This document shows, in pieces, positions 1 through 64,000 of a DNA stretch of 64,000 bases (its first letter is position 1; each line of letters opens with the position of its first letter). Both the position numbers and the translations under genes were made by a program. This DNA is from Planctomycetales bacterium 10988 (GTDB lineage Bacteria; Planctomycetota; Planctomycetia; Pirellulales; Pb10988). The stretch lies in contig CP043547.1 in the NCBI GenBank assembly GCA_009664345.1, positions 4,492,709 to 4,556,708 of the forward strand, in the 5' to 3' direction. Under the pieces are notes generated by a model. That model had not been told where the DNA came from. It ran no database searches and saw only the letters and a list, made by a program, of their open reading frames with translations.

Positions 1-72
1 GGAAATCTTTATTTCCGTTCAATAAACTTCTCTCTTCATTTTTGTTGAGTCTCTTACCCAACGAGAAAGCAA

Positions 73-849
73 ATGGGTGCTGAACAATCAAGGGTTTCTC
101 TGCCCAAGCGAGTGCTGATCACCGGAGTTCACACCGGGGTGGGGCATGCCTTGGCCGATTATTATTTACAACAAGGAAGCCAGGTCTGGGGCATCAGTCG
201 AAGCCGCCCCGAGGACTTGAGCAAGCACCCGGCTTTCGACTTCCTTTCGCTTGACTTGACCGACCACGATCGAGTTGGTCCCGAAATTAAGCATTGGCTG
301 CATGAGGTAGATCATTTCGATTTCGTACTGTTAAATGCAGGAATTTTAGGGAGTTTCGGTGATCTCCGCGAGGCTGATCTCGATGAGATGAAGCAAGTCA
401 TGGAGCTAAATCTCTGGGCGAATAAATCCGTTGTCGATGCTTTGGATGCCGCCGTTGATCGTATCCAACAAATGGTCTTCATGTCGTCGGGAGCCTCTGT
501 CAATGGAAATCGCGGATGGCGAGGTTATGCTCTTTCCAAAGCGGCTCTCAATATGATGGCGATGCTTTATGCCGCGGAGTTGACCGGCACGCACTGCTCG
601 GCGTTTGCCCCCGGCATCGTCGAAACAACGATGCAAGACCAATTGCAAAGCTTTCCGCAAGACGAACGATTTCCCTCGCTCGAAGCACTTCGCTCCAAAC
701 GCAATACCTCGGCGATGCCTACGCCTGGGGAAGCCGCGCCCAAGCTGGCGGCTGCCATGGCGATGATTCCCGATGCTGCCCCCAGCGGGGAATTTTTGGA
801 TATCCGTCACCCACCGCTTTCTACTGTCTTGGACGAAGCCACGGTCTAG
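73..849 (+). CDS. SDR-family NAD(P)-dependent oxidoreductase
   Basis: A 258-residue short-chain dehydrogenase/reductase, probably cytosolic. The Rossmann glycine motif TGVHTGVG is at residues 17-24, the NAG structural motif near residue 88, the catalytic serine in MSSGAS near 138-139 and the YxxxK pair at Tyr152/Lys156. Length is normal for a classical SDR. The start is the first ATG, preceded by the purine-rich GAGAAAG. It is followed on the same strand by a methyltransferase and a flavoprotein reductase, so it may tailor the same small molecule; the substrate cannot be read from sequence. Assignment to the SDR family is secure, the specific reaction is not. Confidence 0.9.
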   Translation: MGAEQSRVSLPKRVLITGVHTGVGHALADYYLQQGSQVWGISRSRPEDLSKHPAFDFLSLDLTDHDRVGPEIKHWLHEVDHFDFVLLNAGILGSFGDLREADLDEMKQVMELNLWANKSVVDALDAAVDRIQQMVFMSSGASVNGNRGWRGYALSKAALNMMAMLYAAELTGTHCSAFAPGIVETTMQDQLQSFPQDERFPSLEALRSKRNTSAMPTPGEAAPKLAAAMAMIPDAAPSGEFLDIRHPPLSTVLDEATV

Positions 850-936
850 GAGCCAGTGATCAAAGCCGACGAGAATCAGGAAACCCCGGTAATTGGCAAC
901 CCTCAATGACTTTTGGCCACCCATTAAAGGTTTTGC

Positions 937-1641
937 ATGCAAGAGCGGATGGTACTACCGGAGTTGATGGATGATCCGAATTTGGAATTTTCGGCCCATC
1001 GACAGGCCCTCCAGGGGCTGGCTCGCATCAATGCTTGGACGAGCAGCGCGGACCTGATCTGGGAGGCTATTCGTTCAAACATCGCGAAGGAATCTAAAAA
1101 GCACTTTTCGATTTTGGATGTCGCGACCGGTTCAGGCGATCTTTTTCCTCGACTTCAACAAAAGGCAACACGGGCGGGGATTCAATTGACGCTCGCCGGT
1201 TGTGATGTAAGTGAGCAGGCCTTGCAAATTGCCCGGCAGCGTGCGGAAACCGCCGGGGTAAAGGTTGATTTTTGGAAGCACGATCTCCTAGCTTCTCCGC
1301 TTCCCGATTCGTTTGATTTCGTTTGCTGCTCGCAATTTTTGCATCATTTGGAGAGCGAGACGGTTCCGCTGGCGCTCCAACATCTCGCCGGGGCAACGGA
1401 AAGACGATTGATTCTCGTCGATCTGATGCGTAGCCGACTGAATTACGGGTTGGTCTGGTTCGCTTGCCGGGCCTTGAGCCGATCCCCGATTGTTCATGTC
1501 GATGGGCCTCGTTCAATTCGTGCCGCTTGGACCACCAAGGAAATTACCGAACATGCCCAGTCGGCGGGTTTGAAAGAGATTCGCCTTTCCACGCATTTCC
1601 CTTGCCGATTCCGTTTGGTTTGGGATCGGCCTGTCACTTGA
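937..1641 (+). CDS. Class I SAM-dependent methyltransferase
   Basis: A 234-residue class I methyltransferase. Motif I is ILDVATGSGD near residues 59-68, and the acidic residue ending strand 2 lies in AGCDVSEQAL. The family transfers a methyl group from S-adenosylmethionine; the acceptor is unknown. Several in-frame ATGs lie close together (937, 949, 967), and a GGAG just before 967 could favour a slightly shorter protein. It ends 10 bases before the next flavoprotein gene, so the two are almost certainly cotranscribed. As far as I recall, methyltransferase plus geranylgeranyl-reductase-like pairs often sit beside type III polyketide synthases in Planctomycetota, but no such synthase is in the window. 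Confidence 0.88.
   Translation: MQERMVLPELMDDPNLEFSAHRQALQGLARINAWTSSADLIWEAIRSNIAKESKKHFSILDVATGSGDLFPRLQQKATRAGIQLTLAGCDVSEQALQIARQRAETAGVKVDFWKHDLLASPLPDSFDFVCCSQFLHHLESETVPLALQHLAGATERRLILVDLMRSRLNYGLVWFACRALSRSPIVHVDGPRSIRAAWTTKEITEHAQSAGLKEIRLSTHFPCRFRLVWDRPVT
1096..1108. repeat. AAAAANYRCTTTTT palindrome, one end mismatch, inside a gene
   Basis: Core GCAC, last T replaced by C, in the methyltransferase gene (codons for Lys-Lys-His-Phe). Confidence 0.45.
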
Positions 1642-1651
1642 AAGTCGCGTC

Positions 1652-2908
1652 ATGCCGCTCGCTTCGATCACCTCGCAATCGCTCTCACCTGTGGCAGCGA
1701 CGGGTTCCTTTGCAGAGTTTATTTCCAGGGAATGGGAAGTGATTGTCGTCGGGGCGGGGCCGGCGGGTTCATTGGCTGCCCGGCAATTGGCCTTGGCTGG
1801 GGCAAAGGTCCTTTTGATCGATCGTAATCATTTTCCTCGGCGAAAAGTTTGCGGTTGCTGTTTGAATGCCGTTGGCTTGCAAGTTCTAGAAGAGGTCGGC
1901 TTGAAACATTTGGCGGATCGGCCCTCGCTTCCCACTACGCAACAAATGTATCTGGCGACCCGCTCCCATCGCGCGACCCTCTCGCTCATTCCCCAGGGAA
2001 AAGTCATTTCGAGGGAGGAACTCGACACCACCTTAGTCCGTGAAGCGATCGCTGCTGGGGTTGACTTTTTCCCTGGCAGGCAGGCCCGACTTGAACCAGC
2101 AATGTCGAGTACGTCAGAGGCTCCTTTCCGTGAAGTTTGGTTTCGCGGAGAAACACAACCGTTAAGGGCGAAGCTCATTCTCGCGGCGGATGGGTTGGGC
2201 GGAAGCCTGTTAAAACCGCTGGAAAATCAAGAGCCTCCTGTTTCAACTTTAGAGGTTGCCGTTCCCTCGCGGTTGGGAGTCGGCGGAATGGCGGAATCTG
2301 TCCCGGAGTTTTATCAGCCGGACACGATATATATGGCGTATGGAGATGCCGGGTATCTTGGCTTGGTGCGGCTCGCGGATGGTCGGCTTGATATGGCCGC
2401 CGCGATGAATGCAGAGGCGGTCAAGCAGCAAAAAGGTTGGGGGAACGCCCTCGCCTCGATCTTGGGCGAGGTTTCTTTTCCTTTACCGGATGATTGGGAG
2501 ACCATTCCGTGGCAAGGAACCCCGAAACTCACTTGCTCCCGCGAGCGGTTGTTTGCGGAAAGAGTCCTCGTACTGGGCGATGCAGCCGGCTATGTCGAAC
2601 CGTTTACTGGGGAAGGAATGAGTTGGGCAATGCTCTCCGCTTATGCCATCGTTCCTTTTGCCTTGCAAGCCATGCATCAAGGTACAGAGTTCGCCGGCCC
2701 CGCCTGGGATCGGCAATATCAAGAAATCATCGGAAAACGAATGCGGGCCTGTCGCTGGATACGCACGTTAGGCCAGTACCCATTCTTGGCCCGACGAGCG
2801 ATTCAACTAGGGGCTTGGTTTCCAAGTTGGACCGAACCCGTGATGCGATTACTTCATCAATCTCCAAAACCACTTTTTGAAATGAGAAGAGCATCCAAAG
2901 ATTTATAA
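1652..2908 (+). CDS. FAD-dependent oxidoreductase, geranylgeranyl reductase-like
   Basis: A 418-residue flavoprotein of the geranylgeranyl reductase / p-hydroxybenzoate hydroxylase fold. The dinucleotide-binding motif GAGPAG is at residues 34-39, a cysteine-rich CGCC segment after the first domain at 67-70, and the second FAD motif GDAAGYVEPFTGEGM near 309-323. Members reduce isoprenoid chains or hydroxylate aromatic rings. The gene starts 10 bases after the methyltransferase stop, indicating one transcript. Its TAA overlaps a copy of the AAAAANYRCTTTTT palindrome, and it faces the aldehyde dehydrogenase gene tail to tail. The substrate is unknown; a role in making a polyketide or quinone-like lipid is inferred from the gene trio. 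Confidence 0.88.
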   Translation: MPLASITSQSLSPVAATGSFAEFISREWEVIVVGAGPAGSLAARQLALAGAKVLLIDRNHFPRRKVCGCCLNAVGLQVLEEVGLKHLADRPSLPTTQQMYLATRSHRATLSLIPQGKVISREELDTTLVREAIAAGVDFFPGRQARLEPAMSSTSEAPFREVWFRGETQPLRAKLILAADGLGGSLLKPLENQEPPVSTLEVAVPSRLGVGGMAESVPEFYQPDTIYMAYGDAGYLGLVRLADGRLDMAAAMNAEAVKQQKGWGNALASILGEVSFPLPDDWETIPWQGTPKLTCSRERLFAERVLVLGDAAGYVEPFTGEGMSWAMLSAYAIVPFALQAMHQGTEFAGPAWDRQYQEIIGKRMRACRWIRTLGQYPFLARRAIQLGAWFPSWTEPVMRLLHQSPKPLFEMRRASKDL

Positions 2909-2920
2909 AAATCACTTTTT
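2907..2920 (+). repeat. AAAAANYRCTTTTT palindrome, exact
   Basis: Exact copy, core TCAC, overlapping the TAA of the flavoprotein gene. Oriented on +. Confidence 0.75.
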
Positions 2921-2948
2921 ATATTTTCTTGGACGTTCCTTCATCTCC

Positions 2949-2962
2949 AAAAAATGCTTTTA
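2949..2962 (+). repeat. AAAAANYRCTTTTT palindrome, one end mismatch
   Basis: Core ATGC, last base A. It overlaps the stop of the minus-strand aldehyde dehydrogenase gene, paired with the copy at 2907 across the convergent gap. Oriented on +. Confidence 0.65.
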
Positions 2963-4534
2963 GGAAACGTCTCTTTGACTCCAGCTACCATTGATCCGCC
3001 GCCAAGTCTCTCCGGTGGGGTTTTTATCTTGCAAGACCGGCGGAAGTCGGTGTTGGCGGACTTGATCATAACAGGCAAGTTGAGCAAAGCGGAGCATGGT
3101 GCTGGGAAAGCCAACCGCCGTGAAGCCGGGATGCCCCGTCGAGGGATACGGTCCGCCATGCTGCATTGCGGCGGAAACTGCCACCCCGGTAGGCATTTGA
3201 TCATTCAACAAGCGGCCAACTTTCGAGCGTAACACGGGGGCCAATTGATCGTAGAGGGTATCGTCTTCCCCCTGGGAGTGCGAATAGAAACAGCCCGTTA
3301 GATTCCCTTCGAGTGTGGAAAGAAGGTTAACAAGTTCGATCGGGCTTTCGGCTTCAACGATCAACGAAGCATTCCCGAACGCCTCCGCTTGCAAGGCTTC
3401 TGCATTCGCGAGGAACGTTTGACCGGAAACCTTGAGCAACGAATTTTCGAACTGACGCTCTGATTTTGGCTTCCCACCAGTGAGAAGCTCGGCCCCAGCG
3501 GTTTGAAGTAAATCCAACTGTTTTTGAAGATGTTCGCAACCAGCGGCAGAGAAGAGCGTCCCCACCGGGGCATCTTGAAAACGGGTGGTAATGGCGTTCA
3601 CGAAGGCGTCGGACTGTGTCCCTTTAAGCAAAAAGACAAGCCCCGGATTCGTGCAGAACTGGCCGGCCGCCATCAGGCAACTTGTCGTGAAAGCATCTGC
3701 GATCTCTTCGAGCTGTTCTTCCAAAGCCCCGGGAAGAATCACGACTGGGTTGATACTCGACATTTCTAGATAGATGGGTTTTCCGGCGGCATCCGCGGCG
3801 GCTTTCAATTTTTCTCCTGCCTGGCGGCTGCCGGTGTAACCTGTGGCTCCGAGGCGTGGATCGGCCACGAGTCGCAAACCGTCCTCTTTCGGCAAGCTAT
3901 ACAGAAGTTGCACCGTGGCGGTCGGCAGATCGGTTTCCTCAAGGGCGGTGAGTGCGGCTTCAGCGAAGAGGCGATGAGTGCCGGGGTGAAGTTCGTGGGC
4001 TTTGCCGATGACCGGATTGCCCGCGGCGATGGCGGCAGCGAAGTCCCCTCCGGAGATCGCCCCAAAGGCCAAGGGAAAATTATTCGGTCCCATGACAAGC
4101 ACCGGACCGAGGGCTTCATAACAAGAACGGATATTCGCTGATCCCTCAATGGTTGCCATTCGCCACGACTCGGAGCGAGCCGATTGGGCCGCTTGGCGGA
4201 GTTGATTGATCGTGCGGGGCATCTCGCCACCCATCAAGCGGGTTTCGAAGGGAAGCCCGGTTTCTAAATGAGCTTGACGGCAGATCGTTTCGGCCTGGGC
4301 TTCGATCTGCTTCGCATAGGCTTCCAGGAAGTCGGCGATTTGAGAACCCGGCAGCGATCGCAAGACCTTCGCGGCTGCGGAAGCTGCTTCCAACGCGGCA
4401 TCGACATCTTCCCAGGTGCTTTGCGGATATTGATCCGGTAGCGGCTCGCCAGTGAGGGGATTGATTACCGAAAACTCACTGCCGACTTGGGCTGGCTGCC
4501 ATTGGCCATTGATCAAAACAGGTTGAGTGGACAT
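2960..4534 (-). CDS. Aldehyde dehydrogenase, alpha-ketoglutarate-semialdehyde type
   Basis: A 524-residue NAD(P)-dependent aldehyde dehydrogenase. The catalytic cysteine is Cys294 in GQFCTNPG and the general base is Glu257 in LEMSSINP. Both motifs and the length match the ketoglutaric semialdehyde dehydrogenase subfamily, which oxidises 2,5-dioxopentanoate to 2-oxoglutarate at the end of non-phosphorylating pentose, uronate or hydroxyproline catabolism. No other gene of those pathways is adjacent, so the substrate is inferred from family likeness only. It is alone on its strand here, and its stop codon overlaps a near copy of the AAAAANYRCTTTTT palindrome. Confidence 0.88.
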   Translation of the reverse strand: MSTQPVLINGQWQPAQVGSEFSVINPLTGEPLPDQYPQSTWEDVDAALEAASAAAKVLRSLPGSQIADFLEAYAKQIEAQAETICRQAHLETGLPFETRLMGGEMPRTINQLRQAAQSARSESWRMATIEGSANIRSCYEALGPVLVMGPNNFPLAFGAISGGDFAAAIAAGNPVIGKAHELHPGTHRLFAEAALTALEETDLPTATVQLLYSLPKEDGLRLVADPRLGATGYTGSRQAGEKLKAAADAAGKPIYLEMSSINPVVILPGALEEQLEEIADAFTTSCLMAAGQFCTNPGLVFLLKGTQSDAFVNAITTRFQDAPVGTLFSAAGCEHLQKQLDLLQTAGAELLTGGKPKSERQFENSLLKVSGQTFLANAEALQAEAFGNASLIVEAESPIELVNLLSTLEGNLTGCFYSHSQGEDDTLYDQLAPVLRSKVGRLLNDQMPTGVAVSAAMQHGGPYPSTGHPGFTAVGFPSTMLRFAQLACYDQVRQHRLPPVLQDKNPTGETWRRINGSWSQRDVS

Positions 4535-4672
4535 CGCGTTTCTCCCATGGTTCCGAGTGTTTCCCTTGTTTCGTAGGTTTTAACACATTCCGGAAGCATG
4601 GAATAGGGACGGCCACGATAGCGAAAATGGAACTCTGGAAGTTGAACGGTTCTCTAGCCGAAAGAAGCTCGT

Positions 4673-7486
4673 TTACTTCGCGTGAAAGAAGATCGGAAGA
4701 AGCGGATAAGGGGCCAGGCGGCGATTCGCCTCCGAGCCGACGGCGACGAGAAGTTGATCTTCGCCCCGGAAGCGGCGTTGGAAATCCATATTGTCAGGAA
4801 AAGGCGTGAACGGGAGCAGCATCGCGGAAACAATCTTACGAGGGTTCTTGATCTGTTCCGCATCCAGATAGACAAAAATCTTGCCATCGACCAGCCATCC
4901 CTGGCTTCGCGGCATCCACTGGAGATGGGCTCCGCGATAGTGGGTGGGTGGTTTGCTTTTGAACATCTCTTCAAGGATCACATGCATCACCTGCGAACCA
5001 TCGTTCATATCCCAACAAGAAAGAACCTTTAGCCCAGAGAAGGAGGTGAAAAATCCGGCGAGCCAGCGATCATCCGGAGAATAGATAAGTTGCTCGCAAA
5101 TGTAACCTGATTCAAAACTGAGGTTCGGAGCTTGAATCCGGCCCACTTCTTTCTGCTCCTGGGCATCATAAAAGTCAATCAGCCCTTGATCCGCCCACAA
5201 GGCAAGATGGCGGCGGTCATGACTGACAGCGGTTGCGTCCGCATAATATTCATTCAGTGGAATGGTGGTCGGTTCTTGTTGGCTCATTCGATTCCAAAGC
5301 ATCAACTGACCATCTAGACGCGAGGTGACCGACAAGGACTCATTGTTCCAAAAGCGGAAAGCTCGCAAGGACCGTGGTTCCTCGGCGACCGTCCAGATGG
5401 TTTCGCGACCTGACGAGATGATTGAATAGAGGTAGATTTCCGACTTTTGATCTTCGTCCAGCGACTTAACCGGGCGGGCGGCCAAGCGTTCGCCATCGGC
5501 ACTGAGTTGCAGAGTCTTCGGATCGATCGGGTCTGAGATCGAAATCGCCCCGGTTTGCGAGTTAGTTTCCAGATTCCAAACGCGGCAAGAAAGCTGTTTT
5601 TCTCCCAAGGAGATCAACCCGACAAAAGAGGAGCTTTCATCTTCCGGATAGATCAACCGGTCCGCGGCACCCAGTGGAAGTTCCATCTTCCCATCGACAG
5701 ACTTCGACAAAGGCTCAGAGGCTTCGGCAGGTTCCTGCGGTTGAATTTCCCAGTATCCCGGCAGGGCATTCTTGGCGATCGAATTGACTTCTTTATTGAC
5801 GGTTGTGTTGTTGAAGAAGGTGCTTTGCGAATGATTGATCGTGTGCTGATAAACCGGGGTATCCCATTTTTTAAAGGGGCTATCCTCGGGCAAGAACGAA
5901 TCAAGGTCCGCTCGGATGGCGTCTTTTGTGCCAGAGGTATCCAGCGTTTTTGAAATCGTTTTCTGAGGGGAATCCGAAAAGACAATGATTTCTCTGGTCA
6001 CCGCTGACGGCGTGAGGTCTGGGCCGCCTTGCGACTCGACCAAGCGGCTGAGGAACTCGATTCCCCGTGGAATTCCTTCTTCGATCATACTATCATAATG
6101 CCCGCCGCTGTTGATGGTGGTCAGTTCCGTCTTCTTTCCCTCTTCTTTGAGGGCTTTGAAATAATCCGAAATCCCATCGACGGAAACGACACTGTCATCT
6201 TTCGCCGCGAAGAGAAACGTTGGGCACTGGGTCCGACCGAGATTATTCCAAGGGTTGTAGTTTTCTAAAAACTTCGCCACATCCGAGCGTTGCACGAATT
6301 GTTGACCGAAGCTCGAATCGCCTTGCGAAAGGTGCTTTTTAATATCAACGCAAGGGGCATACGCTACACAACCACGGATGCGGGGTTCGCGTTGGCTGAG
6401 TTGCAAGGCTAGGGTTCCCGCCGAACTGTGCCCGGCGGCGTAAAGCATCTCCGGATCGATTTCAGGAACATTCTCCAAGGCGAAATCGATGGCCTGCTGG
6501 GCATTGAGCAAACCGGCTTGGCTCCGGTGAAAAATCCGGAAAGAGTTATCGAGCCAACGTCCGGTCAGTTTCGATTGAAAGGCCGTCGGCACTTTCCCCG
6601 ATAAATCATAGGCCACCACGGCAAACCCCGCTTCGACATACGGCCAATGCTCGGGCTGATCTCCTTCTGACAATTCGATGCCATGAATCAACGGCGTTCC
6701 TGCAGGAGCCACGAAGACGCAAGGTAAAGATTTCGCTTGATCTGCCCCTTCCGGCAGATAAATCCAGACCGTTTGCTCGTCCTGCATGACGGAATTCGTG
6801 AAGGTTGCTGTCGTATACTTCGCCTTATGAGAACTTACCGCCGACCAACGCAAATTGACTTTCGGAACCGGAGGGCGTGTGGGAGAACGCGATTCACTCC
6901 CATTCGCGGAACCATCCTCGGACTCAGTCGTTTGTTCGGGAGTATCCTCGGAACTGTTTTCTTTATCAGCCGAGGTATCTAAATTCAAGGCATTGTTCGC
7001 TACTGCCCCATTGGAATCTTCTTCCGAGGAGAAACGAGAGGCCGTCATCATGCCAATGGTAAGGAAGATAAAGCACGTCAGACCGATGCCGCAGGCTAAC
7101 AATAACCACTCGCCCGAGGTACGGCCCCGCGAAGGAAGCGGTCGTTCGGTCGGGGCTTGCCAGACGGAAGAACCGCCTTGGGGAATCGAGGAAGGGGTGT
7201 TCGAAAGGGCATCATCCGCGTATCCTGCCGGAAAGGATTGGCCTGGCTGATTCGGCGCAGGGGGATATCCTTGACCAGGACGCGCCGGCCGACCCGCACT
7301 CCGTCCCGGCTGCCGGGGAGTCGGGGATTGAGGAGGATAGAGCGATCCTCCCTCCGGTGACGGTTGCCCTGGCCGAGCGGGTTGCTGTGGCTGAGGACCT
7401 TGCCCCGGACGGATCGGACGGAGAGGTTCATTTCGCTTACGGGGATACTCCGGATTCACCGAATGGTTCCTTTTCTGGATTCGCAA
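4673..7486 (-). CDS. Membrane-anchored alpha/beta hydrolase with beta-propeller-like tail
   Basis: A 937-residue three-part protein. Residues 1-120 are rich in Pro, Gly, Gln and Arg (low complexity, probably cytoplasmic). One transmembrane helix follows at about 126-148, then an acidic Ser/Glu linker. The middle is a serine-hydrolase domain with nucleophile Ser354 in GHSSAG, a likely acid in AAKDDSVVSVD and a histidine in SGGHYD, resembling dienelactone hydrolase or prolyl oligopeptidase folds. The last 300 residues carry irregular WD40-like blades (LSADGERLAARP, YSPDDRWLAGF). The order suggests an extracytoplasmic hydrolase tethered by its N-terminus. Substrate unknown. It is divergent from lhgO, with a 451-base gap between them. 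Confidence 0.72.
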   Translation of the reverse strand: MRIQKRNHSVNPEYPRKRNEPLRPIRPGQGPQPQQPARPGQPSPEGGSLYPPQSPTPRQPGRSAGRPARPGQGYPPAPNQPGQSFPAGYADDALSNTPSSIPQGGSSVWQAPTERPLPSRGRTSGEWLLLACGIGLTCFIFLTIGMMTASRFSSEEDSNGAVANNALNLDTSADKENSSEDTPEQTTESEDGSANGSESRSPTRPPVPKVNLRWSAVSSHKAKYTTATFTNSVMQDEQTVWIYLPEGADQAKSLPCVFVAPAGTPLIHGIELSEGDQPEHWPYVEAGFAVVAYDLSGKVPTAFQSKLTGRWLDNSFRIFHRSQAGLLNAQQAIDFALENVPEIDPEMLYAAGHSSAGTLALQLSQREPRIRGCVAYAPCVDIKKHLSQGDSSFGQQFVQRSDVAKFLENYNPWNNLGRTQCPTFLFAAKDDSVVSVDGISDYFKALKEEGKKTELTTINSGGHYDSMIEEGIPRGIEFLSRLVESQGGPDLTPSAVTREIIVFSDSPQKTISKTLDTSGTKDAIRADLDSFLPEDSPFKKWDTPVYQHTINHSQSTFFNNTTVNKEVNSIAKNALPGYWEIQPQEPAEASEPLSKSVDGKMELPLGAADRLIYPEDESSSFVGLISLGEKQLSCRVWNLETNSQTGAISISDPIDPKTLQLSADGERLAARPVKSLDEDQKSEIYLYSIISSGRETIWTVAEEPRSLRAFRFWNNESLSVTSRLDGQLMLWNRMSQQEPTTIPLNEYYADATAVSHDRRHLALWADQGLIDFYDAQEQKEVGRIQAPNLSFESGYICEQLIYSPDDRWLAGFFTSFSGLKVLSCWDMNDGSQVMHVILEEMFKSKPPTHYRGAHLQWMPRSQGWLVDGKIFVYLDAEQIKNPRKIVSAMLLPFTPFPDNMDFQRRFRGEDQLLVAVGSEANRRLAPYPLLPIFFHAK

Positions 7487-7937
7487 TTGAAACCGGCGAT
7501 TCCGCCAGCTTCTACTATCTCAATCTGAGATAATAAGGACGAGGTCTATCATCTATTATAATTTTAGATGATTCTTAGAGGGACACAACCACAAATTCCC
7601 ATGAAGTTCGCAAGGAGAACTTTGTAGAATTCAGTTAAAAGTGAATGAACGAAGGTAAACATGCTCTTATGTATACCATCTAAAAGTCGAACTTCCTTGT
7701 CAAGACATTTTCGCGAAAGGTCCTAGTAAGAGTTCGTCTCTTCTTACAAAATGTTCGTGAAATTCAGGTAGCTTTTTTTCTCCGCCTTGATTTCTCCGCA
7801 GAAACTTTCAACCATCAACGGCAGAATCTCCTTTGTTTTGACACCTTCCTGCCAGATATCGTTCCCTCAATTTTCTCAGAAAAAATTCTCGCTCACTTGG
7901 TCCTCCATCGATTCAACCTCTAGAAATCAGGTCCACC
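7487..7937. other. Divergent intergenic region, AT-rich
   Basis: This 451-base AT-rich gap separates two divergently transcribed genes and should hold both promoters. The only structure I see is a short inverted repeat, AAGTTC at 7604-7609 and GAACTT at 7617-7622, which could be an operator or chance. No convincing small ORF, RNA gene or riboswitch is visible. Confidence 0.4.
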
Positions 7938-9155
7938 ATGACAAACCCTTACGATGTCGTCATTATCGGGGGAGGAATTATCGGCCCGGCAGTCGCCTGG
8001 GTTCTTTCGTCTCGCTGGGATTTGCGAATCCTTCTCTTAGAGGCCGAAAGCGAGTTGGCCACCCACCAAACCGGACACAATAGTGGGGTGATTCACTCTG
8101 GTCTTTATTATCGACCGGGTTCGCTCAAGGCCCGCAATTGCACTTCTGGTCGGGAAAAGCTTTACGAATTTTGCCAAGAGCACAACATTCCCCACGACCG
8201 TTGCGGGAAGATCGTCGTCGCTTGCACCCCAGAGGAAGTGACCCAACTCAATCGGCTTGAAGACCGTGGCAGGGAAAATGGCATCGCCGATCTCCGCCGA
8301 CTCGAAGGTGAGGAGATTGCCGAATATGAACCGCATGTCTCCGCCTTGGCTGCTTTGCATGTCCCGGTCACGGGAATCGTCGATTATCCGGCGGTCGCCA
8401 AGAAATATGCCGAGTTGGCCAAACAAAACGGTGCCGATATTCAAACCAATCAAAAGGTGGAAAAGGTCACGCCGAAGCCGGGTCAGTTCATCATTCAAAC
8501 GGCTCATGGCGAAGTTATTGGAAAGCACTTGATCAACTGTGCCGGCTTGGAATGCGACCGCGTGGCGAAACTCTGCGGCATTAAAACCCCGATCCAGATT
8601 ATTCCCTTTCGCGGCGATTATTATGAGCTTGTCCCGGACCGGACGCATTTGATCAAGAACCTCGTTTATCCGGTGCCTGATCCTCGGTTCCCTTTCTTGG
8701 GCGTTCACTTCACCAGGATGATTCACGGCGGGGTTGAAGCCGGGCCGAATGCCGTCTTGTCCTTGAAACGCGAAGGCTACCATCGCACGAGTTTTTCTCT
8801 GAAAGATACGCTAGAGACAATGAAGTTCCCCGGCTTTTGGAAACTCGGCAAGAAACACTGGCGGATGGGCCTCGCCGAAGTGATGCGGGCGGCGAGCAAA
8901 AGTGCCTTTGTCCGCGATCTTCGCAAACTGGTCCCGGAAATCAAAGAGGAAGATGTTCGCCCAGCCGGTGCCGGCGTGCGTGCCCAGGCCGTGGAACCCG
9001 ATGGCAGCCTTGTTGATGATTTTTATATTGAATCGGCTCCTGGCCAGTTGCATGTTTTAAATGCCCCGAGCCCTGCCGCAACCGCCTCGATTAGCATCGG
9101 CGAAACCATCGCGGAGCAGGCAGCGACCCATTTTGAACTTGGACCAGCAAAATAG
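7938..9155 (+). CDS. lhgO: L-2-hydroxyglutarate oxidase-like FAD enzyme
   Basis: A 405-residue FAD-dependent oxidoreductase of the DAO superfamily. The N-terminal motif VIIGGGIIGPA binds the ADP part of FAD; HNSGVIHSG near residue 50 and GAGVRAQAV near the C-terminus are characteristic of the LhgO/YgaF group, which oxidises L-2-hydroxyglutarate to 2-oxoglutarate and passes electrons to the membrane quinone pool. Length matches the family (about 400). The ATG follows CCACC without a clear Shine-Dalgarno. Downstream, after 58 bases holding one AAAAANYRCTTTTT palindrome, lies a ubiD-like gene on the same strand; whether the two are functionally linked is unclear. Confidence 0.88.
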   Translation: MTNPYDVVIIGGGIIGPAVAWVLSSRWDLRILLLEAESELATHQTGHNSGVIHSGLYYRPGSLKARNCTSGREKLYEFCQEHNIPHDRCGKIVVACTPEEVTQLNRLEDRGRENGIADLRRLEGEEIAEYEPHVSALAALHVPVTGIVDYPAVAKKYAELAKQNGADIQTNQKVEKVTPKPGQFIIQTAHGEVIGKHLINCAGLECDRVAKLCGIKTPIQIIPFRGDYYELVPDRTHLIKNLVYPVPDPRFPFLGVHFTRMIHGGVEAGPNAVLSLKREGYHRTSFSLKDTLETMKFPGFWKLGKKHWRMGLAEVMRAASKSAFVRDLRKLVPEIKEEDVRPAGAGVRAQAVEPDGSLVDDFYIESAPGQLHVLNAPSPAATASISIGETIAEQAATHFELGPAK

Positions 9156-9177
9156 GATCACCAACAACCAGCCCTTC

Positions 9178-9191
9178 AAAAACCACTTTTT
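9178..9191 (+). repeat. AAAAANYRCTTTTT palindrome, exact
   Basis: Exact copy with core CCAC, between the lhgO stop and the ubiD-like start. The asymmetric core orients it on the + strand. Confidence 0.75.
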
Positions 9192-9213
9192 AATAGACAA
9201 GAGTTACACATCA

Positions 9214-11055
9214 ATGGGGTATCGCAATTTAGAGGAATGCGTCGAGGATTTGGAAAAAGTCGGCGAGCTAATCCGCATCGAAGCCGAGGTCGATCCCTAT
9301 CTGGAAGCCGCCGAAATTCAACGCCGCGTCTTTCAGGCGGAAGGCCCCGCGATCTACTTTGCCAATCTGAAAGGTTGCCAATTCCCCGCCGTCGGGAATC
9401 TCTATGGCACCATGAAGCGGATGCGTTATCTCTTTCGCGATACCCTCGAATCCGTGCAACGTCTGGTTGCGTTAAAGATCGACCCCGCCGCTTTCAAGAC
9501 CAAACCATGGCGATATTTTTCCGCCGGCACGACCGCTTGGACCATGCTGCCGAAGAAAGTTCGTCGCGGTCCGATTCTTTCCCATCAGACAACCATCGAC
9601 CAACTCCCGCAGATCCAGAGTTGGCCCGACGACGGTGGGGCTTTTATTACCCTGCCGCAAGTATATACGGAAAACGTCGACAAGCCGGGGATGTTTCAAT
9701 CGAATCTGGGCATGTATCGCGTGCAACTCGGAGGCAATGATTACGAGCAAAATAAAGAGATCGGCCTGCATTACCAAATTCATCGCGGCATCGGCGTCCA
9801 CCATGCTGCCGCGTTGAAGCGAGGGGAATCCTTTCGCGTCAATATCTTCGTCGGCGGCCCGCCGGTGATGGCCCTTTCCGCGGTGATGCCGCTTCCGGAA
9901 GGGCTTCCTGAACTCTTCTTTGCCGGGGCACTGGGCGGTCGCCGCGTTCGGTTGGTTCAGCCCAGCGGAAAACTTCCCATGCCCGCCGAAGCCGATTTCT
10001 GCATCGTCGGTCGCATCGATCCCCAGCAGCAAAAGCCCGAAGGCCCCTTCGGCGATCACCTGGGATATTATAGTCTCATCCACGATTTTCCGGTGATGCA
10101 AGTCGAAGCCGTCTATCACCGCCCGAACGCCATTTGGCCTTTCACAAGTGTCGGACGTCCGCCGCAAGAAGATACAATGTTCGGCGAAATCATCCACGAA
10201 ATCACCGGCCCGGCGATCCCCTCGGTCATCACTGGAGTGAAAGCCGTGCATGCCGTCGATGCCGCTGGGGTTCACCCATTGCTCTTGGCAATCGGCAGCG
10301 AACGCTATGTCCCTTATCAACCTCGCCGCCGCCCTCAAGAACTGTTAACACAAGCCAATGCGATATTAGGACAAGGGCAACTCTCGCTGGCGAAATATTT
10401 ATTGATCATTGCCGAAGAAGATCAACCCGATTTAAATATTCATCACATCGATGAATTTTTACAACATTTATTGAAACGTATTGACTGGCGGCGCGACCTT
10501 CATTTTCAAACTTGTACAACGATTGACACGTTAGATTATTCCGGCAGTGGATTGAATGAAGGTTCCAAAGTTGTTTGGGCCGCCGTTGGAGAAAAACAAA
10601 GAGAACTTCCCACCACGATTGAAGAAACCTTTACACTTCCTGACAACTTTAAAAATCCGAAAGTTTGCCTTCCCGGCGTCCTGGCGATTGAAGGCCCACC
10701 CTATCAAGGAAGTCGTGAAGAACCGGATCAAACAATCGAAAAGTTTTGTCAACAGTTAGACAGTTCCCATCCGGTCAATCAATTCCCTTTAATCATCATT
10801 GTCGAGGATAGTGACTTCGCTTCCCAAAATTTAAACAACTTTCTTTGGGTAACGTTTACGCGTTCCAATCCTGCGTCAGACATTTATGGAATTGAAGCGA
10901 AAACCTTTCAAAAACATTGGGGCTGTCGCGGCTCCTTAGTCATCGATGCCCGTTATAAAACCTATATGGCCCCGCCACTTCTTGAAGACCCCGACGTCTC
11001 CAAACGTGTAGAATCGCTCGCTACAAAAGGCGGCCCCTTACATGGAATTCTGTAA
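9214..11055 (+). CDS. UbiD-family decarboxylase
   Basis: A 613-residue member of the UbiD family, which uses prenylated FMN to decarboxylate (or carboxylate) aromatic and alpha,beta-unsaturated acids. Family regions are visible in GIGVHHAAALKRGESFRVNIFVGGPP and in GPFGDHLGYYS, with the conserved acidic and basic residues of the cofactor pocket. An upstream in-frame start at 9061 would overlap lhgO by about 95 bases and add 51 residues unlike the family; MGYRNLEECVEDLE at 9214 is the natural N-terminus. No ubiX (flavin prenyltransferase) is in the window. From about 10,340 onward base composition becomes noticeably more AT-rich. Confidence 0.87.
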   Translation: MGYRNLEECVEDLEKVGELIRIEAEVDPYLEAAEIQRRVFQAEGPAIYFANLKGCQFPAVGNLYGTMKRMRYLFRDTLESVQRLVALKIDPAAFKTKPWRYFSAGTTAWTMLPKKVRRGPILSHQTTIDQLPQIQSWPDDGGAFITLPQVYTENVDKPGMFQSNLGMYRVQLGGNDYEQNKEIGLHYQIHRGIGVHHAAALKRGESFRVNIFVGGPPVMALSAVMPLPEGLPELFFAGALGGRRVRLVQPSGKLPMPAEADFCIVGRIDPQQQKPEGPFGDHLGYYSLIHDFPVMQVEAVYHRPNAIWPFTSVGRPPQEDTMFGEIIHEITGPAIPSVITGVKAVHAVDAAGVHPLLLAIGSERYVPYQPRRRPQELLTQANAILGQGQLSLAKYLLIIAEEDQPDLNIHHIDEFLQHLLKRIDWRRDLHFQTCTTIDTLDYSGSGLNEGSKVVWAAVGEKQRELPTTIEETFTLPDNFKNPKVCLPGVLAIEGPPYQGSREEPDQTIEKFCQQLDSSHPVNQFPLIIIVEDSDFASQNLNNFLWVTFTRSNPASDIYGIEAKTFQKHWGCRGSLVIDARYKTYMAPPLLEDPDVSKRVESLATKGGPLHGIL

Positions 11056-11215
11056 ATAAAAATCTTTGAGACAGCGGTCAAAATGCGATACAATCGGGGA
11101 ATATTTGGAAAAAATGGCTCTCAAATAATTTCAGAAGATAAGATCCTCTATCAATTCATAACGCCGGTCATCCTTACCATCTATGGGATCAGCGTTCATC
11201 ATTCGAGGAAGCGAT

Positions 11216-12376
11216 ATGCCATTCAGCCGTCTATTTTTAGTCATTAGCTATTGTGTTTTATGTATTGTGACTACAAGAGGTGTAGCTCAAGAAAAGCTGC
11301 CGGAAGTAACCAAAACAACGCTGAAAGAGCTCGAGGTAGATACATTTGAACTTCAATGGCATCGTCCTATCGATCAATTGAGTGTTTCACCTGATGGAAA
11401 ACACCTTGTGGCGACTTCATTCACTCGAGAAGAAAGTTTTTTAGGATATTTCGATCTTGAGAAGCGAGAGTTTATCAATGAAGTTCAGATCATAAAAGAA
11501 TATGAAGTCTTCGATTCAAATAAAAATATTATTAAGGAGATACACTCTCCTTGCCACTTCAGCAGTATTGACTGGCTAAATCGTGACCGGTATGTAATGG
11601 TTAGTACATATATATGTGGTTTCTTTGCCTACGATATCTCAAAAAAAGAATACTGGTATATCGATGGTCACAATATTCATCCTTCGCTAGGTTATTCGCT
11701 TGACTCAGCCAATCAAAAACTTTTTGATAGTCGTGGTGATCTTTTCGGGTATCAGATTCCTCCAAAGGAACTAAAACTCCTTACTTCTCTTCCCCCAAAA
11801 AAACTCAATCCCCTAAAACTTGGGAACACACTACGATCTGTTTCTGTCAACCAGAATTATCTTTTAGTAAATAGAAAAGTATCGGAAGAGAAGGTAGATG
11901 TCTTAGAAGTTTTTTCACAAAATAATTTGCATTCTATAGCTTCTTTCGATCCACAGAGACTGTATCAAAAGAGTCGCTCTCGAATAGATATTGAAGATGC
12001 ACAAATTATTCCCTCAACAAATACAGTGTTTTTAATTCTCGATGAGAAATTATTTGTTTTCTGGGATTTTAAAAAGGATTCGATAGAAGCTATATTCGAT
12101 CCATGTATTCGTACTCAACCTGATTTTTTTGGTGGCAACCTTCCTTATCCTGTCAGGAAAATTAACTTAAGTCAGGATGGTAAGTATTTTGATTATGTGG
12201 ATGACATATTTGGGACTATCAACCTACGTTCTATTTCTGATAATTCTTCTCTGTTAATAGTTAGGGAGAATAATTATCAAAATGTATATTCTATTGGTGG
12301 TAATCCTCCTGTGCTAGCAACCAGAAAGTCTAGGAACCTAATAAAGCTTTATTTACTCAACTACTATGTGAAATAG
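11216..12376 (+). CDS. Exported beta-propeller-like protein, unknown function
   Basis: A 386-residue protein, counted from the ATG at 11216 that follows GAGGAAG at 11205-11211; an upstream start at 11183 has no such site. Residues 1-25 form a signal peptide ending near TTRGVAQ. The rest has scattered WD40-like phrases (LSVSPDGKHLVATS, INLSQDGKYFDYV), suggesting a degenerate beta-propeller of about six blades. I do not recognise a family. The gene is clearly richer in A and T than its neighbours (many aat, att, tta codons), which may mean recent acquisition. There is no obvious partner gene; the gaps on either side are about 160 and 298 bases. Confidence 0.68.
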   Translation: MPFSRLFLVISYCVLCIVTTRGVAQEKLPEVTKTTLKELEVDTFELQWHRPIDQLSVSPDGKHLVATSFTREESFLGYFDLEKREFINEVQIIKEYEVFDSNKNIIKEIHSPCHFSSIDWLNRDRYVMVSTYICGFFAYDISKKEYWYIDGHNIHPSLGYSLDSANQKLFDSRGDLFGYQIPPKELKLLTSLPPKKLNPLKLGNTLRSVSVNQNYLLVNRKVSEEKVDVLEVFSQNNLHSIASFDPQRLYQKSRSRIDIEDAQIIPSTNTVFLILDEKLFVFWDFKKDSIEAIFDPCIRTQPDFFGGNLPYPVRKINLSQDGKYFDYVDDIFGTINLRSISDNSSLLIVRENNYQNVYSIGGNPPVLATRKSRNLIKLYLLNYYVK

Positions 12377-12674
12377 AGACTCTCGTGTTTGAGTGTTTGC
12401 TCGTCTTCAGAATCAGCTTATTTGCTATTCCTGCCTTAAGTTTTACTGTATTGTACACTAAATATTATTGTTTCCTGAAGCCGAACCCATCGACGAATAA
12501 GCATCTTTTTCTGTCGGGTGTTTCTTTGTGCGATTGATAGGGATAGGATAGGAAGACTGCGAACGACTATGTGTCTCGGATCGCAGGCAGCAATCTATCG
12601 TTTTGGGGCAAATGTAAGGAATTTTTTCGATCCTCCCTTGTTTCCTTACCTTGCTCTTCATGAAAGGGAACATC

Positions 12675-14570
12675 ATGCGGCATCTAAAATCATTCACACA
12701 GGGCATCACTTTTTTGAGTTGCCTCCTTCTTGTCAGCTCCTTGAGTTCTGCTCAACGCGTGGAACCTGCGGACTCTTGGACCGAACAGCAGGTTCTTAAC
12801 TTGCCTGCGACGGAAACGGCCTTTCGTCTGTTTAATGGCGAAGACTTGACCGGCTGGAAAGGTCAAACCAAAAAGTACTTTTCGGTTAAAGATGGCATCA
12901 TTGTTGCCAAAAATAGTGAAGAAAATGCCCCGGCGGCGAGTACCTATTTATTGACGACAAAAGACTATCGCAACTTCCGCTTGATTTTCGAAGCGAAATT
13001 GGTGGAAAGTGAAATGCACTCAGGTATCTCCCTCTGGGGCGAACCGATCGAGATGGAAGGCGACCCGTTTAGCTATCGCGGGCATTTGGTGATGTTTCCC
13101 TCGAATTATGGGCTGTTTGATCTTTATCGCCGCCGCGGAATCTATCGCGATTTGGCCCCGCTTGGCAAAGAATATGGCAAGCAACATGGCTGGAACCGGA
13201 TGGAGATTTTGGCTATCGGTAACCGTATTCGCCACGTCGTCAATGGCGTGATCGTCGCCGACTTTACCGATCCTCAACCGGAGCTTTGCCAACCTGGTCC
13301 GATCGGTTTGCAGCTGCACTCCAATAAAGTGGCTCAAGAAATTCACTTTCGCGGCTTGATCCTGACAGAAAATCCCGAAGACCAATTGATTACCGCCAAG
13401 GCGGAACAACCCGAGCTCGAACTTCAAGCCAAACGCCCTGCCAATAAACTTTATCCGCGTGCCAATCCGAACCAACTCGGCATGAACGGACAAGTGTTAA
13501 ATAAAATCGTTCCGGCCATGGAAGGGTTTATTAAAGAAGATCAGATTGCTGGATCGGTCACGCTGGTCGCGAAAGATGGAAAGATCGTTCATTATAAAGC
13601 GGTTGGCAAAGCGGATTTGGATAGTGACAAGCCGATGCACCCTCGCTCTTTGTTTTCCATTGCTTCGATGACAAAACCGATCACCGCGATTGCCTTGATG
13701 ACGTTAGTGGAACAAGGAAAAGTTTCTATTGACGATCCTCTGACAAAATATATTCCTGCCTTTAAAAAGACAAAGTTAAATTCCGGCCCACCCAAACAAC
13801 CGATTTTAATTCGGCATATTCTGACACACACATCTGGCGTTGTCGGCAGTCAAGAACTTGAAGGAACGCTTGAAGAAACCGCTCAAGCTTTGTCAGAAAG
13901 AATGATGGGTTTTGAACCGGGAAGTAAATGGCAATACGGCCCAAGTCTGACACTTGCCGGGCGTGTGGTAGAAGTTGTTTCTGGCAAGCCTTTTGATGTT
14001 TATTTAAAAGAGACTATTTTCCAACCTTTAAAAATGGTGGATACAACCTTCAAACCGACGCCTGCACAACAAAATAGAATCGCGACAATCTATCAACCGA
14101 ATCCCGATGGCCCCGGCTTGATCCCTGGGGGGAGTTGGATCAACGAACTTTCTGCCAACCGTCAACCAAACCCTTCCGCTGGTCTTTATTCCACGGCTTT
14201 GGACCTCTATCGACTTTATCAAATGTTGCTCAATGAAGGGGAATTAGACGGTGTTCGCATCTTGAAGCCTAAAACAGTTCGTGAAATTCGCACCATTCAC
14301 ACAGGCGATCTTGAGGCCGGATTCACCGAAGGTTGTGGCTGGGGCTGGGGATGTGCCGTCGTCCGCGAACCACAAGGTTTTACCGAAAGGCTTTCGCAAG
14401 GAACTTTCGGCCACGGTGGGGCGTTCGGGACGCAAGGCTGGATCGATCCTGAGCGAAATATGATCTTTATTCTCATGATCCAACGCACCAAATTTGGTAG
14501 CAGTGACCAATCTGATTTAAGAGTGTCTTTGCAAATCATCGCGACGGATGCGTTAAATAAAAAGAATTAA
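12675..14570 (+). CDS. DUF1080 (3-keto-disaccharide hydrolase-like) fused to class C beta-lactamase domain
   Basis: A 631-residue secreted fusion. The chosen ATG at 12675 has AAAGGGAA just upstream; ATG 12660 and TTG 12651 are alternatives. A signal peptide (LKSFTQGITFLSCLLLVSSLSSA) precedes a DUF1080 lectin-like domain at about 40-235 (FRLFNGEDLTGWKG, HSGISLWGEP). The C-terminal 350 residues are a serine beta-lactamase-like esterase domain with Ser331-Met-Thr-Lys334 (SxxK), a tyrosine in QYGPS and GHGGAFGT as the third motif. Such domains are usually esterases or peptidases rather than antibiotic resistance enzymes. A sulfatase follows on the same strand, so a role in processing polysaccharides or their esters is plausible. 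Confidence 0.85.
   Translation: MRHLKSFTQGITFLSCLLLVSSLSSAQRVEPADSWTEQQVLNLPATETAFRLFNGEDLTGWKGQTKKYFSVKDGIIVAKNSEENAPAASTYLLTTKDYRNFRLIFEAKLVESEMHSGISLWGEPIEMEGDPFSYRGHLVMFPSNYGLFDLYRRRGIYRDLAPLGKEYGKQHGWNRMEILAIGNRIRHVVNGVIVADFTDPQPELCQPGPIGLQLHSNKVAQEIHFRGLILTENPEDQLITAKAEQPELELQAKRPANKLYPRANPNQLGMNGQVLNKIVPAMEGFIKEDQIAGSVTLVAKDGKIVHYKAVGKADLDSDKPMHPRSLFSIASMTKPITAIALMTLVEQGKVSIDDPLTKYIPAFKKTKLNSGPPKQPILIRHILTHTSGVVGSQELEGTLEETAQALSERMMGFEPGSKWQYGPSLTLAGRVVEVVSGKPFDVYLKETIFQPLKMVDTTFKPTPAQQNRIATIYQPNPDGPGLIPGGSWINELSANRQPNPSAGLYSTALDLYRLYQMLLNEGELDGVRILKPKTVREIRTIHTGDLEAGFTEGCGWGWGCAVVREPQGFTERLSQGTFGHGGAFGTQGWIDPERNMIFILMIQRTKFGSSDQSDLRVSLQIIATDALNKKN
12870..12883. repeat. AAAAANYRCTTTTT palindrome, one end mismatch, inside a gene
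   Basis: Core GTAC, last base C, in the DUF1080 part of the fusion gene. Confidence 0.45.
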
Positions 14571-14622
14571 ATTTTTCTATATATCATTGCCAGAATTAAA
14601 CAGCCTACCCGAGTGATAGAAA

Positions 14623-16161
14623 GTGTCTTTTATGTTTAGAAATAATGTTCAACCAATAAGTTTTTATAAACAAATACCTTATCTTTTCTCTTGGGTAGGA
14701 ATTTTTCTGACGTCGAGCTTTGGAAGTCTCTTTCAAGCGAATGTCGATGCACAAACTCCGAAACGTCCCAATATTGTTTATATTTTGGCCGACGATTTAG
14801 GGTGGACGGATATTGGTTCGAAAAGCGATTATTATGAAACTCCGAATATTGATCGTCTTGCAAAACAAGGGATGACGTTCACTTCTTTTTACTCCAGTCA
14901 AAATTGTGCCCCGACGCGTGCTTGTATTATGAGTGGGCAATATGCACCGCGCACGGATATCTACACGGTTGGCACATTCTTTCGCGGGCAGGATAAAGAC
15001 CGGAAAATGGTTCCTCCGGAAAATGGTCGGGACTTGCCACTTGAGAAAACCACCCTGGCGGACGTGCTGAACGAAGCCGGTTATGTAACGGGAATGTTCG
15101 GCAAGTGGCACTTGGGAAATGGCGAAGAGTACCATCCTTCCATGCGAGGCTTTGATGAAGCCTTGGTCAGTAATGGCCGACATTTCAGATTCAAAACGAC
15201 CCCGCCATCGGAATCTGACGAAGATGAATACTTAGCGGATTTCCTCACTGACAAAGCGGTGGATTTTATTGATCGTCATCAAGATGAAACCTTTTTCTTG
15301 TATCTACCTCACTTTGCTGTCCATGTGCCGCTAGCTGCCAAGGAAGATTACATCAAGCGATTTGAAAAGAAACCCGTCGATGAAGGTCACAATCATGCGA
15401 CCTATGCGGCGATGATCGCCAGCGTGGATGATTCGGTCGGTCGCGTGATGGATCAATTGGAGAAACTGAATCTCACCGAAGAGACCTTGCTCCTCTTTAG
15501 TTCCGACAATGGAGGTGTCGGCGGGTATTTAATTCCCGGCACCGATCAACGGAAGGGAACGACCGATAATCAGCCGCTACGTGGCGGCAAGGGAATGCTT
15601 TATGAAGGAGGGATTCGCGTGCCGACGGTGGCTGCTTGGCCTGGGGTCATTCCAGCAGGAAGCAGTTGCGATGAGGTCTGTTTGCATGTCGATCTCTTGC
15701 CGACGTTTGCCGATTTGGCGGAAGCCTCGGTTCCGGTGGATTATCCCTTGGATGGCGTCAGTTTCGCCTCGTTGTTGAGTTCGCCGAAAACAGAGCTTGC
15801 CCCACGTTATGTATACTGGCATTTTCCTGGTTATCTGGAAAGCTATATTCCCGAAGACGTTTGGCGAACGACGCCGGTCTCGGTCATTCGCGGCCCGCGG
15901 TATAAGTTGTTGGAATTCTTCGAAGACCCCCATCTTGAACTGTATGATCTTCAAGAAGACCTCGGCGAAACGACCAATCTAGCTGAAGAGAAGCCGGAGC
16001 TTGCTGCCCAAATGTTGGAAAATCTTCACGAGTGGCAACAGGCCATTGGGGCCAAAATGGCTCGGCCAAAGACCGCTGAGGAACTTGCCAACCCTCAACC
16101 CACAAAGCAAGTTCAAAAAGGGAAGGGAAAAGGGAAAAACAAACGGCAGCAGAAGCAGTAG
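14623..16161 (+). CDS. Secreted arylsulfatase (type I, formylglycine-dependent)
   Basis: A 512-residue sulfatase counted from GTG 14623 (ATG at 14632 is equally possible). After a hydrophobic signal segment comes the family start NIVYILADDLGWTDIG with metal-binding Asp residues, then the CxPxR maturation motif C95-A-P-T-R, whose cysteine becomes formylglycine, and GKWHLGN further on. SSDNGG near residue 295 carries more metal ligands. The C-terminus is a basic Lys/Gln/Gly tail. The family hydrolyses sulfate esters; Planctomycetota carry many such genes for sulfated polysaccharides. The real substrate is unknown. It follows the DUF1080/beta-lactamase gene by 52 bases and may share its transcript. 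Confidence 0.9.
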   Translation: MSFMFRNNVQPISFYKQIPYLFSWVGIFLTSSFGSLFQANVDAQTPKRPNIVYILADDLGWTDIGSKSDYYETPNIDRLAKQGMTFTSFYSSQNCAPTRACIMSGQYAPRTDIYTVGTFFRGQDKDRKMVPPENGRDLPLEKTTLADVLNEAGYVTGMFGKWHLGNGEEYHPSMRGFDEALVSNGRHFRFKTTPPSESDEDEYLADFLTDKAVDFIDRHQDETFFLYLPHFAVHVPLAAKEDYIKRFEKKPVDEGHNHATYAAMIASVDDSVGRVMDQLEKLNLTEETLLLFSSDNGGVGGYLIPGTDQRKGTTDNQPLRGGKGMLYEGGIRVPTVAAWPGVIPAGSSCDEVCLHVDLLPTFADLAEASVPVDYPLDGVSFASLLSSPKTELAPRYVYWHFPGYLESYIPEDVWRTTPVSVIRGPRYKLLEFFEDPHLELYDLQEDLGETTNLAEEKPELAAQMLENLHEWQQAIGAKMARPKTAEELANPQPTKQVQKGKGKGKNKRQQKQ

Positions 16162-16718
16162 CCATTTTCGCTAAGAATCCTTTCAGCCAACGAAGTCGTC
16201 TGGTGGTCCTGTAAGAATGAAGTAATTACAGCGATTGTCCGGACGATCTTCGTTGATTGAATTGTAATAAGTCCTATCCATCTCGGAAGTTCCGACACAA
16301 AGAAAAAAATTAGGTAATTTCCTAGTTAAAAGCTAAGGAATTGTTTGACAATCACACCAAAACTTAGCTAAACTATTCTTTACACATCCTGAAAACGTGT
16401 CAGGCACAAAGAGAAGGCAGGCGGGACCTTGTCAGGGCAGGTCTTCTTCTCGTGGAAAGGCTTCGCTGAAGCGGTTGAGGAACAAGAGTTTCGCTATTGA
16501 TAGCCTTGGTCAATCTAGGGCAGGAACGTTACGACACTTCGTCGAGTTTCCTCTTTAAGTAGTTGGCCACAAACTCTTTAGGACTTTTTGACAGTCCTCC
16601 CAAACCCTTTGAATGCCACCACGCCGGGAACATCTAGAATCGAATCCGTGAAACGAGCTTCGGGAATCCCCTATCCTCCCGAGCTTGGTAGGTAAGACCT
16701 CTATTCTGAGGAAATCCG
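16162..16718. other. 557-base intergenic region without a recognisable gene
   Basis: No convincing coding region. Short hairpin-forming stretches occur: CCTGA/TCAGG at about 16388-16404, GACCT/AGGTC around 16425-16442, and GCTTC/GAAGC around 16459-16473. The first could end the sulfatase transcript; the cluster might be a structured RNA, but nothing matches a family I know. Confidence 0.35.
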
Positions 16719-17861
16719 ATGCGTGCAAAACTTTCATTGGTGGGTGGTCGTGCCACCAAAAATGAGATCATCCTCGACAATTTGCCCATTCGAATCGGTC
16801 GCAGTCGCCAGGCCGATTTGCCGATCGCCCATGCCCAAATCAGCCGCGATCACTGCGAAATCTACGAATTGCAAGGGGCGCTTGTCGTTCGCGATAATGG
16901 TTCGGCCAATGGGACTTATATCAATGACGATGCGATTTTCGAGGAATTATTGAAACCCGGCGATCGCCTCAAGATTGGCCCTCTGACTTTTCGGGCGGAT
17001 TATACTTTCAGCGGAGAATACCCGGTTCTCGTCGATGATGAAGAAGATGTCATTGATGGCGATCTCGAATTGTTGGCGAATGAACGTTTGGGAATCAAAG
17101 CTTCGACGATTCAAGCTCCTGCTTCAAAACCAGCGGTCGCTCCGGCCTTGGAAGCTCCTCGTTTGCCCAAGCCCACCAAATCGGCCAAATCTTTCAACGG
17201 TTACCCTTCGATCGAACCTACCCGGACCAATGGCAACGGTTCCGCCGGATCGGGTACTTTCCTTGAAGAACCTTCCCAGCCGAAGCATGTCTTGAGCGCG
17301 TTGACAGGCAATGGGATCTTCGACGATGACGACGATGATAGCATGGACAACTTTTGGGCGAGTACCAACAGTAACTCTTCCACGGTTTCCGCAGCGGCTC
17401 CGGATTCGCCTTCGGAGGCAAAGCCACAATCGACCCCTGGCGAAGTTATCCCTCCTGACCCGAGTTATCAATTCTCCATTCGTCTGCAAATGATGGACGC
17501 CGGGAAGTTGGCCCTCGGCACGCCGGTTCGGGTCGCGGGGATTACGGTAGGGCGGGTTTCACAACTCAATTGGGTCGAGATTCGCGGGGAGTTTCGCGTT
17601 GAAGTTCGGCTAGAAGTACAAACGAGCCTGGGTGGAATTTTGAAAGAGGACGCTCGGCTTGAAGTGCGAAACCCTTACGAGTCGCCGATTGTGGTCGTTC
17701 TCTCTCCGGGAAGTTCCGCGGAAGCCTTGGAAGAAAATGGCGTGGTAATGCCGATTGATTTTGAAACCATGGTCACCGGGGGAGGAAATCCTCAAACTCC
17801 GCTACGCAAGATGGCGGAACAAAATCCACGCAAACCCCTGCCGAAAACTCCTCCGAAGTAG
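16719..17861 (+). CDS. FHA domain fused to MlaD/MCE-like domain
   Basis: A 380-residue protein with a good GAGGAAA ribosome site before ATG 16719. Residues 5-90 are a forkhead-associated domain with the phosphothreonine-binding residues in place: IGRSRQADLPI, SRDH and NGTYIND. A long low-complexity linker rich in Ser, Pro and Asp (an acidic run near 205) follows. Residues 249-345 resemble the MlaD/MCE domain (KLALGTPVRVAGITVGRVS), which in lipid-transport systems sits after an N-terminal membrane helix. No signal peptide or membrane helix is visible, so the MCE-like part would be cytosolic unless exported another way. No mlaE/mlaF genes are adjacent. FHA is sure, MlaD-like probable, function unknown. 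Confidence 0.8.
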   Translation: MRAKLSLVGGRATKNEIILDNLPIRIGRSRQADLPIAHAQISRDHCEIYELQGALVVRDNGSANGTYINDDAIFEELLKPGDRLKIGPLTFRADYTFSGEYPVLVDDEEDVIDGDLELLANERLGIKASTIQAPASKPAVAPALEAPRLPKPTKSAKSFNGYPSIEPTRTNGNGSAGSGTFLEEPSQPKHVLSALTGNGIFDDDDDDSMDNFWASTNSNSSTVSAAAPDSPSEAKPQSTPGEVIPPDPSYQFSIRLQMMDAGKLALGTPVRVAGITVGRVSQLNWVEIRGEFRVEVRLEVQTSLGGILKEDARLEVRNPYESPIVVVLSPGSSAEALEENGVVMPIDFETMVTGGGNPQTPLRKMAEQNPRKPLPKTPPK

Positions 17862-17869
17862 ATCGGTTC

Positions 17870-18958
17870 TCAGCTTGCGGCAACCTGCTCCGGGGCGTTT
17901 TCCGACACCCATTGTTTAAAGCGGGCCAGCCCTTCTTCCGTTGAAATTGCCGGGATATAGCCCAACTCCTCGCGGGCTTTGGTGGGATCATAATAATGAG
18001 CCGTACTCAACTGGGCTGCGAGAAATCGCGTCATCGGTGGCTCTTTTTGTATGCCCAACAAGCCATAGACTTTTTCGAAGCAGGCACCGAGGCGATAGGC
18101 TGCTTTCGCGGAAATCTTCTTTTTGATCGGCGGTTCATTGGCCACGGCCAGCAGGGTGTTGATCCACTTCCAGCAAGGAACCGGCTCGGCTTGGGTAATA
18201 TAATAGGCCGACCCGCAGACCGGGGAACCTTCATAAAGGCGATCGCTTGCCAAGAGATGCGCGGCGGCAGCGTTCTCAACATAGACGGTATCGATCAAAT
18301 TCTTGCCATCGCCGATTTGCCGCAATCGCCCCGAGCGGGCACGTTCCAAAAGGCGAGGAAAAAGGTGCTGATCACGCGGCCCCCAAATCAAATGCGGCCG
18401 GAGGGCACACGTCCACAAAGGTCGGTCCTTTGCATGATAGGAACCATTCGCTTTGAGCAAGACTTCTTCACCCATTGCCTTTGAATGTGGATAATGGGCC
18501 AGCCAAGTTTCGGGATACGGGGTCGTTTCGTCGATCCCTTCCTGATCTTCTCCGGCAAAAGTCACACTCGGGCTGCTGGCGTAAATCAGCTTATCGACGC
18601 CATGTTGCAAACAGCCAGCCAGAATATTCTGCGATCCGAGGGTATTAATGGAATAGTAGGTATTCCAGGAACCGCCGATCCCGGCAATCGCGGCGATGTG
18701 GTGAATGGCCTGCATTCCTTCACAAGCATTGATCACCGCTCGGCGGTTGGTGAGGTCAGCTTGATGTTGCTGAACGCCGAGGGCATCCAACTCTGGATAG
18801 GCTTTTCGCGAAAGAGAATGGACTTCATCCCCCCGTGCGATCAATTGTTCAACGACATATTGCCCCAGAAATCCGCCGCCTCCGGTGACGAGGACCCGTT
18901 CAGGAGTATGGTCTGCGGGGCTGGCCGTAGCCTCGGGGGATGCGGACGAATCGGACAA
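17870..18958 (-). CDS. NAD-dependent epimerase / 3-beta-HSD-like dehydrogenase
   Basis: A 362-residue extended SDR. GGGGFLGQYV near residue 25 binds NAD(P); catalytic Tyr156 and Lys160 are in YPHSK, with an upstream serine in YASSPSV. Length and sequence resemble the 3-beta-hydroxysteroid dehydrogenase / OleD / HpnA branch rather than UDP-sugar epimerases. OleD reduces 2-alkyl-3-ketoalkanoates in long-chain olefin synthesis and HpnA-like proteins act near hopanoid genes, but neither partner set is present. The gene faces the FHA-MlaD gene with only 8 bases between stops, and lies 53 bases downstream of the helical-repeat gene on the same strand. Specific substrate unknown. Confidence 0.85.
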   Translation of the reverse strand: MSDSSASPEATASPADHTPERVLVTGGGGFLGQYVVEQLIARGDEVHSLSRKAYPELDALGVQQHQADLTNRRAVINACEGMQAIHHIAAIAGIGGSWNTYYSINTLGSQNILAGCLQHGVDKLIYASSPSVTFAGEDQEGIDETTPYPETWLAHYPHSKAMGEEVLLKANGSYHAKDRPLWTCALRPHLIWGPRDQHLFPRLLERARSGRLRQIGDGKNLIDTVYVENAAAAHLLASDRLYEGSPVCGSAYYITQAEPVPCWKWINTLLAVANEPPIKKKISAKAAYRLGACFEKVYGLLGIQKEPPMTRFLAAQLSTAHYYDPTKAREELGYIPAISTEEGLARFKQWVSENAPEQVAAS

Positions 18959-19011
18959 TAGTCAACAAAACCTTTCCAGAATGTTTCGAATCAGCAAATA
19001 GACAAAGCTTT

Positions 19012-20292
19012 TTAACGGTAGCGGTCGTATTCTTCCAACAGCCGTTTGCCTACTTCGACCGAACGTTCCTTCGGAGCCCGCGGGTCTTCGCTCTGCTGCA
19101 ATTCCCAACAGCAATGCAAGGCATAAACATCTTCCGGAGACATTTCGAAGGAGGATTCTCCAAACAAGGCGAACGTCGTCGAACCGACCATGCCGATGCC
19201 GGTATCATCTTCCTCGCCAGGCTCTTCGGCAAAATAACGATAGCGGAACAGCCAAACTTGTCGTTCGTCATTCGTAGGCGGCCAGAACATGACACGGGAA
19301 TCATACGGCTCGATCTCATCCGGCGGCGTGCCGAACTCACTGGGATGCGAAAGCCAGAGACACATCTCCGAAAGTGCCCGAAAGTCAGGTTCGCGGGCGG
19401 CTTCGGGAATCGCCTCTTCTCTGCCGACCTCTTCCAAGTAATGACAGGCCGTCACACTATAATAAGGGTCCAAGCAGTAGCGTTGCAAGAAACGAACCGC
19501 CGGGGCACGATCGAGATAGGCGGCAGCCCAAGCGGCTTCAAGTTGTATCGGTTCGGAAAGGTGATCGAGTGCGAGTGCGAGAAGATTTTCACGAGCCGGC
19601 CCCGAAAGAAAAGGAAGGCTTCCCGTGGCACTTTGGGCAAAGGAAAGTTCGTCCGGTTCGCTGCTGAGGAGCCATTTTTCAAAGTCGGCAACCCCTTCTT
19701 CGCAATCGAAGGGATGATCTTCCAATTCGCCATCGAGTGCCAATTCGTTGACAAAATCCAAAAACGCCACGCGGGCGAACCCCTTCGGCAGCGGATCGGA
19801 GAGATTGTCCATCAACTCCTCGCGAAGGCTGTCGGCTTCATCGAATTGACTGAAAATCGCCGGCCAGAGCATGCCATTGCAGAGATGTTCATCTTGGGCA
19901 GCGACGACAATTCGAGGAATCGCCTCTTCGAAACTGTACGCCGCAAACATCTTGAGGAGATAGAGCATCTCTTCGCAATTCGCTTCGGGATGTTCAAATT
20001 GTGCGTCAAAAATTCTTGCCAGTTCAGGAAGTCCCTGCTCGCAAAGAACGTTGAAGGCCTCCTGAGTCTCCACCGCTTGAAACAAATAAACAAGCATTTG
20101 CAAGGGAGAAAAAGTCAACGAAGGCAACAGGATTGGGTCTTCCGAACGAGGGAATTTCCGCAAAGCTCGGCAAATGGCCAATGCGTCTTGCCGACTTTCT
20201 ACCGGATAATCCAAACATTGCTTCAGTTCGGACACCAAATCGCCTCCGGGGCGAAGACCCGCACGGAGGGCTTGTTGCAATTTAGTTTGCAT
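19012..20292 (-). CDS. Helical-repeat protein of unknown function
   Basis: A 426-residue acidic soluble protein without signal peptide or membrane helix. It reads as successive amphipathic helices of HEAT/armadillo character (LLKMFAAYSFEEAIPRIVVA, LSEPIQLEAAWAAAYL) over most of its length, then a Trp/Tyr-rich C-terminal part. Such folds are usually protein-binding scaffolds. I do not recognise a named family. It lies 53 bases upstream of the epimerase gene and could be cotranscribed with it. A long open frame on the opposite strand (18940-20334) mirrors this gene and is not believed: it has no recognisable domain, while this frame has normal codon use and a normal protein composition. Confidence 0.7.
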   Translation of the reverse strand: MQTKLQQALRAGLRPGGDLVSELKQCLDYPVESRQDALAICRALRKFPRSEDPILLPSLTFSPLQMLVYLFQAVETQEAFNVLCEQGLPELARIFDAQFEHPEANCEEMLYLLKMFAAYSFEEAIPRIVVAAQDEHLCNGMLWPAIFSQFDEADSLREELMDNLSDPLPKGFARVAFLDFVNELALDGELEDHPFDCEEGVADFEKWLLSSEPDELSFAQSATGSLPFLSGPARENLLALALDHLSEPIQLEAAWAAAYLDRAPAVRFLQRYCLDPYYSVTACHYLEEVGREEAIPEAAREPDFRALSEMCLWLSHPSEFGTPPDEIEPYDSRVMFWPPTNDERQVWLFRYRYFAEEPGEEDDTGIGMVGSTTFALFGESSFEMSPEDVYALHCCWELQQSEDPRAPKERSVEVGKRLLEEYDRYR

Positions 20293-20598
20293 CGCAACTA
20301 CTCAGGCAAGAGGGGAAGGGCTGACAGACCATGACACACTTCAACTCTACTTGGCTCCTTTATTACAGAGTTGAACAACGGAAAATAGAAAATATAGGGG
20401 TTTTTTACCAACTTTTTTACTCGCTTTTTATGAGCCGGACAGTTCCTCTTTGTGAAACGAACTTTCGTAACCAGTTTAGAGAACAATCTTTACGGCTATT
20501 TTATTCTCCACCATTTGGGGGGAGATTGTAGCAATCGGTCTTATTTTTTTACTTTTTAAACAACGATTTCGAACACGATTTAGCAAGAACTTTGATGT
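20293..20598. other. AT-rich gap between two minus-strand genes
   Basis: About 306 bases with long T and A runs. It should contain the promoter of the helical-repeat gene and the 3' end of the VWA-TPR gene. I see no hairpin with a T tail, no small gene and no copy of the AAAAANYRCTTTTT palindrome. Confidence 0.35.
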
Positions 20599-22122
20599 TC
20601 ATTCCGCCGGTTTCGCTTCAGGAGAGGAAGTCTTTTTCTCGGGTTCCTCTGTTTCTTCGGCTGTTTGGTCCTTCGGCTTTTCCTCTTTGATGGTTAAATC
20701 TTGGCTCGGTGGAGGAATCGTTTCCATCCCTGCTTGTTGGGCAAGATTCTGAATCATCGCTTGCAGAACCCCGGCTCCTTCGACATCGGGGTCCAAATTC
20801 GTCGCCCGGCGGACGTACTCGGCTGCCACAATATAATTTTTCGCATTCATGGCCGCTCGGGCGAGACCCAGATATTCTTTGGCGACCTCTTTCAGAAGAA
20901 TTTTTGCTTCAGAACTTTCCGGGTCAATCTCTAGGGCTTTTTTTGCCAAGGGTTCCGCATCTTCGGGATTTCCGTTGCTCAGGGCAAAAGAGGCTAATTC
21001 AAGGATTTCCTGGAATTCGACGTTCAATGCCCGCTTTGCTTCCGCCAAGCCGGCCGCACCCACCAGCGGCAAGAGCTTCCCTTTCCATTTTTCGGCAGCG
21101 GCAAAAACTTCGGAAAGATACCCATTCACCTCGTCCGAGGGACGTACCTGAATCTTCCAACGAACTTGGTGCGGCTGACCGGACTCTTTCACCAACATGC
21201 TGATTTGGGCATCCGGTTGCAACCGTCCTCGACCGACCAAGATGCTGTCTCGATCGCTTCGCAAGGGGGGAGCGGGATTGGGAAAGATCTCGATGACCCC
21301 TGCGGGAAGTTGCACACTTTCCGGCCAATAAACCGTGCCATGAGCGGCTTCCGCCAAAAAGGCCCCGTATTCTTTCGCGGTTCGCTGGTTGTTTTCGATC
21401 GCAATTTGTCCGCCGGTATGATTGACAATCGTTGCCATCAATTGGGCATCCCAACTAGGCCCGGTGAGATACGCGGAGACCGGCAAACGAGCGAGAACCA
21501 GCTTGTCGATGCGTTTGATCAAATCTTCCGGACGCACCAAAGCTGCCCGGCTCATCCCGTCGCCAATATAAATGATAGCTCGCGGAAAGCCTTGTCCGGC
21601 AGGAAGTTTCGGCAAAATGTCAGAAAAGACTTGTTCAAGGTCCGTCGCTCCCAGCGGAGCCCGGTCGTTTAAATCTTCCAGAGCTTGCCGCATTTCCGGA
21701 CTTTGCGGTGCGACCCAATCCTTCGTGAACAGTTTTGCTCGCAGATCGACCCCCCAGAGCATCACGCGATCGGTGGGTGGCAAAGTCTCCAGCAAATGCT
21801 CCAGCACCCCGAGGGCCTTTTCGCGAAAGAGTCCAATTTGACTAGCGGACGTATCAAACAAGATCGCGACTTCTCGCGGACGATCGTCAATCGCTTCGGT
21901 TTCTAATTGCAGGCTTAAAGCAAAGTAACCATCGCCTTCGGTCGGCGAATAGGTCATGCAGTCCGCCAAGGTCGCTGTCGGTTTCAAAGGAGGGGCTGCC
22001 AAAAGCGGCGAAACGGCCCCACTTCCCAGCAGAGAAAAACTCAAAAAAAGGAGAATCTCCCGCCAGTCGACAAGCGGCTGTTGTTTCCGAGATCGCGTTC
22101 GTTTGGTGATTCTTCGATTCAT
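20599..22122 (-). CDS. VWA domain protein with C-terminal TPR repeats
   Basis: A 507-residue exported protein. A basic N-terminus and hydrophobic segment (EILLFLSFSLLGSGAVSPLLA) act as signal peptide or anchor. A von Willebrand A domain follows with a complete MIDAS metal site: Asp90-Thr-Ser-Ala-Ser (DxSxS), Thr in GATDLEQ and Asp in IYIGDGMS. Residues 350-460 hold two or three TPR-like units, and the C-terminus is a charged Glu/Lys/Pro tail. VWA-TPR proteins usually assemble complexes in the envelope. AAAAGGG lies directly before the ATG. It is divergent from the cytochrome-WD40 gene, with about 410 bases between; no partner is adjacent. Confidence 0.82.
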   Translation of the reverse strand: MNRRITKRTRSRKQQPLVDWREILLFLSFSLLGSGAVSPLLAAPPLKPTATLADCMTYSPTEGDGYFALSLQLETEAIDDRPREVAILFDTSASQIGLFREKALGVLEHLLETLPPTDRVMLWGVDLRAKLFTKDWVAPQSPEMRQALEDLNDRAPLGATDLEQVFSDILPKLPAGQGFPRAIIYIGDGMSRAALVRPEDLIKRIDKLVLARLPVSAYLTGPSWDAQLMATIVNHTGGQIAIENNQRTAKEYGAFLAEAAHGTVYWPESVQLPAGVIEIFPNPAPPLRSDRDSILVGRGRLQPDAQISMLVKESGQPHQVRWKIQVRPSDEVNGYLSEVFAAAEKWKGKLLPLVGAAGLAEAKRALNVEFQEILELASFALSNGNPEDAEPLAKKALEIDPESSEAKILLKEVAKEYLGLARAAMNAKNYIVAAEYVRRATNLDPDVEGAGVLQAMIQNLAQQAGMETIPPPSQDLTIKEEKPKDQTAEETEEPEKKTSSPEAKPAE

Positions 22123-22533
22123 CCCTTTTTGATCCTTTCAACTCCCTGGTGTGATGGGGCTGCATCCTGCAAGCTTGGGCGAGTAAGAAAAAGTCGCAAA
22201 AAACTTCCCTCAGCGCGACACTTCCGGTTCGTGTGGTTTTCCAATGGTGGATTGCGGCCTCTCTCGGTTCGCACGTCTGATTATGACAGACTTTGCCGTT
22301 CGAGATAAGATGAACTCTCATTTTACTTGAAAGAGGCGATTTTATTTGTCACAATGATCAAACTATGTTGATTTGTTCGTATGACAGTCCTTTGGCAATC
22401 ACGAATGAATCTTTCCGAGTGACAGTATTCTATGATTGAATATCACCCTCGAAATACAAACTCTCTCTTTCCCGGCATGCGGCAGTGATGAAGTGGCCGA
22501 TGTTTTTTGAACCAAGCTAGCTGGAATCCCCCG
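22123..22533. other. Divergent intergenic region
   Basis: About 410 bases between divergent genes, so promoters for both are expected. A TTGTCA hexamer at 22347 could be a -35 element but no good -10 follows at the right distance. No gene, strong hairpin or riboswitch was recognised. Confidence 0.3.
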
Positions 22534-23964
22534 ATGTTGAATCTTGCACGTTTATCCGTTGGTCCGCTCCCGTTGACGTTGGGGCTGCTCGTTGGCTCGC
22601 TTCTCGGAAACTTGTTTCTGCCCTCTTTTAGCTGGTCGGAAGAATCTTCCGCGAAGAAAGTCAGCTATCATCAAGAGATTCGCCCCATTCTTCAAAAAGC
22701 TTGCCAAGGTTGCCATCAGCCGGCCAAAGCCAAAGGGGAATATGTTTTAACAAGTGTCGACAAGTTGAAAGCTGGTGGCGAAAGCGGGCTGGAGGCGATT
22801 GTCCCCGGCGATCCCGATGCCAGTTATTTCATGGAACAAATCATTCCGGATGAAGATGGCAATGCCCTCATGCCGCAAGGTGCCCCTGCTTTGGCGGCGG
22901 CGGAAATCGAACTCATTCGCCAATGGATCGAACAAGGGGCCGTCGACGATAGCCCAGCCAGCACCGAACCTTCCATTGATGCCGAACATCCGCCGGTTTA
23001 CGAAAGCCAACCCGTTTTGACGGCCGTGGCTTTTTCCCCGGATGGAACCATGTTGGCCGTTTCCGGTTATCATGAAGTGCTGCTGCACTCCGGCGATGGC
23101 AAGCAACTGCTAGGGCGTTTGGTTGGCTTAAGTGAACGAATCGAGTCCTTGGCGTTCTCGCCTGATGGCAAGCGACTCGCGGTCACCGGAGGTTCGCCGG
23201 GGCGTTTCGGGGAAGTCCAGATTTGGGACCTGGAAACGAAAGAACTCCTCCTTTCTGCACCGGCCACCTATGACACTCTTTATGGAGTCAGTTGGTCAAA
23301 CGATGGAACGCGCGTTGCCTTCGGAGCAGCCGACAATACCCTGCGGGCCATCAATGCCCAAACCGGGGAGCAAGTTCTTTTCCAAGGGGCCCACGACGAT
23401 TGGGTTCTCGATACCACTTGGAGCAAGGATGATTCGCACCTGATTTCCTGCGGACGCGATCGCTCCTTGAAACTAACTGAAGTCAAAACCGAACGCTTTA
23501 TCGACAATATTACGAGTATCACGCCGGGGGCTCTCAAGGGGGGGCTGTTGACCATCGCGACGCGACCGGGACAAGATCAAGTCCTCATCGGCGGAGCGGA
23601 CGGGGTGCCGAAGCTATACAAGATTTATCGAGAGCAGGCCCGAAAGATTGGTGATGACTTCAACCTCATTCGTGCCTATCCGGAAATCCCTGGCCGTATC
23701 TTTAGTGTGGCCTTTAATCAGGACGGTTCGCTTTTTGTTGCCGGAAGTAGTTTCCAACGGCAAGGAACCGCGAAGGTCTTCGATACCGAATCCGGCAAGG
23801 TCGTTTCCGAACTCGAAGGTCCGCAAGGGGGACTGTTTAGTGTGGCCTTTCATCCGAAAGAAAAGATCGTCCTTACCGCAGGCTTTGACGGCATGATCCG
23901 TTTGCATGACGTGGAAACTGGCAAGCAAATTCATGCTTTCATTCCGGTTCCCCTAGAAAAATAG
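22534..23964 (+). CDS. Planctomycete-type cytochrome c fused to WD40 repeats
   Basis: A 476-residue exported protein, starting at ATG 22534 (a TTG at 22507 would add nine residues before the signal peptide). Residues 1-40 are the signal segment. A single haem-binding CxxCH motif, Cys57-Gln-Gly-Cys60-His61, lies in a PSCyt1-like domain that ends with LIRQWIEQGA. After it come about seven WD40 blades, the clearest being VAFSPDGTMLAVSG, LAFSPDGKRLAVTG and VAFHPKEKIVLTAG. In Planctomycetota such proteins often accompany DUF1549/DUF1553 proteins, and one follows here after about 410 bases. Proposed location is the periplasm; the electron partner and purpose are unknown. Confidence 0.88.
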   Translation: MLNLARLSVGPLPLTLGLLVGSLLGNLFLPSFSWSEESSAKKVSYHQEIRPILQKACQGCHQPAKAKGEYVLTSVDKLKAGGESGLEAIVPGDPDASYFMEQIIPDEDGNALMPQGAPALAAAEIELIRQWIEQGAVDDSPASTEPSIDAEHPPVYESQPVLTAVAFSPDGTMLAVSGYHEVLLHSGDGKQLLGRLVGLSERIESLAFSPDGKRLAVTGGSPGRFGEVQIWDLETKELLLSAPATYDTLYGVSWSNDGTRVAFGAADNTLRAINAQTGEQVLFQGAHDDWVLDTTWSKDDSHLISCGRDRSLKLTEVKTERFIDNITSITPGALKGGLLTIATRPGQDQVLIGGADGVPKLYKIYREQARKIGDDFNLIRAYPEIPGRIFSVAFNQDGSLFVAGSSFQRQGTAKVFDTESGKVVSELEGPQGGLFSVAFHPKEKIVLTAGFDGMIRLHDVETGKQIHAFIPVPLEK

Positions 23965-24375
23965 TTTCCTTTCGCCGCGAAAAAAGGTATCCTTAAAGGA
24001 AGATCAAACAACCCTTATATCCAAAACGTAGTAAACCTTTCAGATGGTGATTCCGGTAACTTTCACACCGATCACCGAGTGTGACTTTGAAGAGCCAGTG
24101 GTCAAAACCCGACAGAAACAGTTGGGCACTTGGAAAAAGTGGCTCTCACTCGCTTTTGACCACAGACTCTAAAAAGTCCCTTTGAGGCCGGCTCTGTAGA
24201 CGTTCTATAGAGAGTCTAAACTTGCCTCAATGCCTTCCCCGACCGCTCCGAACTCCTCACGTCACTTGTCTCTCACACTCGAAAAAATGTGATAGACTTT
24301 GAGTGAAAGCACGCAGTTTTGAGCAATCCCTCGGGGAAGCCCAGGAAGAGCACCAATATACGGGAATCTCTTTCC
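23965..24375. other. Intergenic region with a long-armed inverted repeat
   Basis: About 410 bases between two same-strand genes. It contains a perfect 10-base inverted repeat, GTGGTCAAAA at 24098-24107 and TTTTGACCAC at 24154-24163, enclosing a smaller hairpin CACTT/AAGTG at 24127-24141. No T tail follows, so it does not look like a plain terminator. The rest holds no gene I can support. Confidence 0.45.
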
Positions 24376-26925
24376 ATGAACGATCAACGGTTTTTAATTC
24401 TTAGGCGTTTTCTCTGTGGAGCCTCTGTCGCTCTCTTCTTCGTAGCTACGAGTGGGCAACCTTTTTCTTGGCAGCAAGCAACCCAAGCGGAAGAGCTTTC
24501 GCCAACTTCGCCGGTTGTTTCGTTGACAGCGACTCCGAAGGCGATCAATCTTTCGCATGCCCACGACTATCGCCAAATAATGATCACTGGCAAAACCGAA
24601 TCAGGCGATCAAGTCGATCTGACTCGGCTCGCCACCCATTCTGGAGCTAAGAATCTTCTCCAGATTACCGAGCAAGGTTTCGTCACTCCGCTGGCGGATG
24701 GCAAAGGGAAGTTGACCTTCACTTGGGAAGATCAATCCGTCACCGTCCCGGTCCAAGTCAAGAATGCCACCCAAGCCCAATCGCCAAGTTTCATGCGAGA
24801 CGTCATGCCGGTGCTGGCGAAATTGGGTTGTAACTCCGGAACTTGTCACGGTTCGCAAGATGGCAAAAACGGCTTTCAACTTTCTTTGCGTGGTTACGAT
24901 CCGGTCTTCGATCACCAGTCGCTTACCGATGACTTGGCCGGCCGCCGCTTCAATCGTGCTGCTCCCGATCAAAGCTTGATGCTCCTCAAACCGGCCGGCA
25001 CCGTGCCGCACGAAGGGGGCGTCTTGGTTGAACCCGGCGATCGTTATTATCAAATTTTGCGAGAATGGATCCACAACGGGGTTCCTTTCGATGTTGAGAA
25101 CGCCAGGGTGGAACGAATCGAGCTTTTCCCGCGTAATCCAAAAATTCCGCTCCCCGGTATGAAGCAACAAGTTCGCGTCGTTGCCTACTATCCCGATGGC
25201 ACCCAACGCGATGTTACCGCCGAAACCGATATCACCAGCAGCTTGGCGGAAGTGATTGAGATGGAAGGGACCGGGCTGGCCTCGGCCGTCCGTCGTGGTG
25301 AAGCGGCGATTTTGGCTCGTTACGAAGGGGCCTATGCCGCGACGACCATCACCGTCATGGGCGATCGCACCGGTTATGAATGGAGCAATGTCCCTGAATA
25401 CAACTACATTGACGAACTTGTTTATCAAAAGCTTCGCCGCGTCAAACTCCTCCCGAGTGATGTTTGCACCGATGCCGAGTTCCTCCGCCGAGCCTATCTT
25501 GATCTGGTCGGACTTCCTCCGACTGCGGATCAAGTGCGTGCTTTCTTGAACGATCCTCGCGACAGCAAAGAGAAGCGGGCAACCCTCGTCGAAGAACTGG
25601 TCGGCAGTCCTGGCTACATTGAATTTTGGACGAACAAATGGGCCGACCTGTTGCAGGTGAATCGGAAGTACCTCGGCGAAAAGGGCACCTTTATTTATCG
25701 CAACTGGATTCGTCAGGCGATCGCCAGCAATATGCCGTACGACCAGTTCGTGCATGACCTGCTGACTGCGGAAGGCTCGACCTATGAAAACCCGGCGGCC
25801 TCCTATCACAAAGTCGTCCGCGAGCCGGACATCGCCACGGAAACGACCACGCAGCTTTTCTTGGGCGTCCGCTTCAATTGCAACAAGTGCCACGATCACC
25901 CGTTCGAACGTTGGACGCAGGATCAGTATTATCAGTTCGGGGCCTACTTTGCCCAAGTCGGTCGCAAGAAAGGCCCGAATGCCTTGGCCGCTCCGAAGCT
26001 GACGCGGAACTCCCCCGGCGATCCGATCTTCGATGAAGAGATTGTTTTCGACCGAGCCATCGGCGATGTCAAACATGCCCGCACCGGCGTGACGACTGCT
26101 CCGGAATTTCCCTATCAGCACGAAGACTTGGCCCCCGAATCGGCCAGCCGTCGGGAACAGTTGGCCCATTGGCTCGTCTCGGCAGAGAACCAATACTTCG
26201 CCAAAAGCTACGTCAATCGCATCTGGAGTTACATGCTCGGCAAAGGGATTATCGATCCCGTCGATGATATTCGGGCCGGGAATCCGCCGACGAATCCCGA
26301 GTTGCTTGACCGCTTGACCGAGGAATTCATCGCCAGCGGCTTCGATCAACAGGCCCTCATCACCACGATTTGCCAATCGAGGGTGTACCAACATTCCTTG
26401 ATCACCAATCAATGGAACGAAGATGACGAGATTAATTTCTCGCATGCTTTGCCGCGACGTCTTCCGGCGGAAACGCTGATCGATGCGATTCATCACGTTA
26501 CGGGTTCGCAAATGCGATTCGGCAACCTGCCGACGACCTTCCGCGCGGCGCAACTGCCGGATGCCGCTGTCAAGGTGAAAGGCGGTTTCCTCGATCTCTT
26601 TGGACGCCCGGCTCGCGAAAGCCCCTGCGAATGCGAACGCTCCACCGGGGTGATGCTCTCACAAGCCCTCAACTTGATCAATGGCCCGGTTGTCGGCGAC
26701 GCGATTGCCGATCCCGATAATCTCTTGACGAAACTGGTCAAGGAAGAGAAAGAAGACGCCAAGGTGATCGAAGAGATTTTCCTTTCGATTCTCAATCGCT
26801 TCCCCACCGAAGACGAGCAAGAGATTGGACAAATGGCCTTCGAAGAAGCCGAATCTCGCTTGCAAGGGGCACAAGACCTCGCTTGGGCGTTGATCAATCA
26901 CCCGGCATTCTTGTTCAACCGCTAA
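24376..26925 (+). CDS. DUF1549/DUF1553 planctomycete cytochrome protein
   Basis: An 849-residue exported protein, starting at ATG 24376 rather than an upstream TTG at 24319. A signal peptide is followed by an Ig-like (BIG2-type) domain at about 40-135. A haem-type motif Cys152-NSGT-Cys157-His158 opens the cytochrome region, then DUF1549 (YLDLVGLPPTADQVRAFL) with a second motif Cys502-Asn-Lys-Cys505-His506 in CNKCHDHPFERW, then DUF1553 (YVNRIWSYMLGKGIIDP, LNRFPTEDEQE). The family is characteristic of Planctomycetota and Verrucomicrobiota. DUF1501 proteins often accompany it but none is next to it. Function is undetermined; extracytoplasmic polymer or redox chemistry has been suggested for the group. 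Confidence 0.9.
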   Translation: MNDQRFLILRRFLCGASVALFFVATSGQPFSWQQATQAEELSPTSPVVSLTATPKAINLSHAHDYRQIMITGKTESGDQVDLTRLATHSGAKNLLQITEQGFVTPLADGKGKLTFTWEDQSVTVPVQVKNATQAQSPSFMRDVMPVLAKLGCNSGTCHGSQDGKNGFQLSLRGYDPVFDHQSLTDDLAGRRFNRAAPDQSLMLLKPAGTVPHEGGVLVEPGDRYYQILREWIHNGVPFDVENARVERIELFPRNPKIPLPGMKQQVRVVAYYPDGTQRDVTAETDITSSLAEVIEMEGTGLASAVRRGEAAILARYEGAYAATTITVMGDRTGYEWSNVPEYNYIDELVYQKLRRVKLLPSDVCTDAEFLRRAYLDLVGLPPTADQVRAFLNDPRDSKEKRATLVEELVGSPGYIEFWTNKWADLLQVNRKYLGEKGTFIYRNWIRQAIASNMPYDQFVHDLLTAEGSTYENPAASYHKVVREPDIATETTTQLFLGVRFNCNKCHDHPFERWTQDQYYQFGAYFAQVGRKKGPNALAAPKLTRNSPGDPIFDEEIVFDRAIGDVKHARTGVTTAPEFPYQHEDLAPESASRREQLAHWLVSAENQYFAKSYVNRIWSYMLGKGIIDPVDDIRAGNPPTNPELLDRLTEEFIASGFDQQALITTICQSRVYQHSLITNQWNEDDEINFSHALPRRLPAETLIDAIHHVTGSQMRFGNLPTTFRAAQLPDAAVKVKGGFLDLFGRPARESPCECERSTGVMLSQALNLINGPVVGDAIADPDNLLTKLVKEEKEDAKVIEEIFLSILNRFPTEDEQEIGQMAFEEAESRLQGAQDLAWALINHPAFLFNR

Positions 26926-26927
26926 GC

Positions 26928-26941
26928 AAAAACTACTTTTT
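26928..26941 (+). repeat. AAAAANYRCTTTTT palindrome, exact
   Basis: Exact copy, core CTAC, two bases after the DUF1549/DUF1553 stop and just before a terminator hairpin. Oriented on +. Confidence 0.8.
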
Positions 26942-26949
26942 AAATTAGC

Positions 26950-26990
26950 AAACCCTCGATGCCTCTTCGCGAGACATCGAGGGTTTTTCT
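26950..26990. terminator. Bidirectional intrinsic terminator
   Basis: A perfect 12-base stem, AAACCCTCGATG (26950-26961) with CATCGAGGGTTT (26975-26986), 13-base loop and a T run on +; the A-rich left arm gives U's on the - transcript too. It sits between convergent genes and is bracketed by two palindrome copies. Confidence 0.88.
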
Positions 26991-27004
26991 TTGGGAATAT
27001 TAAT

Positions 27005-27018
27005 AAAAAGTACTTTTT
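27005..27018. repeat. AAAAANYRCTTTTT palindrome, exact and fully symmetric
   Basis: Exact copy, core GTAC, giving a perfect 14-base palindrome. It lies 17 bases past the stop of the minus-strand Cys-rich gene, on the other side of the shared terminator from the copy at 26928. Confidence 0.8.
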
Positions 27019-27034
27019 ATATTTAGGCAGAACA

Positions 27035-27826
27035 TTAATCTATATAGCGAACGTTCGCGATTGAAAGCCGCGTTTGCTCTCGATTCTGGTCAACGCGATG
27101 CCAACAATCGAGATAAATCGGCGTATGATCGACATGCCGCACCCAACCCTTCGCATACAAGGTGGTACGATCAGGCAACAGCCGCCATCCCCAACGGTTC
27201 GCTTTCCTGCGGGTTGCTAAGATCTCACGATATTCCGACTCGTAAAAAGCGAGTTTTGGATAGCGGTCGCATTCGTATTCCCGTTCGCCTTCGCGATAGA
27301 GATAGTCGCACTGATGCGGCTTACTCTCGGGATTTCGTTGCAGTACTCCATCACGTTCGATGTTGTGCGAATCGAAACTTGCATTCTTACACGCCGTAAA
27401 GAACCATTCGCCTTGACGGATGAAATGGTCCGTCTTGCGAGGACACTTCCCGCGGCATTTGCGTTCTTGCAACCGTTTGACATAGTGAGGCTTGAGCGAC
27501 TCCTTGGCCTGGGCAACCGTGTGCGTCATCAGGGGCGACGGCAAGCCAGTGATGAACCAATGAAACTCATCATGCCCGCAGAGGAAACGCTCGATATTCC
27601 AAGGTACACTCCCAACCGACAGCAGCAAATGCCGACTCTTCGTTTGATAATCGAGGACCTCTAAATCAAGCCATCTTGACTTATAGATCGCGAAAAACTC
27701 GCCCTGTTCATCGGTCTCGATATCCAACGAAAGCGGGCCTTGGATATTCCCCTGGGCAGGACGAATGACCGCACGGGCACCGATCTTCTGAAAGTAATCT
27801 ATTAATGGTTGATAAGTTTTCGACAT
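27035..27826 (-). CDS. Hypothetical protein, Cys/His/Trp-rich
   Basis: A 263-residue soluble-looking protein, no signal peptide or membrane helix. The first 80 residues look like a mixed alpha/beta fold (SLDIETDEQGEFFAIYKSRW, LEVLDYQTKSRHLLLSV). The middle and C-terminal parts hold cysteines in CRGKCPRK, FTACKN, HQCDYLYRE and YECDRY, plus many Trp, Tyr and His, so a structural metal site is possible. I do not recognise a family. It is alone on its strand, faces the DUF1549/DUF1553 gene across a shared terminator, and has a 339-base gap upstream. The frame seems real because it is continuous with normal codon use; its function is unknown. Confidence 0.62.
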   Translation of the reverse strand: MSKTYQPLIDYFQKIGARAVIRPAQGNIQGPLSLDIETDEQGEFFAIYKSRWLDLEVLDYQTKSRHLLLSVGSVPWNIERFLCGHDEFHWFITGLPSPLMTHTVAQAKESLKPHYVKRLQERKCRGKCPRKTDHFIRQGEWFFTACKNASFDSHNIERDGVLQRNPESKPHQCDYLYREGEREYECDRYPKLAFYESEYREILATRRKANRWGWRLLPDRTTLYAKGWVRHVDHTPIYLDCWHRVDQNREQTRLSIANVRYID

Positions 27827-28103
27827 AAAATTTCCTTCTTGTAACGGAGTGAAAGATCAATCCCTCGCAAGCATCGGCGGGGATTGCAAAGACTTCACGA
27901 ATTGCGTGCGAGACGGCATCACGATCGATCAAGGTAGAAACCAAGCGATCACAATCGTTCCGCAATCCAGGCTTGAGGCAGGAAGGTGCCTTCAAGAAGG
28001 AAACGCAATTGTTACAAAAAGAAACAACATCGGACTGTCTTTGAGAGTAAGAAGGATCAAGGTAGGTCACTCCCTTAGACAGCAACCACGTTGGAAGGTT
28101 CAC

Positions 28104-28139
28104 AAAAAAAGAAGCCATAGGCGATTGGCCCATGGCTTC
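28104..28139 (-). terminator. Intrinsic terminator of the HhH coiled-coil gene
   Basis: On the - strand, GAAGCCAT and ATGGCTTC arms (28132-28139 and 28111-28118, 8 bases, 13-base loop) are followed by seven T's (complement of 28104-28110). It lies 27 bases past the stop at 28166, with a palindrome copy between. Confidence 0.85.
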
Positions 28140-28143
28140 TTTC

Positions 28144-28157
28144 AAAAACTGCTTTTT
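28144..28157 (+). repeat. AAAAANYRCTTTTT palindrome, exact
   Basis: Exact copy, core CTGC, between the stop of the minus-strand HhH gene and its terminator. Orientation is + although the gene is on -. Confidence 0.8.
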
Positions 28158-28165
28158 GCTTTGGC

Positions 28166-29785
28166 TTAGGCTGCTCTCTGACGAGGATCGCCTTGGGACA
28201 AGCGAGGCAACTCTGCGTAACTCGGCGGGAAGGCAGGTGGGTCCACCTCGTCGTCCAAATCGTCGTCGGAAATTTCAATCGGTTGGGTGTCTTCTTCATC
28301 GTAGGCTTCGATGGTCGCCTGCGGTGTGAGGAGTGGATCGGTCTTCGGCCAAGCGATGGCTTTCAACGCTTGCCGATGTGTGGTTTGCCAAAAGAAAATA
28401 CGTTGACAAAATTCCGCAAAGCGAACCGGCTCGCATTGAGCCTCTTCCGCCTTGAGCCATTCAATTCGTTCCAGACTTGTTTGCCAAAGCGTATGTGTCG
28501 AAACGGCCTCTTCAGTAGCAGTTCGGCCGGTGGCTTGCAGTTGCTTGGTCGGTTCGAGGGCGGCATCGCAAAGTTCTTGGAAGTCACTCAAACAGCGGTC
28601 GCGGACTTCTTGCAGTTCGGTATCCGCCCGCGTCTCGATCTCTTCATGGACTCGCTCAGCCTCACGGCGAACTTCCTTCCAACGATTCTTCCACTTTCGC
28701 TCTTGATCAAAAAGTGCTTTTTGCTTTTCGGCACGGGCCTCTTCGATCGCTTGCCGTTTCTCTTCGGTTTCTTGTCGAAGTTGTTCAAGTTCCACTGCGG
28801 TCAAACCACTCGGAGCGGCGGACTCGGCTTCCGTTGCGATCTCCTTTCGCCAAGCAAGCAGCGTCTCAATCCGTGCCTTGCCTAGACGCTTTACCTCGCT
28901 CAAGCGTTCGGCATCCATATCCCAGGCAGTATTAAAACCGGCTTCTTGCAGGCGAACCTTGAACGTCGCTCCGATCCCCGTAAGATTAGCATCCACGAGC
29001 GAGGCCGCTTGCAACTGTTCTTGAACGAACTGCGTTTGCTGTTTCTGCAAGGCTTCCGGACTTTCCAGCCATTGGGCTTGCCGGATTAAGGCTTCGATCT
29101 GTTGCTCGCACTCTTGGTTCGCTCGATCAAGACGCGCGGAAACTTCTTTCTGCAAGCCGTCGATTTTCTGCTTGAGCGTTTCCATCCGGCGGTCGATTTG
29201 CCGATGTGCCTTCTGCCGGGCGAGTTGCAATTCGTTGGCTTGTTTCTTTCCCTCTTGCAAGATGGAGTCCCGTTGCGAGACGAGCCCTTCCTTCTGCTGA
29301 CGGAACTCTCGCACCAGCCGTTCGCGGTGGCGGTTCTGCCCTTCAAATCGCTTTTCGTATTCCTGACATTCCGCCGAAAGCTGTTCTCGCTCGCGGCGCA
29401 GGGTTTCTTGGCGGCGATTCGGTTGCGACCAAAGATAACAAAGCAGCCAACTCGTCGCGGTTAGAAGAGTTAAGGGGAGCATCGCCAAGAGCCAATCGAC
29501 CCAGGCGACTCCCACCCAATACAAGAGCCCGCCTCCGGCAAGCGTGCTGACGAACATCAGCCGGGCCGTCCAGAGGGCATACGTGACTGATGGATCGTGT
29601 GAGGATTGAGCCTGCGACGAAGGCGTTGATTCGGTAGTTTGATCAAGCCCGCTCATCAACCCTTGGACCGACTTTCGCGAACCGGCAAGGTCTGGCGAAG
29701 CGGTCTCAAGCGGCGTGCGAGGGGATTCTTCAAAAGTTTGGGGGGTGCGGGAAGAAGTCTCAAGGACTTCTAACGGGCCATCCAT
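28166..29785 (-). CDS. Membrane coiled-coil protein with helix-hairpin-helix domain (YegI C-terminal-like)
   Basis: A 539-residue protein from the ATG at 29785 (a frame-open ATG at 29833 would add 16 residues). Two adjacent hydrophobic segments around residues 70-115 (LMFVSTLAGGGLLYWVGVAW, LLAMLPLTLLTATSWLLC) form a membrane hairpin. A long Glu/Arg/Gln coiled coil follows, broken by a helix-hairpin-helix unit (LTGIGATFKVRLQEAGFNTA, LGKARIETLLAWRK). This layout resembles the part after the kinase in YegI-like proteins (COG4248: kinase plus HhH), but no kinase domain is present. A WD40 Ser/Thr kinase lies upstream on the same strand, past one small opposite-strand gene. Function unknown; a partner for that kinase is only a guess. 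Confidence 0.72.
   Translation of the reverse strand: MDGPLEVLETSSRTPQTFEESPRTPLETASPDLAGSRKSVQGLMSGLDQTTESTPSSQAQSSHDPSVTYALWTARLMFVSTLAGGGLLYWVGVAWVDWLLAMLPLTLLTATSWLLCYLWSQPNRRQETLRREREQLSAECQEYEKRFEGQNRHRERLVREFRQQKEGLVSQRDSILQEGKKQANELQLARQKAHRQIDRRMETLKQKIDGLQKEVSARLDRANQECEQQIEALIRQAQWLESPEALQKQQTQFVQEQLQAASLVDANLTGIGATFKVRLQEAGFNTAWDMDAERLSEVKRLGKARIETLLAWRKEIATEAESAAPSGLTAVELEQLRQETEEKRQAIEEARAEKQKALFDQERKWKNRWKEVRREAERVHEEIETRADTELQEVRDRCLSDFQELCDAALEPTKQLQATGRTATEEAVSTHTLWQTSLERIEWLKAEEAQCEPVRFAEFCQRIFFWQTTHRQALKAIAWPKTDPLLTPQATIEAYDEEDTQPIEISDDDLDDEVDPPAFPPSYAELPRLSQGDPRQRAA
28709..28722. repeat. AAAAANYRCTTTTT palindrome, exact, inside a gene
   Basis: Exact copy, core GTGC (perfect palindrome), within the coiled-coil region of the HhH gene. 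Confidence 0.65.
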
Positions 29786-30033
29786 GGCAGGCACTCCTCG
29801 TGAGTTGCGAAAGGGGATCAAAGGCAATGGCAACGAAGTTAGCGAGTATCGATAGCCAGTACAATCCCAAACTCTGGCCGGCCCTTCCCGGTTGAAAAGC
29901 TGGGGGAAATACGAGTATTTTGCGTAAATTGGACAGGATGCGAAGGCTCTCGGCAGGCCACCAACTTCCTGATCGCGACTCCTTTCCTTATGATAAAAGT
30001 ATTCAGCAAACTTCCTGTTGTGAAAGGAACCCG

Positions 30034-30357
30034 ATGAGCGAACCTCAAAAACCCAAGGATGCCCAGCTTCCGCAGTTTCCTGATCCTGCCCAGGCCAAGC
30101 CTGCGGTGCCGGTGTACGAATGCCGGATCATTCTTTCGAAGCAGCCGATCGAAGGAGTCTATCACGCCCGCGTCGCGAATGTGGAAGGGCTTTCGTGTCA
30201 GTCCGCGAATCCTCGCTCCGCGATGCAAACGTTGGTCGGCCGCTTCAAACAGCTTATGGCGGAACACCATCAAGAAGGGACGCCGATCACCTGGATCGAT
30301 CCGCCGGAAGAACCGAAGGAAGGAGAACGAAAGGTCTTTATTCCCGTGCATCTCTGA
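30034..30357 (+). CDS. Small conserved-looking protein of unknown function
   Basis: A 107-residue protein. An open frame reaches upstream to 29920, but ATG 30034 has a clear AAAGGAA site at about 30022-30028, so the short form is preferred. A Pro/Gln-rich N-terminus (about 30 residues) is followed by a compact domain with beta-strand/helix alternation: YECRIILSKQPIEGVYHARV, then AMQTLVGRFKQLMAEHHQEG and WIDPPEEPKEGERKVFIPVH. No signal peptide or membrane helix. I do not recognise a family; the strand-helix pattern could suit a small binding domain. It lies opposite to, and between, the HhH and kinase genes and faces the kinase gene across two palindrome copies. Confidence 0.65.
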   Translation: MSEPQKPKDAQLPQFPDPAQAKPAVPVYECRIILSKQPIEGVYHARVANVEGLSCQSANPRSAMQTLVGRFKQLMAEHHQEGTPITWIDPPEEPKEGERKVFIPVHL

Positions 30358-30392
30358 GAAAAATTCGAAGCCTAGTATCTCAAGAAGTTTTA

Positions 30393-30406
30393 CAAAAGCA
30401 CTTTTT
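30393..30406. repeat. AAAAANYRCTTTTT palindrome, one end mismatch
   Basis: CAAAA arm, core GCAC, in the convergent gap 36 bases past the small-protein stop. Confidence 0.6.
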
Positions 30407-30434
30407 GGATTTTTGACGAAGAAACGATCAAAGC

Positions 30435-30448
30435 AAAAACTGCTTTTA
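30435..30448 (+). repeat. AAAAANYRCTTTTT palindrome, one end mismatch
   Basis: Core CTGC, last base A. It overlaps the TAA stop of the minus-strand kinase gene and pairs with the copy at 30393. Oriented on +. Confidence 0.65.
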
Positions 30449-33400
30449 GGGTGTCTCGAACTTCTCTGAGTTCGCGGCGTGTTCAGCACGGAAGTGAATC
30501 GCGGCATCAATGCCGTATCCTTCGGAGGCATCCCAAATATGGAGTGTTTGATTGTTGCCGAGGTTCGTCAGCCGATAGCCATCGGGACTCCAAAGGAGAT
30601 GCCCGGAGACGCCGCCGGGGCTATTGAGGGTCATGATCCCGCGACCGGTGGCCGGGTCCCAAAGACGGATCGCGCTGCGGTCCGAAGTCGCGATCCTCGT
30701 TCCTGAGGGGTTCCAGGCGATGCCGAAGACCGGCCCGATATGTCCTTCGATTACGCGATCGAGTTGGCCGGTAGGTGCATTCCAAAGTCGAGTCGTTCCA
30801 TCCGCACTGGCAGAGGCTAATTGCGTTCCTTCCATATTCCAGGTCAGTTGCGACACCCGGCGTTCATGCCCGACAAGCCGACGGTGCAACAGCAATTTTC
30901 CTTCCTCCAACTTCCACCATTTGATCAGACCGCTGTAACTCGCGGTGGCGAGAAATTTCCCGGTAGGGTCCCAAGCGAAGGAAGTGACGCCTTCGGCATC
31001 CGCTCTTACACTGGTAAGCAACTTTCCTTCTACCGGATCAAACAGACGAATGAAGCCCTGCTCACCCACGGTGGTCAGCCAATGTTGCGTGGGATGAAAT
31101 TCGAGTTCGGTCGCGATCACCTCCAAGGTAGTGACGGCCGTATCTCGCGCCAGGTCCCAGAGAATCACTTTGCCATCCATCGCGGCGGAGGCAAGCCATT
31201 CTTCTTCATGATCCCAAGCCACCGCGACGAGTTTCTCTTGGTGGCCGCGAAATGCCTTCACTTCCTTTTCAATGCGGACATCCCAAATCCGTACGGTGTG
31301 ATCGGTATCGGCGGTTGCGATTTGCTCTCCGCTCGGTCCCCAAGTGGCGTCTTTGACCATCCCTTGAATCCCTTCCAGGACTTGAATTTCGCGACCGTGT
31401 CGCAGGTCCCAGATCTTCACGGTGCCATCGCGACTGCCGGTGGCGAAGCGTTGTCCGTCGGGGCTCCAGGTGACGGAAACGACTTCGTCTTGATGCCCTC
31501 GGGCGATCCGTACGATCGATGTGTTTTCCAAATCCCAGACCTTGACCGTCCCGTCGGCGCTTGCCGCCGCGACATGGACTTCGGTCGGATGATAAGAAAT
31601 GTCGTGAATCGTCGCTAAGTCGCCTGGAACAATGCTGATGACTTCTTGACGGGTTTCATTCCAAAGTTGTAGCGTCCCATCGGGGCGAGTAAGGATTAAC
31701 TCTAGCCCTTCGGGCATCCACTTCATCGCCAGAATCTTTTCAGTTTGTTCGGTCAATTTTTCGAGAAGCTGCCCTGACTTGGCATCCCAAATCCAGACGC
31801 ACCACGTTTGCGTCTCATGGTCTTCGCCGACCGAGGCCAAACGGGTTCCGTCGGTACTCCAGGAAACAAAGGAAAGATCATCGGCGTGTGGGTCGAGTAC
31901 CGAGAGCTGCTTGCCGCTGGGGATTTCCCAAATCTTCACCGTTTTATCCCAACTCGCCGAGGCAATCCGTTTGGAATCCGGGGACCAGTCCAAATGCTCG
32001 ACCGAACCGAGATGAGCATCGATTTCCAAGGCGATCTCGCCAGTTTCTGCTTCCCATAAAAGGATCTGACTTCCTTGACTGGCCAACGTAAGGTACTTGC
32101 TATCGGGGGACCATACGAGGTCGCGGATGGCGACGAACTGATGCGCCGGGCCGTTCAGCCGTCGCAGAAACTCCCCGGTGTCCGCTTGCCAGAGAAACAC
32201 GTTTCCTTTCTCATCGGCGGAAGCGATTTGTTCCGCATTCGGACTCCACGCGACGGCGATGACATCGGCCTGATGGCTATCAATCGTAAAGAGGTCTTGC
32301 TGAGCCAGTCCATAAACATAGTGCCATTCCCAATCGCGAAGGTCTTCCTCGGCCTGGTCGAGCAGGTCACGCATCCGACTGAGATTGCTGGTGGCATAGT
32401 CGGAATAGGCCAAGTTGATCATCGCCAGATAAAGGTTCTCATTGGCCCGATTTCGTTCCTGAACCGCGATCTCTTTTTCGGCAAGCGTCTCCTGGTGGGC
32501 GAACGTGATCGCAACCGCGGAGAACAGAGAGATCAGCAGAATCACCATCCCGGCGATCCCCGTGGCGAAGACCCTCGCGCGATGGCGACGCATCCACCGG
32601 CCAAAGCGTTGTGGCCAAGTTTCTCGATGAACAAGGACCGGCTCGTCCGCCAGCCAGCGTTCGACTTCCTCGGCCAACTCCATTGCCGATTGATAACGAT
32701 CGTCCTGCCGTTGTGCCATCGCTTTGGTGCAGATCGCTTCCAAGGAAGGCGAGATCGTACTATCCAAACTGCGAACCCGTGGCGGAGGTTCGGAGCCGGA
32801 CCGCCAGAGGATCTCCATTAAGTTTTTGCCTTCATAAGGAGCTTTTCCCGTCAGAATACTAAACAGGATTCCGCCCAGCCCAAAAATATCGGTGCGGGCA
32901 TCGAGGCTGTTGATACGTCCTTTCGCTTGCTCCGGTGCCAAATAGCCTGGCGTGCCGATAATCGAACCATCGATAGTCCCCTCATGGGAAACATCCCCGG
33001 AGATGGAAACCTGCGGCAGTTCCGCTTGCGACTCTTCTTCCGCTTGATTCGCGTCTTCGAGGAGCCGGGCAATTCCCCAATCGACGAGCAGCACTTCGCC
33101 GTAATCCCCAAGGACGACGTTGTCCGGCTTGAGGTCGCGATGGAGGACCCCGCGGGAATGGGCATAAGCGACCGCATTGCACAAACTGACGAATGCCGTC
33201 AATAGATGCCGGAGTTCCAAACGATCGATTTTGGCAAACGGAAGCCCTGGCTCTGATCTCTTTGTCGAAGTCAGGTGATGCAGGGAACGGATTGCTTCAT
33301 ACAGATTTCGCCCTCGGATGAGCCGCATGGTATAGCAAGGCCGCTCCAAATCATCGATGTGCAGATCATAAATCGGCACGATATTCGGATGTTCGAGCTG

Positions 33401-34180
33401 CCCGGTGACTTGGGCTTCCTTCACCAGTTGAGCCGCGGTCGCCGGCCCGCGATAGGCAGCCGGTTGAATCTCCTTCAGGGCGACTTCTCGGTTTAATTTC
33501 GAATCCTCGACCAACCACACACGGCCTAGGCCCCCTTCCCCAAGCACCTTTTGCAAGGCATAGCGTTTCGGTTTCGCAGTCGGAGAAGCTTCCTTACGTG
33601 GAGCATTTTCTTCGCCGGAAGCTGTTCGATTGGTAGGAAAAGAGCGATCATCATGCGTCACGGCAGATGGGCGGATCTGCGTTGTGATCGGGCCAGGAGG
33701 TTGGACCAAAGTCGGCAGCGGTTCGAAGGGTTCGTTGACCCTTTTTGCCGGGGTTTCTCGGGCGGAGAGTTCTTCGAACACCGCTTGGATCGCTGGATAG
33801 GGAAGTTTTTCCCAAGCTTGACGAAGCTCAGGCCGGAGCGAGTTGGCAAGGGCAAAGAAAGGTTGACCGCTACAAGCCTCCAGATATTGACGGCGTTTTA
33901 AGTGGAATGCTTCCCCATTCCAGCGAGTGCCGCAGAGTTGCTTCAGCTCACTGAAAGCCGATGGAGGAGGCCGATCCGCGGTGTTCAACCATTGTTCCAA
34001 TAGAACAGTAAGTTCCGTCCCGGTTGACCAACCGAGCCGCTCGACGGCAGCCAAATCCAGGAGCTCTTCCAACCAGAGGATCGTTTCCGGAGGAGTTCGC
34101 TTCGCGGTAGAAGGTAGCGATGTAGGGATTCGTTCGGAGTCATTCGGTCCGTTTGTCGATGCCGGGGAACTGCGATCCAT
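30446..34180 (-). CDS. Ser/Thr protein kinase with transmembrane helix and WD40 propellers
   Basis: A 1,244-residue Hanks-type kinase. Residues 1-205 are a helical and low-complexity N-terminal region. The kinase domain (about 206-520) has the glycine loop VLGEGGLGRVW, catalytic Lys236 in VALKEI, HRDLKPDN near 348, DWG in VLLVDWGIA (DFG variant) and GTPGYLAPEQ. A basic stretch precedes one membrane helix near 540-562 (GMVILLISLFSAVAI), then a coiled linker and about fourteen WD40 blades (two seven-blade propellers) to the end. Blades such as VAWSPNAEQIASADEKG are regular. The likely topology puts the kinase in the cytoplasm and the propellers outside, as a sensor. Ligand and targets unknown. 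Planctomycetota have many such kinases. Confidence 0.92.
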   Translation of the reverse strand: MDRSSPASTNGPNDSERIPTSLPSTAKRTPPETILWLEELLDLAAVERLGWSTGTELTVLLEQWLNTADRPPPSAFSELKQLCGTRWNGEAFHLKRRQYLEACSGQPFFALANSLRPELRQAWEKLPYPAIQAVFEELSARETPAKRVNEPFEPLPTLVQPPGPITTQIRPSAVTHDDRSFPTNRTASGEENAPRKEASPTAKPKRYALQKVLGEGGLGRVWLVEDSKLNREVALKEIQPAAYRGPATAAQLVKEAQVTGQLEHPNIVPIYDLHIDDLERPCYTMRLIRGRNLYEAIRSLHHLTSTKRSEPGLPFAKIDRLELRHLLTAFVSLCNAVAYAHSRGVLHRDLKPDNVVLGDYGEVLLVDWGIARLLEDANQAEEESQAELPQVSISGDVSHEGTIDGSIIGTPGYLAPEQAKGRINSLDARTDIFGLGGILFSILTGKAPYEGKNLMEILWRSGSEPPPRVRSLDSTISPSLEAICTKAMAQRQDDRYQSAMELAEEVERWLADEPVLVHRETWPQRFGRWMRRHRARVFATGIAGMVILLISLFSAVAITFAHQETLAEKEIAVQERNRANENLYLAMINLAYSDYATSNLSRMRDLLDQAEEDLRDWEWHYVYGLAQQDLFTIDSHQADVIAVAWSPNAEQIASADEKGNVFLWQADTGEFLRRLNGPAHQFVAIRDLVWSPDSKYLTLASQGSQILLWEAETGEIALEIDAHLGSVEHLDWSPDSKRIASASWDKTVKIWEIPSGKQLSVLDPHADDLSFVSWSTDGTRLASVGEDHETQTWCVWIWDAKSGQLLEKLTEQTEKILAMKWMPEGLELILTRPDGTLQLWNETRQEVISIVPGDLATIHDISYHPTEVHVAAASADGTVKVWDLENTSIVRIARGHQDEVVSVTWSPDGQRFATGSRDGTVKIWDLRHGREIQVLEGIQGMVKDATWGPSGEQIATADTDHTVRIWDVRIEKEVKAFRGHQEKLVAVAWDHEEEWLASAAMDGKVILWDLARDTAVTTLEVIATELEFHPTQHWLTTVGEQGFIRLFDPVEGKLLTSVRADAEGVTSFAWDPTGKFLATASYSGLIKWWKLEEGKLLLHRRLVGHERRVSQLTWNMEGTQLASASADGTTRLWNAPTGQLDRVIEGHIGPVFGIAWNPSGTRIATSDRSAIRLWDPATGRGIMTLNSPGGVSGHLLWSPDGYRLTNLGNNQTLHIWDASEGYGIDAAIHFRAEHAANSEKFETP

Positions 34181-34237
34181 ACCTCACCATGAAATGAACT
34201 ACTTTCGGCAAGCTCCCCGTAACCAAAAGGGCCGCTC

Positions 34238-35266
34238 TTAGGTGCTTGCATAAATTAATAATACATCACCTTCTTGTACAATATACCCTTTCTGCTCCTT
34301 ATGTAGGAGATTTTGTGCTTTCATCTCTCGTTCACTGCCGACTCGCAAGAGGTCATCGACATTCATCACATCTGCCCGAATGAATCCGCGAGCCAAATCG
34401 GTATGAATCGCCCCGGCGGCTTCTTGGGCAGTATCGCCGCGATTGATGAGCCAAGTGCGGACTTCTTTTTCCCCGGCCGTGAAGAAGAGCATTTTGCCGG
34501 AAATCTTGAGAATCCCCTGCAAAAGTGGATCGCGGCTAAAGGTTTCGATCCCCATTTCCTCTTGGAAAACTTCGCGTTCGTCCTGCGGCATTCGCATCAA
34601 TTCCAATTCAATCCCCAATGGAGCGGCATAAATCGGAGCAGAATCGGTTGATTTTTCGGTAAAGCGTTCGGGCTTCGCTTCATCATCTGCCGTATTGACG
34701 ATGATGAACTTCGGCTTTTCGGTCAGAAGTTGAAAAGAGCGAGTCGCGCGGATCTGGTTCTCGTTGAGTTCCATCTCTCGCAGCATTTTCCCTTGTTCCA
34801 AATGGGCTTGGATCGGGAGCAAGGCTTCGAGGTCTTCTTTGTCTTGTTCTTGATTGGGACGCGGTTTCTTGACCAGGTCTTGCAGCTTTTCCACTCGACG
34901 CGTGACGAGATCGAGATCGGCAAAGAGGAGGTCTTCTTCAAAGCTCGCCAGTTCTTCCAACGGATCGGAGCCCGAAAAACCCGCGACGACCAAAACCAAG
35001 CAGCCGGATTCCCGCAAGGTCGCCAGGCGTTGGGCATTGTCTTCTTGATCGCGGCTGAGGCCCGGCGTATCCATCAACTCCAAGGAAGCTCTGGTGATTT
35101 TCTTCGCTTGATAAAGCTCTTGCAATTGATCCAATCGCGGCTCCGGCAGCACAGCCATGGCGGCTTGGCCGGTATGTGCGTTGGCCGGATTGGCCTCTTC
35201 TCCGGTCAGCAATTCAAAGAGGGTGCTCTTGCCTGAACCGGCATAGCCAACGATTCCAATCTTCAT
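34238..35266 (-). CDS. Divergent YchF-like GTPase/ATPase
   Basis: A 342-residue P-loop GTPase of the Obg-like YchF group. G1 is GYAGSGKS at residues 7-14, where canonical YchF has GxPNVGKS; G3 is DTPGL near 67; a NTADDE stretch stands where YchF has its nucleotide-base motif. The C-terminus matches the YchF TGS-like domain (AAGAIHTDLARGFIRADV, YIVQEGDVLLIY). Classical YchF binds ATP and ribosomes. The altered G1 and extra divergence suggest a second, specialised paralogue, with an authentic ychF elsewhere. The gene lies 57 bases upstream of the kinase gene on the same strand. Its own upstream region contains two G-run heptamer arrays. Confidence 0.82.
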   Translation of the reverse strand: MKIGIVGYAGSGKSTLFELLTGEEANPANAHTGQAAMAVLPEPRLDQLQELYQAKKITRASLELMDTPGLSRDQEDNAQRLATLRESGCLVLVVAGFSGSDPLEELASFEEDLLFADLDLVTRRVEKLQDLVKKPRPNQEQDKEDLEALLPIQAHLEQGKMLREMELNENQIRATRSFQLLTEKPKFIIVNTADDEAKPERFTEKSTDSAPIYAAPLGIELELMRMPQDEREVFQEEMGIETFSRDPLLQGILKISGKMLFFTAGEKEVRTWLINRGDTAQEAAGAIHTDLARGFIRADVMNVDDLLRVGSEREMKAQNLLHKEQKGYIVQEGDVLLIYAST

Positions 35267-35373
35267 GACGACTTCCTTCGCCTCCGATAGTCCAGGCCGA
35301 ATTCACCTGGGGGATCCTACGAAACTTGCAAAAGATGCAGTTTACTCAATCTTGGGGAAAGGGGCGAGGGGCA

Positions 35374-35456
35374 GGGGAGTGGGGAGTGGGGAGTGGGGAG
35401 TGGGGAGTGGGGAGTGGGGAGTGGGGAGTGGGGAGTGGGGAGTGGGGAGTGGGGAG
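35374..35456 (+). repeat. Tandem heptamer array GGGGAGT, about 12 copies
   Basis: Eleven complete, identical 7-base units followed by GGGGAG. Each unit has a run of four G's on +, so the array can form many G-quadruplexes on that strand. Confidence 0.95.
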
Positions 35457-35534
35457 GTGAACGTTTGTTGGCGGGTGAGTGTTATTGAAATCGGGAGGTT
35501 GAAGGGAATTTGGTGAAGAAAGTGCCAAACTTGT

Positions 35535-35604
35535 CCCCGAACCCCGAACCCCGAACCCCGAACCCCGAACCCCGAACCCCGAACCCCGAACCCCGAACCC
35601 CGAA
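35535..35604 (-). repeat. Tandem heptamer array CCCCGAA, 10 copies
   Basis: Ten identical 7-base units, 78 bases from the GGGGAGT array. The G-run (TTCGGGG) is on -, opposite to the first array. Confidence 0.95.
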
Positions 35605-35653
35605 CCGTAACCCTGGAGTTCGCGAAGCCCCGTCAAAGCCATTCTTTCTCGCG

Positions 35654-38278
35654 CTACAACACATCACTCGTTTGAGCTGTTTTGGCTCGGCTGATGGACT
35701 GAATCGCGGATTGCGTATCGCAGATAACGAGTTGGTTCTTCGATTCGAAGATTTTCCCGAACGGCCCCGCGAGAATCGCAGGTAAGAAAACCAAATCCCC
35801 AAGCAAGGCAGCGAACAGCAGCACACACATCAGAATTCCGAACTGCGAGACCGGGGCAAAGGAGCTAAAGCCCATCATCAGCATCCCGAGGCCGGCAATC
35901 GTTGTGGTTTGGGTCATCGCGCGGGCACATTGCACGTAAGCGATTTGAATGGCACTTTGACGGGACTCTCCGGCGACGAGTGCCCGATGGAACCATGTCA
36001 AGAAGTGAAGGGTGTCGTCCACCGCGATTCCCATCGCCACACTGGCGGTCATCATGGAACCGATGTCGATCTTGATGCCCAGCCAACCCATGCTGCCGAA
36101 AATCAACACGGCGGGAAAGATATTCGGAATCATGATCAGCAGGCCGGCACCCAGTCGCCGTAACATGATCATCATCACAATTGCAATGAGACCAAAAGCG
36201 AGAATGAAACTCTCGTAAAGCCCTTTGAGCAATTCCGTGGAGACGCGGAAGAAAAGCGGATCGATCCCAGTTACCACAAACCGAATGTCTTTATACTCAT
36301 CAATATAAGAGTGAATTCGCTCATCGACTTTTGCGAGAAAGACGGCATAGTCCGAGTCGCTTAGCTCTGGGGCACGAGCGCTGATTCGCCAGAGTTCGTC
36401 ATCTCCATCGGTGGCGAGAAAGTGTTCATCCACAAAGTGAGAACGGTTCTCTTCGAGGCGTTCCCGAAAGACCCCGCGTTCGGCTTGCTCCTGATTGCGA
36501 ATCCCTGCCAAGCGGGCAAGAGGGCCGAAGAGGCGACCGCCGCCGCGTGGGGCACTTGACGGGGTTTCCTGCTCATTTTCCTTCGCTTCTTCACTCCCAG
36601 GAAGCGGGGGAACTAAGGAAACAGCGGACATCGCATAGCCGATTCGGTCCAGCTCTTTCAGATCGACTTGAATTTTTTGGATCAGCTCCATCCGTTCGAA
36701 CATATCTTGCTCGTTTTCCGGGCCGAACTTCAAGATAATTTCAATCGGCACAATTGGGCCAAGGTTCTCTTGCAGCCAGTAGGTATCTTGGACGAGTTTG
36801 TTTTCTTTGGCAAAGAAGTTCAGGGGTTCCACGTCGCTCTTGATGAGGCTGATGCCGATCCCCATGAAGGCCATGAGAAAGATGCCTAACATCGCAAAGA
36901 GGGCATGACGGTGAACAATTCCCGCGGCAAAGCGACTTAACAGGCGATCAATGGGGTGGCGATCCGGAGCAGCGGCATTTTTTGCATGTCCAAGCGAAAT
37001 TTCCGAACGGGTTCCGCGTTTCTTCTTTTTCTTGGCAGGAGCCGCCAGGGCTTCCACATCAGGGTCATCTTGATAATCGGGTTCGCCCTCGATTTCAGAA
37101 TCCGAGTCCGTTTCTGAATCAGGTTCCTCGTCGCTATCCCCGTCTTTGCTCTTCTGAGCTTCCAATTCCTCGGGCAGAAGTTCGCCAGAGTGTCGGAATC
37201 GAAGGGGAAAGAGTTCCAACAAGCAAGGCAGCAAGAGAAAAAGCATGACCAAGCTAAGCATCAGTCCAATGGCGGAATAAAGCCCAAACATTTTCACCGG
37301 GATGATGTCGCTGACAAGTAACGAGCCGAGGCCAATCGCGGTTGTTCCTGCCGAAAGGGCACAAGGAGCCCAACCGATATTCACCGCTTGCACGACCGCA
37401 TGCGCACGCCCAACGATATCGATCGAGTCTCGATAATAATTCGCTAAGTGAATGGCGGAGGCCAGCGCGAGCACACCGACTAGAATCGGCATGACCACCA
37501 AGACGAGGTTCATCTCGCTCCCGGTATAATAGACCGTCGCCACCCCGAGACCCGCACAAAAGAGGGCCGTTCCAAAAACAATCCCGATTAGCCGCCAGCT
37601 TCTTAGGCTCCACGCGGCAATGACAAAGGCCGTTAACCAAGCTAAAACAAACCATTTGCGAATTGCGGCACGACTTTCTTTATCCACCTCGGCATTGGTG
37701 GCAGGCTCACCGGCGATATGCAATTGATCCGAGGTTAGATCGAGAACTTCCTTGGCCACCTCTTCCAGGTGGTGAACGGCTTCTTCCCGCTCTTCATTTC
37801 CTTTTTCGGTAAAGTTCACCAGGAGAGCAGTTTGCGCATGGTCGGGACCGACAAGAACCCCTTCGAGTCGTTTAAGGGATTGTTCTTTAGAAAGTTTAAA
37901 CGGCGGCCCCATCAAGGTATCGAGAACCTCGGTACCATTCCGAACTCGCTCGATCCAGCCGGTATCGTCTTTACGAAAGGCATCGGTAAGCTCGGCCACC
38001 CTGGGGTCATCGATCGTGGCTTTTTTCCAGCTCAAAATCACGGTTTCGTCGGTAACGAACTGTTCGACGAACCATTCATATTCGATCGTTTCTTGAGTTC
38101 CCGGTGGTAGCCATTGCCGAATATTGTTGTTGGCTTCCATCATTGCCCTGACCACTCCAAACAGCATCGGAGGAACCAGGCAAACGGCGATTAGCACAAT
38201 CAAGCGGCTGTTGCGAGCATACCAAGAGCGATAATCCCCATCGAGTGCGGAATCGGTGGCATGCGATGAATCTGACAT
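35654..38278 (-). CDS. RND-superfamily (MMPL/hydrophobe) exporter
   Basis: An 874-residue inner-membrane transporter, read from ATG 38278 (MSDSSHATDS); the frame is open 24 residues further upstream. It has the RND duplication: a single N-terminal helix, a large extracytoplasmic loop, a five-helix bundle (LVVMPILVGVLALASAIHLANYY), an acidic cytoplasmic stretch rich in Asp/Glu near 400-440 with a KKKKKRG run, then the same layout repeated with MIMLRRLGAGLLIMIPNIFP. The length and the SSD-like helices fit the HAE2/MMPL branch that moves lipids or hydrophobic compounds with proton motive force. No membrane-fusion or outer-membrane partner is adjacent. Substrate unknown. Confidence 0.86.
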   Translation of the reverse strand: MSDSSHATDSALDGDYRSWYARNSRLIVLIAVCLVPPMLFGVVRAMMEANNNIRQWLPPGTQETIEYEWFVEQFVTDETVILSWKKATIDDPRVAELTDAFRKDDTGWIERVRNGTEVLDTLMGPPFKLSKEQSLKRLEGVLVGPDHAQTALLVNFTEKGNEEREEAVHHLEEVAKEVLDLTSDQLHIAGEPATNAEVDKESRAAIRKWFVLAWLTAFVIAAWSLRSWRLIGIVFGTALFCAGLGVATVYYTGSEMNLVLVVMPILVGVLALASAIHLANYYRDSIDIVGRAHAVVQAVNIGWAPCALSAGTTAIGLGSLLVSDIIPVKMFGLYSAIGLMLSLVMLFLLLPCLLELFPLRFRHSGELLPEELEAQKSKDGDSDEEPDSETDSDSEIEGEPDYQDDPDVEALAAPAKKKKKRGTRSEISLGHAKNAAAPDRHPIDRLLSRFAAGIVHRHALFAMLGIFLMAFMGIGISLIKSDVEPLNFFAKENKLVQDTYWLQENLGPIVPIEIILKFGPENEQDMFERMELIQKIQVDLKELDRIGYAMSAVSLVPPLPGSEEAKENEQETPSSAPRGGGRLFGPLARLAGIRNQEQAERGVFRERLEENRSHFVDEHFLATDGDDELWRISARAPELSDSDYAVFLAKVDERIHSYIDEYKDIRFVVTGIDPLFFRVSTELLKGLYESFILAFGLIAIVMMIMLRRLGAGLLIMIPNIFPAVLIFGSMGWLGIKIDIGSMMTASVAMGIAVDDTLHFLTWFHRALVAGESRQSAIQIAYVQCARAMTQTTTIAGLGMLMMGFSSFAPVSQFGILMCVLLFAALLGDLVFLPAILAGPFGKIFESKNQLVICDTQSAIQSISRAKTAQTSDVL

Positions 38279-38781
38279 AGTGGAAGATCTATCCCTGACT
38301 AATTGTGGAGCGGCTGCCGGACGCTTTCGCATTCCCACCAGAAGATGCAACCGAAAGTACGATTAGGGAAAATACCGGCACGAAACGCAAAGGCATTTAT
38401 CACCCGGGGGCAGGTCTTTCGTCTCTAGCAACCCATCCGTATCATACGGAGTTCTTCAAGAGCCTGCTTTCGTCAAAAATTTGAAAGCTCAAAATCACTC
38501 AAAGATCGCTTCTTGATCGCTGTAGGGGAATTATTGGAAAAAGCGAAGGTTGGTAGGAATTGGTGTGATTATAAGGAGGACATCGAAAGATGGCTAGACC
38601 CTGTCGGCTGGAAGCGAAAGGGGGAATCGTGACAGGGTCTCAAACAAAAGGAGCCATCGTTACCTGAGAGCAGAGTTCGCCTCGCGTCCCAAAATCCTCA
38701 CATGCCTAAGCAACCGGGGAGAGGAGGAAGCATGGGGCTCCCTCTCTCCCAAGTTGTAGTTGTACTTCAAGAACGGGCGAA
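38279..38781. other. Gap between floA and the RND gene, with two hairpins
   Basis: About 500 bases downstream of floA on the - strand. It holds a GGGAGAG/CTCTCCC hairpin at about 38718-38750 and a 10-base perfect inverted repeat at 38596-38640 (AGACCCTGTC and GACAGGGTCT, 25-base loop). Neither has a T tail. No gene is supported. Confidence 0.45.
38596..38640. repeat. 10-base perfect inverted repeat, 25-base loop
   Basis: Arms at 38596-38605 and 38631-38640 would fold into a stable hairpin in either transcript. It is 140 bases past the floA stop, too far for a typical terminator and without a T run. Confidence 0.6.
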
Positions 38782-39828
38782 TTAGGCGGTGCCGTTTTCA
38801 GAACCGTTGGAGGATTCCGAAAGGGTAATATTTCCCTGGCGGAAGGCAGCAGCCATCGCCTTGGGTACTTCGGCTTCGGCCAAGACCACCTTCGAACGGT
38901 TGATTGCGACCTGGGCTTTCATTTCTTGTTCATGAGCAATCGCCTCCGCGCGACGGCGTTCGGCTTGTGCCCGTGCCACGCGGACATCGGCTTCGGCTTG
39001 ATCCGTTCGCAAGCGGGCCCCGATGTTCTCTCCGACATCAATATCGGCAATGTCAATCGAAACAATTTCGAAAGCGGTTTGCGAATCCAAGCCACGATCG
39101 AGCACCGCACGGGAGATTCGATCTGGATTCTCCATCACTTGCAAGTGGCTATCCGCCGAACCGATGGAAGTAATGATCCCTTCACCCACCCGAGCGATGA
39201 CGGTATCTTCAGTCGCCCCGCCGATCAACTGATCCAGGTTCGTGCGAACAGTCACGCGGGTACGGACTTTCAATTCCACCCCGTTGCGGGCGATGGCACT
39301 CAAGAAGCGTTTGCTGCTGCGAGAGGGGTCCGGGCAGTTGATCACTTTTGGGTGAACGCTGGTACGAACGGCTTCCAGCACATCCCGACCGGCCAAGTCA
39401 ATCGCGGCGGCCCGGTCGAAGTCGAGGGGAATATTCGCCCGGTGAGCGGCAATAATGGCTTGAATGACCCGCGGCACATTTCCGCCGGCCAAATAGTGGG
39501 CTTCAAGACGCCGGGTACTGAGATTCGTATGGCTGGAAACTCCCGCTTGCAGGGCCATAATCCGGGCTTGAATGATCACCCGACTGTTGACCCGACGCAG
39601 GCTCATTCCGATTAAATTGAGAAAGCCGACATAGGCTCCACTCATATAGGCTTGAAACCAAAGGTTGCCGAAGCTTGCAATTAAAAACAGCCCGACCAAA
39701 CCCACCAGGACCGCAATCCCGATCAGAATGACAATAATAATGGGCAGCAAACTGAACCCGTCGTCTCCTCCAAACTGAGCAAACAGCGTCGAAGACCAAT
39801 GAAGTACAGGTGGCAACAATTCAAACAT
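38782..39828 (-). CDS. floA: Flotillin-like protein FloA
   Basis: A 348-residue flotillin-like membrane protein. A strongly hydrophobic segment near residues 25-55 ([20 protein letters not shown]) forms the membrane hairpin, then the SPFH-like region ([58 protein letters not shown]), and a coiled region with [20 protein letters not shown] typical of FloA. Length and motifs match bacterial FloA, which organises functional membrane microdomains. Bacterial floA often pairs with an NfeD gene; none is seen next to it here. The gene looks monocistronic. A hairpin without T run lies downstream. Confidence 0.93.
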
Positions 39829-40060
39829 CTGTCATGCCCTTCCCGTGGGATACAAAACAACAATGGCAAACCAACCAATGTGATCCAAACAAGGCAATCC
39901 GCGTTGTCCGGCACAGTTTATATGAAAGAGCTACAAGTGAGAAAGCTCTTATTTTAATCGTCTCGGTGCTTAGCATAACCGATAATTTCGCCCCAGAATA
40001 GCGCCCTGGCCATTTCTTTCGATTTTCCCAAGTTTTTCATCTTTGAGAGGGCTTTTCCGG

Positions 40061-40696
40061 TTACGGCATGGCAATCGTAGCTGGACAGGATTCCGGAAAA
40101 CGCTCAAGCAAAACCGTCCGCAATTCGTTTTGAATCGCCTCTGGGTCACGGTTGGAATCGATGAGATGAAAACGATCCGGTGCGGCTTCGGCCTCTTTCA
40201 AATATCCAAATCGCAGGCGTTCACGAAAAGCGGAATCGACTTGTTCCATGCGATCGAGGGTTCGTTGCAAGCGGGCTTGGGCGGCCTCGGGGGACATATC
40301 GAGAATGAAGGTCAAATCCGGTTGAATCCCCTGGCAAGCCTCTTTGCCGATTTCCCAAATCGTCTCCGGTTCGAGCCCTCCGGCGTAGCCTTGATAGACG
40401 ACATTTGCCAACAGAAAGCGATCACTCAGCACCAGGGAACCGGCAGCCAGAGCCGGTTTGATCACGAACTCCACCATCTGGGCACGCGCCGCCATGTACA
40501 GAAACATTTCAGAGCGGCGGCCAATCGGTGTTTCGGAAACATGGAGCAAGATCTGACGAATCTGCATTCCCAGCGCGGTACTGCCGGGGTCTTGGCAGCG
40601 AACGACCTCCAGCGGACCGGCCTTCAGCCAGCGCTCCAGCTGGTCCAGTTGCGTCGTTTTCCCGGTTCCATCCAACCCATCGAGTGCGAGGAACAT
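40061..40696 (-). CDS. tmk: Thymidylate kinase
   Basis: A 211-residue dTMP kinase, which phosphorylates dTMP to dTDP in the cytosol. The P-loop LDGLDGTGKTTQ is at residues 4-15, the DRF (DRY-like) motif lies in LVLSDRFLLANVVYQG, and DLTFILDM precedes the LID region. Length is typical. The start at 40696 gives a natural N-terminus (MFLALDGLDG). It is downstream of the M28 peptidase gene on the same strand with 36 bases between, so they may share a transcript. Confidence 0.92.
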   Translation of the reverse strand: MFLALDGLDGTGKTTQLDQLERWLKAGPLEVVRCQDPGSTALGMQIRQILLHVSETPIGRRSEMFLYMAARAQMVEFVIKPALAAGSLVLSDRFLLANVVYQGYAGGLEPETIWEIGKEACQGIQPDLTFILDMSPEAAQARLQRTLDRMEQVDSAFRERLRFGYLKEAEAAPDRFHLIDSNRDPEAIQNELRTVLLERFPESCPATIAMP

Positions 40697-40732
40697 CGTG
40701 TATCCTTTCTACTTCGTCGCGATCTCTTCCAT

Positions 40733-42316
40733 CTATTCGTCGAAGCTGACCATCTCCATGCGAGCTGTTTGCAAGCGTCCTTTTCGCTCTAGCTTCAACG
40801 TCAAAGGGGAGGTTTCTTCTTGCAAAAGTTTACGAAAACTTGCCGAATCGGTAAATGGTTGCCCATTCACGGCAAAGATGCGATCTTCCTTGTGCAAGCC
40901 ACTCCCGGCCGCCGCGGAACCCGGCACGACCCCGCGAACAAAGACACTCCCTGGCGATGCGGAATCTTCCCGCCAAATGATGCCCGCCCGAATGGCATTT
41001 CCTCCTAATTGAACATCGACGGTTCTCGGGTTTTCTTCCCCTTCGGAAAGGACTTCAAAAGCAATTTTTTTCGGGGCTGCCAGCAAAAGTCGGGTAAAGT
41101 CGCTTTCTTCATTCAGAGGAACTCCAGCCAGAGAGAGCAACCGATCTTCCGGTTGAAGCCCCGCTTCTTCCGCCGCGGAATCCCCGATTACCTTCAGAAC
41201 GCGAATGCCTTTTTCTTCGGGGATATGTGCCCAAGTGATGCCAAGCCGAGGGCGAATCAAAGGCAACGGTTCGTTCCGACGGCGTTGTTGTTCGGACAAG
41301 GTTTCTTGATGAGCCTTGGGTCGGAAAGAAATTCGCTCCTCTTGATCGGCGGCAAGTAACAAACTGGCCAGAAGTAGTTGGGTGATGCTTTGAACCCCTT
41401 CGGTATTGATTCGTTCCACATCATCGCTTGGCCGGTGGTAATCATCATGCAGGCCAGTGTGAAACATGATGATCGGGATATCCTTGGCAAAGAAGGGATA
41501 GTGATCGCTGTTTTCGGTCATTTCCCAACTAAAATCGAGATTCAAGCCAACGGTTTCATTGGCCATGGTCAAAAGATGTCGAATCCCGACTCCCGTTTGC
41601 GATCCATAGACTTCGACGGTTTCCTTCCGCAAGCGACCCACCATGTCCAGATTGAACGCCAAGACCACTTCTTTGGGAGAAGCTTGGGGATATTTGAGCC
41701 AATGCTTGGAGCCATAAAGGCCATTTTCTTCATTATCCCACAGAGCAAAGAGGATGGATCGCCGTGGGCCGGGGGAAAGTTTCGTCAGGGCCTCGGCTGC
41801 TTCCAAGACCGCCGCGGTTCCGCTGGCGTTGTCATCGGCCCCATTGTGAATGTAGCCTAAAGGCCCATAGCTCGTTGACTTCGTGCCGTACCCGACATGG
41901 TCGTAGTGAGCCCCGACTACGATGATTTCATGGCGAAGCTCGGGATCGCTCCCTGGCAGAAGTCCCAGGATATTGCGATAGTTGGAAGGAAAGGATTGGA
42001 AGTAAGTCCCTGCATCGCCGGCGGGTTCGAGTCCGAACTCGGCAAATTCTTTGGCGATATAGTTTCCAGCCGCCCGGCCTCCACGACTGCCGGCGGCTCG
42101 TCCTTCCATGGCATCGCTGGCCAAGGTGCTGACATGATCGAGAAGTTCTCCATTTTCCACCGTGGAGGAAATTTCCATCCACTGGCGTTTCCACAACAGT
42201 CGCTCATGCTCCTCGGCTGCTACTGCGGAAGCCAGTAGGAGTGAGCAAGTTACCAAAGCGAAGAAGTGATGCTTGGTGAAAATGCTTCTGTTGGATTCAC
42301 TTCCCGATTCGACCAT
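40733..42316 (-). CDS. M28-family metallopeptidase with two C-terminal PDZ domains
   Basis: A 527-residue exported aminopeptidase-type enzyme, read from ATG 42316, which has GGGAGGGAG upstream; an open extension to 42364 adds 16 residues. Signal peptide: HFFALVTCSLLLASAVAA. The di-zinc ligands are visible in order: His and Asp in VVGAHYDHVG, Asp in NGADDNASGT, Glu-Glu in DNEENGLYG, Asp in NLDMVGR and His in HRPSDD. Two PDZ domains follow, at about 345-430 (AAEEAGLQPEDRLLSLAG) and 440-527 (AAAGSGLHKEDRIFAVNG). M28 enzymes release N-terminal residues from peptides; the PDZ pair probably guides substrates. It is divergent from the pilus locus. Confidence 0.92.
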   Translation of the reverse strand: MVESGSESNRSIFTKHHFFALVTCSLLLASAVAAEEHERLLWKRQWMEISSTVENGELLDHVSTLASDAMEGRAAGSRGGRAAGNYIAKEFAEFGLEPAGDAGTYFQSFPSNYRNILGLLPGSDPELRHEIIVVGAHYDHVGYGTKSTSYGPLGYIHNGADDNASGTAAVLEAAEALTKLSPGPRRSILFALWDNEENGLYGSKHWLKYPQASPKEVVLAFNLDMVGRLRKETVEVYGSQTGVGIRHLLTMANETVGLNLDFSWEMTENSDHYPFFAKDIPIIMFHTGLHDDYHRPSDDVERINTEGVQSITQLLLASLLLAADQEERISFRPKAHQETLSEQQRRRNEPLPLIRPRLGITWAHIPEEKGIRVLKVIGDSAAEEAGLQPEDRLLSLAGVPLNEESDFTRLLLAAPKKIAFEVLSEGEENPRTVDVQLGGNAIRAGIIWREDSASPGSVFVRGVVPGSAAAGSGLHKEDRIFAVNGQPFTDSASFRKLLQEETSPLTLKLERKGRLQTARMEMVSFDE

Positions 42317-42364
42317 GAAGAACACTCCCTCCCAAGGGATGAAAATAAGAGATACCGGAGGCAC

Positions 42365-42767
42365 TCTTTTACTCTAGTATCTCTTTTTCCGCTTTCCTAA
42401 TCCCAAGGCAGGAGAAAAAGGAGATCTCTCCGCAGATCCTCCAGTTTCTCGCCCCCTAAGCCTCAAGCTCTCTACAACCTGCCTATGAGAAAAATTGGTA
42501 AACAAATGGGATGAAAAATAGATCGAACTAGTGTTTGTTTATATGTTTGCGAAAATTCCGAATCAGCGGCATAATAAAAGATGCGGAAGTTTTCGAGAAA
42601 AAATCCAATGGCGGAGAGTGGTTTCTATCAACGTGCGCCCTTATATATAGGACCTCTCGGAGAGGATGAGGAAAGAACCGCTTGGCGGATCAACGTACAG
42701 AAGTTTACACCCAACTGAAAAAATTAACCTAAGTAAATATTATAACTGACTTTATGAAAGGGATTCT
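42365..42767. other. Divergent region upstream of the pilus locus
   Basis: About 400 bases between the M28 gene and the pilB-like gene, expected to hold the promoter of the ten-gene locus. I found no sigma-54 type -24/-12 pair and no convincing -35/-10 box. GAAAGGGA just before 42768 is the ribosome site. No small gene is supported. Confidence 0.35.
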
Positions 42768-44483
42768 ATGGCAAAGGGAGTCAATGACTGGGCAAAGATC
42801 CTGGTCAAAAGTGGGATTTGTAGCGTCGACGAGCTACAAGACGCCCAACAGATGTGCAAAAACACCGGGATGGACCTCGATCAAGCGGTCTTCCGGCAAG
42901 GGTATGCGACCGAAGCTGAAATCGCTAAGGCAAAGGCAAAGCAACACAATATCCCCTTTATTGATCTGGATACGGCCGAAATCGATCTGGATGCCCTCGA
43001 TAATATCCCGGAGCAAACCGCTCGGGCGAAAAATTGCCTAGCGATCAATGAAGAAAACGGCACGCTCAATGTAGCAATTAGCGATCCTTATGACTTTGAA
43101 CTCATCGATCAACTTCGGTTCGTGACCAACAAGCATGTGGAGACTTTTTTGGCCCCTCCGGACCAACTTCGGGACCTGATTACCAGGGCATATGAGCTTG
43201 ATGAACGAGGGCATCAGGAAGAGTTCTACAAGGAAATTACCGAAGCGGCAGGGCTGGAGGCTCCGACGGCTGAGGCCGGCAAAGATGGTTCGGATGAAGG
43301 AGTTATCGACGAAAATAGTGCTCCGATCGTCAAATTGGTCCATCAAATTATCTCACAGGCGATCAAAAAACGGGCCTCCGATATCCATGTGGAGCCGTTC
43401 GAAGATCGCGTTCGTATCCGATATCGTGTGGATGGAGTTTTGATTGAGGAGACGCCTGCCCCGCGAAAGATGCTCAATGCCCTCCTTTCCCGGATCAAAA
43501 TTCTTTCCAAGATCGACATCGCCGAACGCCGAAAACCGCAGGATGGTCGGATCAAATTGACGGTTGGAACGAAAGAATTCGACTTTCGCGTGAGTGTGCT
43601 TCCCACCAGCCATGGGCAATCCGTGGTCATGCGGATTTTGGATAAAGACAAAATTAAGGTGAGTCTCAAAGATTTAGGATTTGCCGATGATGATTATCGT
43701 ATTTTCCAACAGATGATTCGTCGTCCAAATGGAATTATTTTGGTGACGGGACCGACGGGATCAGGAAAAACGACGACCCTTTATGCTTCGCTCAATGAAT
43801 TAAATCACCCTGATCGGAAGATTATTACGGCGGAAGACCCAGTGGAATACTACCTTCCTGGAATCAATCAGGTGGAAGTGAAGCATAGTATTGGTTTGGA
43901 TTTCGCCCGAATTATTCGTTCCATGCTGCGACAAGCCCCGAATATCATCCTCGTCGGGGAAATTCGGGACCAAGAAACAGCAGAGATGGCTATTCAGGCT
44001 TCTTTAACTGGACACTTGGTTTTCAGTACTCTTCATACGAACGATGCGCCCAGTGCTATTACACGTTTGATTGATATTGGTGTCCCCCCCTACTTGGTGG
44101 CTAGCAGTATTATTGCCGTGATGGGGCAGCGATTGGTGCGAACCATTTGCCCTGAGTGCAAAGAGCCACATATGCCTACTGAAAACGTGTTGAAGGAGGC
44201 TCGAATTCCCCTGAATGTGGCACAGAAGGCAAAATTGGCACACGGAAAGGGTTGCAGCAAGTGCAGTAAGAAAGGTTATCTCGGTCGGAGGGCGATTTTT
44301 GAATTAATGGTGGTGAATTCGAAGATTCGTGAGATGGCCTTCAAGGGAGCCTCCTCTACAGATATTCGTAAAGTGGCTGTGAATAACGGGATGAAGACAT
44401 TGTACCACGATGGAATGGTCAAAGCATTGAAAGGATCAACGACCATTGAAGAGGTTTTCCGAGTGACTGGAAAGGAAGGTTAG
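42768..44483 (+). CDS. pilB: Type IV pilus assembly ATPase, PilB-like
   Basis: A 571-residue hexameric secretion ATPase. The N-terminal MshEN-type region (about 1-150) is followed by the GspE core: RASDIHVEPFEDRVRIRYRV, Walker A GPTGSGKT at residues 328-335, the Asp box, Walker B region NIILVGEIRDQETAEMA and the His box TGHLVFSTLHTNDA. A tetracysteine zinc site is present (CPEC and CSKC, about 40 residues apart), typical of extension motors. It powers polymerisation of pilins through the platform protein encoded further down. It is the first gene of the locus; a 353-base gap with a possible terminator separates it from pilT. Confidence 0.92.
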   Translation: MAKGVNDWAKILVKSGICSVDELQDAQQMCKNTGMDLDQAVFRQGYATEAEIAKAKAKQHNIPFIDLDTAEIDLDALDNIPEQTARAKNCLAINEENGTLNVAISDPYDFELIDQLRFVTNKHVETFLAPPDQLRDLITRAYELDERGHQEEFYKEITEAAGLEAPTAEAGKDGSDEGVIDENSAPIVKLVHQIISQAIKKRASDIHVEPFEDRVRIRYRVDGVLIEETPAPRKMLNALLSRIKILSKIDIAERRKPQDGRIKLTVGTKEFDFRVSVLPTSHGQSVVMRILDKDKIKVSLKDLGFADDDYRIFQQMIRRPNGIILVTGPTGSGKTTTLYASLNELNHPDRKIITAEDPVEYYLPGINQVEVKHSIGLDFARIIRSMLRQAPNIILVGEIRDQETAEMAIQASLTGHLVFSTLHTNDAPSAITRLIDIGVPPYLVASSIIAVMGQRLVRTICPECKEPHMPTENVLKEARIPLNVAQKAKLAHGKGCSKCSKKGYLGRRAIFELMVVNSKIREMAFKGASSTDIRKVAVNNGMKTLYHDGMVKALKGSTTIEEVFRVTGKEG

Positions 44484-44836
44484 TCATTTATATTGCTGGT
44501 ATTTATAGAGTGTCGAAATTTCGGCGCCGTTATCGACAGTGATTTTTTGAATAGTATTTACTGTTGAGGATATTATTTTTGGATTTTCAGAGGTTTTTGG
44601 TTTAAGGGGTTTGGCGATTAGGTTTATCGTGATTCGCCCGTGTGATCGGAAATTTCCTAAACGATTAACGGAAAATGATGGATCTTTGGAATTCCTCATT
44701 TCTGTCCATTTTTTGATTTTTTAAGAAGCAAGTGCGAATAATCCACTGAGCAAGGCAAAGAAAGATTTTGTTTTTCAGATTATTTCCGAATTTTTTTGCT
44801 CGGCTCTGCTTCAGTTCTTGGTGAAGGAAACCGCGA
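44484..44836. other. Gap between pilB-like and pilT-like genes
   Basis: About 353 AT-rich bases. Apart from the possible terminator at 44511-44547 I see no element. The gap suggests that pilT may have its own promoter; a short minus-strand frame at 44484-44699 has no support. Confidence 0.35.
44511..44547 (+). terminator. Possible terminator after pilB-like gene
   Basis: TGTCGA (44511-44516) and TCGACA (44533-44538) enclose the self-complementary CGGCGCCG and are followed a few bases later by six T's. The 6-base stem makes this a tentative call. Confidence 0.45.
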
Positions 44837-45937
44837 ATGGCTGTTTTGATTGATAAATTGTTGCAAACGGTAGTTGCTCAAAAAGCGAGTGACTTGCACA
44901 TCACCGTGGGACAACCTCCGACATTGCGTCTGGGCGGGCGGATGCGTCGCCTGGAAACCAAAGTTCTGGAGCAAGACGACGTCGTAGGCTTGATGAAAAG
45001 TATCACGCCCGAACGGGGTCAACAGGAATTGCAAGAAGTCGGGGGTTGTGACTTTGGGTTCGCTTTTGGAGATGCCGCTCGTTTTCGCGTGGCGGTCTTC
45101 AAGCAGCGCGGCAATATTGGCATGGTGTTGCGACAAATCCCGAATGACTTCCTTTCAATGGAAGAACTCGGTTTGCCACCGGCCTGTAAACGATTGATCG
45201 AACGTCCTCGTGGACTGTTCCTTGTCACCGGGCCGACCGGTTCGGGGAAAAGTACTAGTCTGGCGAGTATGATCAACTTTCTGAATGAAAATCATGATCA
45301 CCACATGATTACGATCGAAGACCCGATCGAATTTTATCACCAACACAAAAAGTCGATCGTGAATCAACGGGAAGTCGGGGTCGATGTGCCGAGCTTCCCG
45401 GAAGCGATTCGACGTGCCTTGCGGATGGACCCGGATGTGATTCTCGTCGGGGAAATGCGGGACTTGGCGACGATCGAAGCGGCGATTACCGCGGCGGAAA
45501 CCGGGCACGTGGTGTTCGGAACGCTGCATACCAATAGTGCCGATGGGACGATCAACCGGATCATCGACGTTTTCCCGGAAACCCAACAAGCCCAGATTCG
45601 TACGCAGCTTTCGATGTCCTTGATCGGGGTGTTGTCACAAGCCTTGGTGCCGCGAGCGAAAGGGGGCCGCGTGGCCGCCCACGAACTCCTGGTGGTCACC
45701 CCGGCCATTGCCCACTTGATTCGGGATAACAAAATTTTCCGTATTCTTTCGATGATCCAAACCGGAAAGAAAGACGGGATGATTCTGTTGGACGATTCGC
45801 TTTTCCGCCTGTGGAAGACCCGCGTTTGCGACGAGAAGGAAGTTCTTCTCAAGGCTCAGCGACCGGATGAGTTGTCGAAGCGGATTGAAGCCGCCAAGCA
45901 AACGATGAGCGACTTCGATGATGATGACGACGATTGA
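44837..45937 (+). CDS. pilT: Twitching motility ATPase, PilT-like
   Basis: A 366-residue retraction ATPase. The PilT-type N-terminus (LLQTVVAQKASDLHITVGQP) is followed by Walker A GPTGSGKS at residues 132-139, Asp-box ITIEDPIEFYH, Walker B DVILVGEMRDLATIEAA, the His box TGHVVFGTLHTNSA, and the PilT signature AHELLVVTPAIAHLIRDNK. There is no tetracysteine site, as expected for PilT. It would depolymerise pili for retraction. The acidic C-terminal tail (DFDDDDDD) is unusual. GAAGGAAA precedes the start. Confidence 0.93.
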   Translation: MAVLIDKLLQTVVAQKASDLHITVGQPPTLRLGGRMRRLETKVLEQDDVVGLMKSITPERGQQELQEVGGCDFGFAFGDAARFRVAVFKQRGNIGMVLRQIPNDFLSMEELGLPPACKRLIERPRGLFLVTGPTGSGKSTSLASMINFLNENHDHHMITIEDPIEFYHQHKKSIVNQREVGVDVPSFPEAIRRALRMDPDVILVGEMRDLATIEAAITAAETGHVVFGTLHTNSADGTINRIIDVFPETQQAQIRTQLSMSLIGVLSQALVPRAKGGRVAAHELLVVTPAIAHLIRDNKIFRILSMIQTGKKDGMILLDDSLFRLWKTRVCDEKEVLLKAQRPDELSKRIEAAKQTMSDFDDDDDD

Positions 45938-45961
45938 GTTCATCTTCATCTTTCTCCCAAG

Positions 45962-46017
45962 CCGTCACTCCTCAAAAGTGCTTTTTGCACAAATTTTTTG
46001 CAGAGCGTGAGTGACGG
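45962..46017. repeat. 9-base inverted repeat around a palindrome copy
   Basis: CCGTCACTC (45962-45970) and GAGTGACGG (46009-46017), with the palindrome copy 45973-45986 in the loop. It lies between pilT and the second ATPase gene, no T tail after the right arm. Confidence 0.65.
45973..45986. repeat. AAAAANYRCTTTTT palindrome, one end mismatch
   Basis: CAAAA arm, core GTGC, 36 bases after the pilT stop, inside the loop of a 9-base inverted repeat. Confidence 0.65.
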
Positions 46018-46120
46018 AAAGCGTGCTCAAACGAGCGGGGGAGACCGTAAACTTCGAACGTTTCCCCCAACGTTTCTCATCCAAACAAGCTTAGCTCCCA
46101 GTCAGCAAAGGTAGGACAAC

Positions 46121-47821
46121 ATGGCATACAGACGAATCGGGCAACTGCTCGTCGAGCTGGGGCACATGGACGAAGCCCAGGTCGAAGCGGTCCTGGATGA
46201 ACAAGAGGTCCGGCGAGAGCTTTTCGGAAAAATCGCCCAAGAAATGGGGATTGTCCGGGAAAATCAACTATACGAGGCTCTCGGTGAACAATTTGATATG
46301 CCGGTCATTGAAATCTCGGAACTGACCATTCCGCCGGATGTGGTGCATGAAGTCAATAGCTCGATGGCTCAGATGTACCGTATCATCCCGATCTCGGTGG
46401 CCGATGGCATTCTGCGGATTGCGATGTGCGATCCCCAAAATGTGATGGTCCTCGACGAACTCCGCTCACTCCTCGCCTACGACGTGCAAGGCGTCATCTC
46501 TTCGGAAACCGAAATCGTCAAAGCCCTCGATCGTTACTATCCCGAAGGCGATAGTATGGAAACCTTGATCGCGGATTTGGAGAACGATCAAGAATCGAAA
46601 CAAATGGCCGCGGACTTCAGTAAAGGGAAGTTCAAGATCGATGGGCAGGAGGAAAGTGCCCCGGTTCGTAAGCTGCTCAATATGGTCTTGCTGTTGGCCA
46701 TTAAAGATAAGGCGAGCGATATTCACTTCGAACCGTTCGAAGAGGAATTCAAGATTCGCGTCAAGGCCGATGGCGTGTTGACCGAGCTTGTCCCGCCGCC
46801 GAGGCACCTGGCCATTCCGCTCGTTACGCGGATCAAGGTGATGGCGAATCTCGACATTGCCGAACGACGATTGCCGCAAGATGGCCGGATTGAATTGGTT
46901 GTCGGCGGGCACGCGGTGGACTTGCGGGTGAGTGTCTTGCCCACGATGTTCGGCGAATGCGTCGTGATGCGGATTCTCGACCGTTCCGTGGTCAATCTCG
47001 ATCTGACTTCGGTTGGGATGGATGCCGCCACGCTCGATCAATTCCGCGAGATTATCAAAGTTCCCCACGGGATCGTCTTGGTGACCGGGCCGACGGGGTC
47101 GGGAAAGACGACGACGCTTTATTCCGCGCTCTCGGAACTGAATGACATCGGCCATAAACTGATCACCACCGAAGACCCGGTCGAGTATGACATCGACGGC
47201 ATCGTGCAGGTGCCGATTGATTCGTCAATTGGGGTGACCTTTGCCAGTTGCTTGCGGGCGATCCTGCGGCAAGACCCGGATATTATTCTGGTTGGGGAAA
47301 TCCGTGACTATGAAACGGCGGAAATCGCCATTCAGGCCTCACTCACCGGGCACTTGGTCTTCAGTACTTTGCATACGAACGATGCCCCGAGCACCATCAC
47401 ACGGCTGAAAGATATGGGGGTGCCTGCCTTCATGATCACGGCCACCGTGGAAGCGATTCAAGCTCAGCGGCTTGTGCGGAGGATTTGCGAGAATTGCAAG
47501 ACCGAGTTCACTCCGACGCCGGAGCAATTGGCCGACTTGGAACTTTCTCCGGAACGCGTGAAAGGGAGGCAGTTCTATCGCGGTGCCGGTTGCGATGATT
47601 GCAACAACAGCGGCTACAAAGGTCGGATCGGGATCTTCGAACTGATGGATATCAACGACGAGTTGCGCGACATGATCATGAGAAATGCTTCCGCCGATGA
47701 ACTCCGTGAAGCTGCTCGTGGTCATGGGATGACTCCACTCCGTGAAGGGGGCTTGAAGCTGATCTTCGACGGGGTCACGACCTTTGAGGAAGTCATTCGT
47801 GAAACCGTCCTCGAAGCCTAG
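46121..47821 (+). CDS. gspE: GspE/PilB-like secretion ATPase (second copy)
   Basis: A 566-residue type II secretion / pilus ATPase, paralogous to the first ATPase of the locus. The N-terminal MshEN-like domain (RIGQLLVELGHMDEAQVEAV) is complete. The core has KASDIHFEPFEEEFKIRVKA, Walker A GPTGSGKT at 323-330, DIILVGEIRDYETAEIA and TGHLVFSTLHTNDAPSTITR. A tetracysteine zinc site (CENC and CDDC) precedes the C-terminal helices. Two extension-type ATPases alongside one platform protein is notable; either could power the pseudopilins downstream. It lies 178 bases upstream of the pilC-like gene, with a palindrome and a hairpin in the gap. Confidence 0.92.
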   Translation: MAYRRIGQLLVELGHMDEAQVEAVLDEQEVRRELFGKIAQEMGIVRENQLYEALGEQFDMPVIEISELTIPPDVVHEVNSSMAQMYRIIPISVADGILRIAMCDPQNVMVLDELRSLLAYDVQGVISSETEIVKALDRYYPEGDSMETLIADLENDQESKQMAADFSKGKFKIDGQEESAPVRKLLNMVLLLAIKDKASDIHFEPFEEEFKIRVKADGVLTELVPPPRHLAIPLVTRIKVMANLDIAERRLPQDGRIELVVGGHAVDLRVSVLPTMFGECVVMRILDRSVVNLDLTSVGMDAATLDQFREIIKVPHGIVLVTGPTGSGKTTTLYSALSELNDIGHKLITTEDPVEYDIDGIVQVPIDSSIGVTFASCLRAILRQDPDIILVGEIRDYETAEIAIQASLTGHLVFSTLHTNDAPSTITRLKDMGVPAFMITATVEAIQAQRLVRRICENCKTEFTPTPEQLADLELSPERVKGRQFYRGAGCDDCNNSGYKGRIGIFELMDINDELRDMIMRNASADELREAARGHGMTPLREGGLKLIFDGVTTFEEVIRETVLEA

Positions 47822-47844
47822 ATCGGATTGTCTGACGGAAATTC

Positions 47845-47858
47845 AAAAAGTACTTTTC
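47845..47858. repeat. AAAAANYRCTTTTT palindrome, one end mismatch
   Basis: Core GTAC, last base C, 23 bases after the second ATPase stop and just ahead of the hairpin at 47874-47917. Confidence 0.65.
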
Positions 47859-47873
47859 GTATAAATGTCCCCT

Positions 47874-47917
47874 CCTGGTGAGTCTCGCTGCGAAGATTTG
47901 CGGCGAGTCTCACCAGG
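47874..47917. repeat. Strong intercistronic hairpin
   Basis: CCTGGTGAG (47874-47882) pairs with CTCACCAGG (47909-47917); after one T/T mismatch CTCGC pairs with GCGAG. The 14-base loop has no T tail, so RNA processing or stability fits better than intrinsic termination. Confidence 0.7.
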
Positions 47918-47999
47918 TCGATCTCCTAACACCTGACCTAGACGATTGAATGGATAGAACCTAACCGCGTTCGATCTTACTCGACCAAGGAATGAAAGC

Positions 48000-49331
48000 A
48001 TGCCCGTTTATCAGTTTGAGGCGATGGATACTCAAGGCCAAGAAATCAAAGATGTGATTGAGGCCACCGATGAGGAAGAAGCCCTTGCTACGATACGGCA
48101 GATGGGATACTACCTGACTGCCGATCTTAAAGAGAAAAAACAACGAAAGAAAAAAGATGCCGCGACCTCTTCGTCGGGCAAGAAGAAGACCTTCGCGATC
48201 GGGAGAGTGAAGGGGAAGATTCTCACGACCTTTACCCGACAACTCTCGACGTTGCAGGATGCGGGCCTGCCGATCTTGCGGAGCCTTGAAATTCTGGAAG
48301 GCCAAGCCAAGCCGGGACAGCTCAAAAACGCCTTGATCGATGTGATCGATGAGATCAACTCCGGGGCCTCGCTTTCCGAAGGGATGCAAAAAGCCCCGAA
48401 AGCCTTCGACCGCCTTTACATCAATATGGTGCGGGCTGGCGAGGCGGGCGGTGCTTTGGAAATCGTGTTGCGGCGTCTGGCGGAATTCCAAGAAAAAGCC
48501 CAATCGCTCAAGCGAAAAGTCAAAGGGGCCATGGTTTATCCGACCGTGGTGATCTTGGTGGCGGTCGCGATTTTGACCTTCATCATGATTTACATTATCC
48601 CGAAATTTACTGTGATTTTTGATCAGTTCGGGACGGAACTTCCGGTCATTACCGAGTATTTGATCTGGATCAGTAACTTGACGGTCGAATACTGGTACCT
48701 GATCCCGGGGATTCCGATCTCGATTTGGCTGTGGGTCAAGATGTGGTGCCGATTCAAGTTCGGCAAGTATGGCTGGGATTTGTTCGTGCTTCACTTGCCG
48801 GTCGCGGGTGCGATTGCCGAAAAGGCCGTGGTCGCCCGGACCTCGCGGACCTTGGGGACTTTGGTTTCCAGTGGGGTGCCGATTCTCGAAGCTTTGAACA
48901 TCGCCAAGGAAACCAGCGGCAACGCGGTCTTTGAGAAGATGTACGCCAAGGTGCAAGAATCCGTCCGTGAAGGGGAGTCCATCAACGAGCCGATGCGGAA
49001 GGCTTCCAAACCGGGCTTCAATGCCATGACGGCGTTCTTCTATCTGCAATTTCCCCCGTTGGTCGGGCTGTTGATTTATGCATTGAAATGGAACCGCCGC
49101 ATCGTCGATGACATCGTGGTCAACATGGTGGATGTCGGGGAAGAGACCGGGGAACTCGATAAAATGCTCTATAAAGTGGCAGATGTGTACGACGAAGAAG
49201 TCGACATCGCCGTCGAGTCCTTGGTGAGCTTGCTCGAACCGCTGATGGTGGTGGTCCTTGGTTTTATCGTTGGTTTTATCGTCATCGCCCTCTTTATGCC
49301 GCTGATCAAACTGCTGCAAGACATCAAATAA
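48000..49331 (+). CDS. pilC: Type IV pilus platform protein PilC / GspF
   Basis: A 443-residue inner-membrane platform protein. The N-terminal PilC signature (VYQFEAMDTQGQEIKDVIEA) and Lys-rich linker are followed by two GspF domains (FTRQLSTLQDAGLPILRSLE and RTSRTLGTLVSSGVPILEAL) and three to four membrane helices (VVILVAVAILTFIMIYIIP, a middle segment near 360, and MVVVLGFIVGFIVIALFMPL). It couples the ATPase motor to pilin assembly. Motif and length match the family. AAGGAATGA precedes the start. It is the only platform protein here, serving two PilB-like ATPases and PilT. Confidence 0.93.
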   Translation: MPVYQFEAMDTQGQEIKDVIEATDEEEALATIRQMGYYLTADLKEKKQRKKKDAATSSSGKKKTFAIGRVKGKILTTFTRQLSTLQDAGLPILRSLEILEGQAKPGQLKNALIDVIDEINSGASLSEGMQKAPKAFDRLYINMVRAGEAGGALEIVLRRLAEFQEKAQSLKRKVKGAMVYPTVVILVAVAILTFIMIYIIPKFTVIFDQFGTELPVITEYLIWISNLTVEYWYLIPGIPISIWLWVKMWCRFKFGKYGWDLFVLHLPVAGAIAEKAVVARTSRTLGTLVSSGVPILEALNIAKETSGNAVFEKMYAKVQESVREGESINEPMRKASKPGFNAMTAFFYLQFPPLVGLLIYALKWNRRIVDDIVVNMVDVGEETGELDKMLYKVADVYDEEVDIAVESLVSLLEPLMVVVLGFIVGFIVIALFMPLIKLLQDIK

Positions 49332-49391
49332 TTCTCGCTTACTTTCGACGATCGAGACAAGTTGCCTTAGCTCCCGCTCGCTTTTGAAAAC

Positions 49392-49405
49392 GAAAACCGC
49401 TTTTT
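49392..49405 (+). repeat. AAAAANYRCTTTTT palindrome, one end mismatch
   Basis: GAAAA arm, core CCGC, 61 bases after the pilC stop and ahead of a 13-base inverted repeat. Oriented on +. Confidence 0.6.
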
Positions 49406-49424
49406 GAAAGTGACTAAGCGATAG

Positions 49425-49482
49425 AGGACAAAACCAAAAGAGCCTCGTGTGCCCAGCATTGCCCCCTCGTTGGTTTTGTCCT
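49425..49482. repeat. 13-base perfect inverted repeat before first prepilin gene
   Basis: AGGACAAAACCAA (49425-49437) and TTGGTTTTGTCCT (49470-49482) with a 32-base loop, ending 47 bases before the prepilin start. No T tail. It could punctuate the transcript between the machinery and its substrates. Confidence 0.75.
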
Positions 49483-49529
49483 GACTCTACAAAAATATCC
49501 TTCGACAAAGGAAGGTGAAAGGAACTCCC

Positions 49530-50540
49530 ATGACGCAAGCACGTTCACCCTTTCGACGATCAGCTCGAGCCGGTTTTACCCTCGTCGAGCTTTTGACCGT
49601 AATGACGGTCATTGCCATCTTGGCGGCCATCTTACTGCCGGCCATCAATGCGGTGATGAATACCGTTCGCCAATCGACGCTCTTAACCGAAATCGACCAA
49701 CTCGCCCTGGCGATGGAAGAATACAAAAACCAATACGGCGAATATCCCCCGACCTTGTTGGAAGTGCAAACCGGTGCGAATGTCAACACGGCTACGGACT
49801 TTTCTAGTCCAGAGGCTTCCTTGAACGAGGAGCGTTTGCGTCGTCACATTTCGCGAGCCTTCCCTCGTTTCATTGCCAGCGACTTTAAAATCTATCCAAA
49901 GGGAAATAAAGAGCTGGACCTCCGCAGTCTCGATCCGGCGGAAACCCTCGTTTTCTTTCTTGGTGGAATGCCGATCAATGCGGGGCCAACCAAAAGCGTG
50001 GAAGGCTTTAGTGCCGATCTTTCCGACCCATTCATTGGTTCCAACGCGAACCATTCAAATGCACCGAGTGGGGATCGACCGCAACGCACGACCCCGCTGT
50101 TTGACTTCGCCAGCAGTCGTATGACAGATGTCGATGGCGATGGCTTCTGGGAATATTGTCCCGAAGGAATGGACGGAGTTCCCTATGTCTACTTCCGCGG
50201 CGGGCAGTATACCTACGGAACGGATACAAACGCTGCTCGCCAGCCCGCTTTCTATAAACGGGCCAACAATAACTTCGCGGTTCCCTATTCGCACTTCGTT
50301 GTCGGAGGGAACAATCGCAAGCCACCCACAGAAGTCCAAAAAGATAATTGGGTCAATCCGGATTCGTTCCAAATCATTTGTTGTGGGAAGGACCTGAGAT
50401 ATGGAGTCGACAAAGACCGAGGCCGCGTTTATCCCGGTTTCTTGACCGATCACATGGAACCAGACTACGACAACTATGCCAATTTCGCGACCAGTCAGTT
50501 GGGTGACAATACCAACGTGACACAAGATATTAGCCGGTAA
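49530..50540 (+). CDS. Prepilin-type protein, GspG-like (1)
   Basis: A 336-residue pseudopilin from ATG 49530, preceded by GAAAGGAA. The class III signal is SARAG|FTLVELLTVMTVIAIL: cleavage after Gly, Phe at +1 and Glu at +5. The soluble part is about twice the usual pilin size. It ends with a glycine-rich beta region carrying a calcium-loop-like motif DVDGDGFWEY at residues 200-209. GspG major pseudopilins also bind calcium near their C-terminus. It opens a run of six prepilin-type genes. Subunit role (major or minor) cannot be decided from sequence. Confidence 0.88.
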   Translation: MTQARSPFRRSARAGFTLVELLTVMTVIAILAAILLPAINAVMNTVRQSTLLTEIDQLALAMEEYKNQYGEYPPTLLEVQTGANVNTATDFSSPEASLNEERLRRHISRAFPRFIASDFKIYPKGNKELDLRSLDPAETLVFFLGGMPINAGPTKSVEGFSADLSDPFIGSNANHSNAPSGDRPQRTTPLFDFASSRMTDVDGDGFWEYCPEGMDGVPYVYFRGGQYTYGTDTNAARQPAFYKRANNNFAVPYSHFVVGGNNRKPPTEVQKDNWVNPDSFQIICCGKDLRYGVDKDRGRVYPGFLTDHMEPDYDNYANFATSQLGDNTNVTQDISR

Positions 50541-50564
50541 CGCAGCAGGCAGGAGCATTGACCG

Positions 50565-51740
50565 ATGAGAGATTCTTACAATTCTTTCGTTCGCCTTCGG
50601 ACTCGGAGGCGAACCCCGCGAGCGGTACGCCTAGGCTTTACCCTGGTTGAGATGATCGTCGTGATTGCCGTGATCGGCATCTTGGCCGCCATCAGTTGGG
50701 GAACCTTGCAGCGCGTGCAAAATTCCGTGATGCAACGCAAAACGGAATACGATCTCAAGAAGATCCATAATGCCGTGATGGCCCGGTGGGAAGAATACCA
50801 AACCCGCCAAGTGCCCTTGGATGCCCTGACGATCGAATGGATTGCCAATAACTGTCCTAGTTATACTTCTTGGACATCCAATCCAAACTTGACGCGTCCT
50901 CCGGCTTATGTGGTCCAGCGGATTCGACTTGATGCGCTTCGCGATTTACAACGGATGGAAATGCCCGACAAACTGGGTGACGTTTGCTACATACCTTACT
51001 TCAGTCAACGGGGGCTTACAAACCAAGCAGGTGCGCCTCCAGGATTTGTCCGTCCTATGGGTCGTCCTTCGGTTGCGAGAGAATATGTTCGCACTTTAGT
51101 TGCCAAAGCGGATGAGCGAGGAATGACGATTTCTGATTACTTGGAACTCGTTAAAGATGAAAATATGAGTGGGGAAATGCTTTATCTCATGCTGACTTCC
51201 GGCAACCAACGCCGTAGCGGGCGATCCGGTCTCGAATCTCTGACGATCGGGGATACCGATGGAGATGGGATGCCGGAGTTCCTCGATGGATGGGGACGTC
51301 CCTTTGTTTTTTTCCGTTGGCCCGCCGGCTTTGTAAGTGATCTTCAGCCGATCGTGGAACGTCCTGATCCCGACGGAACCCTCGATGGGATGCCTTCCCG
51401 TGATCCCGTGAACGATCATGATCCTCTTGATCCGATCTTTGCGGATTTCCTCCAACCAGGCACGGCGAATGCCAACGATCCAGGTCGAGGTTTTCGGGTC
51501 GTTCCTCTGATTCTTTCAAGAGGGGCCGACGTCGGGTTAGGGATTGATCCATTGACTAATAATACAACCCCTAACCAAATCAATGCGGCGAATGTTTCTC
51601 TTATTCGACAGAATATTATTGATCCTTATAGAAAAGTGGCGTCTAAGAATGCTTTGACCAATCGGCACATGCAGCCGGGTGGGGTGATAACTTCGAATTA
51701 TGAAATTTCCCTCAAAAATATCTATAGTCATAACCTTTAA
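50565..51740 (+). CDS. Prepilin-type protein, GspG-like (2)
   Basis: A 391-residue pseudopilin. The basic leader RRRTPRAVRLG precedes FTLVEMIVVIAVIGIL with Glu at +5. A coiled N-terminal helix is followed by a large domain with DTDGDGMPEFLDGWG at residues 230-244, a metal-loop motif also found in altered form in the previous gene. The start at 50565 follows CAGGAGC. The 24-base gap to the previous gene suggests cotranscription. Length is well above the 130-180 residues of ordinary GspG. Confidence 0.87.
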   Translation: MRDSYNSFVRLRTRRRTPRAVRLGFTLVEMIVVIAVIGILAAISWGTLQRVQNSVMQRKTEYDLKKIHNAVMARWEEYQTRQVPLDALTIEWIANNCPSYTSWTSNPNLTRPPAYVVQRIRLDALRDLQRMEMPDKLGDVCYIPYFSQRGLTNQAGAPPGFVRPMGRPSVAREYVRTLVAKADERGMTISDYLELVKDENMSGEMLYLMLTSGNQRRSGRSGLESLTIGDTDGDGMPEFLDGWGRPFVFFRWPAGFVSDLQPIVERPDPDGTLDGMPSRDPVNDHDPLDPIFADFLQPGTANANDPGRGFRVVPLILSRGADVGLGIDPLTNNTTPNQINAANVSLIRQNIIDPYRKVASKNALTNRHMQPGGVITSNYEISLKNIYSHNL

Positions 51741-51754
51741 ACCTTAGGTGAACC

Positions 51755-53047
51755 ATGCAACGAACAAACTCTCGGCGTCACCTACGGAACCGATTTCGTT
51801 CCGGGATCACGCTGGTCGAACTCCTGGTGGTCACGCTGATTCTGCTGACGGTGACCGCGATTGCCTTGCCGACGCTTAGCCCTTCTGTCGAAGAGTTGGC
51901 CATCAAGGAAAGCTCGCGGAGCCTGACGACTTTCATTCTCGCGGCCCGCGATCGCGCGATGGCGTATGGCCGACCGTTTGGAGTCCGTCTCGAATCGTAT
52001 GCCGATCCCGAAGACCCTGATAAACAGTTACTTCAATCCGTTTATCGAGCTGCCTTGATTGAAGTCGCGGAACCTTATGCCGGTGATTATTCCGACTCGA
52101 AAGCCTGGTTAGGGCAGTTTCATTGGGACCCTTCCAATCCGAAGCCGGAAGACCGGGGCTTCTATCAGCTTGGTTTTCTCGGGGCGGGAAGCGGACCGGG
52201 AGCGGCTCCCAATCTCGTTCAGACTCCGATTGCGGACGCATCATGGAATCGCAATATCCTCGTTGGCAGTATCCTTCATGTCGGCAACGGACATCGATTT
52301 GAAGTCGTCGGCTATGTCAACGGTGGCTTCAATCACGGAGCGATTACCCCCAATACCGATAACCTTGAAGTTCCTTATGACGGCTTGGATAACGAAGGGG
52401 AATTCGATGTGATGAACTACAATCCGCAGCCAACCTTAGGGGGAAGACATTGGGTCATCAAAAGTGATACCTTCTTTAAACCGCTTCCTGATGCGGCTTT
52501 AATTCCTTTGGATTACGAGGTTCAGCTCAAGCCAAAAGTCAGTTCCGTCCATGAAGTCGAAATCGAAGAAGGGATGACCATCGACCTCACGGCCAGTGGC
52601 ATCGGGGACAGCAGCACTTATGCGGATGCCTTTAATCCTGAAAAGCCGGATAACGATGTTTACGGCAAGAAAACCCCGATGTGGGTGGAAGTCCTCTTTA
52701 GCCCGACCGGGGCGGTGGAGAGCGTCAGTTGGAATGGCGTTCCTGAAGGATTCAAACCTTTTCAACCTATTTATTTTCTCGTGGGCAAAAATAACCTTGT
52801 CTATCGCGAAGGGGAAACGACCCCACTTTCCGGGAATCCCTCTGCCATCAAGAACAAGAATGACAACGACTTTACTTGGCGGGACCTTGAAAGTCTCTGG
52901 ATTTCCATTCACCCGCTCACGGGTCGTGTCGTGAGTTCTCCGGTCAATCGCGTCGACGATGCGACGGTCACCGGGGGAACCTACAACGATCAACTCATCG
53001 AAAGCCGCCGCTTCGCGAAGGCTTCTCAAACGATAGGAACACGGTAA
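51755..53047 (+). CDS. Prepilin-type protein, GspH-like
   Basis: A 430-residue protein with N-terminal motif RFRSG|ITLVELLVVTLILLTV and Glu at +5, then the GspH-like phrase LAIKESSRSLTTFILAARDRAMAYGRP typical of minor pseudopilin H. The long C-terminal part (about 300 residues) has no family I recognise. The gene starts 14 bases after the previous stop, and its TAA overlaps the next ATG by one base (TAATG), so translation is probably coupled. Confidence 0.86.
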   Translation: MQRTNSRRHLRNRFRSGITLVELLVVTLILLTVTAIALPTLSPSVEELAIKESSRSLTTFILAARDRAMAYGRPFGVRLESYADPEDPDKQLLQSVYRAALIEVAEPYAGDYSDSKAWLGQFHWDPSNPKPEDRGFYQLGFLGAGSGPGAAPNLVQTPIADASWNRNILVGSILHVGNGHRFEVVGYVNGGFNHGAITPNTDNLEVPYDGLDNEGEFDVMNYNPQPTLGGRHWVIKSDTFFKPLPDAALIPLDYEVQLKPKVSSVHEVEIEEGMTIDLTASGIGDSSTYADAFNPEKPDNDVYGKKTPMWVEVLFSPTGAVESVSWNGVPEGFKPFQPIYFLVGKNNLVYREGETTPLSGNPSAIKNKNDNDFTWRDLESLWISIHPLTGRVVSSPVNRVDDATVTGGTYNDQLIESRRFAKASQTIGTR

Positions 53048-54609
53048 TGCATTCAATTTCAAATCAAAGGAAAATGCCGCGTTCCGGTTGTTTCCGGATG
53101 CGGACTCAAAAAACGCTTTTTGGAAGACATCCGCAACGTTCTTTCACTGCCGCGAATCGCCAGGGGTTGACTCTGCTTGAAGTGTTGATCTCCAGCTTTG
53201 TCGTGGTGGTCGGCCTACTGAGCTTGGCGGCCCTTATTCCGATCGGGATGGCGGAAGTCGCGCTCAGTAAGCAAGTGGACCTCTCCGCGGAAGCAGGAAG
53301 AAACGCCTGGAAGGAGATTAATTCTCGCGGCCTATTGGAAGGGGAGTTTTATCGTAAAGGCAATCCCGCCAACTCTGGCCAAGTGTGGTTTTATCGCGGG
53401 ACTGGTCAGCGATGGGCTCAAGGGCCCGTCAGTCAAGCGATCAACGGGGCAACTGCGACCGGGGCTCGTCCTTATTTTTTCATGGACCCGAACTCGCATC
53501 TGTTCTCGCAATTTCCCACGAACAACAATCGCCGTGTCAAAGTTGGAGCCGGGGGACCGAACGTCAATGGCGGGGCCTTCGTCATTGACCCCTATGCGTT
53601 GAGTGTCGGTTGGGACCCGACAGCGTCTACGCAAACGGATGCTGCCACCTTGATGAAGCCGCGGATGGGACTCTTTCCTTGCTTTAACGAAGACGAGACG
53701 ACCATTGCTGGCTATCCGAACTTGCAGGATCACCGTTTGATGCGGGTAACGTTGCCTCGACGACAGTTCGGCACGGAAAACCCACAACCAATGTCGCAAG
53801 CTTTGGCTCACGATATCTTTCTCTTCAACAATGAACCGGTTTTCACCGGAGAAGAACTTGACGACTTGAGCCGATATGGCCGTGTCTTAGATAAATACGG
53901 GCAGCTTTCCGGCAAAGGGAACTATTCGTGGTTCATTACGGCTAGCCCGAATGGCAACTTGAAAACGTACGACTTTACTTCCGAACGTGCGGAAGAATGG
54001 ACGGTTTCCGTCGCGGTCACGCTTGGGCGTCCCAACTTGGCAGGCCGACTTGTCAACGACCCGGACGATGGAATCTTCTTTCCCGATGAAGAGCGAATCG
54101 CTTACATCAATAACTTCCGGCACACAGGCAACAGCGATAATCTCAGTGCTACGGACCCAACGGTCGTTCGACCTGGCTTCCTCGATGGAGGAACCGGAGG
54201 TGGTTCTGTCACGTTGCAATGGGCTGCGACAACCGCTGCGGACAATGGCCAATACATTCCAGAGCTGCATGTCGGTGATTGGGTCATGCTCTATGGAACC
54301 TTGCGAATTCCTCGACCGGCGACCGTCCGCACGAGCGACTTTCGCTATCAATTAATTGCCCGCTGGTACGAAGTCGTGGCGATCAACGGAGACCCTGTCC
54401 AAGACGGAACGAACTTTTTCCAAGAAATTACCCTCAACGGTCCTGATTGGCCCGTAACGGTTCCTCCCGATGGCGGTTCTCCCAATATCCTCTATGGCGA
54501 TAAAGATGGAGATGCGAATCTGACCGAAGGAAGACTGGTAGGAAATCGCACCTTTGTAGCCATTATCAAGCGGGTCGTTGCTGTCTATGAGAAAACCATT
54601 CGCTTTTAA
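53047..54609 (+). CDS. Prepilin-type protein, GspI/PilV-like
   Basis: A 520-residue protein. Leader of about 40 residues, then ANRQG|LTLLEVLISSFVVVVGLLSLAAL with Glu at +5, the pattern of GspI/PilV minor pseudopilins, which have LTLLEVL at this point. It contains a DKDGDANLTE calcium-loop-like motif near the C-terminus. The 5' part includes an exact copy of AAAAANYRCTTTTT at 53108. It overlaps the preceding gene by one base. As in the neighbours, the soluble domain is much larger than usual. Confidence 0.86.
   Translation: MHSISNQRKMPRSGCFRMRTQKTLFGRHPQRSFTAANRQGLTLLEVLISSFVVVVGLLSLAALIPIGMAEVALSKQVDLSAEAGRNAWKEINSRGLLEGEFYRKGNPANSGQVWFYRGTGQRWAQGPVSQAINGATATGARPYFFMDPNSHLFSQFPTNNNRRVKVGAGGPNVNGGAFVIDPYALSVGWDPTASTQTDAATLMKPRMGLFPCFNEDETTIAGYPNLQDHRLMRVTLPRRQFGTENPQPMSQALAHDIFLFNNEPVFTGEELDDLSRYGRVLDKYGQLSGKGNYSWFITASPNGNLKTYDFTSERAEEWTVSVAVTLGRPNLAGRLVNDPDDGIFFPDEERIAYINNFRHTGNSDNLSATDPTVVRPGFLDGGTGGGSVTLQWAATTAADNGQYIPELHVGDWVMLYGTLRIPRPATVRTSDFRYQLIARWYEVVAINGDPVQDGTNFFQEITLNGPDWPVTVPPDGGSPNILYGDKDGDANLTEGRLVGNRTFVAIIKRVVAVYEKTIRF
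53108..53121 (+). repeat. AAAAANYRCTTTTT palindrome, exact, inside a gene
   Basis: Exact copy, core ACGC, in the leader-coding region of the GspI-like gene. Oriented on +. Confidence 0.65.
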
Positions 54610-54707
54610 CAACCGATGATCGAGAACCGGCAACCGCTTTTCCAAGCTGTCCCTGTCGGATAAACACCTGGTTTCAACCTTACTAATATTTTGTGCTCAG
54701 TCCCTCT

Positions 54708-54727
54708 CTCAAAAAGTGCTTTTTGAG
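54708..54727. repeat. Palindrome copy within a longer inverted repeat
   Basis: The exact AAAAAGTGCTTTTT at 54711-54724 is extended by CTC/GAG to a perfect 20-base palindrome, with further CCCT/AGGG-like flanks. It sits between the GspI-like and giant GspK-like genes, 102 bases past the stop. Confidence 0.75.
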
Positions 54728-54777
54728 GGAAGCCGCTCCTGGTACGGACTTTGGCCTCCACCCGAGAGGAGGAGATG

Positions 54778-57700
54778 ATGCGTCGCTACCCTCAACAAGC
54801 TGATCGTCAAGGGATGATTTTGATTATCGTCCTTGGCCTGTTAGCCCTGTTTGCCTTAGTGGCAACGGCCTTTTTAGTCACTGCGGAAAGTGCCAGTTCC
54901 GGCTCGATTGCCGCCTCGAAGAAAGAAGTTTGGGAAGACCCTTACGAAACGATTCTCCAACGAGCTATCACCCAGGTGCTCGCTGGAACGGATAACCCGG
55001 TTTCGGTGATGGGGCCGCATAGCCTGCTTGAAGATATGTATGGGAACCAATCGATCAAGGGTTCCTTGCCCAATAATGGTTTTTCGGCCTTGGACCCGAC
55101 CTATTGTAATGACCATGGGGGGATGCTGTACTTCCGCAACTTGCCTACGACCCTCAATACGAACCCTGGTCCGCTGCAACCGATTTCGGAATACTACACC
55201 GGTTGCGTCATCACCATGTTGACAGGAGAGGCCAAGGGAAAAAGCGCCCGCATCACCGGGTATGCCGTGGAAACATCGGGAACGCAAGCCGCGATCCGCC
55301 TCACTCCGTTTGAAGGAATGACCTTCAACGGCACCGATTGGGATATCGCTGGTGCCCCCAAACCCGGCGACGTCTACCTCATCAACGGTCGCCCCTTCAA
55401 CGGCCTCGGCTTCGGTTATGAATTTCAATCGTTTGATGCTGGGCACATCCATGATCCTTCTGGAACGCCTATCAATACTCAACGTCGGCTCTTGGATGCT
55501 CCTTCCTATCTCTATAATCTCACCAACCGCAATGATTATGATTTTCCCTTTGCCTTGCTCCCAAATCCTCAAGACCCTGACTATCAGCTTTATCTTGAGA
55601 ATGAATTAGCCATCGCGATCGATGCATCCAACCATACTTTGGGAGACTTCGGCGCAACCACGAATGCCCGTTACACTCCGATTATGGCGGATGAAGATTA
55701 TGACGCTGTCGATTATCAAAATATGCTCTTGGCGATGATGGTTTCGAACTCCAATGGTCAAACCGCCGATGTCGCTGTTCCTTCCCTCCATCGACCTGAT
55801 CTTTATCAATACTGGATGTGGAAACTCAAAGATGATTTTGGATCACTAAGTTCTGTCGGCGCGGACGCTGTTGCTGACCTTGCCAGCAATGAGCCTCTCC
55901 GAAAACTTCATCGCCGCATCTTGATGCGGCCCAGTGCGGTCGATCACCCTCTTTTTCACCGTCAGTTTCCTTTTTTTGAAGAAGCGCTTCGAACGTATCG
56001 AGCCGCGGTGAGTGCGGAGTCCGCCACCCCTGGCCCAGCGCCTTACTCGTTTGATCCTGCTGGAACAATCCTCTCGGCCAATGGCTGGGATGTGGATAAC
56101 GATGGCGATCTTAAAAAGGATAGTATTTGGGTCGATCTCGGATTTCCGGTTCAAAGCGATGCCAGCGGACGTCTTTATAAACCGATGGCGGCTATTCTTT
56201 GCCTGGATTTGGATAGCCGGTTAAATCTCAATGCCCATGGAACTTTAAATGATTGGGCAAACGATACGACTAGCCCCTTGAATGCCCCTCAAGGTCAAGT
56301 TGGAAACTTTAGCTTCGGTAGTGGTCGAGGGGCTCCATTGAACCAATTCAACTTAGCTGGAGTCACTTCTACGGGGGGAGCAAATCTCCCTTCCGGGATG
56401 ATGCTCTCACCAGCGGAAATTCGACTGGATGGGCTACTTTCCGTCAAAGAAATGCTGGCCTTGATGCATGGCTATCAAGACGTGACTCTCAACAATCAAG
56501 TCACATTTGGTCGCTATGGAGAAGGTTATCGGATCTATAATGGTGCCGCGTTGCAAGCGATGCCGGGTATCACAAACTATGACGATAATTTCCCGATCCC
56601 TGGTGTCAGCTCGACCACCACGCAGAGTTGGCTGGAACTCCCGCATGGCAATCGCTATGGCCTTAATAGCTATCCTTCTCCGTTTGACTGGGATGGAAAC
56701 GGGGCTGTAGGGCTTGATCCCTCGGGACAACCCGTTTTCTTCTTCGCGGACTACAACAATGGTTCAGGGACTTCCCATCAAGAGTGGAAAGATGACCCGG
56801 CGGAGATGAATCTGTACGAGACACTCTATATTCGTCAGGGTGGGAATCGTCCCCGCGCGATGGATATGCCGTTCACGCCTGAGGATTTGGAGCCTATTCT
56901 CCGCTACGCAGACTCTGATTCTTCCATGCTTCGCAGCCGCATCCTTGAAATTCTGCGAAGTGTGAATTCGGAGGGAACCGCTCAAATTCCCCCGGTGCTG
57001 CTCAATGAAGGCTTGCGAAACGTCATCACAACCGAAAGTTGGGATGTGCCGGTTCCTGCCTTCCAGCCGACGGTCGACCTTGCGCCTTATATCGCTGATT
57101 GGACTGATGTTGGGTTGGGAAGTCCTCGCCACGGGGAACTCACGATCATGGACTTGCTCGCTGCCAGGATTATTTCCTATGACCATATGGCCGGTACACA
57201 TCATGGTATCACTCATACATCGGATGAGAATTATGTTCCAGGTAGTGTAACACAAGTTTATATCGATGACGTTCGACAACGAGTTGAGGCCCTCATGAGT
57301 AGTGGAGCGATCGCTCATGAATTGCTCCTAGGTTTAAAGATTGATATCAATCGCCCCTTTGGGAATCTGGAAGATGATAGCACTTCTGGAACTCCCGGCT
57401 TCGGAGTCGTGGATGAACCAGGAGAGAACAGTGCGACCAATATTACTGGGATCGATGAAAGTGGAACTCCCATTCAGTCCCCTGCGGATCTCAATGGAGA
57501 TGGATTGCTCAACGCCCGCGATAACCTTGCTCGTCAAGAACTCGCCAAGCAACTCTTTATCCTGGCTCTCATTGTCAAAGACCTCGCATATACAACCCAG
57601 TTTTCTGAGTCGGTAAGCAATCAAGTTCGCTATGACATGACCGTTCGCGAGATTGCTCAATGGGCGGTGAATGTCGTCGATTTCCGGGATCAGGATGGCA

Positions 57701-60621
57701 TCATGACCCCGTTTGAATACGATGCGGACCCCTTTGATGCAAATGGTTGGGATGTCGATGGTGACATTACTACCAATGAAAGAGTGGCTCCGGGGAATAA
57801 TCCCCATCGCCGCGTTGTTTGGGGGATGGAAAAGCCGGTGCTTCTTCTGACCGAATCGCATGCCGCTCACGACATTCGTTGCCGTCAGGAGAACACTGCC
57901 GGTGGCGATGCCATGTCGGATGACGATACGGACCAGGTTCGCATTCCCGAGGGCTATGCCTTCTTCGAACTCTACTGTGTCGATGATGCCTATGCCTCTT
58001 CGAATCGAACAGGTCGCGACTTACGTGACAATAACGGAAGGGTCAATCTTGGAAAACGTGCCCCTGGTGGTGCCCCTGTCTGGCGGATTGCGGTCTCCGG
58101 GAAACATGATACTTCGGTCGCCGCGGAACGATCTTTAGAGGAAAGATTACAGAACAATCCGGATACGACTTCGATGGAACCACGGCCTTTCCCAGCCGCC
58201 AACGGTGACAACGTTCAGCCGGAAGGATGGAGTAATTCCTCACTTTTGTATAGCTCACCACCGGACACGACCACTATAGAAACTGAACGCTACATTTTCT
58301 TTACCAGAAATAATGTAGATGTCGCTGGAGCTTTGCAGAATACGATTCCAGAATGGCGAGTCTTTCGTAGTACTCGCAATTCCTCGGTTGCGGACTTTCT
58401 CAGCCCTGGGGAATATGCGGTCATCGGCCCGCGCGGTCGTTCGAAGTCCCAAACGAACCGAGGGGCGATCTTTGGAACAACCACGACCAACGACCTGTTC
58501 GAGATGTACTCGGGCACCCGTGGGTTGTTTGAGGATACGCATACTGATTACCCGGACTACAACGAAGGAAATAATATCTCTGGTTCGCCGCTTCCTGAGA
58601 TCAGAGCTCCTTTGGCTATCCCCTGTATGCAACAATCCGCCATCGGAGCGAGTGAGTTACCGGTAACGGTAGGATTGAATCTAACCGAGCCTCTGTTTGA
58701 TCCTGCAGATTTGACAAAGAGTTGGTATTTACCAGCCAATCCAACGCCAGACGCGGCTACAGTCAACATTCCTTACAATGGAGACGCCTCTGGAATCTCC
58801 GTGAAAGATGATCTTAGTGCCGATGAAGACGAGCCTTGGGATAGCCCGGATCGAGGGGGCTATGATGCCACCGCCGAAAAATATGGAGGGATCGCTAATG
58901 AGTATGACAACATTGGAGAGGTGAATATCGGAACGACCTCTGACTATAAGACCGCCTTTTTGCAACGCTTGGCCAATCCGATCGTCGGTTTTCATCCCGT
59001 TGCGAACCCATATATTACAGTGGATCATATCACAGTGGACCTGACGATCTTCAATAGCGAGGCAGATACGTCCGATCTTGCAAATGATAACAAACCATTT
59101 GGAAGTCCTGATAATAATGATATCGTTTTCCGCAGCCGGGAACGTGGTTATCGCTCCACCGGGAATAACTTCAATCGTTTAGACCTTTGGTCTTCGTGGT
59201 CTGAATATAATTCCAACGGAGGAACCGATAATCGTAAACGGTTTAACGGCCAGCATACTTTTGGATATATCAATAATCCTTTTCAAGCTGGAAGCTCACC
59301 GGAATGGAACGGCGAGAATCGAGGGAACAGCAACTCATTGCCTCATGGCGGAACGAATACTACGGTTCAGGCATTGGAGCTTGGTTCCCCTCGGAATCCG
59401 TTCGCCTGGTATACTTGGAACAATCGTCCTTATACCAGCGCTCTTGAATTGTTGAACGTCCCCAGTACTTCGCCTCAGCGAGCATTCTTTAAGTATCAAA
59501 CGTCTGTCAGTACGGGAGCCCCTACCCGAAATGACTACTATGGCGAGAAAGTTACCGAGCCGCTTCCTGCGAGTGGTACAGTACCGTTTCCACATTTGAC
59601 GAACTTCTTTTACTCGTCCCGAGCGGATTCCGATCCAACGACGGCCCCCACTGGTGTGACGAATCGTGACAATGCGGTCGGGAACCTCTTCCGTGTCCTG
59701 GATTATGTTCATGTCCCCACGCGATTTTCTGGTTCGGAAATTTTGCTGAACCAAGAACACTATCAAGGGGGGCACGGTGAGCTAACCGATCCCGCCGTGG
59801 ATGGGCCGTTTAAGGTGAAGTTCTCTGCTCCGTTCAATCGTTTGTCAAAATATCGTGAGCCGGGAAAAATTAACCTCAACACGATCTTTGACGCGACCTC
59901 AGGAACTTGGCTGAGTTTGACGAATCTCTACCCTTATAAAGATGCGAGTGACTCGAACGCGGCAGATAACGTCTGGAAGGAATTCTTGGAGAGTCGGTCT
60001 GGTTATCCCTTGAATCCTCCCACGGGTAAACTTCCGATCTACATGATTGGCAAAGACCTTCCCGCCGAGGCTGCTTCCTACACTTCTGCCCCGTTCCGAT
60101 CTTTTGGAAATGGGAACTTCGTACCTACGCTGGCCCAGCAGAATATCAACTTCCAAGAGAACGAGACAGATGATGGAGGTCTTCTCATCGATGGAACGAT
60201 ACTTCGAAGAGAGGGCAATATGACTGCTCCGACCCCAAACGATAAACCCCTTTTCGGAGAGGACTTTACAGCAAGTTATCGTCATTCACACAGGAATCCC
60301 TATTTCCGACACCAAGGGATTGAACGGTTGGCGAATGTTACGACGACGCGTTCGAATGTCTATGCGGTGTGGATCACGATTGGCTATTTCGAGGTGCGGA
60401 AGCGTGCTCCCAACGATGGAATCGGGTATCCGCCGGTCGATGAATTTTACAATGCTTATCCCGATGGATACGAGATCATGCAGGAGTTGGATTCCGATAT
60501 CGGCAAGAATCGTCGGCATCGTGCCTTCTATCTGATTGATCGTTCGATCCCGGTCGGCTTCCGCCGTGGCGAGACGGCCAATATTGAAAAGACGATCCTC
60601 TTACAACGAATCCTTGAATAG
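54778..60621 (+). CDS. Giant GspK/PilX-like minor pseudopilin
   Basis: A 1,947-residue protein. GAGGAGGAG at 54766-54774 points to the ATG pair at 54775/54778 rather than an upstream TTG. The N-terminus is RQG|MILIIVLGLLALFALVATAF: a prepilin-type cleavage site with no Glu at +5, as in GspK, which sits at the pilus tip. Ordinary GspK is about 300 residues. The body carries calcium-loop-like motifs, including DVDNDGDLKKDS (residue 438), DWDGNGAVGLD and DLNGDGLLNARD (near 904). It includes LNLNAHGTLN and KINLNT phrases like GspK. Position between I-like and J-like genes also fits GspK. A tip adhesin or exported cargo-binding role is inference. Confidence 0.85.
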   Translation: MRRYPQQADRQGMILIIVLGLLALFALVATAFLVTAESASSGSIAASKKEVWEDPYETILQRAITQVLAGTDNPVSVMGPHSLLEDMYGNQSIKGSLPNNGFSALDPTYCNDHGGMLYFRNLPTTLNTNPGPLQPISEYYTGCVITMLTGEAKGKSARITGYAVETSGTQAAIRLTPFEGMTFNGTDWDIAGAPKPGDVYLINGRPFNGLGFGYEFQSFDAGHIHDPSGTPINTQRRLLDAPSYLYNLTNRNDYDFPFALLPNPQDPDYQLYLENELAIAIDASNHTLGDFGATTNARYTPIMADEDYDAVDYQNMLLAMMVSNSNGQTADVAVPSLHRPDLYQYWMWKLKDDFGSLSSVGADAVADLASNEPLRKLHRRILMRPSAVDHPLFHRQFPFFEEALRTYRAAVSAESATPGPAPYSFDPAGTILSANGWDVDNDGDLKKDSIWVDLGFPVQSDASGRLYKPMAAILCLDLDSRLNLNAHGTLNDWANDTTSPLNAPQGQVGNFSFGSGRGAPLNQFNLAGVTSTGGANLPSGMMLSPAEIRLDGLLSVKEMLALMHGYQDVTLNNQVTFGRYGEGYRIYNGAALQAMPGITNYDDNFPIPGVSSTTTQSWLELPHGNRYGLNSYPSPFDWDGNGAVGLDPSGQPVFFFADYNNGSGTSHQEWKDDPAEMNLYETLYIRQGGNRPRAMDMPFTPEDLEPILRYADSDSSMLRSRILEILRSVNSEGTAQIPPVLLNEGLRNVITTESWDVPVPAFQPTVDLAPYIADWTDVGLGSPRHGELTIMDLLAARIISYDHMAGTHHGITHTSDENYVPGSVTQVYIDDVRQRVEALMSSGAIAHELLLGLKIDINRPFGNLEDDSTSGTPGFGVVDEPGENSATNITGIDESGTPIQSPADLNGDGLLNARDNLARQELAKQLFILALIVKDLAYTTQFSESVSNQVRYDMTVREIAQWAVNVVDFRDQDGIMTPFEYDADPFDANGWDVDGDITTNERVAPGNNPHRRVVWGMEKPVLLLTESHAAHDIRCRQENTAGGDAMSDDDTDQVRIPEGYAFFELYCVDDAYASSNRTGRDLRDNNGRVNLGKRAPGGAPVWRIAVSGKHDTSVAAERSLEERLQNNPDTTSMEPRPFPAANGDNVQPEGWSNSSLLYSSPPDTTTIETERYIFFTRNNVDVAGALQNTIPEWRVFRSTRNSSVADFLSPGEYAVIGPRGRSKSQTNRGAIFGTTTTNDLFEMYSGTRGLFEDTHTDYPDYNEGNNISGSPLPEIRAPLAIPCMQQSAIGASELPVTVGLNLTEPLFDPADLTKSWYLPANPTPDAATVNIPYNGDASGISVKDDLSADEDEPWDSPDRGGYDATAEKYGGIANEYDNIGEVNIGTTSDYKTAFLQRLANPIVGFHPVANPYITVDHITVDLTIFNSEADTSDLANDNKPFGSPDNNDIVFRSRERGYRSTGNNFNRLDLWSSWSEYNSNGGTDNRKRFNGQHTFGYINNPFQAGSSPEWNGENRGNSNSLPHGGTNTTVQALELGSPRNPFAWYTWNNRPYTSALELLNVPSTSPQRAFFKYQTSVSTGAPTRNDYYGEKVTEPLPASGTVPFPHLTNFFYSSRADSDPTTAPTGVTNRDNAVGNLFRVLDYVHVPTRFSGSEILLNQEHYQGGHGELTDPAVDGPFKVKFSAPFNRLSKYREPGKINLNTIFDATSGTWLSLTNLYPYKDASDSNAADNVWKEFLESRSGYPLNPPTGKLPIYMIGKDLPAEAASYTSAPFRSFGNGNFVPTLAQQNINFQENETDDGGLLIDGTILRREGNMTAPTPNDKPLFGEDFTASYRHSHRNPYFRHQGIERLANVTTTRSNVYAVWITIGYFEVRKRAPNDGIGYPPVDEFYNAYPDGYEIMQELDSDIGKNRRHRAFYLIDRSIPVGFRRGETANIEKTILLQRILE

Positions 60622-60636
60622 CTCGGTTGCCATCAT

Positions 60637-60684
60637 GAAGGACGCGTCGCACGGGAATCGTCCCCCACGGCGACGCGGTCCTTC
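60637..60684. repeat. Long hairpin between GspK-like and GspJ-like genes
   Basis: GAAGGACGCGTCGC (60637-60650) pairs with 60670-60684 over 14 bases with one bulged G and a 19-base loop. No T tail follows. It ends 68 bases before the next start. Confidence 0.75.
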
Positions 60685-60752
60685 CCCGAACGCATTCAAT
60701 TTCCATACAACGAACTCAACCCCACTTGCCGGGAGATTCCCAGAGGACCCCG

Positions 60753-62537
60753 ATGAAACATCAACTTCTCAGTACTCGAAAGCAGCCGATCCGTGCCGGG
60801 TTTACCCTGGTGGAGCTATTGGCTGCGACCGCCCTTGCTCTGTTGGTCATGGCCGTCGTGGTTCAGGTCATTGGACAGGTCACCGGGGCGGTGAATAATT
60901 ACCGTACACAAGTCGCGACCCGCACCGAACTCCGGGGCGTTGTCGAGATCCTTCGCGAAGACCTGGCCGGCATCACGGTGAATCCCGTGCCGCCACGTCC
61001 GCCGGGAAAGAATGACGGCTATCTTGAAATCTATGAAGGTCCGTTTGGCCCCATCTATTGGCCTCAAGACCCCCGTGCTCCTTATACTCTAACGAGTGAA
61101 GATATCTCCGGGAAAACCGACAGCGATTCCGAGAACAACAACTTCTGGGATTCGACCTTGATGGACTACGACGATATCATCATGTTTACCTCCCGGAATG
61201 ATCGGAAGCCGTTTCGCGGTTTGATTCAATCGCCGGCGGGTGGCTCGTCGAGGGTGGTGGAATCTCCGGCGGCGGAAGTCGCTTGGTTTTTACGCGGAAC
61301 GAATCTCTATCGCCGCGTGTTACTGGTCGGCCCTCCTCCGGTTCGCCCGCAAGGAACCAATTTTGTCGAGCCAACAATTCCCGTTTGGGTTCGAGATACG
61401 CCGGGAACCGCGCGTTACAACGTGCCGACTGGAGTCAATTTCTATCAGTACAATGATATCTCGGTTCATCAAGAAGGCACCAACGGCGACCCGATCTTTC
61501 GGCCCGGAACGCACAGTGAAGCAGCAACCCAGCTCGTTGCCAATAACCTTGGCGATCTGACTCGGCGGGAATACCGTTTCGCGCATCAGCCTTTCCTTTG
61601 GCCGCATGTCCTCATCAACGGGACGCAAAACAATAATTCGCAAGCGTTTCGCCGCGATTTCCTCGGGCTACCCACCATCGGTGAGATGGCTCCTAAGGCG
61701 GGCGAAGAGTGGCCCTTCCCCTTCCGAGTTGGGGGCTCATCCAAGGTCAAGGCTTACAGTAGTCCCCCGAATGCCGGCGTGACGTCGAATGGGATTACTT
61801 TCAACCCTTGGATCAATAACGATCTTCCATTCGATGAGATTGATCGGCTCACCGGAGAAATGAGCGAATATTCCTCCTTCGCGGACCCCAGCCCTCGCTC
61901 GCAAGAAGACCTGATTCTCAAGAATGTCTTGGGGTTTGATGTGAAAGTTTGGGACCCCAATGCCCCGTTATTCTATGTGCAACCAGGAACTCCATTCGAA
62001 CGTATTCTCGGTCCAGGAGACCCAATTGACACAAATGGGACTCCTGCTGATAACAGTGACGATTCTTCTTATCTGGCCCTGGCAGTCGATTTTCTTCAAA
62101 ACGGAACGACGACTCGTTTGGCTGGATTCGGCGCTTGGGTGGACCTCAATTATCTAAGTATTGCCGGTCCGATTTCGGTGACGGATGCCAGTATCCCCTT
62201 GCCGCACTTTGCCGGTCCCGGAGATACAGGAAACTCAACCGCTTCAGAAACCAATGCCCTCTTAGTCGGGGAAGCCGCGAACACCGCCCCCGGCAATGGA
62301 GCACGTGGAAGTACCTACGATACTTGGTCGACCGACTACATCGAATTTGATTCCTCGCAACAAGCCTTGATGGGCCTTGCTTCGATGGATAGCGAAAACT
62401 CCGGCGATCCGGTACGAAGCACTCCGCCGCCGTATCCTTATCCCTTGCGAGGGGTGAAGATCACCGTGCGGGTCTTTGACGAAGCCAGCCGCTCCATTGA
62501 TGAACTGACCGTCGTGCAAGACTTGATCGTCGAATAG
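60753..62537 (+). CDS. Prepilin-type protein, GspJ/PilW-like
   Basis: A 594-residue protein from ATG 60753 with AGAGGA just upstream. The class III leader RKQPIRAG precedes FTLVELLAATALALLVMAVV with Glu at +5. The following helix (TELRGVVEILREDLAGI) has the pattern of GspJ/PilW minor pseudopilins. A large unrecognised domain fills residues 100-560, and the C-terminus (GVKITVRVFDEASRSIDELT) is the usual GspJ end. It is the last gene of the locus and is followed by a palindrome copy and an intrinsic terminator. Confidence 0.87.
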   Translation: MKHQLLSTRKQPIRAGFTLVELLAATALALLVMAVVVQVIGQVTGAVNNYRTQVATRTELRGVVEILREDLAGITVNPVPPRPPGKNDGYLEIYEGPFGPIYWPQDPRAPYTLTSEDISGKTDSDSENNNFWDSTLMDYDDIIMFTSRNDRKPFRGLIQSPAGGSSRVVESPAAEVAWFLRGTNLYRRVLLVGPPPVRPQGTNFVEPTIPVWVRDTPGTARYNVPTGVNFYQYNDISVHQEGTNGDPIFRPGTHSEAATQLVANNLGDLTRREYRFAHQPFLWPHVLINGTQNNNSQAFRRDFLGLPTIGEMAPKAGEEWPFPFRVGGSSKVKAYSSPPNAGVTSNGITFNPWINNDLPFDEIDRLTGEMSEYSSFADPSPRSQEDLILKNVLGFDVKVWDPNAPLFYVQPGTPFERILGPGDPIDTNGTPADNSDDSSYLALAVDFLQNGTTTRLAGFGAWVDLNYLSIAGPISVTDASIPLPHFAGPGDTGNSTASETNALLVGEAANTAPGNGARGSTYDTWSTDYIEFDSSQQALMGLASMDSENSGDPVRSTPPPYPYPLRGVKITVRVFDEASRSIDELTVVQDLIVE

Positions 62538-62571
62538 GCGAAGCGTTTGCCTTTGGAGGCGATTAAGAAAT

Positions 62572-62585
62572 AAAAACTACTTTTT
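62572..62585 (+). repeat. AAAAANYRCTTTTT palindrome, exact
   Basis: Exact copy, core CTAC, 34 bases after the last pilus gene and just before its terminator. Oriented on +. Confidence 0.8.
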
Positions 62586-62592
62586 GAATTTG

Positions 62593-62632
62593 AAGAGCGC
62601 CTGGCAAGTTTCATCTTGCTAGGCGTTCTTTT
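62593..62632 (+). terminator. Intrinsic terminator of the pilus locus
   Basis: A 15-16-base stem with two G-U pairs (62593-62608 with 62615-62630), a 6-base loop and four T's. It ends the transcript after the GspJ-like gene. Confidence 0.85.
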
Positions 62633-62784
62633 CTGCGCGGTGGGAATTGATTGGCCACTTCGGTCGGCTTACCATGGAGAGGATTTCCTTTGGAAAAAAG
62701 TTTGATTTCATGAACCTCCACCAGCGGGCCTTTGAAATTATTTTCCGCGACGCCCGCTGAAATCCCTCACAGAAAGACCCGATC

Positions 62785-64000
62785 ATGCAACTCCGCTCCC
62801 CGGCGCTCTGGCTGCTGTTCCTCGCGACGAGCCTTTTCGGCATCGCTTCGAATGGGCAAGCAGAAAAGAACAAGCAACCAAACCTTATCATTCTCTTGGC
62901 GGACGACCTGGGCTGGACGGGCCTGCGTTCGTTCGGCAGTGATTTTTATGAAACGCCGCAGCTCGATGCTTTTGTTGAAAGCGGCATGAAGTTTACTGAT
63001 GCGTATGCTGCTTGCACGGTCTGCTCGCCGACCCGAGCCTCGATCATGACAGGGAAGTATCCCGCTCGGCTGAATCTGACGGATTTCATCTCCGGGCAAA
63101 ACCGGCCTTGGGCCAAGCTGCAAATTCCCGATTGGACCAAAGGGCTGGAGAAGAAATATGTGACGATGCCGGAGGCCCTCAAAACGGCAGGGTATCAAAC
63201 GTGGCACATCGGCAAATGGCACCTTGATTTTCCGCAAGATCGCAACTCTGGTGATCCGGGCACCGGCCCGAAGGCCCACGGCTTTGATCTCACCGTCAAT
63301 CGCCCTCGCGGCACGAGAGGCTATTTTGTCAACAAACCGGAAGACCCCGACTTTCAATATCTGACCGAGGCTTACACCGAGGAGGCGGTCAAGCTGATTA
63401 ATAATGGGAAAGACAAGCCCTTCTTCCTCTACATGGCCTACCAAGTTCCCCACACGCCCATTCAAGGTCGCCCTGATTTAGTTGAGTATTTCAAGAAGAA
63501 AGTCGATCCGAACGCCACGCATCACAATCCGGAATATGCTGCCATGGTGGCGAGCCTCGATCAGAGTGTCGGGGCCATTTTGGAGCAACTCGACGAAAGC
63601 GGCATTGCCGACAATACGATCGTGGTTTTCGTTTCCGACAACGGTGGCCTGACCGAACGCTATAAAGTTCACGACGATTTTACCGAAAACCTCCCACTTC
63701 GCCGAGGAAAAGGTTCCGCCTATGAAGGCGGCGTCCGCGTTCCGATGGCCGTCCGCTGGCCAGGGGTGACGAAGCCGGGGAGCGTCTGCGATGAGCCGGT
63801 GATGACCATCGATTTCTACCCGACCTTCATGGAAGCCGCAAAAGTTTCCTCCGAAAATCAAGCCCAAGACCCCATCGACGGCGTTAGCCTCCTGCCACTT
63901 TTAAAGAAACCAAAGGCGACCATCGACCGCAACCTTTATTGGCATCACCCCCATTATCATGCCGGTGGTGGCGATGACGGGCCTTATACCGCGGTACGTT
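62785..64000 (+). CDS. Secreted arylsulfatase, cut by right edge
   Basis: The first 405 codons of a sulfatase that continues past the window. A signal peptide (LWLLFLATSLFGIASNGQA) is followed by NLIILLADDLGWTGLRSFGS with metal-binding aspartates. The formylglycine motif is Cys80-Ser-Pro-Thr-Arg, the canonical CSPTR form, and GKWHLDF and SDNGG follow. It is distinct from the first sulfatase (CAPTR). The family removes sulfate from esters. It lies 152 bases past the pilus terminator, so it is probably a separate transcript. The 3' end and full length are not visible. Confidence 0.92.
   Translation, partial: MQLRSPALWLLFLATSLFGIASNGQAEKNKQPNLIILLADDLGWTGLRSFGSDFYETPQLDAFVESGMKFTDAYAACTVCSPTRASIMTGKYPARLNLTDFISGQNRPWAKLQIPDWTKGLEKKYVTMPEALKTAGYQTWHIGKWHLDFPQDRNSGDPGTGPKAHGFDLTVNRPRGTRGYFVNKPEDPDFQYLTEAYTEEAVKLINNGKDKPFFLYMAYQVPHTPIQGRPDLVEYFKKKVDPNATHHNPEYAAMVASLDQSVGAILEQLDESGIADNTIVVFVSDNGGLTERYKVHDDFTENLPLRRGKGSAYEGGVRVPMAVRWPGVTKPGSVCDEPVMTIDFYPTFMEAAKVSSENQAQDPIDGVSLLPLLKKPKATIDRNLYWHHPHYHAGGGDDGPYTAVR

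What the first reader, a model, noticed from the sequence alone, without database searches (positions are those of the whole stretch)
35374..35604. Two adjacent heptamer arrays with G-runs on opposite strands
GGGGAGT repeats about 12 times and, 78 bases on, CCCCGAA repeats 10 times, both without a single error. Both are 7-base units with four consecutive G's, on + in one and on - in the other, in the gap upstream of the YchF-like gene. They recall the heptameric STRR repeats of cyanobacteria. The perfect identity suggests recent expansion; the paired opposite G-runs could form G-quadruplexes on both strands and act as a slippage-prone switch upstream of the GTPase gene.
Basis: partly seen in the sequence, partly recalled or inferred. 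Interest (0 to 1): 0.55.

Follow-up and report, generated by a model that had tools for sequence, protein, structure and literature searches.

The report
Paired G-rich heptamer repeats after gene
Between two genes of a planctomycete bacterium sit two perfect seven-base repeats whose runs of G lie on opposite strands and face each other; this is a known kind of bacterial repeat, and its usual place just after a gene's stop codon points to a transcript-end structure rather than a switch for the next gene.

Summary
They fill the gap between an MMPL transporter gene and a YchF-like gene, both on the minus strand. The 6.65-Mb genome (order Pirellulales, inferred) has just one further array of four or more units; it too faces a degenerate partner.

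This is a new member of a known kind: G-quadruplex-capable heptamer repeats, described in Nostoc and Xanthomonas, where facing pairs are also reported. In 296 order genomes, facing three-unit pairs occur in 17 and back-to-back pairs in 2. Across 119 pairs from many phyla, 85 of 238 arms lie within 60 bases after an ORF's stop codon, against 15 of 238 at the loop side. Arms share a unit in 19 of 21 planctomycete pairs, no more than chance in cyanobacteria; here they differ.

The YchF "switch" is not supported: no held relative shares this junction, and placement follows the upstream gene's end. Best reading: slippage-made repeats at a gene's 3' end, folding as quadruplex or G/C hairpin, perhaps a passive transcript boundary. 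Function and copy-number variation are untested.

The parts
35354..35371 (+). degenerate leader GGGGAAA GGGGCGA GGGG of array 1
35374..35456 (+). array 1, (GGGGAGT) x11.9, perfect; G-tracts on the + strand
35457..35534 (.). 78-base spacer; no fold beyond chance (z 0.79 on +, -0.4 on -) and no intrinsic terminator or sigma-70-like promoter by consensus scan
35535..35606 (-). array 2, (CCCCGAA) x10.3 on +, i.e. GGGGTTC on -, perfect; G-tracts on the strand of the MMPL and YchF-like genes
35654..38350 (-). MMPL-family transporter gene; its stop codon lies 47 bases before array 2 in the direction of transcription
34238..35266 (-). YchF-like GTPase gene (MMR_HSR1 + YchF-GTPase_C), start codon about 107 bases beyond array 1

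Best explanation
A facing (convergent) pair of quadruplex-capable heptamer simple-sequence repeats lying just after the stop codon of the MMPL gene. The arrays were lengthened by replication slippage of 7-base units (inferred). In the transcript of the minus-strand genes the first array met is G-rich and the second C-rich, so the RNA can form a quadruplex or a long interrupted GGGG:CCCC hairpin; I think the most likely effect, if any, is passive: a 3' boundary of the MMPL transcript (slowing polymerase or protecting the 3' end) that separates it from the YchF-like gene. Shown: sequence, placement, the recurring facing arrangement and its tie to stop codons. Inferred: slippage, folding in the cell, effect on transcripts.
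For: Perfect arrays. Period 7 preferred in the order: four-tract GGGG arrays in 53 of 146 genomes at period 7 (1,243 match rows; table summed) against 17 of 146 (61 rows) at period 6 and 18 of 146 (40 rows) at period 8. Facing three-unit pairs in 17 of 296 order genomes (62 rows) against back-to-back pairs in 2 of 296 (4 rows). In 119 pairs from a named-genome scan, 85 of 238 arms begin -10 to 60 bases after the stop of an open run of 150 or more codons on the G-rich strand, 15 of 238 at the loop side, 0.059 at random places; 71 of 119 pairs have at least one such arm. The window pair fits (47 bases), and so does the genome's other locus: array about 15 bases after a transposase gene's stop, degenerate G-heptamers directly after the stop of the facing proS gene. 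RNA of the minus strand folds as a long GGGG:CCCC hairpin (-92.5 kcal/mol for 263 nt, z -1.96).
Against: No terminator or promoter by consensus in the gap. The hairpin is only modestly better than shuffles (6 of 200 RNA shuffles and 14 of 200 DNA shuffles fold as well), and its arms here do not match in the three variable bases. Spacers of the 75 pairs tested are not structured as a class (median z -0.03; 9 of 75 under -2). Single arrays in the order show little strand preference: 16 of 40 after a sense stop, 12 of 40 on the other side, random 0.133 (a few of the 40 are the same array fetched twice). With the looser two-unit pattern the bias is weaker (213 facing rows, 76 back-to-back rows over 57 genomes, some inflated by poly-G, and G019 and G020 run the other way). 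No expression data; tolerance of repeats in gene-end gaps would give the same placement.
Confidence: 0.45

Rival explanations
1. Functionless slippage product: heptamer repeats grow by polymerase slippage and survive only where they do least harm, in gaps after stop codons; the facing orientation comes from fold-back repair between the arms, not from use.
For: Arrays are scattered and not kept at orthologous places; the MMPL-YchF junction is unique among the loci held; Rehm 2015 found no role; arms share units in 19 of 21 planctomycete pairs and within one genome (G023, 9 of 9 against 4.67 in shuffles), as arm-to-arm copying would give.
Against: Facing over back-to-back bias and the tight spacing to stop codons on the G-rich strand need an added reason; cyanobacterial arms do not match beyond chance (13 of 50 against 11.8), so copying between arms is not general.
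Confidence: 0.38
2. A slippage-driven on/off switch for the YchF-like gene.
For: Array 1 lies about 107 bases upstream of the start codon with G on the template strand of the gene; long perfect arrays are prone to slippage (general knowledge).
Against: Arrays follow the upstream gene's stop codon; only 1 of 29 other homologue neighbourhoods (L068) has a four-tract array at the gene start; no promoter-like site was found near the array; no variation data.
Confidence: 0.07
3. A small mobile or REP-like inverted-repeat element whose ends are the arrays.
For: Dispersed, near stop codons, inverted arms; in G023 several spacers carry a shared ACGCGCAAGCG motif (seen by eye).
Against: No Y1_Tnp (RAYT-type) transposase in the genome; the window spacer lacks that motif; unit sequences differ from site to site.
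Confidence: 0.1

Closest known systems
Quadruplex-forming heptamer repeats of Nostoc and Xanthomonas (Rehm et al. 2015, PMC4692102)
   Same: [quoted passage not shown] facing pairs reported 70 times in X. campestris and 75 in X. axonopodis (abstract, passages, sections 10 and 16 read)
   Different: Planctomycete host; units GGGGAGT and GGGGTTC; only two loci in the genome; the two arms have different units, 12 and 10 tracts; the upstream array is about 107 bases, not 0-50, from the start codon
STRR repeats of heterocystous cyanobacteria
   Same: heptamer tandem repeats in gaps between genes (recalled)
   Different: consensus units and definition only recalled; papers seen in search listings only
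TAACTGA heptamer repeats of Beggiatoaceae and cyanobacteria (PMC4679880, passages read)
   Same: intergenic heptamer direct repeats found in distant phyla
   Different: no G-tracts; mostly just upstream of start codons; no facing pairs described in the passages read

Membership tests
Quadruplex-forming heptamer repeats (Rehm 2015) | tandem 7-base units with a run of 3-4 G and at least four tracts | tested here: met
   12 and 10 GGGG tracts, period 7
[quoted passage not shown]
   array 2 starts 47 bases after the MMPL stop with G on the coding strand
Quadruplex-forming heptamer repeats (Rehm 2015) | upstream copies on the non-coding strand within 50 bases of the start (a preference in the paper, not a rule) | tested here: not met
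   array 1 is on the non-coding strand but about 107 bases away
Quadruplex-forming heptamer repeats (Rehm 2015) | dispersed in many copies over the genome (as in the three genomes studied; not a definition of one repeat) | tested here: not met
   two loci with four or more units in 6.65 Mb; many copies in some order relatives
Quadruplex-forming heptamer repeats (Rehm 2015) | quadruplex formation in vitro | not testable with these tools
   needs CD spectroscopy; shown in the paper for GGGGACT and GGGGATT
Intrinsic terminator | short G+C hairpin followed by a run of T | tested here: not met
   none in 35200-35720
REP/RAYT system | Y1_Tnp transposase in the genome | tested here: not met
   0 matches to PF01797

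The most novel reading that the evidence does not exclude
Facing pairs of G-heptamer arrays form a bacterial class of 3'-end element found in many phyla: quadruplex or G/C hairpin directly after a stop codon, working as a two-way transcript boundary. Two subclasses exist, one with matched arms (planctomycetes, xanthomonads, others) and one with unlike arms (cyanobacteria, and this locus).
Probability: 0.2. Interest if true: 0.65.

Novelty: new member of a known kind. Interest (0 to 1): 0.35.

Why it matters
Heptamer quadruplex repeats have had no assigned role (Rehm 2015). The facing-pair and after-stop rules, seen here in many phyla with simple controls, turn 'what are they for' into a direct test: do transcripts end or pause at these pairs?

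Tried and rejected
YchF-specific control: rejected on lack of the array at homologues and of the neighbour. Terminator hairpin inside the spacer: seen by eye in some relatives, but not as a class and not here. RAYT/REP origin: no Y1_Tnp. Known RNA family: no Rfam match at E up to 1 in 34000-37000. Plasmid copies: no match. A first taxon split of the 80 loci printed failed because titles were not in the files; I redid it on all 119 with groups assigned by hand from the titles. The ORF-orientation tally was dropped from the argument: the crude ORF finder put 30 of 80 pairs inside ORFs, which in high-GC DNA I could not tell from over-long frames; its raw result was 20 tandem, 8 convergent, 9 divergent, 13 at edges. 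Poly-G contig ends inflate, so later patterns required a non-G third loop base. In the spacer fold test 5 of 80 spacers under 25 bases were left out.

Full report
What is there. Two perfect heptamer arrays, GGGGAGT x11.9 at 35374-35456 and CCCCGAA x10.3 at 35535-35606, are separated by 78 bases. In front of the first is a degenerate stretch of the same design, GGGGAAA GGGGCGA GGGG, at 35354-35371. Nothing comparable exists in the window. They lie in the gap between two minus-strand genes: an MMPL transporter (35654-38350) and a YchF-like GTPase (34238-35266). Reading along the transcript, the MMPL stop is followed after 47 bases by GGGGTTC repeats, then the spacer, then ACTCCCC repeats, then about 107 bases to the YchF start.

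Whose genome. The window lies in a single 6.65-Mb contig. One genome of the same order, G101, carries at its contig 61, position 1241, the exact string found at position 1241 of a record titled 'Pirellulales bacterium' (L191), and another, G093, matches a record titled 'Planctomycetota bacterium' in the same way, so the order is most likely Pirellulales. That is inference.

The genome's other array. Four or more GGGGNNN units occur at one more locus only, GGGGCTA at 1888928. It follows a transposase gene's stop by about 15 bases, and across a gap of roughly 100 bases stand degenerate G-heptamers on the other strand, directly after the stop of proS, which runs toward it. The gene names there are my reading of the translations. 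So both loci of this genome are facing pairs next to stop codons.

The kind in the order. With poly-G excluded, four-tract GGGG arrays of period 7 occur in 53 of 146 genomes, against 17 of 146 for period 6 and 18 of 146 for period 8; match rows 1,243, 61 and 40 (period 7 summed, the others listed). Facing three-unit pairs occur in 17 of 296 genomes and back-to-back ones in 2 of 296 (the tool's control is the pattern read backwards, which is the back-to-back order). In G000, G023, G007 and G047 together there are 43 facing rows and 1 back-to-back row. A looser two-unit pattern gives 213 and 76 rows over 57 genomes, with G019 (3 and 22) and G020 (1 and 7) the other way round (my sums of its table).

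Beyond the order. Of 238 arms, 85 begin -10 to 60 bases after the stop of an open run of at least 150 codons on the G-rich strand; the same test at the loop side gives 15 of 238, random positions 0.059; 71 of 119 pairs have one or both (first run on 80). Arms share at least one unit in 66 of 119 pairs (14.4 in shuffles): 19 of 21 in planctomycetes (4.6), 8 of 9 in xanthomonads (1.9), 26 of 39 in others (5.0), but 13 of 50 in cyanobacteria (11.8), where unlike partners such as CAT with ACT or ATT recur. Because one genome may favour one unit, I repeated this inside genomes: G023 9 of 9 against 4.67 (13 of 5,000 shuffles reach it), G007 6 of 14 against 3.30 (393 of 5,000). The window pair (AGT with TTC) belongs to the unlike minority of planctomycetes; L179 (TTC with AGA) and G063 (ATC, TTC, then ACT) look similar.

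Single arrays. Of 40 order arrays, most without a close partner, 16 follow a sense stop (open run of 100 or more codons) and 12 stand the other way round, against 0.133 at random places; 5 have a facing and 0 a back-to-back C-heptamer partner within 150 bases. So the strand rule is clear for pairs and weak for single arrays.

How it may work. Folded as RNA, the minus strand forms GGGG:CCCC steps with three-base internal loops, -92.5 kcal/mol, z -1.96; with a quadruplex term the longer minus-strand stretch stays a hairpin (-143.9 both ways), while the plus-strand RNA prefers quadruplexes (-159.9 against -133.7). Single-stranded DNA gives z -1.55. These are modest against shuffles because composition alone folds well. 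I therefore favour a passive structure at the MMPL transcript's end, but a functionless, tolerated repeat is nearly as likely.

What is known. Rehm et al. 2015 (PMC4692102; abstract, passages and sections 10 and 16 read) describe GGGAATC repeats in Xanthomonas and GGGGA(C/T)T in Nostoc, their place relative to ORFs, 70 and 75 facing pairs in two xanthomonads, few in Nostoc, quadruplexes in vitro, and no role. PMC4060949 (passages) notes over-represented G-patterns in the planctomycete Isosphaera; PMC6749651 (passages) notes heptamer-derived satellites. Searches for planctomycete or Pirellulales versions and for facing heptamer pairs showed, in their listings, no other account of them in the open-access library; subscription journals are not covered.

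Noticed in passing
L010:1496-1701 (G000:C1:1888928): Second facing pair of the genome, between a transposase gene and proS that run toward each other; left arm GGGGCTA x8-9, right arm degenerate GGGGCGA-like.
   Followed up: partly
G023, several sites: Spacers of pairs carry a shared ACGCGCAAGCG motif, sometimes on both sides as an inverted repeat.
   Followed up: no
L135, L136, L140, L141, L157, L185 (cyanobacteria): Facing pairs with unlike arms recur as GGGGCAT opposite GGGGACT, GGGGATT, GGGGAGT or GGGGTTA.
   Followed up: partly
G132 and G242 (same genus g81); G019 and G020: The few genomes with back-to-back rather than facing arrays.
   Followed up: no
L033, L039, L046, L049, L050: Long poly-G runs, most of them at contig ends, in draft genomes; probably sequencing or assembly artefacts.
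   Followed up: no
window 30446-34180: Serine/threonine kinase fused to WD40 repeats, downstream of the YchF-like gene; FloA-like gene at 38782-39828.
   Followed up: partly
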